Assembly (NCBI RefSeq): GCF_023746535.1
Contig: NZ_CP098747.1
Span: 812,364-876,363, forward strand
Source: Sneathiella marina
Lineage (GTDB): Bacteria; Pseudomonadota; Alphaproteobacteria; Sneathiellales; Sneathiellaceae
Length of the DNA: 64,000 nt
Direction: 5' to 3'
In this document: positions 1 through 64,000 of the stretch, piece by piece
Numbering within the stretch: position 1 is the first letter of the stretch
Layout: each line of letters starts with the position of its first letter
Translations under genes and position numbers: made by a program
Notes under the pieces: generated by a model
The model's input: the letters and a program-made list of their open reading frames with translations, nothing else
Told to the model about the DNA's origin: nothing
Database searches by the model: none

Positions 1-348
1 CTCCAAAGTCGAAACAACCTTGCTAATCCGCTGACCTGTAATATCCTGAAAAGAACAAGCTTCAAAAATTTCCATACAGGCATCATTGACGACATCAGGG
101 TCCGTGACTTTCGCCGACATGATCTTTTCGGCGGCAGCCATGATCTGATTTGTCGCTGTCTCGGTCGCCTCAACGATGGCATCAAGTTCTTTACCTGCAC
201 GGGGCAGCTTGTCCTCTTGAAGGTCATTGGGGCGAATTTCAGCGATCTCCGTGCGAGCGGAGACAATAAAATTTGCTAGATCCTGACAATCTTGATGAAG
301 CGCCGATATGGCGTCTTTCAACTGCCCGACTTCATTGTTACCCGACAC
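1..348 (-). CDS. cheZ: CheZ-type protein phosphatase, N-terminal part (cut by window edge)
   Basis: The reading frame opens at a GTG that overlaps the cheY stop (TAGTG) and runs off the left edge after 116 codons. Near residues 94-109 it carries the CheZ active-site helix with F-Q-D-I-T-G-Q-R-I. D102 and Q106 match the E. coli CheZ residues that drive hydrolysis of phospho-CheY (family knowledge). A heptad-like helix, about residues 50-80, precedes it. The overlap with cheY implies translational coupling, so the phosphatase and its likely substrate are made together in the cytoplasm. A second full-length CheZ-like gene lies at 54269. The C-terminus is outside the window, so total length and any CheY-binding tail cannot be judged. 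Confidence 0.8.
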   Translation of the reverse strand, partial: MSGNNEVGQLKDAISALHQDCQDLANFIVSARTEIAEIRPNDLQEDKLPRAGKELDAIVEATETATNQIMAAAEKIMSAKVTDPDVVNDACMEIFEACSFQDITGQRISKVVSTLE

Positions 349-734
349 TAAAAATCTCCGAGAACCGCAGAAATCTTGGTTTTAAGCGTGGCGGCATTGA
401 AGGGTTTCACAATATAATTGTTGACCCCGGCTTTTTTGGCGGCAACGACGTTGTCCGTCTTTGATTCAGCCGTAATCATAATAAATGGCGTTTCCTTCAG
501 ACCTTCGTCTGCACGGACTTCTTTCAATAGCTGATAGCCTGTCATCGGTTCCATATTCCAGTCGGAAATGACTAGGCCATAGTTTTTCGTCCGCATTTTT
601 GCGATTGCCGCTGAACCGTCAGCCGCTTCATCCACTGCGTTGAAACCAAGCTGCTTTAGTAGATTGCGAATGATGCGCAACATTGTTTTGTAATCATCGA
701 CGATTAAAACCGACATGTTCATATCGACAGCCAT
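348..734 (-). CDS. cheY: Chemotaxis response regulator CheY
   Basis: This is a 128-residue stand-alone receiver domain with no output domain. The acidic pocket is at D13-D14, the phospho-acceptor at D58 (S-D-W-N-M), the switch residue at T88, the aromatic switch position at Y107 and the conserved lysine at K110 (K-P-F). In the family, phosphorylation by CheA lets CheY bind the flagellar motor switch and change rotation. An AGAGGAAA ribosome site about 7 nt upstream supports this ATG. The downstream CheZ-like gene overlaps the stop codon, forming a cheY-cheZ pair. That pairing makes a motor-type CheY more likely than a receiver from an unrelated phosphorelay, although a CheZ-independent role cannot be excluded. 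Confidence 0.9.
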   Translation of the reverse strand: MAVDMNMSVLIVDDYKTMLRIIRNLLKQLGFNAVDEAADGSAAIAKMRTKNYGLVISDWNMEPMTGYQLLKEVRADEGLKETPFIMITAESKTDNVVAAKKAGVNNYIVKPFNAATLKTKISAVLGDF

Positions 735-958
735 AAAATTTTCCTCTTACATTTTACCAAATGATCTTGTTTATAACTTTCCTTGCTAAGAAGATTATTC
801 AGTGAACCTAAAAAAATGGTTAATATAGATAACAATTTTAAGAAAATTCAGCTGCAAATCCTCCCGGGCGACTATTTTTTCGGGCGGCCTTGCGAGGAGG
901 AAGAACTTCCGTCAGTATTGCATCGCAACACAGAACTAAAACTTGATCGGGAAAATGT

Positions 959-1393
959 ATGTCTGTTTTTGAAGAGCTGCACGGGTATTATTTAGAAGAT
1001 TTGTCCGTTGGCATGAATGCGCTTTATGCAAAGACCATAAGTGAAGCTGATATTGTGATGTATGCAGGAGTATCTGGAGATACCAATCCTGTTCACATGA
1101 ACGCTGAATTTGCGGGACAAACAATGTTCAAAGAACGTATTGCCCATGGCATGCTGTCGGCAAGCCTGCTTTCGACAATATTCGGGACAAAGCTTCCGGG
1201 GCCCGGATCAATTTATATGAACCAGTCGTTGAATTTTAAAGCGCCGGTCTGCATTGGCGATACCGTCGTTGCCAAAGCGACAATTCGCGAAATTAACGGA
1301 AAGCGCGTGTCGTTCGATTGTGAATGTAAAATCGGGGATACGGTTGTGCTGGATGGAGAGGCGACATTAATGGTATCAAGGCGTAATAAATAA
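959..1393 (+). CDS. MaoC family (R)-specific enoyl-CoA hydratase
   Basis: A 144-residue single hot-dog protein of the MaoC/PhaJ type. The hydratase signature with catalytic D41 and H46 (G-D-T-N-P-V-H) is complete, followed by the A-H-G-M segment near residues 62-65. Family members hydrate trans-2-enoyl-CoA to (R)-3-hydroxyacyl-CoA in the cytoplasm, feeding fatty-acid oxidation or PHA synthesis. The length is normal for the one-domain form. The gene stands alone, 32 bp ahead of ribF, and no PHA synthase is in this window, so the physiological substrate is unknown. The ribosome site (GGGAAAA) is weak. Confidence 0.85.
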   Translation: MSVFEELHGYYLEDLSVGMNALYAKTISEADIVMYAGVSGDTNPVHMNAEFAGQTMFKERIAHGMLSASLLSTIFGTKLPGPGSIYMNQSLNFKAPVCIGDTVVAKATIREINGKRVSFDCECKIGDTVVLDGEATLMVSRRNK

Positions 1394-1425
1394 AAACAAA
1401 ATGAAACAGCGGGATGGTTTAGCCC

Positions 1426-2406
1426 ATGCGAATAATACGTGACTATCAAAACGTACCTGAAGAATGCCAGGGTTTGGTATTGGCAATCGGGAATTTCGAT
1501 GGTGTGCATCGAGGGCATCAGACAGTGATCGCCCAGGCACAGGATGCCGCCGATCAATTGGGAGTACCCTCCGGTGTTTTAACATTTGAACCCCATCCAC
1601 GGGAGTTTTTTGCCCCTGACGCGCCGCCTTTCCGGCTTTCAACCATGGAAACAAAAGCAGCTCATTTAAATTGGCTGGGCGTTGACGTTATGGCAGCTGT
1701 CAATTTTGATCTGGCGTTTTCACAAAAAACAGCAGAAGAGTTCGTTAAAGATGTGCTGGTCGATGGATTTCGGGCGGTTCAAGTTGTTGTTGGTTATGAT
1801 TTTATCTTTGGCCATAAGCGGCAGGGAACAACCGTCGTTCTTGCTGAACTCGCGAAGAAATACGGCTTTGATGTTACGGTTGTCGAGCCTGTTGGAGAAG
1901 AAACCGTGATTTTCTCTTCAACTGCCATTCGTGAGTGCCTGAAGCAGGGGAATCCCTCGCAAGCAGCTTCGCTACTCGGTCATTGGTGGGAAGTCGAAGG
2001 AGACGTAATCGAGGGCGATAAAAGAGGCCGCACAATTGGCTTTCCCACAGCCAATATTCCACTGGTCGGCTATCATCAGCCGAAGCTTGGCGTCTATGCC
2101 GTCCGGATCGGATTACACAAGGGAACCCATGTGGACTGGATCGATGGGGTTGCTAATTTTGGAAAGCGGCCAACTTTCGACAAGCAGGACGTTCTTTTGG
2201 AAGCCCATCTACTTGATTTTGACGAAGATCTTTATGGTCAAACCATTCGCGTGGCGTTTGTTGATTTTATCCGTCCGGAAATGAAGTTTGCCGGTATCGA
2301 GCAGTTGGAAGCGCAAATCGCCGAGGATGTTGAAACAGCACGGACAATGTTATCGGACGCTAAAAACCGGCAAGTAAAATATGCGGATAAAAAAGTACAT
2401 AGCTGA
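1426..2406 (+). CDS. ribF: Bifunctional riboflavin kinase / FAD synthetase
   Basis: A 326-residue cytoplasmic enzyme making FMN and then FAD. The N-terminal adenylyltransferase half (about 1-165) has the nucleotidyl-transfer motif G-N-F-D-G-V-H-R-G-H at residues 22-31 and an S-S-T-A-I-R motif near 164. The C-terminal flavokinase half (about 190-310) carries G-F-P-T-A-N and the conserved E-A-H-L-L-D-F strand. Length and domain order are typical. The last 26 bases overlap the next gene, so the downstream hydrolase is probably translationally coupled. No FMN riboswitch is visible upstream. Confidence 0.95.
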   Translation: MRIIRDYQNVPEECQGLVLAIGNFDGVHRGHQTVIAQAQDAADQLGVPSGVLTFEPHPREFFAPDAPPFRLSTMETKAAHLNWLGVDVMAAVNFDLAFSQKTAEEFVKDVLVDGFRAVQVVVGYDFIFGHKRQGTTVVLAELAKKYGFDVTVVEPVGEETVIFSSTAIRECLKQGNPSQAASLLGHWWEVEGDVIEGDKRGRTIGFPTANIPLVGYHQPKLGVYAVRIGLHKGTHVDWIDGVANFGKRPTFDKQDVLLEAHLLDFDEDLYGQTIRVAFVDFIRPEMKFAGIEQLEAQIAEDVETARTMLSDAKNRQVKYADKKVHS

Positions 2407-3286
2407 ATTTGTTATCCTGGTGTGTTTTTCAACGACCCTGATTGTATCACTGCCTGTGTCGGCGTCGCAAAGCTATGAAAATGTCGAATTTCCCAGTTTG
2501 GATGGAACGACAGAATTGAAAGGATTTCTGGCGTATCCTAAAAACAAAGGCCCTTGGCCTGCCGTGATCATGCTGCATGGTTGTGGCGGGCTTGGTTATT
2601 CCGGATCTGTTAAGTCTTCATATTCCAGTTGGGCTCGTCAATTCACGGCAGCCGGTTTGGCTGTTTTGATGGTTGATAGCGCGACCCCAAGAGGATTTCG
2701 CCATACTTGTACGCGGACAGAAAATCGCAAAATTCAATATCGAGATCGGCCAAAAGATGCTTATGGAGCCCTGGGTTTTTTGCAAGAAAATCCTAATATT
2801 CTGGCAGACCGGATTGCGCTGGTGGGGTGGTCGCAGGGCGGTGCAATTACATTGCTGACGATTGCGAAAAATAGTATCGGCCGCCCGGTACCGGCGCCTA
2901 AGTATGATTTCAGGGTTGCTGCCGCCTTTTACCCTGGTGCCTGCAATGACAAACGTCTTTCAATGCCATATACGAAAACGCCGCCGAACAAGTGGTCCAC
3001 GCAAATACCTCTTCTGGTTTTGCATGGAGGAGCAGATAACTGGACGGTCCCGGGCCCGTGCAAGAAATTCATTGAAAATGCTAAGGATCGTGGTAATCCG
3101 GTCTCGATCGTAATATATCCCGGTGCCTATCATGGATTTGATGCGCCGAACCTGCCCATGACAGACTTACCTAAATATACCACGATTTGGGGCGTGATAC
3201 CGAAAGTTGGAACGCATGAAGCCGCGCGATCCGACGCTCTTACACGGCTGCCCAGATTTCTAGTCAGACATTTGCAGGTGGATTGA
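2381..3286 (+). CDS. Exported dienelactone-hydrolase-like alpha/beta hydrolase
   Basis: A 301-residue protein with a hydrophobic signal sequence (about residues 9-28, ending in S-A-S), so probably periplasmic. The alpha/beta-hydrolase core has an oxyanion segment H-G-C-G-G near 66-70, a nucleophile elbow G-W-S-Q-G-G with S151, a candidate acid D219 and H251 in Y-H-G-F-D. Dienelactone hydrolase (DLH) enzymes usually use Cys as nucleophile. Serine here suggests a broader esterase or carboxyl-ester hydrolase, and the substrate is unknown. Its start lies inside the end of ribF with no clear ribosome site, which argues for coupled translation. Confidence 0.75.
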   Translation: MRIKKYIAEFVILVCFSTTLIVSLPVSASQSYENVEFPSLDGTTELKGFLAYPKNKGPWPAVIMLHGCGGLGYSGSVKSSYSSWARQFTAAGLAVLMVDSATPRGFRHTCTRTENRKIQYRDRPKDAYGALGFLQENPNILADRIALVGWSQGGAITLLTIAKNSIGRPVPAPKYDFRVAAAFYPGACNDKRLSMPYTKTPPNKWSTQIPLLVLHGGADNWTVPGPCKKFIENAKDRGNPVSIVIYPGAYHGFDAPNLPMTDLPKYTTIWGVIPKVGTHEAARSDALTRLPRFLVRHLQVD

Positions 3287-3333
3287 AACATCCTTTGGCA
3301 TGATTACATACCGGAAACCGCAGAAATATCGCG

Positions 3334-3501
3334 ATGAGCCTCTATGATTTCTCGACAGCGGCTGAGGGAGTTGATAAAAGACATCTCATGTTTGAAATTT
3401 CTGTCATTCACCAGGGTAAATCGGCGCGCTGCTTTGCCAAATGTCGAATTATTGACCCGGCCTTTTATCATGAGGGCCGGGTGATACAGGTTCATGCCTG
3501 A
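3334..3501 (+). CDS. Possible small unknown ORF (55 aa) before ileS
   Basis: This 55-codon ATG frame fills most of the 302-bp gap between the hydrolase gene and ileS. The predicted peptide is mixed charged and hydrophobic with a beta-like pattern (L-M-F-E-I-S-V-I) and two cysteines. No signal peptide or recognisable domain is visible. There is no convincing ribosome site, so it may be a chance frame. The rest of the gap (3287-3333, 3502-3589) shows no other gene, and a TTAGGATC stretch about 15 nt upstream of ileS is the only ribosome-site-like element there. Confidence 0.2.
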   Translation: MSLYDFSTAAEGVDKRHLMFEISVIHQGKSARCFAKCRIIDPAFYHEGRVIQVHA

Positions 3502-3589
3502 AAATCAGGATAACTGCCATGGGAATGAGGCGCATCAATGCCTCCTTTTAACCGAAATTATAAGACACTGTTAGGATCAGTTTGCCGAA

Positions 3590-6409
3590 ATGAGCACTGA
3601 CTATAAATCAACGCTTTTCTTACCCCGTACTGACTTTCCCATGAAAGGCGGCCTGCCAGCTAAAGAACCTGGATTGCTTGAACGCTGGGAAGACATGGAC
3701 CTGTTTGGTCGTCAACGTGAACAATCTAAAGACCGAGAGAAATTTATTCTTCACGATGGCCCGCCCTATGCCAACGGAAACCTGCATATCGGCCATGCCA
3801 TGAACAAGATCCTGAAAGACGTGATCAGTCGCTCGCAGCAAATGATGGGGAAAAATTCCCATTATGTACCAGGCTGGGATTGTCATGGTCTGCCCATCGA
3901 ATGGAAAATTGAAGAGAAATACCGCAAAGCCGGTAAGGACAAGGATGACGTTCCTGTCGTTGAATTCCGCAAAGAATGCCGTGAATTTGCCGCCCATTGG
4001 GTCGAGGTTCAAAAAGAGGAATTTAAGCGGCTTGGCGTGATTGGAGACTGGGAACGGCCCTACACGACCATGAGTTTTGACGCGGAGGCTCAAATTGTTC
4101 GCGAGCTTTTGAAATTCTCCATGAACGGTGGATTATATCGCGGATCGAAACCAGTGATGTGGTCTCCCGTTGAAAAGACCGCCCTGGCGGAAGCTGAACT
4201 TGAATATCATGACCACACGTCGACAACCATTCATGTGCGTTTCCCGGTGAAAAGCGGCCCTGATGAATTCAAGGGGTCGTCAATCGTTATCTGGACGACG
4301 ACGCCTTGGACGATGCCCGGCAACCGCGCCATTTCCTATGGTCCGGACATGGACTATGTCGGGTTTGAGGTTGTCGAAACAGAAGAGGGCTCTCTTGCGG
4401 TCGTCGGCGAGAAAATGTATGTCGCTGCGGAATTGCTGGAAGATGTCAAAAAGGAAGCGGGGATTACCGCAGCCAATGTTGTCTGGGAAGGCAAGGGCAA
4501 TGCCTTCAAGGATGTTCTCTGCCTGCATCCGTTTAACGGTCAAGGGTATGATTTTGACGTTCCGCTTATCAGCGGGGATCATGTGACAGTGGATGCTGGT
4601 ACGGGTTTCGTGCATACGGCCCCTGGACATGGTCAGGAAGATTATGAAGTTGGCTTGATCCACGGCATCGAGATTCCCCAAACTGTTAGTGAAGACGGTA
4701 CGTTTTTTGCGCATGTGCCCATGTTTGCCGGTCAGCATGTGTATAAATGCAATGAGGGTGTAGCCGATGAGCTTGAAAAAGTCGGCGCCCTATTGAAGCG
4801 GGGGAAACTTGTGCATTCCTATCCGCATTCCTGGCGGTCGAAAGCGCCGCTCATATTCCGTAACACCAGTCAGTGGTTCATTTCGATGGAAACCAATGAT
4901 CTGCGGGATACAGCCTTGAAGGCGATCGATGATACAAAATGGTATCCGGCGTCGGGTAGAAACCGTATTCATGCCATGATCGCCGGGCGCCCTGACTGGG
5001 TGCTCTCACGGCAACGGGCCTGGGGAGTTCCGATCACAGTGTTCACGTCAAAGGAAACCGGTGAGCTGTTACGCGATGAAAAGGTCAATGCCCGTATCCT
5101 GGACATCATGGAAGCAGAAGGATCTGATGCCTGGTACTCGTCTCCGGCTTCTCGCTTTTTAGGCAATGACTACAATGCCGATGACTTTGAAATGGCCAGC
5201 GACATTCTGGATGTTTGGTTTGATTCAGGCTGTACTCATGCGTTTACACTCGAAAACCGACCAGAGTTGCAATGGCCCGCATCGCTCTATCTGGAGGGGA
5301 CTGATCAGCATCGCGGATGGTTCCATTCATCTCTGCTGGAATCCTGCGGAACCCGGGGGCGGGCGCCTTATGATGCCGTGCTCACCCACGGCTTCGTAAT
5401 GGATGGTCAGGGGCGCAAAATGTCCAAATCCCTTGGTAATGTTGTTGCTCCGCAAAAAATTATTGAACAGAATGGCGCGGATATTCTGCGCCTTTGGGTT
5501 GTTGCGTCCGACTATTCGGAAGATATGCGGATCGGCAACGAAATCGTCAAGGGTCAGGTGGACAGCTATCGCAGACTTCGTAATACCTTGCGGTTTATTC
5601 TGGGCAACCTGGATGATTGGGACGAAAGCGAAAAAATTGATCTCGCTGACATGCCGGAGTTGGAGCAGTGGGTTTTCCATCGCCTCTCTGAACTAGACGA
5701 GATGATTCGTCACAACTGCAACAATTATGAATTCAGCAAGCTGTTCTCCGCGATCCATAATTTTTGCACGCTTGAGCTTTCGGCCTTCTACTTCGACATC
5801 CGGAAAGATGTTTTATATTGTGACGGTCAAAATGATTTGCGCCGTCGCGCCGCGCGAACTGTCCTGGATCAGTTGTTTCATTGCCTGACCGCCTGGTTGG
5901 CGCCGATGCTGGTGTTCACTGCTGAAGAAACCTGGCTCACCCGCTTCCCCGGCGAAGACAGCAGTGTACATCTTCGGCAATTCCCAACGATCCCGGCAGA
6001 GTGGCGTAATGACGGGCTTAATGAAAAATGGTCAAAAATCCGCTCGTTTCGGCGCGTCGTTACCGGTGCCCTGGAAATTGAACGGCGGGAAAAACGAATT
6101 GGCTCCAGCTTGCAAGCGGCGCCGACTGTTTATGTAACACCGGATTTTGGACCGGTTCTTGAGGGACTGGATCTCGCTGATATTTGCATTACATCCGGCG
6201 TCGATCTGCAAATCGCAACAGCGCCCGAAGATGCCTTCACTTTGGAAGAGGTGCCGGGTGTCGCAGTTACACCGGTTTTGGCGGAAGGCGAGAAATGCGG
6301 ACGGTGCTGGAAAACACTTGCGGAGGTCGGGATTCATAAAACCCATAGCGATTTATGTCTACGATGTGCAGACGTCGTTTCCACCCTAGATTTTCCGGTA
6401 GAGGCTTAA
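3590..6409 (+). CDS. ileS: Isoleucyl-tRNA synthetase
   Basis: A 939-residue class I synthetase that charges tRNA-Ile in the cytoplasm. The HIGH motif (N-L-H-I-G-H) is near residue 65 and the KMSKS loop (R-K-M-S-K-S-L-G-N) near 607-615. A CP1 editing domain lies between (W-T-T-T-P-W-T near 235). The C-terminus has the zinc-finger pattern C-G-R-C ... C-L-R-C at about residues 902-930, typical of the bacterial type 1 enzyme. Length is as expected. lspA follows after 5 bp, a conserved ileS-lspA pairing that implies co-transcription. Confidence 0.97.
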   Translation: MSTDYKSTLFLPRTDFPMKGGLPAKEPGLLERWEDMDLFGRQREQSKDREKFILHDGPPYANGNLHIGHAMNKILKDVISRSQQMMGKNSHYVPGWDCHGLPIEWKIEEKYRKAGKDKDDVPVVEFRKECREFAAHWVEVQKEEFKRLGVIGDWERPYTTMSFDAEAQIVRELLKFSMNGGLYRGSKPVMWSPVEKTALAEAELEYHDHTSTTIHVRFPVKSGPDEFKGSSIVIWTTTPWTMPGNRAISYGPDMDYVGFEVVETEEGSLAVVGEKMYVAAELLEDVKKEAGITAANVVWEGKGNAFKDVLCLHPFNGQGYDFDVPLISGDHVTVDAGTGFVHTAPGHGQEDYEVGLIHGIEIPQTVSEDGTFFAHVPMFAGQHVYKCNEGVADELEKVGALLKRGKLVHSYPHSWRSKAPLIFRNTSQWFISMETNDLRDTALKAIDDTKWYPASGRNRIHAMIAGRPDWVLSRQRAWGVPITVFTSKETGELLRDEKVNARILDIMEAEGSDAWYSSPASRFLGNDYNADDFEMASDILDVWFDSGCTHAFTLENRPELQWPASLYLEGTDQHRGWFHSSLLESCGTRGRAPYDAVLTHGFVMDGQGRKMSKSLGNVVAPQKIIEQNGADILRLWVVASDYSEDMRIGNEIVKGQVDSYRRLRNTLRFILGNLDDWDESEKIDLADMPELEQWVFHRLSELDEMIRHNCNNYEFSKLFSAIHNFCTLELSAFYFDIRKDVLYCDGQNDLRRRAARTVLDQLFHCLTAWLAPMLVFTAEETWLTRFPGEDSSVHLRQFPTIPAEWRNDGLNEKWSKIRSFRRVVTGALEIERREKRIGSSLQAAPTVYVTPDFGPVLEGLDLADICITSGVDLQIATAPEDAFTLEEVPGVAVTPVLAEGEKCGRCWKTLAEVGIHKTHSDLCLRCADVVSTLDFPVEA

Positions 6410-6414
6410 TCTCC

Positions 6415-6891
6415 ATGTTCCGTTTGGGGCTTCTGATTGCAGCATGCATCATCATTGTCGATCAGGTGAGTAAAACTTACCTGGTTGGCCTGATGGAACA
6501 GTATCCGGCGGGTATTGAGGTAACCTCTTTTTTTAATCTGGTTATGGTTTGGAACCGGGGTGTTAGTTTTGGCATGTTTGCTGGCGGGGATACCACACGC
6601 TGGATATTGATCGGGATTTCCGTGGTGATTTCCATTGTCATTCTTGTTTGGCTTAAAAAAGCCACAAACAAGCCGCTAACTATCGGCCTTGGATTGGTTC
6701 TGGGTGGAGCCATCGGAAATATCATTGATCGACTTCATTATGGCGCGGTTGCCGACTTCTTTGATTTTGATCTTATTTTCATGCGTTGGCCTGCCTTCAA
6801 TGTTGCGGATATGGCCATAGTTTGCGGGGTCATATTGCTGTTGCTTGAAAACTTGTTTCAGGGCAAAAAATCCGGTAAAATCGACGGATGA
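6415..6891 (+). CDS. lspA: Lipoprotein signal peptidase (prolipoprotein signal peptidase II)
   Basis: A 158-residue inner-membrane aspartyl protease that removes signal peptides from diacylglyceryl-modified prolipoproteins. Four hydrophobic segments are visible (about 3-24, 62-80, 88-104, 128-148). The catalytic aspartates are D114 in V-A-D-F-F-D and D132 in F-N-V-A-D. The N-x-x-D motif G-N-I-I-D-R (101-106) is intact. The ATG at 6415 is chosen because it lies just after the ileS stop and gives the usual N-terminus, whereas an upstream in-frame ATG at 6355 lies inside ileS. It is followed by a lipoprotein gene that would be its substrate. Confidence 0.95.
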   Translation: MFRLGLLIAACIIIVDQVSKTYLVGLMEQYPAGIEVTSFFNLVMVWNRGVSFGMFAGGDTTRWILIGISVVISIVILVWLKKATNKPLTIGLGLVLGGAIGNIIDRLHYGAVADFFDFDLIFMRWPAFNVADMAIVCGVILLLLENLFQGKKSGKIDG

Positions 6892-6908
6892 GTAAGGGAA
6901 ACTAAGTA

Positions 6909-7493
6909 ATGATGCTGTCAGGTCGCCTATGTGGACTTGTTATCTTGGGAGCGATGGCGCTCACGGGCTGCGAGGGTACGAAGCAAGCTCTAGGTATCGG
7001 CGGGAAGCAAGGCCCCGACGAATTTACGGTTATTACTAAGGCTCCGCTTATTATCCCTCCTGATTTTTCATTGCGTCCACCGGCACCTGGATCCAAGGGT
7101 CCGCAAGATCAGCTTACTGATAATGCAGCGAAAACAGCGCTTCTGGGAACGCAGGTCAATACAGGCTCTGTGACACCGGCGGAAGCCCAGGCAGCCGGCG
7201 TCTCCGCGGGTGAGCTTGCTTTGTTGCGCGAAGCCGGAGCGGAAAATGCTGATCCGGGCATTCGAAGAATTGTCGATGATGAGACAATTATCCTCACTGA
7301 AGAAGACGAAACATTCATGGAAAAGGTGATGTTCTGGCAGGACCAGCCTCCCTTTGGAACTGTGGTCGATCCCAGTAAAGAGAAAAAACGGTTGCAGGAA
7401 AATGCAGCATTGGGTGAAACGCCGGCCGATGGCCCGGCAACACCGACGATCGAACGTCGGAAGCGCGCTCTTCTTGAAGGTCTCTTCAATTAA
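6909..7493 (+). CDS. bamF: DUF3035 lipoprotein, BamF-like outer-membrane assembly subunit
   Basis: A 194-residue lipoprotein with a signal peptide ending in the lipobox A-L-T-G-C (C21). It then has the DUF3035 signature P-D-E-F-x-V ... A-P-L ... P-P-D-F-x-L-R-P-P at about residues 36-60. In Caulobacter and relatives this family is an accessory subunit of the beta-barrel assembly (BAM) complex on the periplasmic face of the outer membrane (family knowledge). The C-terminal half is polar and low in complexity, ending with a basic segment. It sits between lspA and two M16 peptidases, the usual alphaproteobacterial order. A direct role in BAM is inferred from family, not seen. Confidence 0.8.
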   Translation: MMLSGRLCGLVILGAMALTGCEGTKQALGIGGKQGPDEFTVITKAPLIIPPDFSLRPPAPGSKGPQDQLTDNAAKTALLGTQVNTGSVTPAEAQAAGVSAGELALLREAGAENADPGIRRIVDDETIILTEEDETFMEKVMFWQDQPPFGTVVDPSKEKKRLQENAALGETPADGPATPTIERRKRALLEGLFN

Positions 7494-7644
7494 TCCACTG
7501 AAATTCTGATCAATTTCTTTTGATATGGTAGTCGGCTCTTGTTTTTTATCCGGTCACTTCACAGATATATGTGCATAATTGCCTTGTAATTTTTCCGGTA
7601 GCATCTTTAATCATGGATATCGGGTAAGTGTTTGGAGGGTGTCC

Positions 7645-9012
7645 ATGGGACTGCGACCGAGACTAATTGTGATGTCGATTCTGGTATCTGTCATGACCTT
7701 GAGTGGCCTGCAACAGGCCATAGGTGAGAACAAAATACCAAAGTTATTTGATCCGAAAACGACGGTTTTGGACAATGGACTGGAAATTGTTGTCATAGAA
7801 GACCACCGGGCTCCCGTTGTGACCCATATGGTGTGGTACAAAGCGGGTGCTGCCGATGAGCCGCCGCTTAAGTCCGGTATAGCACATTTCCTGGAGCATC
7901 TCATGTTCAAGGGAACCGAGAAACTGAAACCTGGCGAATTTTCTGAGATCGTCGCGAAAAACGGCGGACAGGAAAATGCTTTTACATCTCAGGATTATAC
8001 AGCCTACTACCAGAATGTGAGTGTCGATAAGCTGCCATTGTTTATGGAAATGGAAGCGGACCGTATGGCCAATCTGGTGTTGAATGACGAAGCAGTCGGG
8101 CCGGAATTGAAGGTCGTTCTTGAAGAACGTTCACAGCGTACCGACAATAACCCGGGCGGTTTATTCGGCGAGCAGTTTCAGGCAGCCCAATATCTTGCTC
8201 ATCCATATGGAACTCCGATCGTTGGATGGCGTCAGGAACTTGAAAAATTAAGCACACAGGATGCCATCGATTGGTACAAAAAATACTATGCCCCCAATAA
8301 TGCAATTCTGATTGTTGCCGGTGATGTCAAAGCCGAGGAAGTGTTCGAGCTCGCTCGTGAACATTATGGACCAGTTGCTGCCGTCGATCTTCCCGAAAGG
8401 AAACGGGTACAGGAGCCACCACAGTTGGCCAAGCGTGTAATCGAAATGAAAGACAAGCGTGTCCGACAGCCATCCTGGCGACAAAGCTATTTGATGCCGC
8501 TTGATCAGAAAGCCGATGAGAAGAATAACCGTGCGCTGGAAGTCCTGAGCGAGATTTTGGGCGGGGGCACGACCAGTCGCCTCTATCGGGGGTTGGTTGT
8601 TACCGATAAAATTGCTGCCGGGGCCGGAGCGTATTTCAACTCTGGTAATATCGATAATTCCACTTTTGTTTTTTATGGCAGCCCCTCAACCGGTCATACG
8701 CTGGATGAAATTGAAGCAGCGGTGCAGGACATCATTGAAGACATTCAAACCAATGGTGTGACGGATGTCGAGCTCGATCGTGCCAAGCGGAATCTGATGG
8801 CAGAAGCTATTTATGCACGGGACAGTGTGCGCGGCGCAGCCAATATTTTTGGCGCCTCATTGGCAAATGGCGAGACAATCGACGATATCGTCAACTGGCC
8901 GCAGCATATTTCTGAAGTGACCGCCGAGGATGTTAAAAAAGCCGCAAATCAAATGTTTGACGAACGACGCTCGGTTGTCGGCAGACTGCTCCCAGACACA
9001 GACGAGAGTTAA
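7645..9012 (+). CDS. Periplasmic M16 zinc metallopeptidase (active partner)
   Basis: A 455-residue M16 (pitrilysin/insulinase) family peptidase. The inverted zinc motif H-x-x-E-H is intact at H81-F-L-E84-H85. The downstream glutamate of the family would lie near residue 160 (E-L-K-V-V-L-E-E-R). An N-terminal hydrophobic segment (about 7-24) suggests export. ATG 7645 is chosen over an upstream in-frame ATG (7579) because GGAGGG sits 5 nt before it and this start places a signal peptide at the N-terminus. The next gene is its zinc-site-less paralogue, a common two-gene arrangement that probably forms a heterodimeric clam-shell protease. Confidence 0.9.
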   Translation: MGLRPRLIVMSILVSVMTLSGLQQAIGENKIPKLFDPKTTVLDNGLEIVVIEDHRAPVVTHMVWYKAGAADEPPLKSGIAHFLEHLMFKGTEKLKPGEFSEIVAKNGGQENAFTSQDYTAYYQNVSVDKLPLFMEMEADRMANLVLNDEAVGPELKVVLEERSQRTDNNPGGLFGEQFQAAQYLAHPYGTPIVGWRQELEKLSTQDAIDWYKKYYAPNNAILIVAGDVKAEEVFELAREHYGPVAAVDLPERKRVQEPPQLAKRVIEMKDKRVRQPSWRQSYLMPLDQKADEKNNRALEVLSEILGGGTTSRLYRGLVVTDKIAAGAGAYFNSGNIDNSTFVFYGSPSTGHTLDEIEAAVQDIIEDIQTNGVTDVELDRAKRNLMAEAIYARDSVRGAANIFGASLANGETIDDIVNWPQHISEVTAEDVKKAANQMFDERRSVVGRLLPDTDES

Positions 9013-9021
9013 GGAAAAGCC

Positions 9022-10371
9022 ATGAAAAAGCAACGGTTCCTCATCGCGGTTTTTGTCAGCTTGATTTTCTTTGGGACGGCTCAAGTCTCGGCCATCGCCG
9101 CTGAAATTCGGGAAATAGTAACTCCGGGCGGCATAAAGGCGTGGCTTGTGGAAGAACGTTCCATTCCAATTGTAAGCATGAAAGTCGCCTGGCTGGGCGG
9201 TGCGAGCTTGGATCCCGCGGATAGGGCTGGAATAGCCCATTTGGCCTCTGCGACCATGGATGAAGGGGCCGGTGACCTGGATAGTATCAGTTTTCAGGAA
9301 AGGCTGTCTGATCTAGCCATAAAACTCAATTTTGATGCGGGAAAAGATACTTTTTCAGGAAATCTGAAAACGCTTAGTGAAAATACTGATGAAGCCTTCC
9401 GCCTGTTCGGTTTGGCGATCACAGAGCCGCGGTTCGATGACGAGCCTGTTGAAAGAATACGAGCCCAGATTTTGACTTCCCTCAACCGCAAACTATCGGA
9501 CCCAAACAGCCTCGCTGGACGAGCCTGGTTTGATATCGCCTTTAAAGGCCATCCCTATAGCCAACCGTCTGAAGGGACGATTGATACCATGTCGGCGGTT
9601 ACCAAAGCTGATTTGATTGAGTTTGCGAAAACCCGGTTGGCCAAGGACAATATGGTCATTAGTGTCGTTGGTGATATCGGCGAAGATGAACTTATGTTGC
9701 TTCTGGATAAAACTTTTGGCGGGCTGCCGGAAAAGGCAATGGCGTCAAAAATTCCCGAAACGTCTCCAATAGCAGAAGCTACGGTCAAGATTATCGACCA
9801 GGATATCCCGCAAAGCATCGTGATTTTTGGTGGGCAGGGTATCAAGCGGGACGATCCGGATTATTACGCAGCCTATGTTCTGAATTATATTTTAGGTGGA
9901 AGCGGGTTTGAATCTCGTCTCACCGATGAAATTCGTGAAAAACGCGGTCTGGTGTATTCCGTTTACAGCTATCTTTATCCACTGGAATCGGCGGCTTTGC
10001 AAATGGGCGGCTTTGGCACCAGTAATGCCTCGGTGAAAGAAGCTCTAGAACTGGTCAGCGAGCAGGTTGCGGAAATTCGGACAGAAGGCGTAACGGCCGA
10101 CGAGCTTGCGGGCGCAAAGACCTATCTCAATGGATCCTTCCCGCTTAGCTTGTCCTCGAACGCGAGCATTGCCAGTATCATGGTTGCCATGCAGTTGAAC
10201 GAGCTCCCAACCGAATATCTGCAGCAAAGGGCTGATCTAATCAACGCCGTGACACTGGATGACGTGAAGCGGGTGTCGCAAAGACTTCTCGATCCAGAAA
10301 AGATGATTGTCGTCGTTGTCGGGAAGCCGGTTGATCTTGAAGCCAAAGGGGCGGGTATCATGAGTCAATAG
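9022..10371 (+). CDS. M16 family protein without zinc site (non-catalytic partner)
   Basis: A 449-residue paralogue of the preceding M16 peptidase with a clear signal peptide (hydrophobic 6-26, A-I-A-A). At the position of H-x-x-E-H it reads H73-L-A-S-A, so the catalytic Glu and second His are absent and zinc cannot be bound normally. The C-terminal R-G-L-V-Y-S-V-Y motif used for substrate binding and positioning in M16 partners is kept (near residue 311). This is the division of labour seen in alpha/beta mitochondrial processing peptidase. AAGGAAA precedes the ATG, and only 9 bp separate it from the active subunit gene. Confidence 0.9.
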   Translation: MKKQRFLIAVFVSLIFFGTAQVSAIAAEIREIVTPGGIKAWLVEERSIPIVSMKVAWLGGASLDPADRAGIAHLASATMDEGAGDLDSISFQERLSDLAIKLNFDAGKDTFSGNLKTLSENTDEAFRLFGLAITEPRFDDEPVERIRAQILTSLNRKLSDPNSLAGRAWFDIAFKGHPYSQPSEGTIDTMSAVTKADLIEFAKTRLAKDNMVISVVGDIGEDELMLLLDKTFGGLPEKAMASKIPETSPIAEATVKIIDQDIPQSIVIFGGQGIKRDDPDYYAAYVLNYILGGSGFESRLTDEIREKRGLVYSVYSYLYPLESAALQMGGFGTSNASVKEALELVSEQVAEIRTEGVTADELAGAKTYLNGSFPLSLSSNASIASIMVAMQLNELPTEYLQQRADLINAVTLDDVKRVSQRLLDPEKMIVVVVGKPVDLEAKGAGIMSQ

Positions 10372-10458
10372 TTTTTCCGTAGGCCCAATTCTATGTAGTT
10401 CTAGGACAACCGACAGAAATTTGCTAGTAACGGAGAGTGATAACCCGCAAGGTAAAAA

Positions 10459-12291
10459 ATGACACTCCGACGCCTTCCAGATAATATCGTCAACCAGATC
10501 GCGGCCGGTGAAGTGGTTGAGCGACCTGCCTCTGCTGTCAAGGAACTGGTGGAGAACGCTATCGATGCCGGAGCCACGAAAATTGATGTGGTAATGCGCG
10601 AAGGCGGCCGTACATTGATAACGGTGACGGATAATGGCAAGGGCATGAGTGCGGCAGAGCTGGAGCTATGTTTTGAGCGCCACGCCACATCAAAACTACC
10701 CGATGATGATCTTGTCTATATCCAGAATCTGGGGTTTCGTGGCGAGGCCATTCCCTCCATTGCCTCCGTCAGTCGCATGACCATCACTAGCCGCAATGCC
10801 AAAGACGAAAACGCCTGGACGCTGTCCGTTGACGGCGGCCGAGCGGGAGCGCAGGAACCGGTTGGTGCCCCGCAAGGGACACGGGTTGAAGTGCGCGATA
10901 TCTTTTTTGCAACGCCGGCCCGGTTGAAGTTTTTGAAAACGATCCGGTCTGAGTTTGGCGCCGCCCTGGATGTGATTCGCCGCTTGGCCATGGCTTATCC
11001 AGCGATTGCTTTTACTCTCTCTGATGAAAAGCGGGTCGCTCTTCGTGTAAATGCGGCGCAAGGCGATTTATTTGAAGCCTGGCTTGATCGCCTCGGTGCC
11101 ATAATGGGCCGGGAGTTTTCTGATAATTCAATCCGAATTAATGCAGATCGTGACGGGGTTAAACTGTCAGGTTATGCAGGTGTGCCGACGTTCAACCGAG
11201 GCAATGCCACCAAGCAGTTTATGTTCGTCAATGGCCGCCCGGTGCGTGACAAGCTGTTCACCGGGGCGGTTCGCGGGGCTTATATGGATTTACTGGCTCG
11301 TGATCGTCATCCGCTGCTGGCGTTGTTTTTGGAAGTACCGGCAGATCAGGTGGACGTGAACGTTCACCCAGCCAAAGCTGAAGTGCGGTTTCGCGACGCG
11401 GGCGGCGTCCGTGGCCTGATCGTCGGCGGATTGCGACATGCTCTGGCTGAGCAGGGGCATCGTGCCTCTTCGACAATTTCGGGCCAGGCACTAGGTGCCT
11501 TTCAGGCCCAGCCCATGCCGCTTCCCTTTCAATCCGGCCGACAAAATACCAATCACGGCCAGTGGCGCAATGATGCCGTCGGTGCTATGAGCCAAACATT
11601 GTCAGATCATGGCAATGCTTATCAGGCACCGTTGTCGCCGCCGGGACAGCCGCAGGCACCTGGCAGTCAATTATCGCCTGTACAGCAAGCGCAAGCACAG
11701 GAATTGCAAGCCTACCCGTTGGGGGCCGCCCGCAGTCAGTTACATGAGACTTATATCGTCTCGCAAACATCCAACGGCCTCATTCTTGTAGACCAGCACG
11801 CCGCCCATGAGCGGCTGGTTATGGAACGCATGAAGAAGCAGCTGGCGGAAAAGGAAGTAGCCCGGCAAATCCTGCTGCTGCCGGAAGTCGTTGAGCTTGA
11901 TGAAGTGGCTGCCAATCGCATCGCCGAACGGGCTGAAGAATTGTCGGAAATGGGGCTCGTACTGGAGCCTTTCGGGGTTGGTGCCATTGTTGTCCGTGAA
12001 ACGCCCGCCATGCTGGGTGAGTGCAATGTTAAAGGTCTGGTACAGGATCTAGCAGATGACCTTGGGGAGCTCGATACTGCTCTGGCCCTGAAGGACCGGC
12101 TGGATGATGTCTGTGCGACCATGGCCTGTCATGGATCGGTGCGGGCAGGGCGACGTCTTAATGTTGATGAAATGAATGCCCTTTTGCGCGAAATGGAGAT
12201 CACCCCCCATAGTGGTCAATGCAATCATGGTCGACCGACATATGTGGAACTGCAATTGAGTGACATTGAAAAATTATTCGGCCGCCGCTAA
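10459..12291 (+). CDS. mutL: DNA mismatch repair protein MutL
   Basis: A 610-residue GHKL ATPase of mismatch repair. The N-terminal ATP site has E-L-V-E-N-A-x-D-A-G (about 30-39), D-N-G-K-G-M (about 60) and G-F-R-G-E-A (about 93). After a Gln/Pro-rich linker (about 345-420), the C-terminal domain has D-Q-H-A-A-H-E-R-L-V-M-E, matching the DQHA(X)2E(X)4E endonuclease signature. It also has A-C-H-G-S and C-N-H-G-R-P metal-site motifs. MutL here is therefore predicted to nick DNA itself, as in bacteria lacking MutH. It lies downstream of the M16 pair, with an 87-bp gap. Confidence 0.95.
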   Translation: MTLRRLPDNIVNQIAAGEVVERPASAVKELVENAIDAGATKIDVVMREGGRTLITVTDNGKGMSAAELELCFERHATSKLPDDDLVYIQNLGFRGEAIPSIASVSRMTITSRNAKDENAWTLSVDGGRAGAQEPVGAPQGTRVEVRDIFFATPARLKFLKTIRSEFGAALDVIRRLAMAYPAIAFTLSDEKRVALRVNAAQGDLFEAWLDRLGAIMGREFSDNSIRINADRDGVKLSGYAGVPTFNRGNATKQFMFVNGRPVRDKLFTGAVRGAYMDLLARDRHPLLALFLEVPADQVDVNVHPAKAEVRFRDAGGVRGLIVGGLRHALAEQGHRASSTISGQALGAFQAQPMPLPFQSGRQNTNHGQWRNDAVGAMSQTLSDHGNAYQAPLSPPGQPQAPGSQLSPVQQAQAQELQAYPLGAARSQLHETYIVSQTSNGLILVDQHAAHERLVMERMKKQLAEKEVARQILLLPEVVELDEVAANRIAERAEELSEMGLVLEPFGVGAIVVRETPAMLGECNVKGLVQDLADDLGELDTALALKDRLDDVCATMACHGSVRAGRRLNVDEMNALLREMEITPHSGQCNHGRPTYVELQLSDIEKLFGRR

Positions 12292-12327
12292 AACGATTCA
12301 GGCGCCAGTCTTCAGAAAGCATGTTTA

Positions 12328-13521
12328 ATGTCTCGCACAGCTTCCCAAGTTTTTGATGTCGTCATCATCGGCGCCGGTGCCGCTGGAATGATGTGTGGTA
12401 TCGAGGCGGGTCGTCGCGGACGCCGGGTATTAATCCTAGAAAAAGCGCGAAAGACAGGTCAAAAGATTCTGATCTCGGGCGGCGGCCGTTGTAATTTCAC
12501 CAATATGTTTGCGGCTCCTGACAGGTTTCTTTCACAGAACCGGCATTTTTGTAAATCCGCCTTGCGGCAATTTACCCAAACTGACTTTATCCGCATGGTC
12601 GAAGCCCATAGCATTGCCTATCACGAGAAAAAACTGGGACAGCTTTTTTGCGACGGGAGTGCATCCCAGATTACAGAGATGCTGGAAACAGCCTGCGAAG
12701 ATGTAAATGTTGCAATTTGGTGTGATGCTGGTGCCGACAAGGTGAAAAAAAAGGGGGAATTGTTCGAGATATCTGTTGGTAATCAGGTGATCACAACCCG
12801 AAGCGTGGTCATCGCTAGTGGCGGGCTTTCAATTCCAAAAATGGGCGCCAATGATTTTGCTTATCGGGTGGCGGCTGCTTTTGATCTGGAACTGGCGACA
12901 CCACGTCCTGGATTGGTGCCCTTGACGTTTGAAATGAAAGATATGAAACGGTTCGCGGACCTTGCGGGGGTTTCCGCTGATGTGGATATTCGTTGCAATA
13001 AAACTCATTTCCGTGAGAATCTGCTCTTTACTCATCGTGGCTTGAGCGGTCCGGCAATCCTCCAGATCTCTTCTTTCTGGCAGCTCGGCCAATCCATCTT
13101 TATCGACTTTTTGCCCGATCTTGACCTGGAAAGCCATTTGAAGGAATTACGACGGCGGCAGCCAAAAGCACAAATCGTTAAAATACTGTCCGAATATTTG
13201 GCGAGCCGGTTGATCCCGAAACTTTTAGGAACGCTGGTTTCCGTACCCGAAATGGGAAATTGTTCCGACCAGGTCATCGGGAAAATTGCTGCCTCCCTCA
13301 AACAAGTCGAGATCACGCCCAATGGATCAGAGGGATACCGGAAGGCGGAAGTCACGGTTGGCGGCGTCAGTACAAACGAGCTCAGTTCCAAAACCATGGA
13401 AGCGAAGAAGGCGCCAGGTCTGTATTTTATCGGCGAAGCTGTCGATGTGACCGGTTTTCTAGGGGGTTATAATTTTCAATGGGCTTGGTCGTCGGGTTAT
13501 GTCGCCGGTCAATATGCGTAA
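12328..13521 (+). CDS. HI0933/YhiN-family NAD(P)/FAD-dependent oxidoreductase
   Basis: A 397-residue flavoprotein with an N-terminal Rossmann FAD-binding motif (G-A-G-A-A-G-M near 15) and the family hallmark S-G-G-G-R-C-N-F-T-N at about 51-60. The C-terminal G-E-A-x-D-V-x-G-x-x-G-G-Y-N-x-Q-x-A segment is at about 369-386. Family members (HI0933, YhiN, BaiN) are predicted cytoplasmic flavoproteins with poorly known substrates. No secretion signal is seen. Its 3' end overlaps the following dioxygenase gene by 23 bp, so the two are likely translated together. Function beyond redox chemistry cannot be assigned. Confidence 0.9.
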   Translation: MSRTASQVFDVVIIGAGAAGMMCGIEAGRRGRRVLILEKARKTGQKILISGGGRCNFTNMFAAPDRFLSQNRHFCKSALRQFTQTDFIRMVEAHSIAYHEKKLGQLFCDGSASQITEMLETACEDVNVAIWCDAGADKVKKKGELFEISVGNQVITTRSVVIASGGLSIPKMGANDFAYRVAAAFDLELATPRPGLVPLTFEMKDMKRFADLAGVSADVDIRCNKTHFRENLLFTHRGLSGPAILQISSFWQLGQSIFIDFLPDLDLESHLKELRRRQPKAQIVKILSEYLASRLIPKLLGTLVSVPEMGNCSDQVIGKIAASLKQVEITPNGSEGYRKAEVTVGGVSTNELSSKTMEAKKAPGLYFIGEAVDVTGFLGGYNFQWAWSSGYVAGQYA

Positions 13522-14296
13522 GCCGGTGGATAAGGAAGGTTGGCTAGATCTAGCCTCGGGATTAACGATAGAGTCTGGTGAACTGTGCCGGCCAGTTGCA
13601 TTTCCAAAGGCTGACAAGGACCGTTGTGCAAGCCAACTTCACGAGGCGGGATATTTTCAAATGTCCCCGGTTTTAACGGAAGCGGAGCTGGCGCCAGTCC
13701 GAGACACCCTTATGCGCTTCCGCGCACAGAATATTCCACCTGTCTATATTTACCTTTATGATCAGCCCTGGCATCTATTCCATCGGTTGACAGAATTAAT
13801 CGGGCATTTTCTGGGAGAAAAATACGCGATCCTCCCCAACCTCTGGGCCTGGCATCTGGCAACACCTGGCGACACGGGCTGGCCGCCTCATCGAGATTGC
13901 GATGCCGATACGGTACTTGATATTGGAGGAGACAGAATTCTAATGAGCCTCTCCCTCTGGGTTCCCCTGACCGATGCAACTCCTGAAAATGGAGGAATGT
14001 ATGTGCTCCCGCGGACCACACAACCGGGGCCGGAGGGACTGGATTTGAAACAGGGTGTCGCTTTACCCGCACGGGCGGGTTCGGTGCTTGGCTGGACGCA
14101 GGATATATATCATTGGGGCGGAGCTTACACATCCGAAGCCTCAGGTCCCAGATTGAGTTTGTCCCTAGAGTTTCAAAACCGCGTTTTTGAACCCTTAATC
14201 GAGCCGCTGCTGGATTTCTCGAAATTACCCTCCTTCGATCAAAGACTTGCCTTGGTCGACGCACAATTTGAAAAATACCGTCACATTGATCGCTAA
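13499..14296 (+). CDS. Phytanoyl-CoA dioxygenase-like Fe(II)/2-oxoglutarate oxygenase
   Basis: A 265-residue protein with the double-stranded beta-helix iron triad H131-x-D133 (P-P-H-R-D) and H205 (D-I-Y-H-W-G-G). R218 is a candidate 2-oxoglutarate-binding residue. This pattern matches the phytanoyl-CoA dioxygenase (PhyH) superfamily, soluble oxygenases that hydroxylate diverse small molecules or acyl-CoAs. The first ATG (13499) overlaps the flavoprotein gene, and a second ATG at 13514 is equally possible. The 3' end converges on rsmD with a 4-bp overlap. Coupling to an HI0933 flavoprotein is notable, but the substrate is unknown. Confidence 0.75.
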   Translation: MSPVNMRKPVDKEGWLDLASGLTIESGELCRPVAFPKADKDRCASQLHEAGYFQMSPVLTEAELAPVRDTLMRFRAQNIPPVYIYLYDQPWHLFHRLTELIGHFLGEKYAILPNLWAWHLATPGDTGWPPHRDCDADTVLDIGGDRILMSLSLWVPLTDATPENGGMYVLPRTTQPGPEGLDLKQGVALPARAGSVLGWTQDIYHWGGAYTSEASGPRLSLSLEFQNRVFEPLIEPLLDFSKLPSFDQRLALVDAQFEKYRHIDR

Positions 14297-14859
14297 GTAA
14301 GCTTCAAAAATATCAGCCGCGCAGCACCATATTTTCGGTCCTTTAGAACCGAGAATTCATCCGGTGGTGTATATTTTTCTTTTGCCGCCAACTCGATCGC
14401 CAGAACGGCACCATCCTGAAGCCAGTTATTCGTCAATAAAGAGCGGACACAGGGGCCGGCGAGGTTCTGGTTATAAGGAGGATCCATAAGGACCAAGTCA
14501 TATGGCGTACCCGGCTGTCCCGGATCGGTGCCATCGCGCTGAAGGATATCGGCGGAGCGTCCCACATTAAAATGCCGAACATTCTCACGGAGAAGCTTTT
14601 GGCTGTCCGGATGATTATCCACAAAGGTGACATGGCTTGCCCCGCGGGAGAGGGCTTCCAGCCCCAATGCACCCGTGCCGGCAAATATATCGAGAACCCG
14701 GACGCCGAGGGGAAGTGGCCCGCTGTCCGTCCGGCAATTCGAGTCATGGCCAAGGATGTTAAATAGGGCTTCCCGGGTTCTATCTGACGTTGGGCGAATT
14801 CTCTGGTCTGTGGGCAGGATAAGCTTCTTGCCGCGAAATTCACCACCAACGATGCGCAT
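14293..14859 (-). CDS. rsmD: 16S rRNA (guanine(966)-N2)-methyltransferase
   Basis: A 188-residue SAM-dependent methyltransferase that modifies 16S rRNA in the 30S subunit. The N-terminus M-R-I-V-G-G-E-F-R-G-K-K-L is diagnostic of RsmD. The SAM motif V-L-D-I-F-A-G-T-G-A-L-G lies at 55-66 and the catalytic D-P-P-Y at 126-129. The start overlaps the rluB stop by one base (TAATG), so the two rRNA-modification genes form a coupled operon with the upstream amidotransferase-like gene. It is slightly shorter than many homologues but complete. Confidence 0.95.
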   Translation of the reverse strand: MRIVGGEFRGKKLILPTDQRIRPTSDRTREALFNILGHDSNCRTDSGPLPLGVRVLDIFAGTGALGLEALSRGASHVTFVDNHPDSQKLLRENVRHFNVGRSADILQRDGTDPGQPGTPYDLVLMDPPYNQNLAGPCVRSLLTNNWLQDGAVLAIELAAKEKYTPPDEFSVLKDRKYGAARLIFLKLT

Positions 14860-15749
14860 TATCTCACTCTTTTAGAGGTTGACCGTGCTTTCAAGGTTCG
14901 TCGTTTCTGATGATTCATTTTTGGAACATCTGTTTTCGCCGGTTTTTTTGCATTATTGCCGCGCTTGCCGCGTGGCAGCCGCTGTCCAGGTTTAAGTGGC
15001 TCTTCGGCCTCTTCGAATTTCTCCACACCCATCTGGTCCCGGAGAATTTTTGATTTCACCTCTTCGACACCTTCCGCCTTGAGGTCACCGAGGACAAGTG
15101 GGCCGTAGGAAATGCGGATCAGGCGGGAGACCGTATAGCCGAGATATTCCATGACTTTTCGAATTTCCCGGTTTTTGCCCTCACGCAGTGAAATGGTCAT
15201 CCAGGAATTGGCGCCTTTTGTGCTGTCAACTATTGCGTCGATGGCGTCATATCGGACGCCTTCGATGGTCAGTCCCTTGCCAAGCTTTGCGATATCTGAA
15301 TCGCGCGGGTGACCATGGACACGTACGCGGTATTTTCGCTTCCAGCCCGTCGCTGGAAGCTCCAATTTACGGGCGAGCTCGCCATCATTGGTGAGCAGCA
15401 GCAACCCCTCTGAGTTGAGATCCAACCGGCCGATGGAAATAACGCGTGGCAGATCGTCTGGCAGCTTGTCAAAAACCGTATCCCGGCCTTTCTCGTCACT
15501 ATGGCTTGTGACAAGTCCCGGAGGTTTGTGATACCGCCAAAGTCTTGGGCGTTCTGTCTTGGGGATATCCTTGCCATCCACGGTAATATGGTCGCGCTCA
15601 GATACAGTGAAGGCTGCCGTGTCCAGCTTCTTACCATTAACGGTAACACGCCCGTCTTCAATCCAGCGTTCAGCTTCCCGGCGAGAGCATAATCCCGCCC
15701 GCGCCATGCGCTTGGCGATCCGCTCTTTCTTAATTTCTGGTTCGGTCAT
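14859..15749 (-). CDS. rluB: 23S rRNA pseudouridine synthase, RluB/RsuA family
   Basis: A 296-residue enzyme with an N-terminal S4 RNA-binding domain (about 9-60) followed by the pseudouridine synthase domain. The catalytic aspartate is D110 in G-R-L-D-L-N-S-E-G, and the G-K-N-R-E-I-R motif lies near 215. The C-terminal tail from about 250 is strongly basic and Lys/Arg-rich, as in many alphaproteobacterial RluB proteins. By family it converts U2605 of 23S rRNA, although the choice between RluB and the related RsuA/RluF is made by similarity only. It overlaps rsmD by 1 bp and the upstream hydrolase gene by 4 bp. Confidence 0.9.
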   Translation of the reverse strand: MTEPEIKKERIAKRMARAGLCSRREAERWIEDGRVTVNGKKLDTAAFTVSERDHITVDGKDIPKTERPRLWRYHKPPGLVTSHSDEKGRDTVFDKLPDDLPRVISIGRLDLNSEGLLLLTNDGELARKLELPATGWKRKYRVRVHGHPRDSDIAKLGKGLTIEGVRYDAIDAIVDSTKGANSWMTISLREGKNREIRKVMEYLGYTVSRLIRISYGPLVLGDLKAEGVEEVKSKILRDQMGVEKFEEAEEPLKPGQRLPRGKRGNNAKKPAKTDVPKMNHQKRRTLKARSTSKRVR

Positions 15750-16465
15750 TTGTCGGTTTCACATGCGGCGATAAAGGCGTCTAGTATCTGTTTGTCGCCA
15801 TTTGAAATAAGATACTCCGGATGCCATTGGACACCGAGGCAGAACTTATACCGATTATCTTCAATACCTTCAATCACGCCATCAGGGGCAACCGCATTTA
15901 CAGTAATATTATCGCTGACATCTTTGGCTGCCTGATGGTGGGCGCTGTTAACATCCAGGGTTTCTGTTCCGACAATGCGATGCAGCAATGTGCCCGGGAC
16001 GACGGCTACGTCATGTCCCGCTTCGGTGCGCGGATTGGGCTGCTCATGGGCGAGTGCGTCATTGACTTCGTCCGGTATGTGCTGGATGAGGGTTCCACCC
16101 AGAATAACATGCAGGAGCTGCTGTCCCCCACAAATACCGAGGACTGGCTTGTCGGCGCTTAGCATAGCTTGTGCCATATTCTTCTCGAACTCAGTCCGCC
16201 GGTCCTTGGTGACAACGGTATCATGTCGGGTGGTTGCGCCGAACATGCTTGGATCAACATCAAAGGCGCCACCGGTTACCACCAAGCCATCCAGTTTTTC
16301 CAGATAAGCATCAACCTGCTCTGGCTCATGAGGCAGGGCGAGCGGCAATCCACCACTGGCGGTGATAACATCCGCGTAATTTTGCCGGAGGGCATACCAC
16401 GGCATATTCGAATAGCCACCCGGATCTTCCGAATCAAGGGTGATGCCAATAAGAGGAATAGTCAT
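15746..16465 (-). CDS. Class I glutamine amidotransferase-like hydrolase (peptidase C26, PuuD-like)
   Basis: A 239-residue cytoplasmic protein of the gamma-glutamyl-GABA hydrolase family. It has the nucleophile C112 in G-I-C-G-G-Q-Q and the H215-P-E217 pair completing the triad. Relatives release GABA or other amines from gamma-glutamyl conjugates in putrescine breakdown. No other Puu gene is nearby, and the context is two rRNA-modification genes (4-bp overlap with rluB), so PuuD activity is only a possibility. The N-terminal segment with P-L-I-G-I-T-L and the length are typical. Confidence 0.85.
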   Translation of the reverse strand: MTIPLIGITLDSEDPGGYSNMPWYALRQNYADVITASGGLPLALPHEPEQVDAYLEKLDGLVVTGGAFDVDPSMFGATTRHDTVVTKDRRTEFEKNMAQAMLSADKPVLGICGGQQLLHVILGGTLIQHIPDEVNDALAHEQPNPRTEAGHDVAVVPGTLLHRIVGTETLDVNSAHHQAAKDVSDNITVNAVAPDGVIEGIEDNRYKFCLGVQWHPEYLISNGDKQILDAFIAACETDK

Positions 16466-16585
16466 GCTTCCTTTTAGTCCTCCTGTCTTAACAACTCAAT
16501 AATCCAGTTGATCTGGATGAAAATTTATTTTCAAGTGCTTCTGTTCAGCCTTGACGGTTGGCCTCCATCTTGCGAGGTTGCGTTC

Positions 16586-17044
16586 ATGGATTACGAACTT
16601 GTCGATTATATGGAAATGGCGCTGAATTCTGCGGAATTGGCTGCAAATCGAAATGAGGTGCCGGTCGGGGCGGTGATTGTGGACACCAATTCAGGCCGCG
16701 TTGTTGCCAATAGCGGCAATCAGATGATTGGACGCCATGATCCAACAGCCCATGCTGAAATGCTTGCAATCCGGGCGGCGGGGAATATGGTCGGCAGTGA
16801 GAGACTGGTGAATTGCGATATTTATGTTTCGTTGGAACCCTGCCCAATGTGTGCAGCAGCAATTTCGCTTGCACGTATTCGCCGATTATATTTTGGCGCT
16901 TATGATCCAAAAGGAGGTGGGGTAGAATACGGCGCGCGTATCTTTGACCAACCTTCCTGCCGCCACAAACCGGAGGTATATGGGGGCATAGAGGAATCAA
17001 AATCAGCGGCGCTTTTGAAAAATTTTTTTCAAGCGCGGCGTTAG
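16586..17044 (+). CDS. tadA: tRNA adenosine(34) deaminase
   Basis: A 152-residue zinc deaminase that converts wobble A34 of tRNA-Arg(ACG) to inosine. The zinc and catalytic motifs are H56-A-E58 and P-C86-P-M-C89. ATG 16586 is chosen over an in-frame ATG at 16508 because GAGG lies 8 nt before it and the longer start would add an unusual hydrophobic leader. TadA is distinguished from other cytidine-deaminase-like enzymes by N-E-V-P-V-G-A near 23-29 and the short C-terminus. It is transcribed away from the rluB/rsmD group. Confidence 0.93.
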
Positions 17045-17105
17045 TTTCCTGGCACCTGAGAATCTAAGACAAAACAAACCAAAAAAAACAACAAAGGAAT
17101 TCAGA

Positions 17106-18308
17106 ATGATCTTCGAATATTCAGATAAAGTGAAAGAACTGCAGGAACGCGTCCAGTCCTTTATGGACGAACATGTGTATCCGAATGAGCATGTTTTCAA
17201 GGAACAGGTAGATCAAGGCGATCGGTGGGAACCCACACAGATCATTGAGGATCTGAAGATAAAGGCGAAGGATGCGGGTCTTTGGAATCTGTTTCTGCCG
17301 GAAAGTGATCGGGGTGCCGGATTGACTAATCTGGAATATGCGCCGCTATGTGAAATCATGGGCAGGGTAACTTTTGCTCCCGAGGTATTCAACTGCTCCG
17401 CGCCAGACACGGGTAATATGGAGGTCTTTGAGCGCTACGCCAATGAAGACCTTAAAGAGCGATGGTTGAAACCGTTGCTGAACGGCGAAATTCGCTCAGC
17501 CTTCGCCATGACAGAACCAGCTGTCGCATCCTCCGACGCGACCAATATTGAATCAGATATTACCCGCGACGGTGACGAATATGTCATTAACGGGACAAAA
17601 TGGTGGACATCCGGCGCTTGTGACCCACGCTGTAAAGTTCTCATTTTTATGGGTAAGACTGACAAGAATGCGTCGCTCTATACCCAACAATCCATGATCG
17701 TTGTGCCCATGGATACACCAGGTATTGATGTTAAGCGATTTCTGCCAGTGTTCGGATATGATGATGCGCCCCATGGGCATGCGGAAGTCGATTTTAAAGA
17801 TGTACGGGTTCCAGCAGATCATATTCTGCTCGGCGAAGGACGGGGATTTGAAATCGCACAAGGTCGCCTTGGCCCTGGCCGCATCCATCACTGCATGCGG
17901 CAGATTGGTGTCGCCGAACGGGCATTGGAAAAAATGTGTATCCGGGTGAAATCAAGGGTTGCCTTTGGCAAGCCTGTTGCAGAACAAACCGTCACACTTG
18001 AGCGAATTGCGGAATCCCGTGCCATGATTGAGCAGGCCCGTTTGCTTACACTGAAAGCGGCTTACATGATGGACACAGTCGGCAATAAAGCGGCCAAGGC
18101 GGAAATTGCCATGATCAAGGTCGTGGCCCCGAATATTACCGGTAAAATTGTCGATTGGGCGATACAGGCGCATGGCGGCGGCGGCGTGAGTGAGGACTTC
18201 GGTCTCGCCGAAGCCTATGCCCATTCTCGGACATTACGCCTGGCAGATGGACCTGATGAAGTGCATCGCAATCAGATTGGCCGGTTGGAGCTGAAAAAAT
18301 ACGATTGA
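17106..18308 (+). CDS. Acyl-CoA dehydrogenase of the ACAD10/11 (LvaC-like) group
   Basis: A 400-residue FAD-dependent acyl-CoA dehydrogenase. Landmarks are the flavin/substrate strand [15 protein letters not shown] (about 135-149), W-W-T-S-G-A near 168, an R-x-A-F-G-K-P segment near 281 and the C-terminal A-D-G-P-D-E-V-H (380-387). The last replaces the E-G-x-x-x-I of ordinary dehydrogenases and is characteristic of ACAD10/11-like enzymes. In that group a separate or fused APH-type kinase first phosphorylates a 4-hydroxyacyl-CoA, and the dehydrogenase domain then removes phosphate. Two APH-type kinases lie 2-4 kb away on the other strand, fitting this pairing. AAGGAA precedes the start and a strong terminator follows. 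Confidence 0.88.
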
Positions 18309-18346
18309 GCAGAATTTATCAGAAATTTATCATATAAAATCAAGGA

Positions 18347-18379
18347 GAAAGCTTCCAGTATAAAGGAAGCTTTCTTTTT
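18347..18379 (+). terminator. Rho-independent terminator of the acyl-CoA dehydrogenase gene
   Basis: A perfect 10-bp stem (GAAAGCTTCC / GGAAGCTTTC) with an 8-nt loop is followed by TTTTT. It lies 38 bp after the dehydrogenase stop and separates that gene from the downstream small membrane protein gene. Confidence 0.9.
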
Positions 18380-18480
18380 GCCTGAAGCAACGGCGAGTAC
18401 AGTTTTTGTTAGGCGTTCGACCCTAAAATCCTATATACAGGCGTGTTGCTGTGAAAGACTGATTAACTGGGCTGACGAAA

Positions 18481-18708
18481 ATGATTAAATTACTAGGCTG
18501 GATCATGCTGGGCATTATTGTCATCGTAGCTGGCTTTTTGTACCGCTATGAAAGTCTGGATCCTTGTGAATGGCTGACCCAGGACCTTGTCGCCTATAGT
18601 GGATTGAAACCTATTTCAGGTCTTGGCGATACAGCCGGACTGGTTCTTGAGCCAACAGAATGTGTCAGGCGTTGGGCTAATCTTCGTATCGAATCCGCGG
18701 AGCAATAA
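18481..18708 (+). CDS. Small membrane-anchored protein of unknown function (75 aa)
   Basis: A 75-residue protein with one N-terminal hydrophobic helix (about 5-21), followed by a Y-R-Y segment and a polar domain. That domain has two cysteines (in D-P-C-E-W-L and T-E-C-V-R-R-W) that could form a disulfide outside the inner membrane. I do not recognise the family. It lies alone between the dehydrogenase terminator and the convergent dddP gene, whose stop is only 6 bp away. The regular D-P-C-E-W-L ... C-V-R-R-W pattern suggests a real, selected gene rather than a chance frame. Confidence 0.6.
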   Translation: MIKLLGWIMLGIIVIVAGFLYRYESLDPCEWLTQDLVAYSGLKPISGLGDTAGLVLEPTECVRRWANLRIESAEQ

Positions 18709-18714
18709 ACTTAT

Positions 18715-20043
18715 CTAGTCGAGTAGGATTTCCTCGAAAGGGTAATTGGTCATATTCTCAAAGCCATTTTCGGTAATGAGAACCTGTTCTTCCAGTTTTA
18801 CACCTTCCTTACCACCTTCAGCGCCTACATAAGCTTCAACGCATAGGACCATACCGTGTTCGCACGTATATTCAAAAGCGCCCTCATCATAGTCTTCAGG
18901 GTAGGCGATATGAGGCCATTCGTCACAAAGCCCAACGCCATGCATTTTGACTGAATATCGAGAAGACACATATTCCGGCGCCAGGAAATGGCCGCCATGA
19001 ACAATTTCCTTAAAGGGGACACCCGGCCCCAACAGTTTCATGTTTTCCTGAATATGTGTAAACGCGTGTGTATACAGCTTCTTCTGCTCATCGGTTGGCG
19101 AGCCGTCCCCCAGAAACCAGGTGCGTGATATATCTGAACACATGCCGAAACACCCAATCATGTCCGTATCAAATGCCAACAGCTCGTTGTTGCCGATAAC
19201 CCGTGGCCCACATTCCTGAAACCAGGGATTGCTACGCGGCCCGGATGCGAGAATACGGGTTTCGATCCATTCTCCGCCACGCCGGATATTTTCAGCTTGC
19301 AGAACCGCCCATACATCATTCTCGGTAAGGCCAGGTCGCGCCATGTTTTGCATTTCGTACATAGACATTTCACACGCATGAACGGCGCATTTTAGCGCCC
19401 TTATTTCTTCATCCTGCTTTACCGCCCGGGTTTTTTCTGTAACTTCTTCGCCCTCAAACACTTGTAGGCCCAATGCTTCGAGTGCGCGGAGTCCGTGAAT
19501 TTGTATTTTGTCGATGGCCAGGCGTCGGTTCCCAGGAGCGTGGGCGTGCATCAATTCATCAATTTCACCCGCAAATATTTTTGCGTAATGCTCGGTTTTA
19601 TCTCCCTTTACAAAATAAAAGAACGACGCACCGCCACGTGTTTCCCTGACCAGTGGGTTATACGCAGTCAGCAGATCCTCGTTTTTGAAATCCCAGATCA
19701 CCATATATCCGTCTGCGGAAACAAAACAGGCGCGAAACGGGTTATGGGCCGCCCATAACTGCATGTTTGTTGTATCGGAGGCAAATCGAACATTGAGTGG
19801 GTCGAAAAGCAAAATTCCACCGTAATCACGATCTCGCAATGCTTTTGCCAGACGCATTAGCCGCTGTTCGCGCATTCTGGGTAGGTTGGGAATTTCCAAA
19901 CCTGCTTCAGCCCATTCATCAAAAGCCAGCTTTGTTGGGCCTATTTCAACCCGATCATTGTCATCAGGCGTACCATCGGGTTTAAGGGGAGTGTCGCCTT
20001 TAGGTCCAATTTTTCGCGTATGAGAATACGTCTGTTGCGGCAT
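18715..20043 (-). CDS. dddP: DMSP lyase DddP (M24-fold)
   Basis: A 442-residue protein with the creatinase/aminopeptidase P (M24) fold, matching the DddP class that cleaves dimethylsulfoniopropionate to dimethyl sulfide plus acrylate. All six metal ligands are present in order: D292, D294 (F-D-T-D), D304 (S-D-I-S-R), H368 (M-H-G-V-G-L-C-D-E-W-P), E403 and E418. D374, in the C-D-E-W-P motif, corresponds to the proposed catalytic base of DddP. The N-terminal T-R-K-I ... D-R-V-E-I-G-P-T region is also DddP-like and absent from ordinary Xaa-Pro peptidases. ATG 20043 is set by GGGAGGAA 6 nt upstream. It is probably the last gene of purD-APH-APH-dddP. Cytoplasmic; no signal peptide. Confidence 0.85.
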   Translation of the reverse strand: MPQQTYSHTRKIGPKGDTPLKPDGTPDDNDRVEIGPTKLAFDEWAEAGLEIPNLPRMREQRLMRLAKALRDRDYGGILLFDPLNVRFASDTTNMQLWAAHNPFRACFVSADGYMVIWDFKNEDLLTAYNPLVRETRGGASFFYFVKGDKTEHYAKIFAGEIDELMHAHAPGNRRLAIDKIQIHGLRALEALGLQVFEGEEVTEKTRAVKQDEEIRALKCAVHACEMSMYEMQNMARPGLTENDVWAVLQAENIRRGGEWIETRILASGPRSNPWFQECGPRVIGNNELLAFDTDMIGCFGMCSDISRTWFLGDGSPTDEQKKLYTHAFTHIQENMKLLGPGVPFKEIVHGGHFLAPEYVSSRYSVKMHGVGLCDEWPHIAYPEDYDEGAFEYTCEHGMVLCVEAYVGAEGGKEGVKLEEQVLITENGFENMTNYPFEEILLD

Positions 20044-20146
20044 CGTCAATTCCTCCCGAGAAGTTGTGTCGATAACACCTCAAATTCCGGTAACATAATT
20101 GACGATAATCGCTAAATTTTACCTTGTTGGTCTTAAAGGCGACCAG

Positions 20147-21196
20147 TTATTGCCCGCTTTCGACCTGTTGCCAGCCGAGAGTTGCCAGCATATTTGCGAA
20201 AGTGGCATATTCATTGCCGACTTTCGAACTGGAATTCCCGTCAAGACCCCGTTTATAGACACCCTGGACAATTGCAGCTAAGCGAAAGAATGAAAAGGCT
20301 ACGTAAAATTCCCAGTTGTCGATACCCTCTCGTCCGGTCCGTCTGCAGTAAGCATCCACATAGGCTTTTTCTGTCGGAATGCCCGTGGCGGCAAATTCCA
20401 TGTTGACCAGTCCTCCACTTTTAGGATGGATGAAATGATAGGGGGCACAATTATACGCAAGGTCTGACAACGGGTGACCGAGTGTTGATAATTCCCAATC
20501 CAATATGGCCAATACCTCTGGTTTGGTTGGGTGCAGGATCATATTCTCCAACCGATAATCGCCGTGCACGACCGATGTTTCGTCGCTGGCAGGCAAATTC
20601 GCCGGCAACCAGTTGATAAGATTTTCCATCATCTCGAGATGATCTGTCTCGGAAGCACGATACTGTTTGCTCCAACGGCCGATCTGGCGTTCGAAATAGC
20701 TTCCTTTCTTGCCAAAGTCCGAAAGGCCTGCCGCATCAACGTCAACGGAATGCAATTGAGCCAGTGCGTCATTCATTGCATCATAGGTGGCCGCCCGTTC
20801 AGAGGGCGCCATGCCAGGTATCTCTGGAGAGCGAATTACCCGTCCTTCAATCTTCTCCATCACATAGAAGGCTGTACCAATTACTTCAGGGTCTTCACAT
20901 AAACAAAAAGTCCGGGGTACAGGAACATCAGTATTTTGCAATGCCGAGATGACTTTGTACTCACGATCCACAGCATGCGCCGATGGCAGCAAAACGCCGG
21001 GCGGTTTTTTGCGCATGACATAATCCTGATTTGGCGTTTGCAACAAGAAGGTTGGATTTGACTGACCGCCTTGAAACTGACTGATGGAAAGCGGACCTGA
21101 AAAACCGTCAACATTTTCTGTCAGATAATCGAATAAGGCGCCTTCGTTAAATTGATGCATCTCCCGAACGGGGATGATTTCCGTGCCATCGCTCAT
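20147..21196 (-). CDS. APH-fold phosphotransferase, probable hydroxyacyl-CoA kinase (copy 1)
   Basis: A 349-residue aminoglycoside-phosphotransferase-fold kinase. The catalytic loop is H211-G-D213-Y-R-L-E-N218 and the metal-binding motif is D233-W-E. The N-terminal lobe has F-x-G-G-Q-S-N-P-T-F (about 41-50) and the R-K-K-P-P-G segment typical of the acyl-CoA-linked APH group (ACAD10/11 kinase domain, LvaA). It is a paralogue of the adjacent upstream gene (46 bp apart), with the same motifs throughout. Antibiotic resistance is unlikely given the catabolic neighbourhood. The exact hydroxyacyl substrate is inferred only. dddP follows after 103 bp. Confidence 0.85.
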   Translation of the reverse strand: MSDGTEIIPVREMHQFNEGALFDYLTENVDGFSGPLSISQFQGGQSNPTFLLQTPNQDYVMRKKPPGVLLPSAHAVDREYKVISALQNTDVPVPRTFCLCEDPEVIGTAFYVMEKIEGRVIRSPEIPGMAPSERAATYDAMNDALAQLHSVDVDAAGLSDFGKKGSYFERQIGRWSKQYRASETDHLEMMENLINWLPANLPASDETSVVHGDYRLENMILHPTKPEVLAILDWELSTLGHPLSDLAYNCAPYHFIHPKSGGLVNMEFAATGIPTEKAYVDAYCRRTGREGIDNWEFYVAFSFFRLAAIVQGVYKRGLDGNSSSKVGNEYATFANMLATLGWQQVESGQ

Positions 21197-21242
21197 AACT
21201 TATCCTGTTTTTTCTTATTATTGGTATTTTAAAGTGAAGCGA

Positions 21243-22313
21243 TCAAGCGTCCTTCATCATTTTTTCAACTTGTTCCCAGCCCCGTTCGGCAAGAGGCCTG
21301 ACCCGCACTGCGACGTCGGCGGCACTTTTGTTGGAAGCTGTACCGTCTTTAACACGTCCAACAATTCCCTGAAGAATTGCGGCGAGCCGGAACATGTTAT
21401 AGGCCGCATAAAAATCCCAATTTTCAATATTGTCCCGGCCGGTTCGTTGGCAGTAAGCCTCTACATATTGTTCCTCTGTCGGAATACCCAAGGCCGGTAA
21501 GTCGAGACCCTTCAGGCCGCGAAACAATTCCGGTTCCAGGCGCCATGTCATGCAGTGATAAGAAAAATCCGCCAAGGGATGGCCCAAAGTTGCAAGCTCC
21601 CAATCCAGAATTGCAATGACTTTATGAGTTTCCTTGTCCAGAACCGTATTATCAAGACGGTAATCGCCATGCACAATAGCAGTTTCCTCACCGGGAGGAA
21701 TATTCATTGGTAGCCAATCCATCAATTTATCCATGGCGTCGATCGTTTCGGTTTCCGATGCCCGGTATTGCTTGGTCCAGCGGCTGATCTGCCGCGCTAG
21801 ATATTCTGTAGGTTTGCCGAAGGTTTCAAGGCCAACAGATTTATAGTCAACCCTGTGCAATGCCGCCATGCTGGCGTTCATGCTGTCAAATACTGCAACC
21901 CGATTGGCTTTCGAGTAGCCGGGGAGAGCTGGATCCCATTCGATATCTCCGTCCATGAATTCCATGACATAAAACATCGTTCCTATGATGGACTCGTCTT
22001 CACACAAACAATAGGTTTTAGGCACCGGCGCAGCGGTATCGCTTAATGCCGTAATCACTCTGTATTCACGGTCCACTGCATGGGCGGAGGGAAGCAGTTT
22101 TCCCGGTGGTTTTCGCCGAAGGACGTATTTTTTCGACGGTGTTGTCAGCATATAGCTGGGATTGGATTGACCACCCTTGAATTGTGCAACCTCCAGCGGG
22201 CCGCGGAACCCGGCAATATTATTCTTTAAATATGCTTCCAGCACATCGACTTCAAATTTATGTCGTTCGCGGACTTCCATTGTGCCAGAAAACTGGCCTT
22301 CTTGTTCGGACAT
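21243..22313 (-). CDS. APH-fold phosphotransferase, probable hydroxyacyl-CoA kinase (copy 2)
   Basis: A 356-residue kinase closely related to the next gene downstream. It has F-K-G-G-Q-S-N-P-S-Y in the N-lobe, R-R-K-P-P-G-K-L-L-P-S-A-H near 66-78, catalytic H215-G-D217-Y-R-L-D-N222 and D237-W-E. The N-terminal tail is longer and the central acidic segment (M-D-G-D-I-E-W-D) differs, so the two copies probably differ in substrate range. It starts 18 bp after purD on the same strand, so it may be read from the purD promoter. Family precedent: kinase partners of ACAD10/11-type dehydrogenases. Confidence 0.85.
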   Translation of the reverse strand: MSEQEGQFSGTMEVRERHKFEVDVLEAYLKNNIAGFRGPLEVAQFKGGQSNPSYMLTTPSKKYVLRRKPPGKLLPSAHAVDREYRVITALSDTAAPVPKTYCLCEDESIIGTMFYVMEFMDGDIEWDPALPGYSKANRVAVFDSMNASMAALHRVDYKSVGLETFGKPTEYLARQISRWTKQYRASETETIDAMDKLMDWLPMNIPPGEETAIVHGDYRLDNTVLDKETHKVIAILDWELATLGHPLADFSYHCMTWRLEPELFRGLKGLDLPALGIPTEEQYVEAYCQRTGRDNIENWDFYAAYNMFRLAAILQGIVGRVKDGTASNKSAADVAVRVRPLAERGWEQVEKMMKDA

Positions 22314-22331
22314 TTATGCCTCTTCTTTTGG

Positions 22332-23615
22332 TTATTGGTCCCGATTTTCTCGGTCTACAGCTCGCCAACCTATATCGGATCGGCAGAAACCTTGGGGCCA
22401 ATCAATTGATGTAACACCACTATACGCCTTTTCTTGTGCTTGTTTAATGGTTTTTCCCGTTGCTGTGATACCAAGCACACGCCCGCCGACGGCAAGTATC
22501 TTTTCAGCCTGTTTTTTCGTGCCTGCATGAAAGACTGTCACATCTTCAATACCGTTGGCCTCGGCCAATCCATTGATGACAGTATTTTTCTCGTAAGCTT
22601 CAGGATATCCCTCTGCTGCCATAACTACTGTAAGGGCTGCATCCTGCTTCCAGCTCAATCTAACATCTGGCAACTCTCCTGTTGCCGTTGCCATTAGCGC
22701 AGGGAGCAAATCACTGTCCAGCCGGGCACAAAGTACCTGGCATTCCGGGTCGCCAAATCGCACGTTGTACTCGATTAACCGAGGCCCGGTTTCCGTGATC
22801 ATAAGACCGGCATAGAGAACTCCCTTAAAGGGTGTATTTCGCAATTTCATTGCGTCAACCGTTGGCTTGATAATCTGGTCAATTGTTGCCTTTATCATTT
22901 CTTCCGTCATCACCGGAGCTGGCGAATAGGCGCCCATGCCACCAGTGTTGGGACCCGTATCGCCATCACCAACCGGTTTGTGGTCCTGCGCGGTGGCGAG
23001 AGGTAAAATATTTTCACCATCTGTTAGAACAAAAAAGCTGGCTTCTTCGCCGACCATAAATTCTTCGATAACAATTTCCGCTCCCGCGCCGCCGAAAAGC
23101 CCGTCAAAAATATCATCGATGGTAGCTGTTGCGACTTCCAGGGTCTGGGCAATAATCACGCCTTTACCAGCCGCCAATCCGTCAGCTTTTATAACAACGG
23201 GAAGGGGGCTGTCTGCAACATACTCCTTGGCGGCAGTGGCTTCGGTGAACCTGGCATAAGTTGCCGTTGGTATATCAAAATCTCGGCAGAGATCTTTCAT
23301 GAAGCCTTTGGATCCTTCCAAAGCGGCAGCCGCTGACGTCGGGCCGAACGACTTGATCCCGGCGTCGCTTAGCGCATCCACCAAACCAAGCACCAATGGT
23401 AGTTCTGGCCCAACAACAACGAAACCTATATCGTTGTCTTGACAGAAATTCAGTATCGCCGGGATATCGTCGACCGCCATCGGCACACATGTAGCGACCC
23501 CTTCGATTCCGCCATTTCCGGGCGCACAATAAAGTGTATCAATTAAGGGGGATTTGCTGAGAGACCAGCAAAGTGCGTGTTCACGGCCTCCTGAGCCGAT
23601 AACCAGTATATTCAT
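22332..23615 (-). CDS. purD: Phosphoribosylamine-glycine ligase
   Basis: An enzyme of about 427 residues for step 2 of purine synthesis, joining phosphoribosylamine and glycine with ATP in the cytoplasm. The N-terminal motif I-G-S-G-G-R-E-H-A-L, the ATP-grasp segment with K-A-D-G-L-A-A-G-K-G-V, and R-F-G-D-P-E-C-Q are all intact. The ATG at 23615 gives the normal N-terminus. An ATG four codons upstream (23627) is the alternative, and neither has a strong ribosome site. Divergent from xseA with a short shared promoter region (about 85 bp). Downstream kinase genes are spaced as in an operon. Confidence 0.95.
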   Translation of the reverse strand: MNILVIGSGGREHALCWSLSKSPLIDTLYCAPGNGGIEGVATCVPMAVDDIPAILNFCQDNDIGFVVVGPELPLVLGLVDALSDAGIKSFGPTSAAAALEGSKGFMKDLCRDFDIPTATYARFTEATAAKEYVADSPLPVVIKADGLAAGKGVIIAQTLEVATATIDDIFDGLFGGAGAEIVIEEFMVGEEASFFVLTDGENILPLATAQDHKPVGDGDTGPNTGGMGAYSPAPVMTEEMIKATIDQIIKPTVDAMKLRNTPFKGVLYAGLMITETGPRLIEYNVRFGDPECQVLCARLDSDLLPALMATATGELPDVRLSWKQDAALTVVMAAEGYPEAYEKNTVINGLAEANGIEDVTVFHAGTKKQAEKILAVGGRVLGITATGKTIKQAQEKAYSGVTSIDWPQGFCRSDIGWRAVDRENRDQ

Positions 23616-23712
23616 TTCATTCCGCATAAATTAGTATTTCACCGCACCCAATGGACGGTGTAGAGTTTGTAGCATAGCGCGCCGCGCAGCAAAATAACCT
23701 TATGGGCGAATA

Positions 23713-25134
23713 GTGTCAGAAAATTATCAAAGCGATAGCTCCAATATCCACGAGTATACGGTTTCCGAATTAAGCGGATCTCTTAAGCGCACTGTTGAAG
23801 ACGCCTTCGGGCATGTCCGTGTTCGGGCTGAAATTTCCGGCTTGAAGCGCGCGGCTTCCGGCCATGTCTATCTTGCGCTCAAAGATGACAAGGCCGTTCT
23901 TGACGGAATAATGTGGCGCGGTACGGCGCAAAAACTGACTTTTCGACCGGAAGACGGCCTTGAGGTTGTTTGCACGGGCAAGCTTACAACTTATCCCGGG
24001 CGCTCCAAATATCAAATTGTAATTGAGCGTATGGAGCCCGCCGGAGTTGGTGCTTTGATGGCTCTATTGGAAGAGCGGAAAAAGAAGCTTGGCGCAGAAG
24101 GGTTGTTTGATCCGGAGCGCAAACAATCTTTACCTTATATTCCAAAAATTATCGGTGTGGTGACATCGCCAACAGGGGCGGTAATCCGAGATATTTTGCA
24201 TCGACTGCGAGATCGCTTTCCGACCCATGTCCTGCTTTGGCCGGTTCTTGTACAAGGAGAGACCGCCGCAGAGCAAATTGCCGCGGCAATTCGCGGCTTT
24301 AATGCTCTTGAATGGGAGCAGGATATTCCGCGGCCTGATCTTATTATTGTGGCACGTGGTGGTGGCAGCCTTGAAGATCTTTGGGCCTTTAATGAAGAAG
24401 AAGTGGTCCGTGCAGCAGCGGAAAGTAAAATTCCCCTAATTTCAGCGGTGGGGCACGAGACGGATACCACTCTTATCGATTACGTGTCGGATCGTCGGGC
24501 GCCAACGCCAACTGCGGCGGCAGAGATGGCAGTTCCGGTACGCTCAGATCTGCTCGCTTACGTTGATGACCTGGAACGCCGGACGAAGCAAAGCTTTAAC
24601 CGATCAATTTCACAAAAGCGGGAGCAGCTTGCAGGGCTGGCGCGGGGATTGCGCGACCCCAATTCTTACATCGCCGATAAATCACAGCATCTGGATCACT
24701 TGGATAACCGGTTGCGTCAATCCATGTCGAACGGTCTAGCTGTCAAAACCCAGAAATTCGGAGCGGCCGAGGCACGATTGCGGCCCCAAATTCTGGAACG
24801 AAGTATTCAAGGGCGTACCGATCTGCTCGCAAATTTTGATGGGCGCATGAGTCGGGCCATCATGGTTAGGCAGGAGCGGGCGCAGGATAACGTCGCAGCC
24901 GTTAGCCGGTTGCTGGAAAGCCTCTCATTCCGGCGGGTCCTGAAAAGAGGATACAGTATTGTGTGGGATGAGGAAGGCAAGCCGCTGTCATCGGTTAAAT
25001 CCGCAGAGGCTGGCCGGGTTGTTACCGTCGAATTCGAAGATGGAAAAGCTGACGCCATATTTGGTAATCGGGGGACGGCTATTAAAAAGCCAAAAGCCGG
25101 TAGCTCTCAATCAAAACAAGGGCAGCTTTTATGA
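23713..25134 (+). CDS. xseA: Exodeoxyribonuclease VII large subunit
   Basis: A 473-residue nuclease subunit. It has an N-terminal OB-fold (about 12-110; S-G-H-V-Y-L-A-L-K-D), the central active-site region with V-V-T-S-P-T-G-A-V-I-R-D and A-R-G-G-G-S-L-E-D-L-W-A-F, and an H-E-T-D-x-T-L-I-D-Y motif. A long helical C-terminal part follows. It degrades single-stranded DNA in complex with XseB, whose gene is not in this window. The GTG start at 23713 fits the domain start. The stop overlaps the next ATG (ATGA), so the M23-like gene is translationally coupled. Confidence 0.95.
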   Translation: MSENYQSDSSNIHEYTVSELSGSLKRTVEDAFGHVRVRAEISGLKRAASGHVYLALKDDKAVLDGIMWRGTAQKLTFRPEDGLEVVCTGKLTTYPGRSKYQIVIERMEPAGVGALMALLEERKKKLGAEGLFDPERKQSLPYIPKIIGVVTSPTGAVIRDILHRLRDRFPTHVLLWPVLVQGETAAEQIAAAIRGFNALEWEQDIPRPDLIIVARGGGSLEDLWAFNEEEVVRAAAESKIPLISAVGHETDTTLIDYVSDRRAPTPTAAAEMAVPVRSDLLAYVDDLERRTKQSFNRSISQKREQLAGLARGLRDPNSYIADKSQHLDHLDNRLRQSMSNGLAVKTQKFGAAEARLRPQILERSIQGRTDLLANFDGRMSRAIMVRQERAQDNVAAVSRLLESLSFRRVLKRGYSIVWDEEGKPLSSVKSAEAGRVVTVEFEDGKADAIFGNRGTAIKKPKAGSSQSKQGQLL

Positions 25135-25946
25135 TCCGGTTCGGCTTACTGATCGGTATTTTGATATTTCCGGCCCTTGCCTGGTCGTCACCGATGGAGC
25201 TGGAGGGTAATTTTAAACAAGGCGGATTGATTTTTGGGAAAACAGACCCGAAAGCTAACGTCATATTTGAAGGAAAGCCTGTTCGAGTAGCTAAATCTGG
25301 ACGCTTTGTCTTCGGCTTTGGCCGGGATTTTAAGGATACAGCGACACTGATCGTAGAACTTCCGACGGGCGAGATGGAGCGACGCGTTCTGAGAATTGAA
25401 AAACGCAATTATCCAACGGAACGACTCACAGGGTTGCCGCCGTCCAAAGTAACCCCGAGTGAGAAGTTTCTAAAGCGTATCCGAAAGGAAAATGGAGAAA
25501 TTGCTCGATTGCGAGCCATTGACACGGAAGAGGAATGGTACCTATCCGGCTGGCAATGGCCGGCGGTGGGGCGGGTAAGCGGTGTCTATGGCAGTCAACG
25601 AATTTTAAACGATATTCCGAAACGCCCACATTTTGGTCTGGATGTAGCAGCTCCTGTCGGAACGCCAATCCTGGCCTCCACCGATGGCATGGTAGCAATG
25701 GTCGAGGAAGACCTTTTCTATACGGGCGGGACAGTCATGATAGATCACGGTCATGGCCTGGTTTCCGTTTATTCCCATTTAAGTAAGCTGGATGTCGCTC
25801 CAGGAGAGTTTGTGACGCAAGGAACCAAGATCGGAGAGATGGGGAAAACCGGCCGTGCGACAGGCCCCCATCTGGACTGGCGCCTCAACTGGTTTAAGGA
25901 GCGATTGGATCCCGAACTTCTTTTGGGCCCGATGCCCAAAAACTAA
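25131..25946 (+). CDS. Exported M23 (LytM-fold) protein with altered metal site
   Basis: A 271-residue exported protein with a short signal peptide (about 4-19). The N-terminal half is beta-rich. The C-terminal LytM/peptidase M23 domain (about 145-260) contains H-F-G-L-D-V near 166-171, S-V-Y-S-H-L-S and G-P-H-L-D-W-R. Classical M23 enzymes have H-x-H at the last motif. Here the second histidine is Asp (H-L-D), so the zinc site is changed and the protein may be an activator, like EnvC/NlpD, rather than an endopeptidase. A similar H-L-D-W-R motif is, from memory, common in related bacterial proteins. Overlaps xseA by 4 bp. Confidence 0.8.
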   Translation: MIRFGLLIGILIFPALAWSSPMELEGNFKQGGLIFGKTDPKANVIFEGKPVRVAKSGRFVFGFGRDFKDTATLIVELPTGEMERRVLRIEKRNYPTERLTGLPPSKVTPSEKFLKRIRKENGEIARLRAIDTEEEWYLSGWQWPAVGRVSGVYGSQRILNDIPKRPHFGLDVAAPVGTPILASTDGMVAMVEEDLFYTGGTVMIDHGHGLVSVYSHLSKLDVAPGEFVTQGTKIGEMGKTGRATGPHLDWRLNWFKERLDPELLLGPMPKN

Positions 25947-25998
25947 AGGGCGGACCGAAGCCCGTCCCTGTAAGGTTTACCTGACTGGAGTAAAGCCG

Positions 25999-26619
25999 TT
26001 AGACTTTCGTCCGGCGGCGGCGTGCCATATATCCTATGCCGAGCAGTGCCGCACCAAAGAGCGATAAAGCAGTTGGAAGAGGAATAGCAGTAACAGCGGC
26101 CACTTCGATTTTCTTGATTGTAAAATTGTCATCATAGCCATCGGCGCCGATGCCAAATAAGGTCCCTATCCAAAGGTCAGAGAAAGCGAATTTTCCACCG
26201 TTGGGAATGTCGATGTCGTCCTCCTGTTCGGTCAATCCGCTGCCATCATCGAAATAAAAGTCGAAGTCGTCATTGCTGTCAACTTTTCCGAACGTGATAC
26301 TGACAAGCTGCACGGCGGTATCAAAAAGAAACTGCATAGTCTCGTTTGCGTTCTTACCATCGATTTCCCGGTTTTTACTATTGCCCGAAGAATACATTCC
26401 TAATCCATTACCATTGGATTGATACAGCCAATCATAGTAATTCGTGGTAACACCGCTGCCATCCTGTCGCCCGGTATAGACGGAAAGACCGATGCCATCT
26501 TCGCTGAAACCAAAGCTATTCGACCATCCGCCCTTGTCGCGTAAATCAAAAACGGTCGACGCCTCAACTGGAGAGGCAAAGAGTAATAGAGCGGCTAACG
26601 CCGCGGAAATTAATTTCAT
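25999..26619 (-). CDS. Exported protein with VPLPA/PEP-CTERM-like sorting tail (1)
   Basis: A 206-residue protein with a signal peptide (K-L-I-S-A-A-L-A-A-L-L-L-F-A, cut near P-V-E-A) and a C-terminal tripartite tail. The tail has the short motif I-P-L-P-T, a hydrophobic helix (L-F-G-A-A-L-L-G-I-G) and a terminal R-R-R-R cluster. This is the layout of PEP-CTERM/VPLPA-CTERM proteins, which are recognised and cut by an exosortase and then exported to the surface or matrix. The middle region is Asp/Gly/Ser-rich and acidic, with no known domain. ATG 26619 is chosen because AAAGGG lies 8 nt before it and it gives the signal peptide. No exosortase is in the window. Confidence 0.75.
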   Translation of the reverse strand: MKLISAALAALLLFASPVEASTVFDLRDKGGWSNSFGFSEDGIGLSVYTGRQDGSGVTTNYYDWLYQSNGNGLGMYSSGNSKNREIDGKNANETMQFLFDTAVQLVSITFGKVDSNDDFDFYFDDGSGLTEQEDDIDIPNGGKFAFSDLWIGTLFGIGADGYDDNFTIKKIEVAAVTAIPLPTALSLFGAALLGIGYMARRRRTKV

Positions 26620-26705
26620 GGTTCTGCCCTTTGAAAACACTTTCTTTGAGGAATAGGGCAAGAACGCAAATATTTTGTTAATTTATTTAGATAAATGTAC
26701 CAAAC

Positions 26706-26741
26706 GCAAAAGAAAAACGGCGGCCCAGAGGACCGCCGTTT
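26706..26741 (-). terminator. Terminator after the second VPLPA-type gene
   Basis: Read on the minus strand, a 9-bp stem (AAACGGCGG / CCGCCGTTT, 26715-26723 with 26733-26741) is followed by TTTTTCTTTT. It lies directly downstream of the gene ending at 26770 and upstream of the gene starting at 26619, so the two tail-bearing proteins are transcribed separately. Confidence 0.8.
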
Positions 26742-26769
26742 CCGTTTCTATCCGTAGATAGCGTTTAAA

Positions 26770-27432
26770 TTAAGCTTGCAGAGCAGCTTTCTGTTTCCGA
26801 CGACGTGCCAGAAAGCCCATGCCAAGAAGTGCTGCACCGAAGAGCGGCAACGCGGCAGGAACTGGAACGACTGAAATTCGAACAGCCATGTCATCCATAT
26901 CAGAGTCACCAGAGCCATCCCCAAACAAAGCGATCAATGAACCGTCTGTATCCTGGAAGAGAGCTATTGAAAGACCTCTATCGATGTCACCATCATTTTC
27001 TGCTTCTTTTTTAACGTCCTTGCAGAAGATAAAGAAACAAACTCTGTACTCAGTTTCAAATTCGAAGCCAAGCAAGCCGTCACTTGTAACCCATGATGTC
27101 GCCATATCATAAACACTGGAGTTTTCGTTATCAAAGAGGACATCATGCCCACTAGAAGTGTCGACGAAGGAATTAAAATGTGCCGCTTCACTGCCAAGAT
27201 AAGTAAACTTGAGAGTGGTTGGCGCACCGGTTAATATTCCGCCACCGGCTTCGTTATTTCTTGTCCATCTCTTTACAGTGTCACCGGCTGAAAGACCGGT
27301 TGTAGCGTTAAGATCAAAGCCACTGTTAAGGACGAAATTATTGCCGCCAACAATACCAAGTGAAGCAGCACTTGCTATGGAAGTAGTTAAAGCCACGGCT
27401 ACAAAAGCAGCGGCCGCCAATAGACTTTTCAT
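26770..27432 (-). CDS. Exported protein with VPLPA/PEP-CTERM-like sorting tail (2)
   Basis: A 220-residue secreted protein. The signal peptide is S-L-L-A-A-A-A-F-V-A-V-A-L (cut near S-A-A). The C-terminus has V-P-V-P-A-A-L-P-L-F, a hydrophobic G-A-A-L-L-G-M-G-F helix and A-R-R-R-K, the exosortase-type sorting tail. The body contains a Cys pair (R-V-C-F-F-I-F-C-K) in an otherwise Asp/Gly/Ser-rich sequence of unknown function. ATG 27432 is set by AAAGGGGAAA just upstream. Its tail is closely similar to that of the neighbouring gene while the bodies differ, consistent with independent cargo of one sorting system encoded elsewhere. Confidence 0.75.
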   Translation of the reverse strand: MKSLLAAAAFVAVALTTSIASAASLGIVGGNNFVLNSGFDLNATTGLSAGDTVKRWTRNNEAGGGILTGAPTTLKFTYLGSEAAHFNSFVDTSSGHDVLFDNENSSVYDMATSWVTSDGLLGFEFETEYRVCFFIFCKDVKKEAENDGDIDRGLSIALFQDTDGSLIALFGDGSGDSDMDDMAVRISVVPVPAALPLFGAALLGMGFLARRRKQKAALQA

Positions 27433-27849
27433 ATTTATTTCCCCTTTATAAAGAACGAAATCGTTAAAAAACAAGACGCAAAAGTTAATTGTCGCGCTGC
27501 GCCAAAACACCAACTAATCGTATAATATGAATCTAATGCAGATGGGTCAATGTGGCGTAAATGTGGCAAATTGTGGATTATTTAAGGCAAGAACGCCTTA
27601 TAAGTGTTTGATCTAAATAAAAATAACTGTAAATTAGAGCAAATTGCCTATCAATTGAGTCGCCAATATTACATAAAAATTTAACAAAAAAAGCGGCAAT
27701 ATTGTGGGAAATCCAACATTTTATGGTTAATTTTTATGGTTAATTTTTGGTTATATGGTTAATTATTTTTTAGTTATAGTTAATTTTTTTGTGATTCGAA
27801 TCAGTTGTGGATTTTTATATTGAAGTTTTCTAATTTTATTAGAAATTGT
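27433..27849. other. AT-rich spacer with GGTTAATT repeats and a 12-bp palindrome
   Basis: There is no credible gene in these 417 bp, which are visibly richer in A+T than the surroundings. At 27722-27786 the octamer GGTTAATT recurs in direct orientation (27725, 27738, 27757, with a near copy at 27779) among T-runs. At 27792-27803 lies the perfect palindrome TGATTCGAATCA. The segment could contain promoters for the divergent protein gene (minus strand) and for the candidate RNA (plus strand), but I cannot place -35/-10 boxes with confidence. Confidence 0.4.
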
Positions 27850-28002
27850 TGGGGATCAACGGCTGCACCGGCTCGCTAACCGGGCGGGCATCTGTAGATA
27901 CTGCAGGCTATATTATGATAAGTGGTGTAACTACAATAATTTACAACCAGTTCTTCCCGCAACCGGTAAGCGCGTAGCGCAGAAGTTCTGCACTACGCTT
28001 TT
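27850..28002 (+). ncRNA. Candidate structured noncoding RNA ending in a terminator hairpin
   Basis: A GC-richer block inside AT-rich sequence. A long-range helix can form: CGCT/AGCG (27874-27877 with 27969-27972), CCGG/CCGG (27880-27883 with 27963-27966) and CGGG/CCCG (27885-27888 with 27956-27959). It encloses two small hairpins, CTGTAG-ATA-CTGCAG (27892-27906) and GTGGT-GTA-ACTAC (27922-27934). It is followed at once by a terminator stem at 27972-27998 and TTTT. No open reading frame explains this. It matches no class I can name (not the SRP RNA, RNase P or tmRNA signatures). The 5' end is a guess, and the fold was drawn by hand. Confidence 0.35.
27972..28002 (+). terminator. Terminator hairpin of the candidate RNA
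   Basis: The stem GCGTAG-c-GCAG pairs with CTGC-a-CTACGC around a 5-nt loop (AAGTT) with one mismatch, followed by TTTT on the plus strand. On the minus strand no T-run follows, so it should stop plus-strand transcripts only. Confidence 0.6.
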
Positions 28003-28019
28003 ATAGAAATAATCAGAGA

Positions 28020-28187
28020 TTATTCTGATTTGAGTTTTTCGCCCGCTTTGACGACAGCGTCGCCGGCACTGTCCATGGTTTTGCTTGTATCTTCTTTAAC
28101 ACCGCGCCAGGTATTCCCACAGCCGCTGACAAAACCCGCGAGAGAGAGAACCAGGATGGAAAGGATAAGTTTTCTGTGAAGTTTCAT
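28020..28187 (-). CDS. Entericidin A/B-like small lipoprotein
   Basis: A 55-residue lipoprotein. It has a basic start, a hydrophobic signal segment and a lipobox ending V-S-G-C (C23), followed by a short amphipathic, Lys/Asp-rich tail (N-T-W-R-G-V-K-E-D-T ...). This is the entericidin EcnA/EcnB family pattern, small membrane lipoproteins linked to stress or cell lysis in enterics. The role in alphaproteobacteria is unclear. It would be matured by LspA (this window) and anchored in a membrane. The start ATG fits the signal peptide, and the 122-bp upstream gap is AT-rich. It is too short to be found by length alone. Confidence 0.75.
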   Translation of the reverse strand: MKLHRKLILSILVLSLAGFVSGCGNTWRGVKEDTSKTMDSAGDAVVKAGEKLKSE

Positions 28188-28309
28188 TGTCATCATCTCA
28201 TACTAATATAGAACGTAGCAGCAAAATATAGATATTTCGGATATTTGGCAATTAGTTCCGGGCAATTCAAGGTTTTGCCGGGATCCAGGCAATAAGCTCT
28301 GCGGTTGGT

Positions 28310-29113
28310 TCAACTTTTCTTTTCGTTGCCGTAACTGGTTAGCATTTCCATCAGGAGCGGGTGTAGGGATTTACCGCAGGAAATGACATTACGATGAACG
28401 ACTTTCTCCCGGTTATATAGATGTGGTTCCCCTGAGGTCGTTGTGGATATTCCGCCCGCCTCGGACAGGATAATATCCGCCGCTGCAATATCCCAGTCGC
28501 TTTTCGCGGCAAAAGACAGGGAGGCGTCCACATGCCGGGAGGCCACTTTTACCATGCGATAGGCAATGGAGTTTACATGGCTGAAGGTGGCGTCGGGAAC
28601 GTCGTCAATCCAGCCATGCCATTCAAACGCTTTGCGGCTTGTCAACAAGGTTGCCCCGTCCAGATCGAAGCGAGAGCTGCAGGTAATAGGTTCCTGGTTC
28701 AAAAAGGCGCCTTTCCCAGTTTCTGCTTCATAGAATTCCTCGAGGATGGGATTATAGACGATACCAAGGATCGGCAGGCCATTCTCCACCAGTGCGGCGC
28801 AGATAGTGAATTCGGGTTTCTTCGCGATAAAGGAGCGGGTGCCATCTATCGGATCAACGACCCATACCCGATGTTTATTGAGTCTCGAAGGATCATCTGC
28901 CGTTTCCTCAGATAACCAGCCGTAGTCCTGTCGGGCGGTCATAAGGCGTTCTTTCAAAAAACTGTCAATGGCGAGATCAGCCTCGCTTACAGGATCCCCC
29001 GGTTTCTTTTCCCAGCTTTCGACATTGCCGTCATAATAGCGACGGGCAATATCACCTGCCTCGCGTACCGCTCCGGCGACAAGCGAGTGATCTTTTGTGA
29101 AATCAGCTGTCAC
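28310..29113 (-). CDS. Inositol monophosphatase superfamily, 3'(2'),5'-bisphosphate nucleotidase (CysQ)-like
   Basis: A 267-residue Mg/Li-sensitive phosphatase fold. The metal and catalytic motifs are S-E-E-T (68-71), D87-P-I-D90-G-T and S-D-W-D-I-A-A-A-D near 205-213. The family includes CysQ (removes 3'-phosphate from PAP), SuhB and histidinol phosphatase. The sequence around W-L-S-E-E-T is most like CysQ proteins of alphaproteobacteria, but substrate cannot be settled from sequence. The GTG start overlaps the pmbA stop (GTGA), so it is translationally coupled to pmbA. Confidence 0.85.
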   Translation of the reverse strand: MTADFTKDHSLVAGAVREAGDIARRYYDGNVESWEKKPGDPVSEADLAIDSFLKERLMTARQDYGWLSEETADDPSRLNKHRVWVVDPIDGTRSFIAKKPEFTICAALVENGLPILGIVYNPILEEFYEAETGKGAFLNQEPITCSSRFDLDGATLLTSRKAFEWHGWIDDVPDATFSHVNSIAYRMVKVASRHVDASLSFAAKSDWDIAAADIILSEAGGISTTTSGEPHLYNREKVVHRNVISCGKSLHPLLMEMLTSYGNEKKS

Positions 29114-30465
29114 GTTCCAGCAACCATCATGCCGTCGATACGGAGTGTTGGGGCGTTGGTGCCATGACGAAACTCAAGGTCATCCGCAGCCGTCAGGTTC
29201 AAAAACATCTGCTTTAGATTTCCCGCGACCGTTAGTTCTGAAACCGGGAAAAGAATTTCACCATTTTCTATCCAGAAGCCCGACGCACCCCGGCTGTAAT
29301 CACCGGTGACTCCATTGATACCAAATCCAATAAGGCTTGTAATATAAAGGCCGGATTTGATGTCCTTGATCAAATCCGATACCGAGACATCTCCTGCTTC
29401 CATATAGAGATTGGTCGTTGAAGCTCCGGGGGGAGATGCGGTTCCCCGGGAAGCCCGTCCATTACTTGTTAAATCAAGTTGCTGGGCGGATGCCGAATTA
29501 AGTATCCAGCATTGAAGGATACCATCTTCTACTAAGTCAAGCCGTGCATTAGCGACACCCTCACCGTCGAATGGTTTCGAGGACGGTCCGCGCAAGCGAT
29601 GTGGATCGTCTATTACATTGATCCCGTCGGCGAAAATTTTGTTACCCATCTCTTCTTTTAAAAAGCTGGTACCTCGGGCGATGGAGGATCCTGAAATAGC
29701 CCCAGCGAAATGACTCAGAATACTGCCTGAAACACGGTCGCCATAAATCACAGGAACCTGACCGCTTGGCATTTTTCGCGGATTTAAGAGTTTTACCACT
29801 CGTTCTCCGGCGCGCCGACCAATTTCTGCGGGAGATTTAAGCTCTGTGAAATGCCGCTGACTGTCATAATCATAATCCCGCTCCATACCGAGGCCTTCAC
29901 CAGCGATGACAGACGCACTGACGGAAAAGCTGGATGAGGAATAGGCGCCGCGAAACCCATCTGAAGTCGCGAGTGCGATCGACGCATGTCCAAAAGATCC
30001 ACCACCGCCTTCTGAGTTAGTCACCCCATCGACAGCAAGAGCCGTGTCCTCAGCTTCTTTTGCCATTCCAACAATGGCTTCGGCACTAAGTTCAGTATCA
30101 TCATAGAGGTCCAGTTCCGGAAACTCGACAGCTAGAAGGCTCTTTTCAGCAAGGCCGCAAAACTCATCTTCCGGCATATTCCGGGCCATGGCCAGTGCCC
30201 GGTCGACCAATTCTTCCAGCACGTCAGGATTGGTGTCGTTTGATGAGACAAAGGCCTGCTGTTTGCCAATCAGAACCCGTAGTCCAAGATCATGAGCTTC
30301 AGAGCGCTCTATTTCTTCGGTTTCACCCAACCGTACAGTGACGCTGGTCGAAGCTCCCTGAATGCGGACTGCATCAGCCGCTTCGGCGCCCTTTTTTCGG
30401 GCCAATGAAATAAGGTCGTCGAGAATGACGAGCGAGGATTGCTCATTTGTGTATTGAGTGGACAT
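29110..30465 (-). CDS. pmbA: TldE/PmbA metalloprotease subunit
   Basis: A 451-residue partner of TldD. In E. coli the TldD/TldE heterodimer cuts unfolded or modified peptides (microcin B17 maturation, CcdA degradation), and TldE itself lacks the metal site. As expected, no H-E-x-x-H is present. Family landmarks include G-L-R-V-L-I-G (about 61-67), the S-A-S-A-Q-Q-L-D-L-T-S-N-G-R segment and G-D-Y-S-R-G-A-S-G-F-W-I near 390. TldD is encoded 7.5 kb away (37897), so the pair is split as in most proteobacteria. The downstream CysQ-like gene overlaps by 4 bp. Confidence 0.93.
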   Translation of the reverse strand: MSTQYTNEQSSLVILDDLISLARKKGAEAADAVRIQGASTSVTVRLGETEEIERSEAHDLGLRVLIGKQQAFVSSNDTNPDVLEELVDRALAMARNMPEDEFCGLAEKSLLAVEFPELDLYDDTELSAEAIVGMAKEAEDTALAVDGVTNSEGGGGSFGHASIALATSDGFRGAYSSSSFSVSASVIAGEGLGMERDYDYDSQRHFTELKSPAEIGRRAGERVVKLLNPRKMPSGQVPVIYGDRVSGSILSHFAGAISGSSIARGTSFLKEEMGNKIFADGINVIDDPHRLRGPSSKPFDGEGVANARLDLVEDGILQCWILNSASAQQLDLTSNGRASRGTASPPGASTTNLYMEAGDVSVSDLIKDIKSGLYITSLIGFGINGVTGDYSRGASGFWIENGEILFPVSELTVAGNLKQMFLNLTAADDLEFRHGTNAPTLRIDGMMVAGT

Positions 30466-30527
30466 GGATACCTTGTGTAAAAATAATTCACTTCCTCATA
30501 AATAGGCGGCATGAGGGAAAAAGGGAA

Positions 30528-31298
30528 TCAGAAAACGCCAAAAGTTCCGTTTATTCCATCCCACAGTAATTTTCCACCGGTAACAAGCACCAATAAATAG
30601 GCAATTCTATAGAAGATGACCTCAGGAATTATTTTGTGCAGCTTTATTCCCAACCAGATTCCAAATGGCGCTAATGGTGCTAAGGCCAGTGAGGTCCCAA
30701 GATTTTCAGTCGAAAACTGACCGAGAAGACCATAGGGGACGAGCTTCGCGTAATTGATAATGAAAAAGAACCAGACAGATGTGCCGACGAAAAGCGTTTT
30801 ATCGATCTTCTGAGGGAGCATATAGAACTGAAGTGGTGGGCCGCCAGCATGAGATACAAAGCTGGTGAATCCTGAAATTGAACCCCAAAAGGATCCCTTA
30901 TAAAAATTCGCTTTCGTTTTATAATCTGCCGGTTTTTTTCTTAAATAGTGATTGAGCGTAAAAACAATACAGATAGCGCCCAGTAAAATTTTTATAAAAC
31001 TTGGGCTCAGGTGATTGAAGAGTAAAAACCCAATGAAAATTCCTACAATAGCTCCTGGAACAAGGTACCAGAGGTTGCGCCAATCCGCTCTTTTGCGATA
31101 GGCAAGTAATCCAAAGATATCCATAAAGCACAAAATAGGTAGAATAATAGCGGCGGCCTGCAGGGGGGGAATGATCAGAGCCATTAGGGGGACACCCAGA
31201 ATACCTAAGGAGCCGGCAAACCCTCCTTTCGAAATTCCAATCATTACAACCGCCGGTATGGCGATTAGATAAAATACGGGGTCTGAAATAAAGGTCAT
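30528..31298 (-). CDS. TauE/SafE (TSUP) family membrane transporter
   Basis: A 256-residue inner-membrane protein with about eight hydrophobic segments and the early family motif G-I-S-K-G-G-F-A-G near 22-30. TSUP proteins export sulfite, sulfoacetate or related anions, or act as permeases for small organic acids. The second repeat motif is less clear (G-F-T-S-F-V-S-H-A-G-G-P-P near 142-154, which is typical). There is no sulfonate-metabolism gene nearby, but the CysQ-like enzyme two genes downstream has a sulfur-assimilation theme, which weakly suggests a sulfur oxyanion. Substrate unknown. Confidence 0.88.
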   Translation of the reverse strand: MTFISDPVFYLIAIPAVVMIGISKGGFAGSLGILGVPLMALIIPPLQAAAIILPILCFMDIFGLLAYRKRADWRNLWYLVPGAIVGIFIGFLLFNHLSPSFIKILLGAICIVFTLNHYLRKKPADYKTKANFYKGSFWGSISGFTSFVSHAGGPPLQFYMLPQKIDKTLFVGTSVWFFFIINYAKLVPYGLLGQFSTENLGTSLALAPLAPFGIWLGIKLHKIIPEVIFYRIAYLLVLVTGGKLLWDGINGTFGVF

Positions 31299-31387
31299 TC
31301 GAAAAGATATCGGATTTCTAGTGCGACGCGAGGAAGAGCAGGATATATGGCAAATTTGACTTTCAGACTTAAATCAGATGTTCTTGA

Positions 31388-31402
31388 TGACAATATGTCA
31401 TA
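31388..31402. promoter_or_regulatory. Palindrome upstream of the carbonic anhydrase-like gene
   Basis: A 15-bp inverted repeat (ATGACA-ATA-TGTCAT) is seen in the sequence, centred about 38 bp before the start codon. Its core TGACA-N3-TGTCA is shared with the palindrome at 39463. It may be an operator, with no known regulator assigned. Confidence 0.35.
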
Positions 31403-31432
31403 GTAATTTGCACATTCCTAAGGATATCTCAC

Positions 31433-32182
31433 ATGTCACGATTGATCGTTGCCTTTATTCTTACCGCGAGCATCAGCCTGATGGTTATGTCCAGTTATGC
31501 TGCGGAAAGCGTTTGGTCGTATAAAGGAGCCAACGGACCGGAGAAATGGTCGAGGCTCGGGCCAGATTTCCATGCCTGTGCAGGTAACCAACAGTCTCCT
31601 GTCGCGATACAATCTTCTAAAGCTTTCGCAGCAAATGTACCGGAGGTGTTTCTGGAGTTGGAGCAATTCAAACCAACAGTCACCAATGACGGTCATATGG
31701 TTTCTATCGAGCCACTGGGTACTGGTGGCAGTCTGCTCTATGGTGGCAAGACATATAAATTTGGAGAAATTCGTCTTCATCACGGGAGTGGCCACATTGT
31801 TGATGGCCGTCAATTCCCCCTAGAGGCGCGTTTTGTACATGCATCGGATGAGGGCGAGCTCTTTATTCTAGGTGTGCTGTTTCTTGAAGGGCCCGCCAAT
31901 AGCACGTTGCAATCCATATTGGATAATACGCCGTCTTCGAAAGGTCAGAAAACAGGAAACCAGATTATCGATCCGATGCAAATGATCCCAGTTGATAACC
32001 GGTTCTTCCGCTACAAAGGGTCGCTGACCATGCCGCCCTGTACAGAAAATGTAACCTGGCATCTGTACAAGCAAAGCCTGACCGCCTCTAAAGATCAGAT
32101 CGCCGCGTTGAGCAGGATTTATGAAAATAATCACCGGCCTGTGCAGCCACTCAATCGCCGATATATATTGCAGGAAAAATGA
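31433..32182 (+). CDS. Exported alpha-carbonic anhydrase homologue with degenerate zinc site
   Basis: A 249-residue protein with a signal peptide (A at about 22-24, M-S-S-Y-A-A) and the alpha-carbonic anhydrase fold: N-Q-Q-S-P-V near 52-57, G-S-L-T-M-P-P-C-T-E-N-V-T-W near 195-208. Of the three zinc histidines of the family, aligned around F-H-F-H and E-L-H, only one remains. The residues are R114 (for His94), H116 (for His96) and R133 (for His119). The gatekeeping T in L-T-x-P-P is kept. Normal zinc-hydroxide CO2 hydration is therefore unlikely. This resembles carbonic-anhydrase-related proteins (animal CARP VIII also has His94 to Arg). Probably a periplasmic binding or structural role. AAGGATATCTC precedes the start. 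Confidence 0.85.
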   Translation: MSRLIVAFILTASISLMVMSSYAAESVWSYKGANGPEKWSRLGPDFHACAGNQQSPVAIQSSKAFAANVPEVFLELEQFKPTVTNDGHMVSIEPLGTGGSLLYGGKTYKFGEIRLHHGSGHIVDGRQFPLEARFVHASDEGELFILGVLFLEGPANSTLQSILDNTPSSKGQKTGNQIIDPMQMIPVDNRFFRYKGSLTMPPCTENVTWHLYKQSLTASKDQIAALSRIYENNHRPVQPLNRRYILQEK

Positions 32183-32197
32183 CGGGCAGGGACATTG

Positions 32198-33706
32198 TTA
32201 TTTCCAGATGTTTTTGCCGCTGCCGGGCAGCCCAAGTTTTTCCCAAAGGTCATCAACTTTGTTAATAACCGCATCGTCCATACGGATCTTTTCGCCCCAT
32301 TCCCGCGATGTTTCCGGTGCAAGTTTATTTGTAGCATCCAGTCCGATTTTGCCGCCTAGACCAGATTCCGGCGATGCGAAGTCCAGATAGTCGATAGGGG
32401 TGTTCTCGACGGTGGTAATATCACGAACCGGATCCATGCGCGTGGACATGGCCCACATGACATCTTTCCAGTCCCGTGCATTGATATCGTCATCAACAAT
32501 AATCAAAAACTTAGTGTACATGAATTGTCGTAAGTAGGACCAGGCACCCATCATCACCCGTTTAGCATGACCGGGATAGGCTTTTTTCATTGAGATAACG
32601 GCGATCCGATAACTACAACCTTCCGGCGGCAACCAGAAATCAACGATTTCTGGAAATTGCTGTTGGATGAGGGGAATAAAAAGCTCGTTTAATGCTTCGC
32701 CCAATACGCTGGGCTCATCCGGCGGGCGGCCGGTAAAGGTGGTTAGGTATATGGGCTGCTTCCGCATGGTAATAGCCGTGATGGTGAAAACCGGAAAGGT
32801 TTCGACCGAATTATAATATCCCGTATGATCACCATACGGGCCCTCATCCCGATAGTCATCCAAGGACACATGGCCTTCGAGGATAATTTCAGCACTTGCC
32901 GGGACTTTGAGAGGAATGGTTTTGCAATCAACCAATTCCACTTTTTCTCCCCGTAACAAGCCGGCAAACTGATATTCGGACAGGTTGTCGGGGATAGGTG
33001 TTACCGCGGCAAGGATTGTACCGGGATCAGCGCCAATAACGACCGCAACGGGGAGGGGGTCAGTTTTTTCCTGTCCCCAACGCGCATGATGCTGGGCGCC
33101 GCCCCTATGCTTTAGCCAACGCATTATGGTTTGATTTTTTGAAAGCTTCTGCATTCGGTAGATACCGAGGTTGAAGTCATCTGATTTACTGGAGCCAGGA
33201 CCTTTAGTCACAACGAGTGGCCAGGTGATCAATGGCGCCGGTTCACCGGGCCAGCACGTCTGGATTGGCAATATATCGAGGTCAATTTCGTCCCCTGTCA
33301 GAACAACTTCCTGGCAAGGGGCGGATTTGACCGTTTTCGGGCGCATGGTCATCACCGTTTTTAAAACCGGCAACATGCCCAAGGCTTCGCGTAAACCTTC
33401 CGGCGGCTCGGGTTGACGCAAAAACGCCAAGGTCTCGCCGACTTCCCGCAATTGCTCAGGCTCACGGTTCATTCCCATGGCAACTCGGTCAACGGTTCCG
33501 AACAGGTTGGCGAGAACGGGCATGGTATTTTTTTCACCGGTCTCTGTCACAGGATTCTCGAACAGCACTGCCGGACCGTCTTCCGCCAGCAGACGGGTTT
33601 GGATCTCTGTCATCTCGAGATAAGTTGATACCGGTTCCGTAACCCGGACAAGTTTGCCTGTGGCTTCCAGTTGTGCCATAAAATCGCGGAGTGACCCATA
33701 AGACAT
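32198..33706 (-). CDS. ubiD: 4-hydroxy-3-polyprenylbenzoate decarboxylase
   Basis: A 502-residue prenyl-FMN-dependent decarboxylase of ubiquinone synthesis. The N-terminus L-R-D-F-M-A-Q-L-E ... G-K-L-V-R-V is typical. The [11 protein letters not shown] segment, [10 protein letters not shown], and [11 protein letters not shown], which carries the catalytic acidic residues, are all present. Length is normal. It needs the flavin prenyltransferase UbiX (not in this window). ubiA lies 80 bp upstream on the same strand, so ubiA-ubiD form a quinone operon. Its 3' end faces the carbonic anhydrase-like gene. Confidence 0.95.
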
Positions 33707-33786
33707 AACGTCGTAATCCTCAATCTATCATTACCGCGAACTATGGCGTAGAAGCCAGTTCGGGGCTACTTAATTTCCATCTTTGC

Positions 33787-34716
33787 CTAGAACGGAACCA
33801 CAAATTTTCCGCCGATGATACCAATGAGAACAAGAGTGCCAAAAAATTTGTTGGATTTAAACAGGAGAAGGCATAAATCGCCGTCATCAATATCAAGTGA
33901 CCTAATTTGCCAGATCAAGTGAACGGCAGCGCCAGCCATAAATGTATAAAACGGCGCCGTAAGCCCAACAATGTAACCACTAGCCAGTAACGCTAAAACA
34001 GTAATTGCATAAAATCCCATAAGCCAGATCTTCGTATTCTGGCCAAATTTAAGGGCTGTAGATTTAATGCCGATCAGCACATCATCTTCCTTGTCCTGAT
34101 GAGCATAAATTGTGTCATAGCCCAACGTCCAAGCAATCCCGCCAACATACATGATGATGGGGGCGCTACCAAGGTTACCGGTGACCGCGGCCCAGCCCAG
34201 AAGGGCGCCGTAATTAAATGCTAACCCCAAGAAAAACTGAGGCCAATAGGTAAAGCGTTTTGCAAATGGATATATGGCAACCAAAATCAAACTTGCAGCC
34301 CCAAGAAAAATGGCGAAAAGGTTGAATTGGATCAGAATCAAAAGACCAACAAAACACTGTAACGCGAGCCAGAGGTAGGCTTGCATAAGTGTTACCTGTC
34401 CGCTGGGTAATGGGCGCTTGCGCGTTCGTTCTACCTGGCCGTCAAAATCTCGATCTGCAATATCATTAAGGGTACATCCGGCACCGCGCATGACCAATGC
34501 GCCGATCCCGAACAAGATGAAAAGCTGCAAATCGGGTATTTCTCCAACAGGAGCAGCGAGAGCAATAGACCATAGGCCGGGAAAAAGTAGTAGCCATGTG
34601 CCGATGGGGCGATCAATGCGAGATAATTTCAAATAGGGCTGAATAGCCACTGGCGCATATAGATCCACCCAGTTTTGTTTACTGGCATCTGCAATGATCT
34701 TATCGGGCCGGCGCAT
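33787..34716 (-). CDS. ubiA: 4-hydroxybenzoate polyprenyltransferase
   Basis: A 309-residue integral-membrane prenyltransferase attaching the isoprenoid tail to 4-hydroxybenzoate. The first Asp-rich motif N-D-I-A-D-R-D-F-D and the following R-T-R-K-R-P-L-P-S-G are intact. The second motif Y-D-T-I-Y-A-H-Q-D-K-E-D-D follows near residue 200. Around eight hydrophobic segments are visible. ATG 34716 gives the usual N-terminus, and the frame stays open to a TTG at 34779, so a 21-codon longer form is possible. Divergent from rsmE (about 98 bp shared upstream region) and upstream of ubiD. Confidence 0.93.
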   Translation of the reverse strand: MRRPDKIIADASKQNWVDLYAPVAIQPYLKLSRIDRPIGTWLLLFPGLWSIALAAPVGEIPDLQLFILFGIGALVMRGAGCTLNDIADRDFDGQVERTRKRPLPSGQVTLMQAYLWLALQCFVGLLILIQFNLFAIFLGAASLILVAIYPFAKRFTYWPQFFLGLAFNYGALLGWAAVTGNLGSAPIIMYVGGIAWTLGYDTIYAHQDKEDDVLIGIKSTALKFGQNTKIWLMGFYAITVLALLASGYIVGLTAPFYTFMAGAAVHLIWQIRSLDIDDGDLCLLLFKSNKFFGTLVLIGIIGGKFVVPF

Positions 34717-34814
34717 CTTGAGCACTTTCTCTACGTGGTCTATTGGGAAGGAGATGACATCATTCGGCTTTTGCCGCAATATTAAACTGTAGAATTTATT
34801 GAATAGGCGGTGCT

Positions 34815-35552
34815 ATGAAAACCAAACAATATTCTGTACGGCTTTTTGTGACAAGCAATCTTGGACAGGATCTGGGGGTCGTCCTGGATAAACCACAATC
34901 TCATTACATAGCTACCGTCATGCGACGTGCCGCTGGTGAGAGAATAGCACTTTTCAATGGTCGTGATGGTGAATGGCTTGGTGTATTGCAGGAAGTTCAT
35001 AAAAATCACTGTTTGGTCCATGTAACCGAACAATTGCGTAGTCAGGAGGAAGAACCTGATATTCATTTATTGTTTGCGCCAGTAAAAAAAATCCAGACGA
35101 ATATGATTGTTCAAAAAGCAACCGAGCTCGGCGTTGCAGAAATTCATCCCGTCCTAACCAGGCGGACAAATTCCGAACGTCTTAAAAAGGATAAACTTGA
35201 GTTGCAGGCTCTCGAAGCCGCGGAGCAATGTGAGCGATTAAATCTTCCAATTATTCATGATGCTGTGAAGCTCGATGATGCGATAAAATTGCTGGCGCCA
35301 GACAGATTGCTCATCTTTTGCGATGAGCGACGGTCTGGAAATGCAGCGCTTGATATATTGCCGCAATTCAAGGATTACCGGAAATGGTCCATGATTACTG
35401 GCCCGGAAGGTGGATTTACAGAAGAGGAAAGTAAATTTATTTCGGCTCGAGAAAATACAGTTGCTATATCACTTGGGCGACGTATTCTACGAGCGGAAAC
35501 CGCTGTTATTGCAGGATTGTCGCTGCTACAAGCAACTTGCGGTGACTGGTAA
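34815..35552 (+). CDS. rsmE: 16S rRNA (uracil(1498)-N3)-methyltransferase
   Basis: A 245-residue SPOUT-class methyltransferase. The N-terminal PUA-like domain is about residues 1-70. The C-terminal SPOUT domain has the knot motifs M-I-T-G-P-E-G-G-F-T near 194 and L-G-R-R-I-L-R-A-E-T-A near 223. It also has K-A-T-E-L-G-V near 101. It methylates U1498 of 16S rRNA in the assembled 30S subunit. Starts 98 bp from ubiA on the opposite strand. gshA follows 146 bp downstream, as in many alphaproteobacteria. Confidence 0.93.
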   Translation: MKTKQYSVRLFVTSNLGQDLGVVLDKPQSHYIATVMRRAAGERIALFNGRDGEWLGVLQEVHKNHCLVHVTEQLRSQEEEPDIHLLFAPVKKIQTNMIVQKATELGVAEIHPVLTRRTNSERLKKDKLELQALEAAEQCERLNLPIIHDAVKLDDAIKLLAPDRLLIFCDERRSGNAALDILPQFKDYRKWSMITGPEGGFTEEESKFISARENTVAISLGRRILRAETAVIAGLSLLQATCGDW

Positions 35553-35698
35553 AACAAGTATCAGCAATCACAGAATTAGCGCATTGTTCGATAGTTTTCG
35601 AAATTTGGACTTGAAGCGACCGTCACAATTCATTAATTCAGGTTATCGAGGCCGGACGAGGGGCGCGTTGCCCGGCCATTGCATAATAAGGGGAAAAG

Positions 35699-37066
35699 AT
35701 GTCCGGTCCTGCAGCAGGTAACGCGAATGAAATCGCGAATAAGGCCCAACTTGTCGAGTTCGCTGAAAGCGGGAACAAGCCGCCGGAGAAATGGCGTATT
35801 GGCACGGAGCATGAAAAATTCGGCTTCAAACTGGAAACCCTAGAACCCCTTCCCTATAAAGGCCCCAGCGGTATTCAAGCAATGCTTGAAGGGTTGCAAC
35901 GATTTGGCTGGCAACCGGATTATGAAGGCGACAATGTAATCGCCCTGACGATGGAAGGCTGTTCCGTTAGTCTGGAACCAGGAGGACAGCTTGAGCTTTC
36001 CGGCGCCGCTGTTGAGAATTTACATCAAACCTGTAGCGAAGTGCATACACATCTTGCGCAAGTGCGCGAAGTTGGTGATGAAATCGGTGTCGGATTTTTA
36101 GGTCTTGGATTTAGTCCTAAATGGACTTTGGACGAAACACCGATCATGCCCAAAGGCCGCTATCAGATTATGCGGGATTATATGCCAAAACGAGGCCAGC
36201 ACGGACGTGATATGATGTTTCGCTCCTGCACTGTGCAGGTTAATCTGGATTACAGATCAGAAGCGGATATGATCAAGAAATTTAGAACGAGTCTGGCACT
36301 GCAACCCCTCGCAACGGCATTGTTCGCCAATTCCCCCTTCACCGAAGGGCGGCCAAACGGCCATTTGAGCCATCGCAGTTTTATTTGGACTGATACGGAC
36401 CCGGATCGCACGGGCATGTTGCCATGGGTCTTCGAAGATGGCTTTTCATTCGAGCGATATGTGGATTATGCATTGGATGTTCCCATGTATTTCGTGTATC
36501 GCGATGGAACCTATATCGACGCCAGCGGACAATCTTTTCGTGATTTTATGGATGGAAAATTACCGGCACTTCCAGGCGAACGGCCAAATTTTGTGGATTG
36601 GGATAATCATCTTACAACGCTTTTTCCGGAAGTACGCATGAAGCGGTTCCTGGAAATGCGCGGCGCGGACGGTGGTCCATGGCGCCGGCTTTGCGCATTG
36701 CCGGCGCTTTGGGTTGGTCTGTTATATAGTGACGTAGCGCTGGAAAGTGCGTGGGATTTGGTCAAGGACTGGACGATGGAAGACCGCCATCGTATGCGTG
36801 AGGATGTGATTACCCACGCCCTGAAGACAGAAACTCCCGATGGTCGGACCATGCGAGAATTAGCCACGGATGTGCTGGATATCGCGACAGTCGGTTTAAA
36901 GGCGCGAAAACGGCTCGATAGTTTTGGCGAAGATGAAACCCATTTTCTGAATGCCCTAAAAACGACAGTCGAAACCGGAATGACGCCAGCAGATGAGATG
37001 CTGCTCAAATATTATGGGGATTGGAAAGAATCAACAGATCCTGCATTCACGGAATATGCCTATTAG
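35699..37066 (+). CDS. gshA: Glutamate-cysteine ligase (plant/alphaproteobacterial type)
   Basis: A 455-residue first enzyme of glutathione synthesis. It belongs to the group shared by plants and alphaproteobacteria, distinct from E. coli GshA. Landmarks are R-I-G-T-E-H-E-K-F near 33-41, [12 protein letters not shown] near 90-101, the M-R-D-Y-M-P region and [13 protein letters not shown] near 178-190. A strong AAGGGG ribosome site precedes the ATG. The protein is cytoplasmic. Plant homologues are redox-regulated by disulfides; I do not claim this here. Confidence 0.93.
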
Positions 37067-37072
37067 AAGCGC

Positions 37073-37879
37073 TTAGCGCCGGAGTTTTTCCAGAAAAACT
37101 TTCGCCGTTTCATAATTACCCGCCGCAGCAGAGGTACGCAAAGACAGCATCAACCGGATTTTCTCACTGATTTCCTCTTCTGTGTCGTTTGACACCTGCC
37201 GTCCAAGATCCGCCCGGATCAAGTCGATAAGTACATCAAGTTGGGGAAAGTCCTGATCCTCCACCGGGCCGAAGAGTAAATCTGTATATGGGCTGTCTAT
37301 ATCAGTTTCCTCATATATATATCTAGTATCTAACCCATTGATATCCAACGAACTCATATAGGATACAAGGGCATTGATCTCGACTCCTGTAGCTTGGGGG
37401 CCAGCAAATTCTGTTGCTATGACATGTCTTGTAAAGGCAGGTAAACTCGAAAAGATAACTCTTGTACCGAATTCGGATTTATTCTTTACATTTCTAAGGC
37501 TGGGAATATCAATCGGATTATCGGTATTGTCTTCAAAGCCCGCCTGCCAGAACCGATGAGTTACGTCTATTCGCCCTGGGAGATCTGATAACCCTTCAAT
37601 GTAGAAGCTTGTATTGACATGTCCGTTGGTATGGCAACTGTCACAGGACATACCTATGCGAACAGCTTTTTCACCGAGAATGCTGGGACTGCGAAAAAGT
37701 AAGCGGCCAAGCAAAATCTGGCCTGAGAACTCCTGAGAGGGATCCAGTAATTCGGCCGGTTTTACACCGGACATTTCCGTCGTGCTGCCGGGTGGTAACC
37801 AGTCTTCGGCGACAGCCCATGAAGCCACCATTGAGGCAATAAGCCCTATGGGTAGAAAAATACGCCGATCCCACCCCAT
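37073..37879 (-). CDS. Exported monoheme cytochrome c, MauG/di-heme peroxidase-like
   Basis: A 268-residue protein with a signal peptide (about 7-24) and a single heme-attachment site C79-D-S-C82-H83. The segment D-I-P-S-L-R-N-V near 140-147 and the heme-site context resemble one half of the MauG/di-heme cytochrome c peroxidase family, but the second C-x-x-C-H is missing. Peroxidase or MauG chemistry is therefore unlikely, and electron transfer or partial-site chemistry is more plausible. The C-terminal third is helical and acidic. It lies convergent to gshA (6 bp apart) and downstream of tldD on the same strand. Confidence 0.7.
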   Translation of the reverse strand: MGWDRRIFLPIGLIASMVASWAVAEDWLPPGSTTEMSGVKPAELLDPSQEFSGQILLGRLLFRSPSILGEKAVRIGMSCDSCHTNGHVNTSFYIEGLSDLPGRIDVTHRFWQAGFEDNTDNPIDIPSLRNVKNKSEFGTRVIFSSLPAFTRHVIATEFAGPQATGVEINALVSYMSSLDINGLDTRYIYEETDIDSPYTDLLFGPVEDQDFPQLDVLIDLIRADLGRQVSNDTEEEISEKIRLMLSLRTSAAAGNYETAKVFLEKLRR

Positions 37880-37896
37880 GTTTTTACTCCATTAAG

Positions 37897-39330
37897 CTAG
37901 CTCGCAGTGCCGCCAACAGTCAGTCCTTCGACAAGCATCGTTGGCTGACCTACTCCAACTGGTACGCTTTGGCCTGCCTTTCCGCATGTCCCGATGCCGC
38001 TATCGAGAGCCATATCATCGCCAATAGCCGTGACTTTCTTCAAGGCCTCACTGCCCGTTCCAATGAGAGTTGCCCCTTTCACCGGAGCGGTTAATTTTCC
38101 ATCTTCAATGAGATAGGCTTCGGTGCAGGAAAAGACAAATTTCCCGGAAACGATATCCACCTGCCCGCCGCCAAAATTCGCAGCAAACAGGCCTTTTTTA
38201 ACGGATTTAAGAATTTCCTCGGGATTTCGGTCTCCGCCCAGCATATAGGTATTGGTCATGCGTGGCATGGGCATATGTGCGAAGCTCTCCCGACGGCCGT
38301 TGCCCGTTGGTTCGACGCCCATCAGACGAGCATTTTGGCGATCTTGCATATAGCCGACTAGGATACCGTCTTCAATAAGTGTTGTTGACGATGTTGCGGT
38401 TCCTTCATCATCGATACTGAGGGAGCCGCGACGATCCGGTAGGGTGCCGTCATCGACAACAGTAACGCCCGGAGCAGCAACCCGTTCACCAATAAGGTCC
38501 GAAAAAACGGATGTTTTTTTACGGTTGAAATCGCCTTCGAGGCCATGGCCAATTGCTTCATGCAGGATTATACCCGGCCATCCGGGGCCAAGGACGACAT
38601 CCATTTCTCCTGCCGGAGCATCAACTGAATCGAGGTTGACCACCGCTTGACGCAGGGCTTCATCGACAGCCGATTTCCAGGTTTCTTCTTCCAGGTAAAA
38701 ATCATATCCAGTCCGGCCGCCCATTCCGTGGCTTCCGGTTTCCCGGCGTCCGTCCTTTTCCACAACAACGGATACATTGAGGCGTACAAGGGGGCGTATA
38801 TCACCAGATCGCTCTCCGCCGGAACGGATAATCTCAATGCCTTGCCAAGATCCGGCAAGGGACGCGGAGACCTGCACTACCCGATTATCCTTGGCGCGGG
38901 CATAAGCATCAATCTCTGCCAGCGCCTTGACTTTCGCATCAAACGGGATTTCCGTCAGGGGGTTCTCGTCACTATATAATGCCCGATTGGCGCCAGCCGG
39001 GGCTAGTGCAGATTGTCCACTTCGGCCGGTTTGCACGGCACGAACCGTGTCGACTGCGTTATTAATGGCTTGCTCGCTTAATTCGGACGCATGAGCGAAA
39101 CCTGTTGCTTCGCCAACGACAGCACGCAACCCAAAGCCTTGAGTTGTATCAAAACTCGCGCTTTTTAGTCGCCCATCGTCAAAGGAAAATCCTTCCGATT
39201 GCCGGTACTCCAAATAAAGTTCACCGTCATCTGCATTCTTCAAAGCGTCCGAGACCAGAGTTTCCACAGCTCCGCGATCCATATTTGTCGGATCAAAGAA
39301 CATCTGATTTGCAGTCGTTACGTCGGTCAT
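37897..39330 (-). CDS. tldD: Metalloprotease TldD
   Basis: A 477-residue catalytic subunit of the TldD/TldE peptidase. The zinc motif H257-E-A-I-G-H262 is complete and followed by G-L-E-G-D. Further landmarks are G-T-A-T-S-S-T-T-L-I-E-D-G, the Q-N-A-R-L-M-G-V-E-P-T-G-N-G-R-R-E-S segment and T-N-T-Y-M near 350. The partner TldE/PmbA is encoded at 29110. It is transcribed away from coxB; the 486-bp shared upstream region holds the cox promoter. tldD next to coxB is a common alphaproteobacterial order. Confidence 0.95.
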   Translation of the reverse strand: MTDVTTANQMFFDPTNMDRGAVETLVSDALKNADDGELYLEYRQSEGFSFDDGRLKSASFDTTQGFGLRAVVGEATGFAHASELSEQAINNAVDTVRAVQTGRSGQSALAPAGANRALYSDENPLTEIPFDAKVKALAEIDAYARAKDNRVVQVSASLAGSWQGIEIIRSGGERSGDIRPLVRLNVSVVVEKDGRRETGSHGMGGRTGYDFYLEEETWKSAVDEALRQAVVNLDSVDAPAGEMDVVLGPGWPGIILHEAIGHGLEGDFNRKKTSVFSDLIGERVAAPGVTVVDDGTLPDRRGSLSIDDEGTATSSTTLIEDGILVGYMQDRQNARLMGVEPTGNGRRESFAHMPMPRMTNTYMLGGDRNPEEILKSVKKGLFAANFGGGQVDIVSGKFVFSCTEAYLIEDGKLTAPVKGATLIGTGSEALKKVTAIGDDMALDSGIGTCGKAGQSVPVGVGQPTMLVEGLTVGGTAS

Positions 39331-39462
39331 TTAGGAAACTCCAGATACATTTTGCCAATTTGATTATGACTTAAATATGTGCCTTTTGTGGCCAATTGTC
39401 GAGATGCAGAACAGGGAAGTAAAAAGATTCTGGGTAAATTCTCTGGCATCGGGCATTCACGG

Positions 39463-39479
39463 TGTGACAAAGTGTCACA
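39463..39479. promoter_or_regulatory. 17-bp palindrome between tldD and coxB
   Basis: A perfect inverted repeat TGTGACA-AAG-TGTCACA, 133 bp upstream of tldD and about 340 bp upstream of coxB. It resembles a CRP-type site but has 7 instead of 6 bases between TGTGA and TCACA, so assignment is uncertain. Its core TGACA-N3-TGTCA recurs at 31388. The rest of the 39331-39816 gap has no gene. Confidence 0.35.
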
Positions 39480-39693
39480 ATGGCTTGAAAAATTTCCAGA
39501 TGACCATTCGTTTGGGTTAAATTCCCGACACAGCGGCAATTATTATTAAGCAATTGATATCGTTAAAATTTTCTAATCTGCTGTGTGATATTCGAGACGC
39601 AGTTGGTTGAAGATGGTATTTATTATGCAGTCTTAGGCTTGTTCTTTGCTGTGTCCGTGGTGTAGTTTCCCGCGCAGCTAAATGGAAACATTT

Positions 39694-39722
39694 TTGATTT
39701 GCATCAATAGACTGACTATAAA
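39694..39722 (+). promoter_or_regulatory. Predicted cox operon promoter with FNR/FixK box over the -35
   Basis: TTGATTTGCATCAA (39694-39707) is a perfect TTGAT-N4-ATCAA FNR/FixK-family dyad. Its first six bases, TTGATT, also form a good -35 element, with a 17-bp spacer to TATAAA (39717-39722). Transcription would start near 39729, about 88 bp before coxB. A dyad centred around -29 overlaps the polymerase footprint, so the simplest reading is repression of the high-oxygen oxidase when oxygen is low. The regulator's gene is not in this window. Confidence 0.6.
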
Positions 39723-39816
39723 TCAAAAAACTGTCCAAAATTTGTTCGGCTGCGCGTATAGTAGTTTGCAGATTTGGGTGGACATGCACGTAAGTGATTA
39801 AGAACGGGAATTAGAG

Positions 39817-40668
39817 ATGGGTATGGTTAGAAAACTTATCGCACTTTTCACTGCCAGCGCGGTGACAATTTTGACGATGGGAAGCGCAACGGCGGAGCAG
39901 GGGCAACCTTTTCCGTGGCAACTGGACTTACAGGAAGCATTTTCTCCGGTGGCGGCGGATCAGCAGGTGTTTCATGACATGCTCTTGTGGATCATCAGCA
40001 TCATTTCTGTCTTCGTGCTGTTACTGCTTATTTATGTAATGCTTCGGTACAATAAAAAAGCCAACCCAACTCCCTCAAAAACTTCCCATAACACGCTTAT
40101 CGAAATTCTCTGGACTGTGGTTCCGATCATGATTTTGATCGTGATCATGATCCCGTCCTTGAAATTGCTGTATTACGGTGATCGCATTGAGACACCGGAT
40201 ATGACTATCAAGGCGATCGGTTATCAGTGGTACTGGGGGTATGAGTATACCGATGAAGACGATCTGGCGTTTGAAGCGGTAATGCTGGAAGAAGATGAAT
40301 TGAAACCTGGCCAGCCCCGCCTTCTCGCAACAGATAACGCCATTGTATTGCCGGTTGACACGAATATCCGTGTCCTTGTGACAGCTGAGGATGTTCTGCA
40401 TGCCTGGGCTATGCCTGCACTGGGTGTGAAAATGGATGCGGTCCCTGGTCGTTTAAACGAGACATGGATGCGCATTGAAAAAACCGGAACCTATTACGGA
40501 CAATGTTCGGAACTGTGCGGTACACGCCACGGATTTATGCCGATCATGGTGAAAGCTGTCAGTAAAGAAGACTACGCAAAATGGCTCGTTGAAGCTAAAA
40601 AAGAATTCGCCAGTGGCGATGCGCCGGCGATTAAATTCGCCCAAATCGCATCCCCTAGCGCACAATAA
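39817..40668 (+). CDS. coxB: Cytochrome c oxidase subunit II
   Basis: A 283-residue exported subunit with a signal sequence (about 5-27), two transmembrane helices (about 54-77 and 97-119) and a periplasmic cupredoxin domain carrying the CuA centre. The copper ligands are H195, C230, C234, H238 and M241 (G-Q-C-S-E-L-C-G-T-R-H-G-F-M). The W-Y-W cluster near 138-140 is the electron entry patch for cytochrome c. First gene of coxB-coxA-ctaB-(39 aa)-ctaG-coxC-DUF983-surf1, read from the FNR-overlapped promoter. Confidence 0.97.
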   Translation: MGMVRKLIALFTASAVTILTMGSATAEQGQPFPWQLDLQEAFSPVAADQQVFHDMLLWIISIISVFVLLLLIYVMLRYNKKANPTPSKTSHNTLIEILWTVVPIMILIVIMIPSLKLLYYGDRIETPDMTIKAIGYQWYWGYEYTDEDDLAFEAVMLEEDELKPGQPRLLATDNAIVLPVDTNIRVLVTAEDVLHAWAMPALGVKMDAVPGRLNETWMRIEKTGTYYGQCSELCGTRHGFMPIMVKAVSKEDYAKWLVEAKKEFASGDAPAIKFAQIASPSAQ

Positions 40669-40676
40669 CAAGTTAA

Positions 40677-42296
<1,620 letters not shown>

Positions 42297-42312
42297 ATTT
42301 TTACAGGAGTAA

Positions 42313-42329
42313 CTTGTGTCTGACACAAG
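42313..42329. promoter_or_regulatory. Perfect palindrome covering the ctaB start codon
   Basis: CTTGTGTC-T-GACACAAG is an 8+1+8 perfect inverted repeat that includes the GTG start of ctaB and lies just after its AGGAG ribosome site. As RNA it could form a 6-bp hairpin with a 5-nt loop that would hide the start codon. It may be chance, and no regulator is known. Confidence 0.25.
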
Positions 42330-43236
42330 CGTCTTAAAAGAAACCATCTCAACCCGCGCCCAAACAGAACCGGCGCGGGTTGGCGATTATTTCGCGCTGC
42401 TGAAGCCGCGCGTGATGTCGCTTGTGGTTTTTACGGGATTGGTTGGCATGGCTGTTGCTCCGGGCACCCTGCATCCTGTCCTCGCCTTTACGGCATTGCT
42501 TTGTATTGCAGTTGGCGCCGGCGCATCCGGTGCCATTAATATGTGGTATGACGCGGATATCGACGCAATTATGGACCGCACACAAGCGCGTCCGATCCCG
42601 GCAGGGCGAGTAACTGCCAACGAAGCGCTCGCTTTTGGAACGGCGTTGTCTGTTGCTTCCGTTGTCTTGATGGGGCTGGTGATCAATTATGTGGCGGCTA
42701 TTCTTTTGGCCGTCACCATTGCCTTTTATGTTTTCGTTTACACCATGTGGCTGAAACGGCGTACACCGCAAAATATCGTAATTGGCGGTGCGGCAGGTGC
42801 ATTCCCTCCAATGATTGGCTGGGCAGCTGTTAGCGGTGATGTAAGCGTTGAATCCATGGTTCTGTTCGCAATTATCTTTATGTGGACGCCGCCGCATTTC
42901 TGGGCGCTGTCGCTCTGGCGCGATATTGACTATGCAAAAGCCGGTGTCCCCATGCTGCCTGTTGTGGCAGGCCGTGAGGCGACACGCAAACAAGTGGTTC
43001 TATACAGTATCCTGCTATTCCCAGTAGCTATCATGCCGTATTTTCTCGGATATGCCGGGATCTTCTATGGTTTCGGTGCGACAATTTTGAGCGGTCTATT
43101 TATCCTGGGAGCGATTAAAGTTTTTGCTAAGAAGGATGAGAGCAGCGCCAAGCAGCTCTTTGCCTATTCCATTTTGTACCTCTTTTTACTATTCGCCATT
43201 CTTCTAGGCGAAAGTCTGGTGAAGGCCGTTGTTTAG
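42316..43236 (+). CDS. ctaB: Protoheme IX farnesyltransferase (heme O synthase)
   Basis: A 306-residue UbiA-superfamily membrane prenyltransferase that adds farnesyl to heme B, giving heme O for conversion to heme A. The first Asp motif [15 protein letters not shown] lies near 75-89, and [13 protein letters not shown] near 200. About nine hydrophobic helices. GTG start at 42316, placed by AGGAGT 7-12 nt before it, with a palindrome over the start. It sits inside the oxidase operon that needs its product. CtaA is not in the window. Confidence 0.96.
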
Positions 43237-43237
43237 T

Positions 43238-43357
43238 ATGTCAGATGATGATCGAAAGAAAAAACTGCGCACCCGGAACTGGATTGTCGGTGGCATTCTG
43301 TTGGCGTTGGTTGTGTTATTCTACCTTATTACTGTCGTCAAAATGACAGGCGCGTGA
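43238..43357 (+). CDS. 39-residue single-helix membrane protein of the cox operon (CoxF-like)
   Basis: A very short gene with a basic, charged cytoplasmic start (D-D-D-R-K-K-K) and one transmembrane helix (about 15-34). It lies 1 bp after ctaB and 4 bp before ctaG. Alphaproteobacteria often have such a small protein at this spot, sometimes called CoxF or an oxidase assembly factor. The tight spacing on both sides and the membrane-helix design make it a convincing gene. The function is inferred from location only. Confidence 0.7.
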   Translation: MSDDDRKKKLRTRNWIVGGILLALVVLFYLITVVKMTGA

Positions 43358-43361
43358 GAAA

Positions 43362-43952
43362 ATGAAGGATACGCAGACAAAATCGAAACGGTTGGCTCTT
43401 GTTCTGGTTAGTGTTGTGGCTGGAATGGTTGGGCTCGCCTATGCGTCGGTACCATTATATGATCTTTTCTGCCGGGTAACCGGTTATGGCGGCACTACGC
43501 AGCAGGCAAGTATGGCACCGGATGTCGTTCTGGATCGCACCATAACAATAGAATTTGATGCTAATACCAGCCGTGGCATGCCGTGGGACTTCAAACCGGT
43601 TCAGCATAAAGTGACGTTGAAGGTTGGCGAAACCGGACTGGCATTTTATGAAGCCTATAACCCGACTGACAAGATCATCAAAGGAACGGCAACCTTTAAT
43701 GTGACGCCGCAAAAAGTTGGCCAGTATTTTACGAAGATTGATTGCTTCTGCTTTACCGAGCAGGTCTTGAAGCCCGGTCAACGGGTTGATATGCCGGTAA
43801 CGTTTTTTGTTGATCCGGAGATTGATCAGGATCCGAATGCCAAAGAAGTAGCCGTTATCACGCTTTCTTATACTTTTTTTGTAAATGAGGATGAGGAAGA
43901 AGAAGTGGATGTTTCCGCTAAAGCTGAGAAAAAGCCGGTTAATGTCAATTAG
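43362..43952 (+). CDS. ctaG: Cytochrome c oxidase assembly protein CtaG (Cox11)
   Basis: A 196-residue membrane-anchored copper chaperone that delivers copper to the CuB site of subunit I. It has an N-terminal helix (about 10-30), the family motif F-C-R-V-T-G-Y-G-G with C37, and the copper-binding C128-F-C130-F in K-I-D-C-F-C-F-T-E-Q. The C-terminus is acidic then basic. It is the fifth gene of the oxidase operon, 4 bp after the small membrane protein. Cox11-type CtaG must not be confused with the unrelated Bacillus CtaG. Confidence 0.96.
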   Translation: MKDTQTKSKRLALVLVSVVAGMVGLAYASVPLYDLFCRVTGYGGTTQQASMAPDVVLDRTITIEFDANTSRGMPWDFKPVQHKVTLKVGETGLAFYEAYNPTDKIIKGTATFNVTPQKVGQYFTKIDCFCFTEQVLKPGQRVDMPVTFFVDPEIDQDPNAKEVAVITLSYTFFVNEDEEEEVDVSAKAEKKPVNVN

Positions 43953-44013
43953 CCGGTTGGACGTTAAGTAACTATAAGCTGGAGGGGATCCGGCGATTTG
44001 CAGGAGTTAGAGA

Positions 44014-44829
44014 ATGGCAGATTCACACGCCAAACAACATGATTATCACTTAGTGGACCCAAGTCCGTGGCCGGCGCTGGCGTCGATTGCTGTATTTGCC
44101 ACCGCCATTGGCGCGGTAATGTGGATGCATGAAGCCTCCGGCGGCATGGCGATATTCATTATTGGATTTGTTATCCTTTGTTATACGGCTTTTACCTGGT
44201 GGAAAGACGTGGTCAAGGAAGGTGAGCATGAAGGTCATCACACACCGGTTGTGCAACTTGGCCTGCGCTATGGCATGATCATGTTCATTGCCTCGGAAGT
44301 GATGTTCTTCGTTGCCTGGTTCTGGGCCTATTTTAATGCTGGATTATTCCCCACAGAAGTCGGTGGCGGTGTTTGGCCTCCAGAAGGAATTCAAACCTTC
44401 AACCCTTGGCATATTCCGCTGCTGAATACGATTATTCTGCTGCTGTCCGGAACCACGGTTACCTGGGCGCATCATGCGTTGCAGCATGGCGACCGCAAAG
44501 GCCTGGTTCAGGGGCTTGTCCTGACGGTTATTCTAGGTGCCAGCTTCACCGCTGTTCAGATTTATGAGTATAGTCACGCTGCCTTTGGCTTTACCGATGG
44601 TATTTACCCGTCAACATTCTATATGGCCACTGGGTTCCATGGTGCGCATGTGTTTATCGGAACGGTATTCCTGTTGGTCTGCTTGTTCCGAGCCATGAAA
44701 GGTCATTTTACGCCGACGCATCATTTCGGTTTTGAAGCGGCCGCCTGGTACTGGCATTTTGTTGACGTGGTTTGGCTGTTCCTTTTCTTCGCCGTTTACT
44801 GGTGGGGTGCAGGACCAGAATGGACCTAA
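44014..44829 (+). CDS. coxC: Cytochrome c oxidase subunit III
   Basis: A 271-residue seven-helix subunit of the aa3 oxidase. Landmarks are the [12 protein letters not shown] start (10-21), [19 protein letters not shown] near 93-106 and the C-terminal [25 protein letters not shown] lies well placed upstream. It stabilises the oxidase and proton uptake in the family. The cox order coxB-coxA-ctaB-ctaG-coxC is the classical alphaproteobacterial one. Confidence 0.97.
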
Positions 44830-44841
44830 CCTAAAATACGA

Positions 44842-45216
44842 ATGCCGCATTCGTATGGAAAATCTATTTCCCCTTTGCGCGCCGGGCTTACCTGCAAATG
44901 CCCGGTCTGCGGAAAGGGGAAACTTTTTAAGGGCTTCCTAGATCTCCAGGAAGCCTGCTCTGTTTGTAACCAGAATTTTGCGGTTGTTAATAGTGGGGAC
45001 GGCCCGGCCGTGTTTATAATCCTGATTGTCGGTTTTATCGTCGCGGGACTGGCGGTCTGGACAGAATTTACTTTTAGTCCGCCTTACTGGTTGCAATTGA
45101 CAATCTGGTTGCCGACCATATTTATTCTCTGTATTGGTCTGCTAAGACCATCCAAGGCTTATCTGATTGCCTTACAATTCAAACATAAAGCCAGCTCGGA
45201 AATTAGGCGTTACTAG
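44842..45216 (+). CDS. DUF983 zinc-ribbon membrane protein
   Basis: A 124-residue protein with an N-terminal cysteine cluster C18-x-C20-x-x-C23 and C39-x-x-C42, probably a metal ribbon. Two transmembrane helices (about 57-75, 84-104) follow. It belongs to DUF983, found mainly next to subunit III and surf1 genes of alphaproteobacterial oxidase operons, so a part in oxidase assembly or metal delivery is inferred. Lies 12 bp after coxC and 2 bp before surf1. There is no direct functional evidence. Confidence 0.85.
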   Translation: MPHSYGKSISPLRAGLTCKCPVCGKGKLFKGFLDLQEACSVCNQNFAVVNSGDGPAVFIILIVGFIVAGLAVWTEFTFSPPYWLQLTIWLPTIFILCIGLLRPSKAYLIALQFKHKASSEIRRY

Positions 45217-45218
45217 TC

Positions 45219-45938
45219 ATGAAAAAATTTTCACCCGGACTTCTCCCGACATTGATAACCGTGCCGGTTGTTGTAATTCTGCTGGCGCTGAGCGTCTGGC
45301 AGGTTAATCGCTATGTCTGGAAGGTCAATCTGGTCGAGCAAATCAATACGCAACTGGCAGCAGCGCCTGTGCCTCTTCCATCCGGAGACATTGTGCCTGA
45401 AGACTGGCAGTATCGCCGGGTCAGTGTGACCGGTGTCTTTGATCATGAAAGCGAACTGCATTTGTTCTCTCATGCTGACAAGGGACGTAAAGGTTTTCAG
45501 GTTATCACGCCTTTCAGGCGCAGCGCTGAAGGGGATGTTGTTCTCGTCAATCGCGGCTGGGTACCGGAAACCCGTAAAGACGCCTCTGCCCGGACCGCAG
45601 GTCTGTTGGAAGGTGAAGTTACCATCAACGGGATCGCGCGCAAGCCATGGGCCAAGGGTTGGTCCTTTATGCCGCAAAGTAATCCAGAAACAAATGTTTG
45701 GCTGTATGGTGAATTGCAAGCCATGGGGGACCATATCGGTGCCAATGTTGCCCCTGTCTTTGTTGAAGTCGACGCCACGGACGTTCCTGGCGGATTTCCC
45801 ATTGGCGGGCAAACCCGGGTGACATTGCCTAACAATCATTTTCAGTATGCCTTTACCTGGCTTGGCCTGGCAATTGCCATGATCGTCATATTTGTGCTGT
45901 ATGGCGTTAAACGTGGGCGACTGAATGGCGATAAGTGA
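45219..45938 (+). CDS. surf1: SURF1 family oxidase assembly protein
   Basis: A 239-residue inner-membrane protein with a helix at each end (about 7-28 and 210-230) and a periplasmic middle domain. The family motifs W-Q-V-N-R near 26, the F-D-H-E segment, V-N-R-G-W-V-P near 109-115 and N-N-H-x-Q-Y-A-F-T-W-L near 206-216 are present. SURF1 aids heme a insertion into subunit I. It is the last clear member of the oxidase operon. The M32 carboxypeptidase gene follows after 7 bp and may share the transcript. Confidence 0.95.
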   Translation: MKKFSPGLLPTLITVPVVVILLALSVWQVNRYVWKVNLVEQINTQLAAAPVPLPSGDIVPEDWQYRRVSVTGVFDHESELHLFSHADKGRKGFQVITPFRRSAEGDVVLVNRGWVPETRKDASARTAGLLEGEVTINGIARKPWAKGWSFMPQSNPETNVWLYGELQAMGDHIGANVAPVFVEVDATDVPGGFPIGGQTRVTLPNNHFQYAFTWLGLAIAMIVIFVLYGVKRGRLNGDK

Positions 45939-45945
45939 GAGGGCC

Positions 45946-47439
45946 ATGTCTGCTTATGATCAACTGGAACTGAAATTCTCCCGGCAGTCAGCGCTTTCCG
46001 GTGCCATGGCTATGCTGCACTGGGACAGTGCCGTTATCATGCCCGATGGTGGCAGCGGTGCTCGCGCAAATCAACTGGCGACATTGGGTGTTCTGGCTCA
46101 TGACTTGCTGACCGATCCGGGCATTGGTGATCTGCTGGATGAGGCAGAAGCCGATCGCGGCGGTCTTAACGACTGGCAACAAGCGAACCTTCGGGAAATG
46201 CGGAATGGCTGGCGTCACGCAACTGCCGTGGATGCGGATTTGGTAGAGGCCCATTCCCATGCGACCTCGGCTTGTGAAATGCGGTGGCGCGCGGCGCGCG
46301 AAGAGAATGATTTTGCCAGCCTTATCCCATCGCTTGAAGAAGTGGTCGACCTGACCCGTCAGATAGCGGTCGCCAAGTCAGAGGCGTTTCAGGTTTCACC
46401 TTATGATGCACTGCTGGATCAATATGAACCTGGATGTGTCTCCGCGACAATTGATACATTGTTCAACGATCTGGGTGCCTTTCTGCCGGACTTTTTGCAA
46501 CATGTTCTTGAGCGCCAGAAAAGCCAGCCGGATTTAATTTTGCCTGCAGGACCATTTGCCATTGAAACCCAAAAACAGGTTGGCCATGATTTTATGGAAG
46601 CACTTGGTTTTAATTTTGATCACGGGCGCCTCGATATCAGTCATCATCCTTTTACCGGTGGCATCCCCGATGATGTCCGCCTTACCACACGATACGTTAC
46701 AGAGGATTTTACCCAGAGCCTGATGGGAACGTTGCATGAAACGGGGCATGCCCTTTATGAACAGGGGCTTCCGGCAGCATGGCGATCGCAGCCCGTCGGA
46801 CTGGCGCGTGGTATGGCACTGCATGAAAGTCAGTCTTTGCTTGTGGAAATGCAATTGTCTCGTGGTGAAGATTTTCTGTCTTATGCTCTGCCAAAAATGA
46901 AGTCAGCCTATCAGGGGTCGGGCGCCGCTTGGGACCTTCAAAATTTGCAACAGTTATATTTGAACGTTAAACCAGACATGATCCGTGTTGACGCCGATGA
47001 AGTGACGTACCCGCTGCATGTCATTTTACGCTATCGATTGGAAAAAGCGCTGCTTTCAGGAGATCTTGCAATTGCTGAATTGCCTGGCGCCTGGAACGAA
47101 CAGATGCAGACCTTACTTGGAGTTACGCCACCAACTGACAGCATGGGATGTCTTCAGGATATTCACTGGCCAAGTGGGGCGATCGGATATTTCCCCACTT
47201 ATACCATGGGGGCGTTGGCAGCCGCCCAGATATTCCAGGCAGCATTTGACAATGTAGAAAATCTACAGGCTCAAATACGGGTTGGAAGGTTTGACGGACT
47301 GGTTACTTGGTTGCGTCAGAATATTCATGAGGTCGGGAGCTCAAAATCGACTAATGAGATATTGCAAGCGGCGACAGGATATGCCCTTCATACGGATGCT
47401 TTCAAAGCGCATTTGAACGCCCGCTATCTCCCGTCCTAG
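45946..47439 (+). CDS. M32 (Taq-type) metallocarboxypeptidase
   Basis: A 497-residue cytoplasmic zinc carboxypeptidase that trims C-terminal residues from peptides. The active site H264-E-T-G-H268 is followed by the family segment A-L-Y-E-Q-G-L and later H-E-S-Q-S. The helical build and length fit the M32 family. An in-frame ATG at 45925 overlaps surf1. The ATG at 45946 is preferred because GAGAGGG precedes it and it starts the family-typical M-S-A-Y. Co-transcription with the oxidase operon is likely from spacing but probably only positional. Confidence 0.93.
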   Translation: MSAYDQLELKFSRQSALSGAMAMLHWDSAVIMPDGGSGARANQLATLGVLAHDLLTDPGIGDLLDEAEADRGGLNDWQQANLREMRNGWRHATAVDADLVEAHSHATSACEMRWRAAREENDFASLIPSLEEVVDLTRQIAVAKSEAFQVSPYDALLDQYEPGCVSATIDTLFNDLGAFLPDFLQHVLERQKSQPDLILPAGPFAIETQKQVGHDFMEALGFNFDHGRLDISHHPFTGGIPDDVRLTTRYVTEDFTQSLMGTLHETGHALYEQGLPAAWRSQPVGLARGMALHESQSLLVEMQLSRGEDFLSYALPKMKSAYQGSGAAWDLQNLQQLYLNVKPDMIRVDADEVTYPLHVILRYRLEKALLSGDLAIAELPGAWNEQMQTLLGVTPPTDSMGCLQDIHWPSGAIGYFPTYTMGALAAAQIFQAAFDNVENLQAQIRVGRFDGLVTWLRQNIHEVGSSKSTNEILQAATGYALHTDAFKAHLNARYLPS

Positions 47440-47551
47440 GAAAATCATGAAAATATAAGGGAGCGGGCGAGCTATGTTGAAGTCTGCGCTTGCGTCGCAG
47501 AGGATCATATGCTTACTCTCTCCCGCCTTTTGAGTTAATTATTGGAGAAGA

Positions 47552-48955
47552 ATGGTGCGCTATATCAGCACGCGCGGCGAGGCGCCGGTTCTGAGTTTTG
47601 ATGAGGTTGTCCTGACAGGGCTGGCCCGCGATGGCGGATTGTATGTCCCCGAAACTTGGCCCCAATTTTCGCAGGACGAAATTCGCAGTCTCGCCTCCAT
47701 GAACTATGCCGATGCAGCAGCATTTCTGCTCTACCCGTTTATTGGCGACGCAATTTCAAAATCTGATTTTACAGCCATGACGACGAAAGCCTACGCCAGC
47801 TTTTCCCATCAGGCAGTTGTGCCCCTCAGCCAGCTCGGACCTAACGAGTTTCTGATGGAACTTTATCATGGCCCGACACTGGCATTTAAGGATGTGGCAC
47901 TGCAGCTTTTAGGGTTGCTGTATGATCATCTATTGGGGAGCCGGGGGAAACGGGTGACAATCGTCGGCGCCACCTCTGGCGATACAGGTTCTGCGGCTAT
48001 AGACGCTTGTCGGGGCCGGGATGCGGTAGATATCTTTATTCTGCATCCAGCAGGACGTGTTTCTGAAGTGCAGCGGCGGCAGATGACAACGGTCCTCGAC
48101 AGCAATGTGCATAACATTGCTGTTGAAGGAGATTTTGATGATTGCCAGGCCATGGTCAAAGCCATGTTCAATGACCTTGCTTTCAGGGATGAGCTTGCGG
48201 TTTCGGCTGTAAATTCAATCAACTGGGCGCGGGTTATGGCGCAGATCGTTTACTATTTTACTGTCGGTGTTAGCCTTGGATCGCCTGATAGGGCTGTTTC
48301 CTTTTCCGTGCCGAGTGGTAATTTTGGGGATGTATATGCCGGCTATGCTGCCAGTAAAATGGGGCTACCGGTTGAGCAGTTGATCGTTGCCACAAACCGC
48401 AATGATATTCTATCCCGGTTCTTTAATTCAGGAGAATATCGCAAATCCGGTGTCGATCCGACTATCAGCCCAAGCATGGACATTCAGGTGTCCAGCAATT
48501 TCGAACGGTTCTTGTTTGACTTGCATGGTCGCGACGGCGTGGCTGTCAGCGATCTTATGAGCAAACTTGATACTGACGGCGGCTTTTCTGTAAATATGTC
48601 CTTGCTGAACGAAGGTATTTTTTCCGCTGGCAGTAGCAGTGAGGACGAAACATTACAGACGATCCAGCACACCCTGCAGGACAGTTTAAAGCTCGTGGAT
48701 CCGCATACAGCGGTGGGTTTGAAGGTTGGCGCGGAATGTCGGAACCATTCAGATGCACCACTTGTCACCTTGTCCACTGCTCATCCAGCCAAGTTCCCTG
48801 ATGCTGTTGAAAAGGCTACGGGCGTACATCCCGAACTGCCGGGCCATCTGTCCGACTTATTCACTCGCGAAGAGCGATTAGTTCAGCTTCCCAACGACTT
48901 AAGCACAGTGAAATCCTATATTAGGGAAAGAGCTCGTATCTTGCAGGCTATCTAA
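47552..48955 (+). CDS. thrC: Threonine synthase
   Basis: A 467-residue PLP enzyme that converts O-phosphohomoserine to threonine. The Schiff-base lysine is K113 in H-G-P-T-L-A-F-K-D. The glycine-rich phosphate-binding loop A-T-S-G-D-T-G-S-A is near 140-148. The R-Y-I-S-T-R-G N-terminus marks the long (fungal/proteobacterial) class. GGAGAAG precedes the ATG. Homoserine kinase ThrB, which supplies its substrate, is at 55010. A zinc-peptidase gene follows after 15 bp. Confidence 0.96.
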   Translation: MVRYISTRGEAPVLSFDEVVLTGLARDGGLYVPETWPQFSQDEIRSLASMNYADAAAFLLYPFIGDAISKSDFTAMTTKAYASFSHQAVVPLSQLGPNEFLMELYHGPTLAFKDVALQLLGLLYDHLLGSRGKRVTIVGATSGDTGSAAIDACRGRDAVDIFILHPAGRVSEVQRRQMTTVLDSNVHNIAVEGDFDDCQAMVKAMFNDLAFRDELAVSAVNSINWARVMAQIVYYFTVGVSLGSPDRAVSFSVPSGNFGDVYAGYAASKMGLPVEQLIVATNRNDILSRFFNSGEYRKSGVDPTISPSMDIQVSSNFERFLFDLHGRDGVAVSDLMSKLDTDGGFSVNMSLLNEGIFSAGSSSEDETLQTIQHTLQDSLKLVDPHTAVGLKVGAECRNHSDAPLVTLSTAHPAKFPDAVEKATGVHPELPGHLSDLFTREERLVQLPNDLSTVKSYIRERARILQAI

Positions 48956-48970
48956 ATTGAAAGAAATTCT

Positions 48971-50230
48971 ATGAGTCTAAAAGTATCAACATTGAGTAAC
49001 GGCCTGCGAGTTATTTCGGACCCGATGCCAGGTCTGGAGACCGCGGCAGTGGGTGTTTGGGTAGATACGGGCGCCCGTCACGAGACCGTGGCGGAAAATG
49101 GCATTTCCCATGTTTTGGAGCATATGGCGTTCAAGGGAACTGAAAAAAGGACAGCACTGGAAATCGCCGAGGTAATCGAAGCAGTGGGCGGCCATTTGAA
49201 TGCTTATACCAGTCGGGATCAGACAGCGTACTTTGCGCGGGTACTCAAAGCCGATGTGCCACTTGCTGTGGATATTCTTGGGGATATCTTGCAACATTCA
49301 AGCTTTGATGATGAGGAATTGGGCCGCGAAAAGGAAGTAATTGTCCAGGAAATCGGACAGACCCATGATACGCCAGATGATATAATCTTCGATCATTTGC
49401 AGGAAACAGCCTATCCGAATCAACCATTGGGTCGTTCCATACTTGGAACCTCGTCAAAAGTTCGTGGATTCGGCCGGGATACTATCGCGGGCTATATGAA
49501 GAAACGATATCTTGCATCGAAAATGGTTCTTAGCGCTTCGGGCGCAATTGATCACGATGAATTGGTCCGTTTGGCTGAACAGGCCTTCATTGAGCTGCCG
49601 ACAAATGGCGCGACCAATATGGAACGCGCGATTTACAAAGGCGGCGAATTTCTGGAAGGCCGAGACCTCGAGCAAATCCATTTTGCTCTCTCTGTACCTG
49701 GCGTAGCCTATGGTGACGATGATTTTTATACGTCCCAGATACTCTCCGGCTTGCTGGGCGGTGGCATGTCATCCCGGTTGTTTCAAGAACTGAGAGAACG
49801 GCGAGGCTTGTGCTATTCGGTTTTCAGTTTTGCCTCTTCCTTTGCGGATACAGGGCTGTTTACCGTTTATGCGGGGACAGGAGAAGATCAAATTGACGAA
49901 TTGAGCACTGTGCTTGCCGATGAGCTTCTCCGGGCAACCGGGAGCATCTTGGATGCAGAGGTCGATCGGGCGAAAGCGCAACATAAAGCAGCCATGTTAA
50001 TGGGGCAAGAAAGCCCTGCTTCTAGATCCGAGGTATATGCACGGCAGATGCTGATTTTCAACCGTATCATTCCGGCCGCAGAAACCGTTGCCAATATTGA
50101 TGCCGTTTCCGCCGCCCGTGTTCAGGATTTGGCAGGCAGGTTGTTTACAGGCATTGCGCCAACAATAGCGGCAATTGGCCCCTTGAAATCGGCGACATCG
50201 TTTGGGAATATGTCGCAGAAACTAAATTGA
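48971..50230 (+). CDS. M16 zinc peptidase (mitochondrial processing peptidase-like)
   Basis: A 419-residue M16 peptidase without a signal peptide, so probably cytoplasmic. The zinc motif H47-V-L-E50-H51 is intact. The second-half R-G-L-C-Y-S-V-F-S-F substrate-binding strand is at about 278. It is the closest of the three M16 genes here to beta-MPP and to the bacterial processing peptidase placed after thrC in many alphaproteobacteria. It has no inactive partner nearby and may act as a homodimer. Starts 15 bp after thrC. Confidence 0.93.
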   Translation: MSLKVSTLSNGLRVISDPMPGLETAAVGVWVDTGARHETVAENGISHVLEHMAFKGTEKRTALEIAEVIEAVGGHLNAYTSRDQTAYFARVLKADVPLAVDILGDILQHSSFDDEELGREKEVIVQEIGQTHDTPDDIIFDHLQETAYPNQPLGRSILGTSSKVRGFGRDTIAGYMKKRYLASKMVLSASGAIDHDELVRLAEQAFIELPTNGATNMERAIYKGGEFLEGRDLEQIHFALSVPGVAYGDDDFYTSQILSGLLGGGMSSRLFQELRERRGLCYSVFSFASSFADTGLFTVYAGTGEDQIDELSTVLADELLRATGSILDAEVDRAKAQHKAAMLMGQESPASRSEVYARQMLIFNRIIPAAETVANIDAVSAARVQDLAGRLFTGIAPTIAAIGPLKSATSFGNMSQKLN

Positions 50231-50346
50231 TAATATTATCGCTTTCGCTCGAAGACACCTGCATCGCGTCGTAATCTGCGCTAGATCAGGGGCGGATGCT
50301 GGAGTAGTGTTTATCGAACGGTAGAAATTTGATCTTTGAGGATCCT

Positions 50347-50940
50347 ATGTTAGAACGGCTAACGAATCTTGGCGTAGGCCCCAAAATACAAACAAGGCGT
50401 TTATATTTACGAACGCCAAAAATGTCAGATTGGCAAGCCTGGGCGGCTTTGCGATCCGAAAGCCGGCATTTCCTTGTTCCGTGGGAGCCGGTTTGGACGG
50501 CGGATACGTTGTCCAAAGCAAATTACCGGTTACGAATGCGTCGCTATTCCCGGGATGCCAGGGACGATATCGGGCACGCATTTTTTATTTTTCAAAAGGA
50601 AAGTCATCAAATTATCGGCGGTATAACGCTCAGTAATATTCGCAGGGGTGTCTCGCAAACGGGTACGCTGGGCTATTGGATAGGACAAAGATTTGCGCGT
50701 CATGGCTATATGTTTGAAGCACTCTGTGGATTAATCCCCAGCCTTTTTGATCAGTATGGATTGCGGCGTATTGAAGCCGCCTGCCTACTGGAAAATATTC
50801 CCAGCTCCGCCTTGCTTGATAAAGTTGGTTTTTCGCGCGAAGGGGTTGCACGGGAGTATCTTTGTATTAATGGTGTTTGGCACGACCATCTGCTCTTTGC
50901 CTTCTTGAAGGGCGATACAATCGCACCAAGCAAGGCTTAA
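50347..50940 (+). CDS. GNAT N-acetyltransferase, RimJ-like
   Basis: A 197-residue acetyl-CoA-dependent acetyltransferase. Family landmarks are the N-terminal R-R-L-Y-L-R-T-P, the acetyl-CoA-loop region G-Y-W-I-G-Q-R-F-A-R-H-G-Y near 109-121 and a C-terminal A-C-L-L-E-N-I-P-S-S. RimJ-type enzymes acetylate ribosomal protein S5 N-termini, but paralogues modify other substrates, so the target is open. ATG 50347 has GAGG 7 nt upstream; a TTG at 50329 is in frame. It follows the M16 gene by 116 bp. Confidence 0.85.
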   Translation: MLERLTNLGVGPKIQTRRLYLRTPKMSDWQAWAALRSESRHFLVPWEPVWTADTLSKANYRLRMRRYSRDARDDIGHAFFIFQKESHQIIGGITLSNIRRGVSQTGTLGYWIGQRFARHGYMFEALCGLIPSLFDQYGLRRIEAACLLENIPSSALLDKVGFSREGVAREYLCINGVWHDHLLFAFLKGDTIAPSKA

Positions 50941-50942
50941 CG

Positions 50943-51518
50943 CTATGCGTGGCCGATATCGCCGGACAGTAACGCTGGATCAACACCGAGTTTAGTGACG
51001 GCCGCCTGCCATTTCTGATCTAGCGCAGCTCCAAAGACTATATCCATGTCGGGGCTGACAACCAGCCAGCCATTCTGCTGCAGTTCCTGTTCCAGCTGTC
51101 CGGGCCCCCATCCAGCGTAGCCAAGCGCCAGGAAGCTGTTATCCGGCCCCGTACCCTTGGCGATGGATTTCAGCATATCAATGGTTGCGGTGAGGGCCAT
51201 GCCGTCGCCGATCACCAACGTGGTTTCATGAAGCAAGTCCGTTGAATGAACGACAAACCCGCGCTCTGTATCAACCGGGCCACCAAAATGAACTTTGATT
51301 TGACTGGCATCGCCAACTTCCGGAATATCAAGCTGTTCCAGCAATTCCGTGAATGAAAGGGCATCGAGTGTTTTGTTCAGGAGGATACCCATGGCGCCAG
51401 ATTCTGAATGTGCACACAACAGAATCACTGCTCGTTCAAAGCGTGGATCAGACATGGTTGGCATGGCAACCAGCAGCTTACCGTCCAAATATCCGGTCTC
51501 TATGGTTTCTTCAGTCAT
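50943..51518 (-). CDS. YqgE/AlgH family protein
   Basis: A 191-residue small alpha/beta protein of the UPF0301 (YqgE/AlgH) family. Landmarks are G-x-L-L-V-A-M-P-x-M near 13-20, the F-x-x-A-V-I-L-L-C-A-H segment near 27-37, G-A-M-G-I-L-L-N and V-x-F-G-G-P-V near 72-78. The molecular function of the family is not established. AlgH affects alginate in Pseudomonas. It is convergent with the acetyltransferase gene (2 bp between stops). Confidence 0.93.
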   Translation of the reverse strand: MTEETIETGYLDGKLLVAMPTMSDPRFERAVILLCAHSESGAMGILLNKTLDALSFTELLEQLDIPEVGDASQIKVHFGGPVDTERGFVVHSTDLLHETTLVIGDGMALTATIDMLKSIAKGTGPDNSFLALGYAGWGPGQLEQELQQNGWLVVSPDMDIVFGAALDQKWQAAVTKLGVDPALLSGDIGHA

Positions 51519-51651
51519 ACCCTAAATATATACCCGCTTTACAGGAATTCCCACAAGTTGAACTAATATTGATCAGAATGTGACACATAATCTCTTAATA
51601 TTGCCTTATATAGGATGAAAATGTCTTTTTTTAAACGGCGAGCGTAATTTG

Positions 51652-52497
51652 ATGAAATTAGTGACTATGTTTCGAAGCGGCTTTTATGTGTCGGTTTTTT
51701 TGGCGTTTGCCGGACAAACAGCGCAGGCCGGGTCAGCTTCTGCATGGGAAGAGACCGAACAGTCTAAGATCCGGTTGATATCTGAAGTGGACGGGGTCAA
51801 GGGACATAAATCCATTCGCCTTGGATTACAGGTTCAATTGCAAAAGGGTTGGAAGATTTATTGGCGTAGCCCAGGGGATGCCGGAATTCCTCCGCAGTTT
51901 GATTGGTCGGGGTCTGTGAATTTCAAGCAGAGTACAATTCATTGGCCTGCACCGGAACAGTTTGATGTTTTCGGCCTGACAACCTGGGGATATCATGATG
52001 AAGTTGTGTATCCGATTTCAGTTGAAGTTGAGGATTCGTCACAGCCGCTGGATTTAAAACTCAAACTTTTTTACGGCATATGTGAGCAGGTTTGCATTCC
52101 CTATCAACATGAATTTTCTTTGATCCTACCAGCAAATACCGGCGAGCTTTCGGAACAGGCACCGATTATTGAAGAATTTGCCAGTCTTGTGCCCCACACG
52201 GTCGGGGACGATTTTTCAGCTATCTCACTGGTTACTGCAGATCTGACCGGTGACACCCGATTTTCTGTTACTGCCGTCGCGAATGCAAAGTTCAAGGACC
52301 CTAAAATCGCGTTGGAAGGAAAAGAAGGCATCTTTTTTGCCGTCCTTTCCGACCGAATCTCAGAGGATCGGAAAACTGTTACTTTTGAAATCGAGGCGGA
52401 TTTACCGACAAAAAAGGAATTGTTGAAGGACCAATTGGTTACGGTGACAGTATTTGACCAGGATTTCGCAAGCGAGGGCACATTAATCATACACTAG
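51652..52497 (+). CDS. Exported DsbD-like N-terminal domain protein
   Basis: A 281-residue exported protein (signal near 10-27, T-A-Q-A) with a beta-rich domain. It has G-W-K-I-Y-W-R-S-P-G-D-A-G-I-P-P near 65-78 and a possibly redox-active pair C-E-Q-V-C in Y-G-I-C-E-Q-V-C-I-P. This is the pattern of the DsbD N-terminal/cytochrome-biogenesis domain family, proteins that pass electrons to periplasmic disulfides. The membrane and thioredoxin parts of DsbD are absent, so it is a stand-alone periplasmic module. A peroxiredoxin gene lies just downstream, an apt redox neighbour. Confidence 0.8.
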   Translation: MKLVTMFRSGFYVSVFLAFAGQTAQAGSASAWEETEQSKIRLISEVDGVKGHKSIRLGLQVQLQKGWKIYWRSPGDAGIPPQFDWSGSVNFKQSTIHWPAPEQFDVFGLTTWGYHDEVVYPISVEVEDSSQPLDLKLKLFYGICEQVCIPYQHEFSLILPANTGELSEQAPIIEEFASLVPHTVGDDFSAISLVTADLTGDTRFSVTAVANAKFKDPKIALEGKEGIFFAVLSDRISEDRKTVTFEIEADLPTKKELLKDQLVTVTVFDQDFASEGTLIIH

Positions 52498-52602
52498 GGA
52501 ATTCGCGCATTATGAATTGAAGGCTTTTTATTTCTGCCGACATGATTATGTTAGAAGCACTTAATTTTTCTAATCTTGGAAACCAATCATAGGAATGTAG
52601 AT

Positions 52603-53082
52603 ATGACGATACAAGTTGGCGATAAACTTCCAAATGTCGATTTGATGATGATGACCGAAACGGGACCAACTAAAATGTCCGTTGATGATTTATTTGGCGG
52701 AAAGAAAGTGGCGTTGTTCGCAGTTCCTGGTGCCTATACGCCGACCTGTTCGGCCAAACATCTTCCGGGATTTGTCGACAATGCGGCGAACCTGTCCGGT
52801 AAGGGCGTTGATGATATTGTTTGCCTTTCCGTTAATGACCCTTTTGTTATGGGCGCCTGGGGCAAAGACCATAATGCAGGTAGCGTAAAAATGGTTGCTG
52901 ATCCGGATGCAGCCTTTACGAAAGCAATGAACGTTGAGTTCGATGCCTCTGGAGCCGGTCTTGGTATTCGCTCGCGTCGGTATTCCATGGTTGTCGACGA
53001 CGGCACCGTAACGCAGTTAAATTTAGAAGAAACTGGCGGATTTGAAGTTTCTGACGCAGAAACATTGCTCGGCCAGCTTTAA
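52603..53082 (+). CDS. Peroxiredoxin (Prx5/redoxin type)
   Basis: A 159-residue thiol peroxidase. The peroxidatic site P-G-A-Y-T-P-T-C49 (with T46) is typical of the Prx5 group, and a second cysteine C74 (D-I-V-C-L) is present. G-I-R-S-R-R-Y near 122-128 is family-typical. No signal peptide, so cytoplasmic. ATG 52603 is chosen because GGAA lies about 9 nt before it and it matches the family start. A strong terminator follows. Regenerating partner not identified. Confidence 0.93.
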   Translation: MTIQVGDKLPNVDLMMMTETGPTKMSVDDLFGGKKVALFAVPGAYTPTCSAKHLPGFVDNAANLSGKGVDDIVCLSVNDPFVMGAWGKDHNAGSVKMVADPDAAFTKAMNVEFDASGAGLGIRSRRYSMVVDDGTVTQLNLEETGGFEVSDAETLLGQL

Positions 53083-53093
53083 TAGCAAATGCG

Positions 53094-53124
53094 AAAGGGG
53101 AAAGCGGCAGCTTTCCCCTTTTAT
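53094..53124 (+). terminator. Rho-independent terminator of the peroxiredoxin gene
   Basis: A perfect 12-bp stem (AAAGGGGAAAGC / GCTTTCCCCTTT) with a GGCA tetraloop and a following T-run, located 12 bp after the peroxiredoxin stop and 18 bp before the next gene. Confidence 0.92.
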
Positions 53125-53141
53125 ATTTTAAGGAGCAGAGT

Positions 53142-53606
53142 ATGAAATATTTCGTCTATTTGTTCTTGCTCATGATGCCTTTCGGTTTGCTTGGTAATGC
53201 GCAAGCTAATGATTTCCATGAAGGTGTCCGTATTCTGGATAGCGGCGATTCCATTGGGGCCCTTACCTATTTCAAGCGATGTGCCGGTGACGGTGAAACC
53301 CGGTGTCAGGTTGCCTATGCCAGTTTTCTCGAACGTGGGGAAGGCGTGGCACAAGATTATTCAAAAGCGCTCGAACTCTATCAAAAAGCGGCGGAAAGCG
53401 GGGATGCGACTGCCCAGCTTAACTTGGGGGCCTTCTTTGAGAACGGTTATGGCGTAGAGGCTGATTTGAAAGAGGCCGTCATATGGTACAGTCTTGCCGC
53501 TCGGCAGGGGCGCGATTGGGCGCTTGCCCGAAAAGATATGCTCATAACCCAGCTTGGATCAGAAGACCTGCTGTTCATTGATAAAAGGCTGGCTGATTAT
53601 AAATAG
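53142..53606 (+). CDS. Exported Sel1-like repeat protein
   Basis: A 154-residue secreted protein with a signal peptide (L-F-L-L-M-M-P-F-G-L-L-G-N-A-Q-A) and about two to three Sel1-like helical repeats (Y-A-S-F-L-E-R-G-E-G-V-A-Q-D near 47-60; L-N-L-G-A-F-F-E-N-G-Y-G-V near 90-102). Such repeats bind proteins. The role of this member is unknown. A good AGGAG ribosome site precedes the ATG. It is convergent with rnhA. Confidence 0.88.
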   Translation: MKYFVYLFLLMMPFGLLGNAQANDFHEGVRILDSGDSIGALTYFKRCAGDGETRCQVAYASFLERGEGVAQDYSKALELYQKAAESGDATAQLNLGAFFENGYGVEADLKEAVIWYSLAARQGRDWALARKDMLITQLGSEDLLFIDKRLADYK

Positions 53607-53618
53607 GCGTGGAAGCGA

Positions 53619-54062
53619 CTATTTTTTGAATGTTTCCATTCCGGCATTTGCAAGTTGATCGGCCTTTTCATTTCCCGGATTACCCGCATGGCCTTTAACC
53701 CATTTCCAGGCAATATCGTGATGCCCGATTGCCTCATCCAGCATAAGCCATAAATCCTTGTTTTTGACGGGTTTTTTTGCTGCTGTTTTCCAGCCATTGC
53801 GCTTCCAGTTCGTCATCCATTTCGTTATGCCGTCTTTTACATAGGTGCTATCTGTATGGAGTTCGACTATTGAGCTTTTCTTGAGTGAATTCAACGCCTG
53901 AATGGCTGCCATAAGCTCCATGCGGTTATTAGTGGTTTCCTTTTCACCGCCGCATAATTCTTTGGATCTCTCTTTATGGGTTAAAAGAGCCCCCCAACCA
54001 CCGGGGCCTGGATTACCTGAGCACGCACCATCGGTGTAAATAATAACAGCATCGTTACTCAT
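53619..54062 (-). CDS. rnhA: Ribonuclease HI
   Basis: A 147-residue nuclease removing RNA from RNA-DNA hybrids. The D11-E48-D70-D134 catalytic tetrad is complete ([15 protein letters not shown] at the start; G-N-E-K-A-D near 130-134). The Trp/Lys-rich handle (about 80-100) is present. In many alphaproteobacteria rnhA directly follows thrB. Here a CheZ-like gene on the other strand lies between them. 206 bp upstream have no other gene. Confidence 0.95.
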
Positions 54063-54268
54063 ACTAATTCCTTAGAAATTCCAGACTTGTAGAAGGGCTA
54101 TCCATTTTTGATGGATTGCCGGTTTCGGCTAATAACATGTCTTTTCAGGTTCGGCAATTCTCGAAATTTTTATATTTTTAACCGAAAATTAGTCCATTTC
54201 CCTAATAGTAACCGGTAAGCGCAACGCATGATATTTTTCAATCGATTTGTGGGGTTTGAGTAAAACGG

Positions 54269-54988
54269 ATGCAAAAGAAAATTTTTTCCGCTGAAATAAA
54301 ACAGTTTTCCAATGGAAATCAACCGGCCACGACAGCTGTTGAAGGCGGGGTGGGCGAACATCATTACGAGCAAATTATGGCGGAAATCAAAGCGCTGCGG
54401 AAGCAACTCGGTGTTGAAGAAGAGGTAGAAGAAGAAGCTCCTGTTGAGGAAGGGTCCATGGAAATCATGGAGTTCGTCAACTTGCGCCAGGAATTGCAAC
54501 AGCTGTCCGAAGTGATCATGGAAACGAAACGGGAAATTGCTTCCCTTCAATCCTCCGCTTCCGGCCAGAAGTTGAATGCAATGTCTGATCAGTTGGACGC
54601 TGTTGTTATCGATACGGAAACAGCAACAAACTCAATCCTTGAAGCCGTTGAAATCATCGAAAATAAGAACGAAAGCCTGGAGGTGAACTCCAGTACGCCC
54701 GAAGAGGCAGAAATCGTCGAGGGCATCAACGGCGCGATCATGAAAATTTATGAAGCCTGCAATTTCCAAGATATAACCGGGCAGCGCATCACAAAAGTTG
54801 TCGGGACCTTAGCTTTTGTTGAAGAGCGGGTTGGCGCCATGATTGATATCCTGGGCGGGGAAGGCGAACTAGAAGAGGTTGAGATTGTTAAGCAGGATGT
54901 TCAGCTCGACGACGATATTGAGCTCAACGGTCCGCGACCCGAAGGACATGAGATATCACAGGATGAAATCGATTCTCTTTTCGACTGA
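54269..54988 (+). CDS. CheZ-like phosphatase with FliM-like C-terminal tail
   Basis: A 239-residue helical protein. The CheZ active-site motif is E-A-C-N-F-Q-D-I-T-G-Q-R-I with D168 and Q172, matching the E. coli residues that activate water against phospho-CheY. An acidic low-complexity stretch (about 50-60) precedes a long helix (65-135). The C-terminus ends S-Q-D-E-I-D-S-L-F-D, resembling both the CheY-binding tail of CheZ and the N-terminal CheY-binding peptide of FliM. It is a second CheZ-like gene in this window (the other is at 1-348) and lies between rnhA and thrB. Confidence 0.82.
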   Translation: MQKKIFSAEIKQFSNGNQPATTAVEGGVGEHHYEQIMAEIKALRKQLGVEEEVEEEAPVEEGSMEIMEFVNLRQELQQLSEVIMETKREIASLQSSASGQKLNAMSDQLDAVVIDTETATNSILEAVEIIENKNESLEVNSSTPEEAEIVEGINGAIMKIYEACNFQDITGQRITKVVGTLAFVEERVGAMIDILGGEGELEEVEIVKQDVQLDDDIELNGPRPEGHEISQDEIDSLFD

Positions 54989-55009
54989 TTGCCGTCGGAA
55001 AAGGTTCTC

Positions 55010-55975
55010 TCAGTCCAATCCATAAGCGGAAACTGTCTCGACCAGCCTGTGGAACTGGGATTTTTTCAAATACTCGAAAGGATCCTTCGGTTTCACCAAC
55101 GCACCATCCACTTGGTTCAACCAATCATACAGTCTCGTCAGGAAAAAACGGATTGAAGCGCCTCGGCAAAGAAGCGGCAGGAAACTCAGTTCTTCTTTGG
55201 AAAATGGGCGGATAGACCGATACCCATTGAGCAATTTTCGAGCCTTCGTAATGTTAAAGCTTCCGTCAGTTTCAAAACACCAGGCGTTCAGGCAGATGGC
55301 AAGGTCGAAAGCAAAAAAATCATTGCACGCAAAATAGTAGTCGATGACGCCACTGACGGCGTCGTTGAGGAAGAAGATATTGTCGGGAAATAGATCTGCA
55401 TGAATGACCCCACTCGGGAGATCCGACGGCCAATTAGCCTCAAGATATTGCAGTTCACCTTCAATTTCCGACAGCAATTGCGAGGTTAGCTCCACAGGAT
55501 TTCCGGATTTGCACCCATCAAATAAAGGCCTCCAACTTTCTATTGAAAGTGTATTCTTACGCGATAGTTTAAAATCACTGCCCGCGGTATGCAGTTGTGC
55601 TAAGGCGGAGCCAACTAGTCCGCAATGCTGCGGAGAGGCTCGTTTGACGGAGCGACCGTCAAGGAATTCGATAATTGCAGCAGGCCGATTTGCAACTTCT
55701 TGCAAAAATTCTCCATTTTTTGCCCGAATTGGTTTTGGAGACATGAAACCACTTGATGCAAGATGTTGCATAAGACCCAGAAAAAACGGCAGATCTTCCT
55801 TGCTGACCCGCTTTTCATACAATGTCAGGATATAGAAATTTGTCTCTGTATGAAGTAGATAGTTGGAGTTTTCCACGCCTTCTGCAATTCCCTTGCAAGA
55901 TAGAGCCTGACCAATATCATACTGAGCGAGTAATCCATCCAGATCCTCGTCAGAGATTTCCGTATAAACCGCCAT
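55010..55975 (-). CDS. thrB: Homoserine kinase (ThrB2, APH-like type)
   Basis: A 321-residue APH-fold kinase with the alphaproteobacterial N-terminus (T-E-I-S-D-E-D-L near 5-12). It has the Y-D-I-G segment, G-V-E-N-S-N-Y near 34-40, catalytic G-V-I-H-A-D-L-F-P-D-N-I-F and I-D-Y-Y-F-A-C-N-D. It phosphorylates homoserine for ThrC (47552). Its stop is 21 bp after the CheZ-like stop on the other strand. Directly follows ispH (adjacent bases), an operon common in the class. The GHMP-type ThrB of E. coli is unrelated. Confidence 0.93.
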   Translation of the reverse strand: MAVYTEISDEDLDGLLAQYDIGQALSCKGIAEGVENSNYLLHTETNFYILTLYEKRVSKEDLPFFLGLMQHLASSGFMSPKPIRAKNGEFLQEVANRPAAIIEFLDGRSVKRASPQHCGLVGSALAQLHTAGSDFKLSRKNTLSIESWRPLFDGCKSGNPVELTSQLLSEIEGELQYLEANWPSDLPSGVIHADLFPDNIFFLNDAVSGVIDYYFACNDFFAFDLAICLNAWCFETDGSFNITKARKLLNGYRSIRPFSKEELSFLPLLCRGASIRFFLTRLYDWLNQVDGALVKPKDPFEYLKKSQFHRLVETVSAYGLD

Positions 55976-56923
55976 CTATCCCTCCAGAACACGCGGCATT
56001 TTGAAGACAACCTGTTCTTTTTGCGTAACAATTTCCTTGACCTCAATATCATACCGTTTGTCGAAGGCAGCAACTACTTCTTCGACAAGCGTTTCTGGTG
56101 CGGATGCGCCCGCTGTAATTCCGACAGTTTTGCAATCCCGTAAGCTATTCCACGGAATATCTGTTGCTCTTTGAACGAGAGCGACCGTCGAACAGCCAGA
56201 TTTCTGGCCTACTTCAACGAGACGCATGGAATTGGAAGAGTTCGGCGCACCGATAACTAGCAGGCCATCACATTTCTGCGCGAGCACTTTTACGGCGGCC
56301 TGTCTGTTCGTCGTGGCGTAACAGATATCTTCCTTTTTTGGGCTTTGGATTTCAGGAAACCGTGCTTTTAAAATATCGACGATATCCTTGGTCTCATCCA
56401 CTGAAAGCGTTGTTTGTGTCAGATACGCCAATCCCTTATCTTTTTGCTTGGGGGTAAATGCGGCTGCTTCTTCGGTTGTTTCAATGAGAGTGATTTCACC
56501 TTCGTGCAGCTGGCCCATGGTACCGATGACTTCCGGATGGCCGCGATGCCCGATCAGAATGACTTCCAAATTATCTTTTTCATGGCGTTCCGCTTCCCGA
56601 TGGACTTTGCTCACCAGGGGACATGTTGCATCAATATAGAACATCCGGCGGTTTTCTGCCTCTTGTGGGACTGATTTTGCGACCCCATGTGCTGAAAAGA
56701 TGACCGGAACATCTTTGGGGACATCAGAAAGCTCATCAACAAAAACCGCCCCTTTGCGCTCGAGGCTTTCGACAACGAAGCGATTATGGACAATTTCATG
56801 CCTCACATAAACAGGTGCCCCGTATTTTTCCAGAGCGCGTTCGACAATCTGAATGGCCCGATCCACTCCTGCACAGAAGCCCCTTGGCGCTGCGAGTAAT
56901 AGGGTCCGTTTAAGGTGTTCCAT
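55976..56923 (-). CDS. ispH: 4-hydroxy-3-methylbut-2-enyl diphosphate reductase
   Basis: A 315-residue [4Fe-4S] enzyme for the last step of the MEP isoprenoid pathway. Cluster cysteines are C17 (R-G-F-C-A-G-V), C101 (D-A-T-C-P-L-V) and C201 ([10 protein letters not shown]). The S-A-H-G-V motif near 77-81 and A-P-N-S-S-N near 229 are also present. Length and motif order are typical. The stop lies next to the thrB start. Confidence 0.97.
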
Positions 56924-57088
56924 ATGGCACTCTCTCCGTTGCTGCCCGGTTGACGAGGCAGCGGGATAGGTAACGTAAGGTAATTACTTAAATACCGTTG
57001 CTTGCTAAATACAACAGTACATCATAGATTTGCCGGAGTATTACAATAGTTTATGGCAGAAGACCAGTTTGGGACGAGGAAATTTACC

Positions 57089-57328
57089 ATGGCAGAACCG
57101 AAGATAGCGCAAAAGGCCCCCTATAAAATAGATGTGGAAGAGGGAAAAAAATACTTTTGGTGCTCTTGTGGGCAAAGTGCTAAACAGCCTTTCTGCGACG
57201 GATCTCATAGTATGACTGAATTTAAGCCCATTCCCTTTTCATCCGACTCAGCGAAAACCGTATTTTTTTGCGGTTGCAAGAAAAGCGGGTCAAATCCGCT
57301 TTGTGATGGCACTCACAAAAATTTTTAG
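57089..57328 (+). CDS. CDGSH iron-sulfur domain protein (double)
   Basis: A 79-residue protein with two CDGSH-type [2Fe-2S] sites: C25-x-C27 ... C36-D-G-S-H40, and C61-x-C63 ... C72-D-G-T-H76. Each has the 3-Cys, 1-His ligand set. These small cytoplasmic proteins hold a redox-active, labile cluster, but the role in bacteria is not settled. ATG 57089 is preferred over 57053 because GAGGA lies 8 nt upstream and the family usually starts at M-A-E-P. Divergent from ispH, whose product also needs iron-sulfur clusters. Confidence 0.9.
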   Translation: MAEPKIAQKAPYKIDVEEGKKYFWCSCGQSAKQPFCDGSHSMTEFKPIPFSSDSAKTVFFCGCKKSGSNPLCDGTHKNF

Positions 57329-57357
57329 TGAAGTTTTACCTGGTGACATATTTTTTC

Positions 57358-57930
57358 ATGAAACAATTTTTTCGTAAATGCCGCTGGTTAGTTATTTCGG
57401 CTGCATCTTTATTCTTACTTTCCTGTAGTGGGTCAGTTGACACCAGTATTTTTGATGTATTTGGTGAGTCCAAGCCCCCTTTACCCTGCCCAAGACTTGA
57501 AGTCTTACCTGGCACTGACAGCATAACAATCTTTCGAGAAGGCGAAGGGCGTGATTTGGTTGACGTTCGATTTGAAGGTGTTTTGGCACCGGTAAGCGGG
57601 CTTTGCCAGTATGTGGATGAAGACACGGCTGTCGTTGTTGAACTTGTTTTACGCATAGGCGCTATCAAAGGGCCCGCCGCGGAAAGCCAGATAGAAGAGT
57701 TTCCCTTCTTTGTCGCCATCGCTGAGAGAACCGGGGAAATCATTGCAAAAAAGATTTTCTATAGCCCGATTGAAATACCAGAAGGTAGGCGACGCGGGGC
57801 GGTACAAGAAGAAATGGAACAACGGATTCCCCTTACGGGAATTAAAACCGGTGGTGATTATGTCATTATTCTTGGCTTCCAGCTTACAGAAGAACAATTG
57901 AAGCTGAAGCAAAGGTCGTCAATCAATTAA
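57358..57930 (+). CDS. Lipoprotein of unknown function
   Basis: A 190-residue lipoprotein. The N-terminus is basic, then hydrophobic, ending in the lipobox L-L-S-C (C23), so it should be lipidated and anchored in a membrane. Conserved-looking features are G-P-A-A near 100-103, F-P-F-F-V-A near 111-116 and the end I-L-G-F-Q-L-T-E-E-Q. The middle is beta-rich, and two further cysteines (in P-L-P-C-P and G-L-C-Q-Y) could pair. I know similar alphaproteobacterial lipoproteins but no function. ATG 57358 gives the signal peptide; a GTG at 57328 overlaps the CDGSH stop. Confidence 0.65.
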   Translation: MKQFFRKCRWLVISAASLFLLSCSGSVDTSIFDVFGESKPPLPCPRLEVLPGTDSITIFREGEGRDLVDVRFEGVLAPVSGLCQYVDEDTAVVVELVLRIGAIKGPAAESQIEEFPFFVAIAERTGEIIAKKIFYSPIEIPEGRRRGAVQEEMEQRIPLTGIKTGGDYVIILGFQLTEEQLKLKQRSSIN

Positions 57931-58034
57931 CTTTCGTTCCATCTGGAAAACTCTTCTGCTGAAATTGCAGATGAGTATTTCAAGATCATTGACTCTTGGC
58001 TTTCGATCTCTATTATTCTTGCTACATTCAGACG

Positions 58035-58260
58035 ATCCCAGCGGGAGAGACGGTATTTAGACTGTCGCCGAAGGAGCAACCACCCCGGAAACTCTCAGGC
58101 AACCGGACCGCAGGGGGATGAAACTCTGGAAAGCAAATCGCGGTTGCGGTTTCACCGAAGGGGTAAGCGTAGGACGGTACAGAAAATGTGTCGTCTTTCG
58201 TCAAATCTCTCAGGTTATAGGACAGAGGGGGCTGCTTCCAACATAGGAAATGTTGGTGCG
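58035..58260 (+). promoter_or_regulatory. Tandem glycine riboswitch (two aptamers) upstream of gcvT
   Basis: Two glycine-aptamer cores are visible. Aptamer I (about 58037-58132) has GGGAGAGACGG, GCCGAAGGAGCAA, CCCCGGAAACTCTCAGGCAA and ACCGGACCG. Aptamer II (about 58131-58237) has ACCGAAGGGGTAAGCG, AGGACGG, AATCTCTCAGGTTA and AGGACAGAGGGG. A hairpin CCAACAT-AGGAA-ATGTTGG (58238-58256) follows and may be part of the expression platform, about 37 bp before gcvT. Family behaviour is gene activation when glycine is abundant, switching on glycine cleavage. This explains most of the 362-bp gap before gcvT. Confidence 0.95.
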
Positions 58261-58292
58261 TAGCAACTCTTGACCTGAACTGAGATTGAAAA

Positions 58293-59402
58293 ATGAGTGA
58301 TCCTTCGGCGACTGAAAAAACTATCCTTTATGATTTACATGTGGAACTTGGCGCCAAAATGGTCCCGTTTGCCGGCTATGATATGCCGGTCCAGTATCCC
58401 GATGGCATTCTTAAAGAGCATCTTGCGACACGAGAATCTGCAGGTCTTTTCGATGTTTCACATATGGGGCAGGTGGTTATCACCGGGGATAGCCCGGCCG
58501 CCGCAATTGAGGCCCTGATTCCAGGAGACATACAGGCGTTGGAGGCAGGCGATATGCGTTATAGCTTCCTGACGAATGAAAAGGGCGGAATTCTAGATGA
58601 CTTGATCGTTACCCGACGGGAACATGATCTCTTTGTTGTTGTCAATGCCGCCTGTAAAGAGCAGGACATCAAGCTGCTAACAGACGGTCTTGCAGGGAAA
58701 GCCACGGTTACAGAGCTCACGGACCGGGCGCTCATTGCGCTTCAGGGGCCAAAAGCTGTGGCTATACTTTCCAGTATGGCCCCCGAAGTCGCTTCCATGT
58801 CTTTTATGAGCTATCAAGAGGTCACAATCGATGGCGCTCCGTGTTTCGTGACCCGCTCAGGCTACACCGGGGAAGATGGATATGAGATTTCCATTCCCAA
58901 TGAACAGGCCGTTCAATTAACACGCAAATTGTTGGATCATGAGGGGGTTTCTGCTGTCGGGCTGGGGGCGCGGGATTCCCTGCGGCTTGAGGCTGGCCTT
59001 TGTCTTTACGGGCATGATTTGACGGAAAACACGTCGCCTATTTCTGCGGGACTGATCTGGGCAATTAGTAAACGTCGCCGTGAAGAGGGCGGCTTTCCTG
59101 GTGCCGCCGTCATCCAGGCGGAAATTGCCAACAAACCAAAAATGAAACGCGTTGGCCTCGTTCCCGAAGGGCGCGCACCGGCAAGAGAGCATACAGAAAT
59201 AGCTGATTTGGATGGCAATATCATTGGAGAAGTAACATCGGGCGGCTTTTCGCCGTCGTTACAGATGCCAATCGCAATGGGGTATGTCCCACTTGCTTTT
59301 GCTGCAGTCGGTACGGACATCAACCTAATTGTTCGAGGCAAGGCGCGACCGGCAAAAGTCGTCAAAATGCCCTTTGTAGAACAACGATATTATAGAGATT
59401 AA
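58293..59402 (+). CDS. gcvT: Glycine cleavage system T protein (aminomethyltransferase)
   Basis: A 369-residue tetrahydrofolate-dependent enzyme that releases ammonia from the H-protein-bound aminomethyl group. Landmarks are the early L-H-V-E-L-G-A-K-M-V-P-F-A-G-Y, D-V-S-H-M-G-Q near 54-60, the R-S-G-Y-T-G-E-D-G-Y-E-I segment near 189-200 and G-L-G-A-R-D-S-L-R-L-E-A-G near 221-233. First gene of the riboswitch-controlled operon, 22 bp before gcvH. Cytoplasmic. Confidence 0.97.
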   Translation: MSDPSATEKTILYDLHVELGAKMVPFAGYDMPVQYPDGILKEHLATRESAGLFDVSHMGQVVITGDSPAAAIEALIPGDIQALEAGDMRYSFLTNEKGGILDDLIVTRREHDLFVVVNAACKEQDIKLLTDGLAGKATVTELTDRALIALQGPKAVAILSSMAPEVASMSFMSYQEVTIDGAPCFVTRSGYTGEDGYEISIPNEQAVQLTRKLLDHEGVSAVGLGARDSLRLEAGLCLYGHDLTENTSPISAGLIWAISKRRREEGGFPGAAVIQAEIANKPKMKRVGLVPEGRAPAREHTEIADLDGNIIGEVTSGGFSPSLQMPIAMGYVPLAFAAVGTDINLIVRGKARPAKVVKMPFVEQRYYRD

Positions 59403-59424
59403 CTAGCACTGGAGTAACGGAAAA

Positions 59425-59799
59425 ATGGCACTCAAATTTACTGAAGATCACGAATGGGTTTTACTTGAAGGCAATGTGGCGACAATTGGCGTCAGTAACT
59501 ACGCACAAGAGCAATTGGGCGATGTGGTTTTTGTTGAGGTCCCTGAAGTCGGCAGCGACTTGAGCAAGGGCGACGAATTAGCTGTTGTTGAAAGTGTAAA
59601 GGCTGCCTCTGAAGTATATTCGCCTGTGAGCGGTGCAGTTGTTGCCGTCAATGGCGAATTAGAGGATGCTCCGACGCTTGTCAATGAGGATCCAAACGGC
59701 GGCGGCTGGTTCGCTAAAATCGAGGTGTCCGATCCAACAGAAATAGACGGTTTGATGGATGAAGATGCTTATAAAACATATATTGAAGGACTCGATTGA
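59425..59799 (+). CDS. gcvH: Glycine cleavage system H protein
   Basis: A 124-residue lipoyl carrier. The lipoylation lysine is K59 in [10 protein letters not shown]. The N-terminal H-E-W-V and G-I-S/V-x-x-A-Q-E-Q-L-G-D motifs are typical. It shuttles the aminomethyl group between the P and T proteins. GGAG precedes the start. The stop overlaps the gcvPA start (TGATG). Confidence 0.97.
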
Positions 59800-61139
59800 T
59801 GAGGTATATGCCGCATACCGCTGATGAACGGGCAATAATGCTGCAAGAAATCGGTGTTGGATCTGTGGATGATCTATTCGTTGATATTCCTGCGGAGGCG
59901 CGTTTGACGGGCCTTTTGGATTTACCTCTGCATGCAAGCGAAATGGATGTTGAGAAAAACTTTCGTACACTTGCGGGTAAAAACCTGTCGCCCTATTCAG
60001 CCCCCTGCTTTTTAGGCGCTGGCGCCTATCAGCATCATGTTCCGTCAGTCGCGGATCATCTTATACAACGGTCCGAGTTTCTAACGGCTTATACACCATA
60101 TCAGCCAGAAATCAGTCAAGGAACGCTTCAGGCCTTGTTTGAATTTCAAACGCAGGTGGCGCTGATAACCGGTATGGAAGTGGCGAATGCGTCCATGTAT
60201 GATGGCGCAACGTCTTGTGCGGAATCAGTCTTGATGGCCTGCCGGGTAACGCGGCGCAAAAAAGCGATCTTGTCTGGAAATTTGCACCCGCATTACCGCG
60301 ATGTAACACGAACCACATTGCAGTTTACGGAGTTTGAAGCGACCGAGCTTTCGCCTACTTTGGAAGGGCAGGAAGATTTCGAAGCTCATATCGGAAAAGA
60401 CATCGCTTGCGTTGTTGTCCAGAATCCGGATTTCTTTGGCCGGGTCCAGGATTTTACTGATCTTGCGGAAAAGTGTCATGATGCAGGCGCCTTACTTGTC
60501 GTAGTCGTAAACGAAATCGTCTCCCTCGGTGCCATGATGTCACCTGGCGAGATGGGAGCTGATATTGTCGCGGGTGAGGGACAGTCAATCGGCGTTCCTC
60601 TTTCATTTGGCGGGCCATATGTGGGATTGCTGGCAACCCGTCAGAAATATGTCCGGCAAATGCCAGGCCGACTATGTGGTGAAACCGTTGATCAGGATGG
60701 ACAACGCGGATTTGTTCTGACGTTATCCACTCGGGAGCAACATATCAGGCGGGAAAAAGCAACTAGCAACATATGTACGAATGCAGGTTTGTGCTCGTTG
60801 GCATTTACGGTTCATATGAGCTTGCTGGGGGAAACCGGTTTCACGAACCTTGCCAAGATTAACCACAGCGAAGCGGCTGCGACTGCGGAGTTGCTCAATG
60901 CGTTGGAGGGTGTCGAAGTTATCAATGACACCTTTTTTAACGAATTTACGCTTCGTTTGTCTGCTAATGCGAGTGATGTTGTCGAGAAACTGGCTGCCAA
61001 AGGTATTTTGGGCGGCGTACCGGTTTCAAGACTGCTTCCTGATGCCGAAGTTGATAATTTGCTTTTGGTGGCTGTTACGGAAACCTGTGCCGCCGATGAT
61101 ATTGAAAAACTCGTCTCTGCGTTGAAGGAGATACTCTGA
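59799..61139 (+). CDS. gcvPA: Glycine dehydrogenase (decarboxylating) subunit 1
   Basis: A 446-residue N-terminal half of the split P protein, the PLP enzyme that decarboxylates glycine. The start M-R-Y-M-P-H-T is family-typical and fixes ATG 59799, one base over the gcvH stop (a TTG at 59796 is in frame). It has F-L-G-A-G-A-Y-x-H-H-V-P, Y-T-P-Y-Q-P-E-I-S-Q-G, and D-G-A-T-S-C-A-E in the order of the family. Overlaps gcvPB by one base. The subunit pair should form the active heterotetramer. Confidence 0.97.
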   Translation: MRYMPHTADERAIMLQEIGVGSVDDLFVDIPAEARLTGLLDLPLHASEMDVEKNFRTLAGKNLSPYSAPCFLGAGAYQHHVPSVADHLIQRSEFLTAYTPYQPEISQGTLQALFEFQTQVALITGMEVANASMYDGATSCAESVLMACRVTRRKKAILSGNLHPHYRDVTRTTLQFTEFEATELSPTLEGQEDFEAHIGKDIACVVVQNPDFFGRVQDFTDLAEKCHDAGALLVVVVNEIVSLGAMMSPGEMGADIVAGEGQSIGVPLSFGGPYVGLLATRQKYVRQMPGRLCGETVDQDGQRGFVLTLSTREQHIRREKATSNICTNAGLCSLAFTVHMSLLGETGFTNLAKINHSEAAATAELLNALEGVEVINDTFFNEFTLRLSANASDVVEKLAAKGILGGVPVSRLLPDAEVDNLLLVAVTETCAADDIEKLVSALKEIL

Positions 61140-62722
61140 TGTTGAACAATCAAGGCAGACCAACCCGCCCAAATACATCTGAGCAGGATAATTCTGCGAC
61201 GAATACATTTACCGGCAACAAAGCTTTGGAGCTGGAAACGCCTCTTATTTTCGAACAGGGTGTTCCCGGGCGACTTGGCGTCGATATGACCGAGCCCAAA
61301 AAAGTGAGTAGTCGGCTGGGGAATACGGCTCGAAGCAAACCCATTGGACTTCCTGATTTGTCAGAGCCACAGGTACTTCGCCATTTTGTCCGGTTAAGCC
61401 GCCAGAATTATTCTATCGATTCTGGTTTTTATCCGCTCGGTTCCTGCACAATGAAACACAATCCGCGCATTAATGAAAAAGTGGCTCGGCTGGCCGGTTT
61501 AGGCGATCTTCATCCGATGCAGCCAGTCAGTACCGTCCAGGGTGCTCTTGAACTGATCGATGATCTTGCCCACTGGCTCAAAACCATTACAGGAATGCCG
61601 GCAGTTGCCATGTCTCCGGCGGCAGGCGCCCATGGGGAGCTATGTGGCGTGATGGCCATTCGCGCAGCACATGAAGCGAAAGGGGAAGCCCGTAAACGGA
61701 TACTTGTTCCTGAATCAGCACATGGGACAAATCCTGCAACTGCCGCATTGTGCGGATATAAAGTCGAGTCTGTTCCCGCACGGGAAGATGGTCGCATGGA
61801 TTTGGAGGCGTTCTCTGAGAAATTGGGGCCGGACGTTGCAGGTGTAATGCTGACAAACCCGAATACCTGTGGTCTTTTTGAAAATGACGTGAAAAAGATT
61901 GCGGACATGGTGCATGAAGTCGGTGCCTATTTCTATTGTGATGGGGCAAATCTCAATGCTATATTGGGACGGGTACGGCCCGGTGACCTAGGTGTAGATG
62001 CTATGCATATCAACCTTCACAAAACCTTCTCAACGCCCCATGGCGGCGGTGGGCCGGGTTCTGGGCCGGTCGTTCTTTCTGAGGCTTTAGCTGCATTTGC
62101 CCCGATACCGTTTGTGACCCATGGAGAGAATGGTTTCGATCTTGTTGAACATGTGGAGGGAGAAGCCTCAAACAGTTTCGGCAGGATGAAGGCATATCAT
62201 GGTCAAATGGGGATGTTTATTCGGGCTTTGGCTTATATGCAAAGTCATGGTGCTGATGGATTGCGCCAGATAGCCGAAGATGCTGTTCTCAATGCCAATT
62301 ACATTCGTGTCGGTTTGAATGATATGCTGCATTCACCATTTGATGGTATATGTATGCATGAAGCATTATTTGATGATAGCAGCCTGAAAGACACCGGAGT
62401 GACAACTTTGGATTTGGCAAAAGCGATGATTGACGAAGGATATCATCCGATGACGATGTATTTCCCGTTGGTGGTTCACGGTGCAATGTTGATAGAGCCG
62501 ACGGAAAGCGAGTCCAGAGAAACTCTTGACCAGTTTATTGGCGCCATGCGGTATTTGTTGAACAAAGCCCGGGATGGGGAAGCCACTTATTTTGCACAAG
62601 CACCTCATTTTGCCCCACGTCGCCGTTTAGATGAAACGGGAGCGGCGCGTAATCCTATTCTACGCTGGACCCCTGAAGAAGACGATCCGCAAAGCGATAG
62701 AACCCTTTCTGCAGCCTCCTAA
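61139..62722 (+). CDS. gcvPB: Glycine dehydrogenase (decarboxylating) subunit 2
   Basis: A 527-residue C-terminal half of the split P protein. The PLP lysine is K295 in N-L-H-K-T-F-S-T-P-H-G-G-G. It has G-F-Y-P-L-G-S-C-T-M-K-H-N-P near 97-110, H-G-T-N-P-A near 195-200 and the D-G-A-N-L-N-A-I segment. The N-terminal 30 residues are polar and poorly conserved-looking. Last gene of the gcv operon, ending before a strong terminator. Confidence 0.97.
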   Translation: MLNNQGRPTRPNTSEQDNSATNTFTGNKALELETPLIFEQGVPGRLGVDMTEPKKVSSRLGNTARSKPIGLPDLSEPQVLRHFVRLSRQNYSIDSGFYPLGSCTMKHNPRINEKVARLAGLGDLHPMQPVSTVQGALELIDDLAHWLKTITGMPAVAMSPAAGAHGELCGVMAIRAAHEAKGEARKRILVPESAHGTNPATAALCGYKVESVPAREDGRMDLEAFSEKLGPDVAGVMLTNPNTCGLFENDVKKIADMVHEVGAYFYCDGANLNAILGRVRPGDLGVDAMHINLHKTFSTPHGGGGPGSGPVVLSEALAAFAPIPFVTHGENGFDLVEHVEGEASNSFGRMKAYHGQMGMFIRALAYMQSHGADGLRQIAEDAVLNANYIRVGLNDMLHSPFDGICMHEALFDDSSLKDTGVTTLDLAKAMIDEGYHPMTMYFPLVVHGAMLIEPTESESRETLDQFIGAMRYLLNKARDGEATYFAQAPHFAPRRRLDETGAARNPILRWTPEEDDPQSDRTLSAAS

Positions 62723-62747
62723 CCTCCCTGGAAATGCTGCAAACTTA

Positions 62748-62778
62748 AGCCCCGCTATTCATATAGCGGGGCTTTTTT
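62748..62778 (+). terminator. Terminator of the gcv operon
   Basis: A perfect 11-bp stem (AGCCCCGCTAT / ATAGCGGGGCT) with a TCAT loop, followed by six T residues, 25 bp after the gcvPB stop. Confidence 0.93.
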
Positions 62779-62785
62779 CGCGCAT

Positions 62786-62815
62786 AAAAAAAGCCTCGCA
62801 AAGGCGAGGCTTTTC
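62786..62815. terminator. Second, bidirectional terminator facing the atp operon
   Basis: The stem AAAAGCCTCGC / GCGAGGCTTTT with an AAAG loop has A/T runs on both sides, so it should work in either direction. On the minus strand it lies 20 bp after the atpF stop and ends the ATP synthase F0 transcript. On the plus strand it backs up the gcv terminator. Confidence 0.88.
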
Positions 62816-62834
62816 GTATTCAGCTTTATTTCAA

Positions 62835-63320
62835 TTAATTTAGCTGCGACCCCAAATCTTTTATGGACTGATCAACCAATGCATCAGATTGATTGTCCTT
62901 GAGGCCGTCCTGCATAAGCTTGGATGCGGCGGCAATAGCGACATCCACCGCAATGTTCTGAACTTCAGATACTGCTTTTTCCTCAGCCTGGCGAATTTTA
63001 GCTTCCGCCAATTCCTGACGACGTTTCAGTGAAACTTCCAGCTCGGCGATGCTTTCCTTCTTGAGGATATCTGCATCTTCTTTCGCCCGAGCGACAATCT
63101 CATCCGCTGTGGACAGAGCTTCGCGCTGCCGGCGCTGAAAATCGGCAAATAAAGCCTGAGCGTCTTCGCGAAGTTTTCGTGCTTCGTCAAGCTCCGCTTT
63201 GATTTTCTCAGCTCTCTCATCCAACTGCTTGGTCACCATCGCCGGGACTTTAAAGTAGGTAATGAGAGCAATGAAACCAAGGAAGGCTATCGCTACCCAA
63301 AAGGCGGGATCCTGGAACAT
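62835..63320 (-). CDS. atpF: ATP synthase F0 subunit b
   Basis: A 161-residue peripheral-stalk subunit with one N-terminal transmembrane helix (about 5-25) and a long, charged coiled coil (about 35-160) that holds the F1 head. Second of the two b-type genes. The start overlaps the b' stop (TAATG). In alphaproteobacteria the order atpE-b'-b is usual, identifying this as b. Terminated by the bidirectional hairpin downstream. Confidence 0.92.
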   Translation of the reverse strand: MFQDPAFWVAIAFLGFIALITYFKVPAMVTKQLDERAEKIKAELDEARKLREDAQALFADFQRRQREALSTADEIVARAKEDADILKKESIAELEVSLKRRQELAEAKIRQAEEKAVSEVQNIAVDVAIAAASKLMQDGLKDNQSDALVDQSIKDLGSQLN

Positions 63321-63811
63321 TATGCGGCTCCCTTCATGCTAGACTCGACAGCTGCATCGGCGTCCGCATCAGACACGTCAATGGAGACGAGTTTCGAGAC
63401 TGCAACTTTTGCCGTCTCAGAAGCTATCTCGCGAACATGGCTAAGTGCGGCGTCTTTTGCGGCATTGATACCGGCTTCCGCGTCTTTCGCTTTTTCTGCA
63501 AGCTTCGCATCCAGTTCGGCTTTGCTGGCGTCCTGTTCCTTCGCCATGGTGGCTTTCAGGTCAGAAACAATGCCATGGGCTTTGCTGCGGGCATCAGCAA
63601 GAGCGGCTTCATATTCCGCTTTTGCATTATCTGCATCGTCGCTTAGCTTTCTAGCCTCTTCCAGGTCAGTGGCAATGCGATTTTGACGGTTTTCCAGGAC
63701 ATCAGAAATGCGTGGAATGGCCACCCTCGCCATCAAGAAGTACAAGACGACGAAAGTAATCGCGAGCCAGACAAGCTGGGGAGGGAAATCTGCTATTGTA
63801 AGTTGCGGCAT
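63320..63811 (-). CDS. atpG: ATP synthase F0 subunit b'
   Basis: A 163-residue b-like subunit. The N-terminus M-P-Q-L ... F-P-P-Q-L-V-W-L-A-I-T-F-V (about 8-30) is the b' hallmark, and A-R-V-A-I-P-R-I follows the membrane helix. An Ala/Lys/Asp-rich coiled coil fills the rest. b and b' form a heterodimeric stator in photosynthetic bacteria and alphaproteobacteria. Directly downstream of atpE, about 52 bp, and overlapping atpF by one base. Confidence 0.92.
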   Translation of the reverse strand: MPQLTIADFPPQLVWLAITFVVLYFLMARVAIPRISDVLENRQNRIATDLEEARKLSDDADNAKAEYEAALADARSKAHGIVSDLKATMAKEQDASKAELDAKLAEKAKDAEAGINAAKDAALSHVREIASETAKVAVSKLVSIDVSDADADAAVESSMKGAA

Positions 63812-63863
63812 AACCGGTCCTCAAATCCAGGGGTTCAGATATCGATCGACGAAAAAGTGTCGA

Positions 63864-64000
63864 TTAACCGAACAGGATCAAGAAAGCGATAACCAGCGCA
63901 AACAGAGCAACAGCTTCTGTCAATGCGAAGCCGAGCAAAACGTTACCAAAAACTTTTGGTGCGGCAGCTGGATTGCGCAAAGAGCCGGAGACGTATGAGC
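63864..64000 (-). CDS. atpE: ATP synthase F0 subunit c, C-terminal part (cut by window edge)
   Basis: The last 45 codons of the c-ring subunit are present. R-N-P-A-A-A lies in the polar loop, followed by the second membrane helix with the proton-binding carboxylate in [10 protein letters not shown]. It ends in I-L-F-G. This glutamate is the rotary proton site. The N-terminal helix and the start are beyond the right edge. The upstream order atpI-atpB cannot be checked. Confidence 0.93.

Follow-up and report, generated by a model that had tools for sequence, protein, structure and literature searches.

A probable DddP-type DMSP lyase of Sneathiella and its place among the described DddP enzymes

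The scheme described for DddP places the carboxylate of DMSP on the metals, with a Trp and a Tyr at the sulfonium and an Asp as the base of a beta-elimination, as far as the available text of the two reports goes (PMC5395565, PMC4108388). The residues of the Roseobacter denitrificans enzyme (RdDddP) are given in the accessible part of PMC4108388 as D295, D297, D307, H371, E406, and E421, with D377 as the base and Y366 as its partner, and a loop-helix appendix is described there ahead of the M24 N-domain. The DddP of Ruegeria lacuscaerulensis makes DMS and acrylate and had no measurable activity on valine-proline, according to the available sections of PMC5395565. Furthermore, cells of the SAR116 bacterium 'Candidatus Puniceispirillum marinum' IMCC1322 produce DMS from DMSP, their dddP mRNA increases with DMSP, and other kinds of DMSP lyase were not detected in the genome, as stated in the accessible portion of that report (PMC4304780).

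In this work, a DddP-type gene was analysed in Sneathiella, a marine genus that is not among the usual carriers of DddP. The window, meaning the whole stretch of 64,000 nt that was analysed, corresponds to C1:812364-876363 of the genome G000, which is a single contig of 4.07 Mb. An earlier note had placed a DddP-type lyase in the interval 18715-20043. This interval is filled exactly by one complete ORF of 442 aa, but the strand had to be corrected: the gene lies on the minus strand, and the plus strand of the interval, read in its frame, holds many stops. The G+C content of dddP (0.49) equals that of the window (0.492), so the composition shows no trace of recent foreign origin. In the scan near the gene, promoter-like sites were not in excess (8 vs 6.0 expected), and 10 terminator-like sites were counted vs 4.4 expected (sd 2.4), one of them 3' of dddP on the same strand at 18375-18346. 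The features of the locus are collected in Table 1.

Table 1. Features at the Sneathiella dddP locus, in window coordinates
Feature	Position	Strand	Remarks
dddP, very probable DddP-type DMSP lyase, 442 aa	18715..20043	-	ATG at 20043, stop TAG at 18715-18717; NF043017, PDB matches, tree
Probable ribosome-binding site GGGAGG	20052..20057	-	8 bases 5' of ATG; predicted from sequence
Putative metal ligands D292 and D294, codons	19162..19170	-	D295/D297 of RdDddP
Putative metal ligand D304, codon	19132..19134	-	D307 of RdDddP
Putative metal ligand H368, codon	18940..18942	-	H371 of RdDddP
Putative metal ligand E403, codon	18835..18837	-	E406 of RdDddP
Putative metal ligand E418, codon	18790..18792	-	E421 of RdDddP
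D374, proposed general base, codon	18922..18924	-	D377 in RdDddP; Asn in 4S01 chain
Y363, proposed active-site Tyr, codon	18955..18957	-	Y366 in RdDddP; Ala in 4S00 chain
W97, likely sulfonium-contacting Trp, codon	19753..19755	-	aligns with W95 (DddP numbering)
Acyl-CoA dehydrogenase	17106..18308	+	context; convergent neighbour, one boundary of the dddP site in the genus
APH-fold phosphotransferase	20147..21196	-	context; directly upstream of dddP, other boundary of the site
Second APH-fold phosphotransferase	21243..22313	-	context; purD (22332-23627) next upstream

Family assignment, active site, and tree position

The window protein scores 695 bits on the NCBIfam DddP equivalog NF043017 (cut-off 600; residues 4-440 of 442), and none of the 14 control genomes has a protein over this cut-off. 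In the PDB search, the four best distinct sequences were all DddP chains (4RZY, 4S00, 4S01, and 4B28) at about 55-59% identity, with E values from 1.3e-180 (4RZY, phmmer) to 3.1e-168. The next M24 protein after them, a proline dipeptidase in fifth place, had an E value of 1.2e-14. Chance likeness is therefore excluded by the phmmer match to 4RZY together with the score on the DddP model. We take the 4RZY, 4RZZ, 4S00, and 4S01 chains to be R. lacuscaerulensis DddP. With this enzyme (4RZY) the window protein has 58.7% identity over 436 columns and has in common the ligands, the Trp, Tyr, and Asp, and the N-terminal appendix; it differs in lacking a 5-residue stretch near residue 237 and in its host, which is Sneathiella and not a roseobacter. 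Compared with 4RZY, the DddP chains 4S01 and 4S00 differ at D374 (Asn) and Y363 (Ala), respectively. 4S01 is the DddP-acrylate structure in the available part of PMC10686828. With RdDddP (4B28) the identity is 54.5% over 435 columns, and the six ligands and the equivalents of Y366 and D377 are shared, as far as the accessible text of PMC4108388 names them; in the tree this enzyme falls in a clade separate from that of Sneathiella. The IMCC1322 DddP (L139) shares 53.5% identity, the nine active-site positions, and the long N-terminal form with the window protein, but has CDEY instead of CDEW and lies outside the clade of the window protein and Roseobacter. It reaches 571.8 bits on NF043017, so at least one probable true DddP, from a host that makes DMS, falls under the cut-off of 600.

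The numbering of the window protein equals that of RdDddP minus 3, and this offset is constant over the six ligands and both proposed catalytic residues. The six ligands listed in the earlier note (D292, D294, D304, H368, E403, and E418) were each found at the number given, as was D374. Its remark that their spacing is that of a known DddP agrees with the constant offset, the published reference numbers being from R. denitrificans and not from Ruegeria. The MHGVGLCDEWP block with the proposed catalytic Asp (D374) and the N-terminal HTRKI...RVEIGPT region are likewise present in the translation. The R-x-E-x-GPT motif of the latter is absent from the five M24 outgroup rows. By this motif, the window protein carries the N-terminal appendix ahead of the M24 N-domain. 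W97 is likely the conserved Trp at the sulfonium, which is unnumbered in the available text of PMC5395565, the assignment being ours.

The residue comparison across homologues (DISCRIMINATES) covers 61 ingroup rows. The six ligands are conserved in 61/61, Y363 in 60/61, W97 in 55/61, and D374 in 53/61. Among the 45 long-form rows, 41 have R-x-E-x-GPT in their first 70 residues, and none of the 16 other ingroup rows has it; HGVGLCDEWP is found in 28/61, which are exactly the rows of one tree clade. The complete metal site, offered earlier as evidence for DddP, is thus not diagnostic, since every ingroup row has it, the eight without D374 included. As proof of DddP the six ligands were rejected, because they also occur in two paralogs of the same genome that lack D374. 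They are necessary and not discriminating; D374, the HGVGLCDEWP block, and the N-terminal R-x-E-x-GPT discriminate better, so the weight rests on the Asp block and the N-terminus. A complete metal site by itself does not mark a protein as DddP, and this caution applies to the family in general. All nine checked active-site positions are kept in 9/9 Sneathiella orthologs, and at the residues checked the window protein is identical to the crystallised DddPs.

The two DddP-like paralogs lie at C1:2129054-2130244 (L020; 9046-10302 of L107) and C1:3185872-3187038 (L026; 11867-13123 of L106), and both have all six ligands and belong to a clade without D374. They differ from the window protein by their low identity (36.9 and 34.7%, respectively), by D374->N with Y363->C in L020 and D374->G with W97->F in L026, and by the missing R-x-E-x-GPT region; with 327.5 and 317.5 bits on NF043017, both are far below the DddP cut-off. 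Eight short homologs of the 61-row ingroup retain D374, Y363, and W97. Two plasmid-borne short homologs, L165 and L166, are annotated just as Xaa-Pro peptidase and have the six ligands, W97, Y363, and D374. L165 adjoins a BCCT transporter gene, and L166 adjoins trimethylamine methyltransferase-type and sarcosine oxidase-type genes, neighbours which hint at onium compounds as substrates. Genes annotated as dddP, with 56-57% identity, also occur on plasmids of Paracoccus yeei that came from skin, urine, and eye samples of humans, including L163 (NZ_CP024423.1); the genes close to the one in L163 encode an alcohol dehydrogenase, a mandelate racemase-like protein, and a DMT transporter.

The protein tree contains 66 rows: the window protein, 8 Sneathiella orthologs, 8 named loci, 5 plasmid records, and 2 PDB chains; the other 42 rows include the 5 of the M24 outgroup. 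L028 and L029, which are copies of L001 and L004, were omitted, and fungal DddPs were not included. Long branches were flagged, mostly among the outgroup rows, and the placement of the flagged rows is unsure. The Sneathiella proteins (n=9) form a single clade with support of 100/99. Next to them stands the Roseobacter-side clade of 18 rows, in which both crystallised DddPs are found; this sister fork is not fully supported (96/75). Together with L136, the two make up the 28-row clade (100/99). L139, taken as the IMCC1322 DddP, is outside it, and the smallest sets that join them have 37 rows (86/61) and 38 rows (95/92). The window protein is thus placed between two evidenced DddPs, the R. lacuscaerulensis enzyme and, at the cell level, that of IMCC1322. 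The check put forward with the earlier note was an M24 tree, in which a position among the peptidases, or outside the clade of functional DddPs, would have spoken against DddP. Neither occurred, and the window protein lies inside the long-form DddP clade. L130 (G323:C46), from a genome with the same family code as IMCC1322, is a Roseobacter-type DddP (866.6 bits) inside the Roseobacter-side clade, a placement suggestive of lateral transfer or of misbinning.

Alternative readings of the protein

The window gene very probably encodes a true DMSP lyase of the DddP family in a Sneathiella species. This identity, proposed in the earlier note, is supported by the curated model, the closest structures, the residue comparison, and the tree, which all agree. 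The Km of DddP enzymes for DMSP, millimolar in the available text of PMC5395565, was counted against it. The protein could instead be a DddP-fold beta-eliminating lyase with a main substrate other than DMSP, for example DMSOP, which would be cleaved to DMSO and acrylate, with DMS release being secondary. DddP enzymes also cleave DMSOP, and the R. nubinhibens DddP slightly prefers it in E. coli, according to the accessible part of PMC10686828; moreover, the genes scanned around dddP include no DMSP-specific one. However, most DddPs preferred DMSP in E. coli in the same part of that report, where DddP is also listed among the enzymes that are 3-13.3-fold more efficient on DMSP (PMC10686828), and the checked active-site residues are the same as in the crystallised enzymes, so we consider a preference of this kind very unlikely.

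It is extremely improbable that the protein is an M24 peptidase of the Xaa-Pro dipeptidase or aminopeptidase P-like type that merely resembles DddP. Pfam reports just Peptidase_M24 for it, and its metal site follows the M24 pattern except for Asp297, which is not conserved with the methionine aminopeptidases in the available text of PMC4108388. On the other hand, the best peptidase model of NCBIfam, a dipeptidase model that comes next after DddP, gives 47.6 bits (cut-off 630), so the protein is not assigned to a peptidase equivalog. D374, Y363, W97, and the N-terminal motif are missing from the five rows of the M24 outgroup, whose alignment is poor, and the tree splits these rows from the ingroup at 99/99, on long branches. 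A DddP relic with an intact sequence and a lost use or activity would fit the occurrence of dddP in only some genomes of the genus (9/24) and the remnant of 41 C-terminal residues which another genome, G002, has at this site. This reading is hardly credible, because the window copy is intact, the nine active-site positions are kept in the nine orthologs, and dN/dS is about 0.05 in the unsaturated ortholog pairs, those with the window copy being saturated.

Distribution in Sneathiella and the chromosomal site

DddP over the cut-off was found in 9 of the 24 Sneathiella genomes, and among the 40 relatives searched these nine were the only genomes over the cut-off. When 385 genomes drawn more widely from the class were searched, 78 had a match with E<=1e-60 and 13 were over the cut-off, two of them Sneathiella. 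In 8/9 carriers, the gene has the acyl-CoA dehydrogenase gene on one side and the kinase gene on the other, and in the ninth (G008) the contig holds the dehydrogenase side only. Among the 15 non-carriers, the dehydrogenase-kinase gap is just 400-510 bases in nine. G002 has a gap of 692 bases which holds a 41-residue C-terminal remnant of dddP (G002:C39:3495-3620, L122). As for the others, the gap is 3.3 kb in G004, the kinase match is partial in G009 and missing in G017, and the two genes are on separate contigs in G015 and G023. By tblastn in the gaps of G002, G013, G012, and G004, dddP was detected in G002 alone; a 13-residue match in G012 (E 0.19) was taken as chance.

The flank tree covers 23/24 genomes, G017 being left out, and places G008 and G009 by the dehydrogenase alone, without the kinase. 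Every dddP carrier and the genome with the remnant fall in one 13-row clade (100/100), along with three non-carriers. At least 2 changes of gain or loss are needed on this tree if the remnant is counted as absent, and their direction is not distinguishable from it. The G002 remnant is a loss of dddP in one Sneathiella genome, and it is the sole support for loss over gain. Seven ortholog pairs were tried for dN/dS. dS is saturated in all three pairs that contain the window gene, and the remaining four, where dS is not saturated, have a dN/dS of 0.045-0.067. We hypothesize, as an unlikely extension, that dddP in Sneathiella is a presence/absence trait, a single-gene cassette gained or lost at one fixed site between the dehydrogenase and kinase genes, that the enzymes have perhaps shifted their substrate preference (e.g. 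to DMSOP) relative to Roseobacter, and that the D374-less paralogs serve a third reaction with the same metal site.

DMSP pathway context and significance

The scanned neighbours of dddP include no DMSP-specific gene or regulator and appear to belong to general metabolism. A DMSP operon of dddP and the APH kinase genes was considered and dropped, because the dehydrogenase and kinase genes also occur in genomes without dddP. The APH kinases are not claimed as drug resistance genes, their scores on drug-phosphotransferase models being at most 46.2 bits where the cut-offs are at least 205. About 10-12 kb from dddP, the window also contains genes for a TauE/SafE-type sulfite exporter (30528-31298) and a eukaryotic-type carbonic anhydrase (31433-32182).

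As a genuine DddP, the window protein would form a homodimer with the M24 'pita-bread' fold, by homology, and would bear an iron-type binuclear centre on D292, D294, D304, H368, E403, and E418; both are expected from the identity of about 55-59% to solved DddPs. The metals would bind the carboxylate of DMSP, the sulfonium end would be held by W97 and Y363, and D374 would take the alpha proton. The following beta-elimination would then give DMS and acrylate. The acrylate may be converted via acryloyl-CoA by the AcuI reductase, whose gene lies in another part of the genome. The metals, the chemistry and substrate of the enzyme, and its use by the cell, as well as the DMS release from DMSP, are thus predicted from the sequence. 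AcuI is assigned to C1:3183025-3183990 (NF051456, 461.8 bits vs cut-off 440). Proteins of the AcuI/YhdH family that exceed the TIGR02823 cut-off were present in 24/24 Sneathiella genomes, with or without dddP, so AcuI is no specific partner. A cluster of acuI with a DddP-like paralog was rejected as a pathway, since the distance between acuI and the paralog at C1:3185872, about 1.9 kb here, is about 236 kb in G005, the one other genome compared. The best PrpE-like protein (700.7 bits) is below the cut-off of 827.4.

A gene for a putative DMSP demethylase (DmdA) lies some 76 kb from dddP (C1:908197-909276), and its product scores 498.8 bits on NF009133 (cut-off 410). Among solved structures, the 3TFH series, presumably DmdA, matches it best with 392 bits, the next match having 113. 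DmdA over the cut-off was found in 4/24 Sneathiella genomes, and together with DddP only in G000 and G022. The cupin DMSP lyase (PF16867) was found in 0/24, and the control genomes likewise had none over the cut-off. BCCT-type transporters occur in 18/24; in the genome of the window there are two pieces that report the same open-frame length.

In a literature search that most subscription journals lay outside of, no paper mentioned Sneathiella and dddP together, and the papers that mention Sneathiella and DMSP assign this genus no DMSP function in their available text. Public Sneathiella genomes are likely already auto-annotated with DddP, and with the limited scope of the search we therefore do not claim the first notice. 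The window protein is an ordinary further member of the known DddP family in a little-noticed host, and the novelty is mainly this host. Sneathiella thus joins the probable DMS producers. Moreover, DddP and DmdA in one genome could show the choice between demethylation and cleavage of DMSP outside the roseobacters and SAR116.
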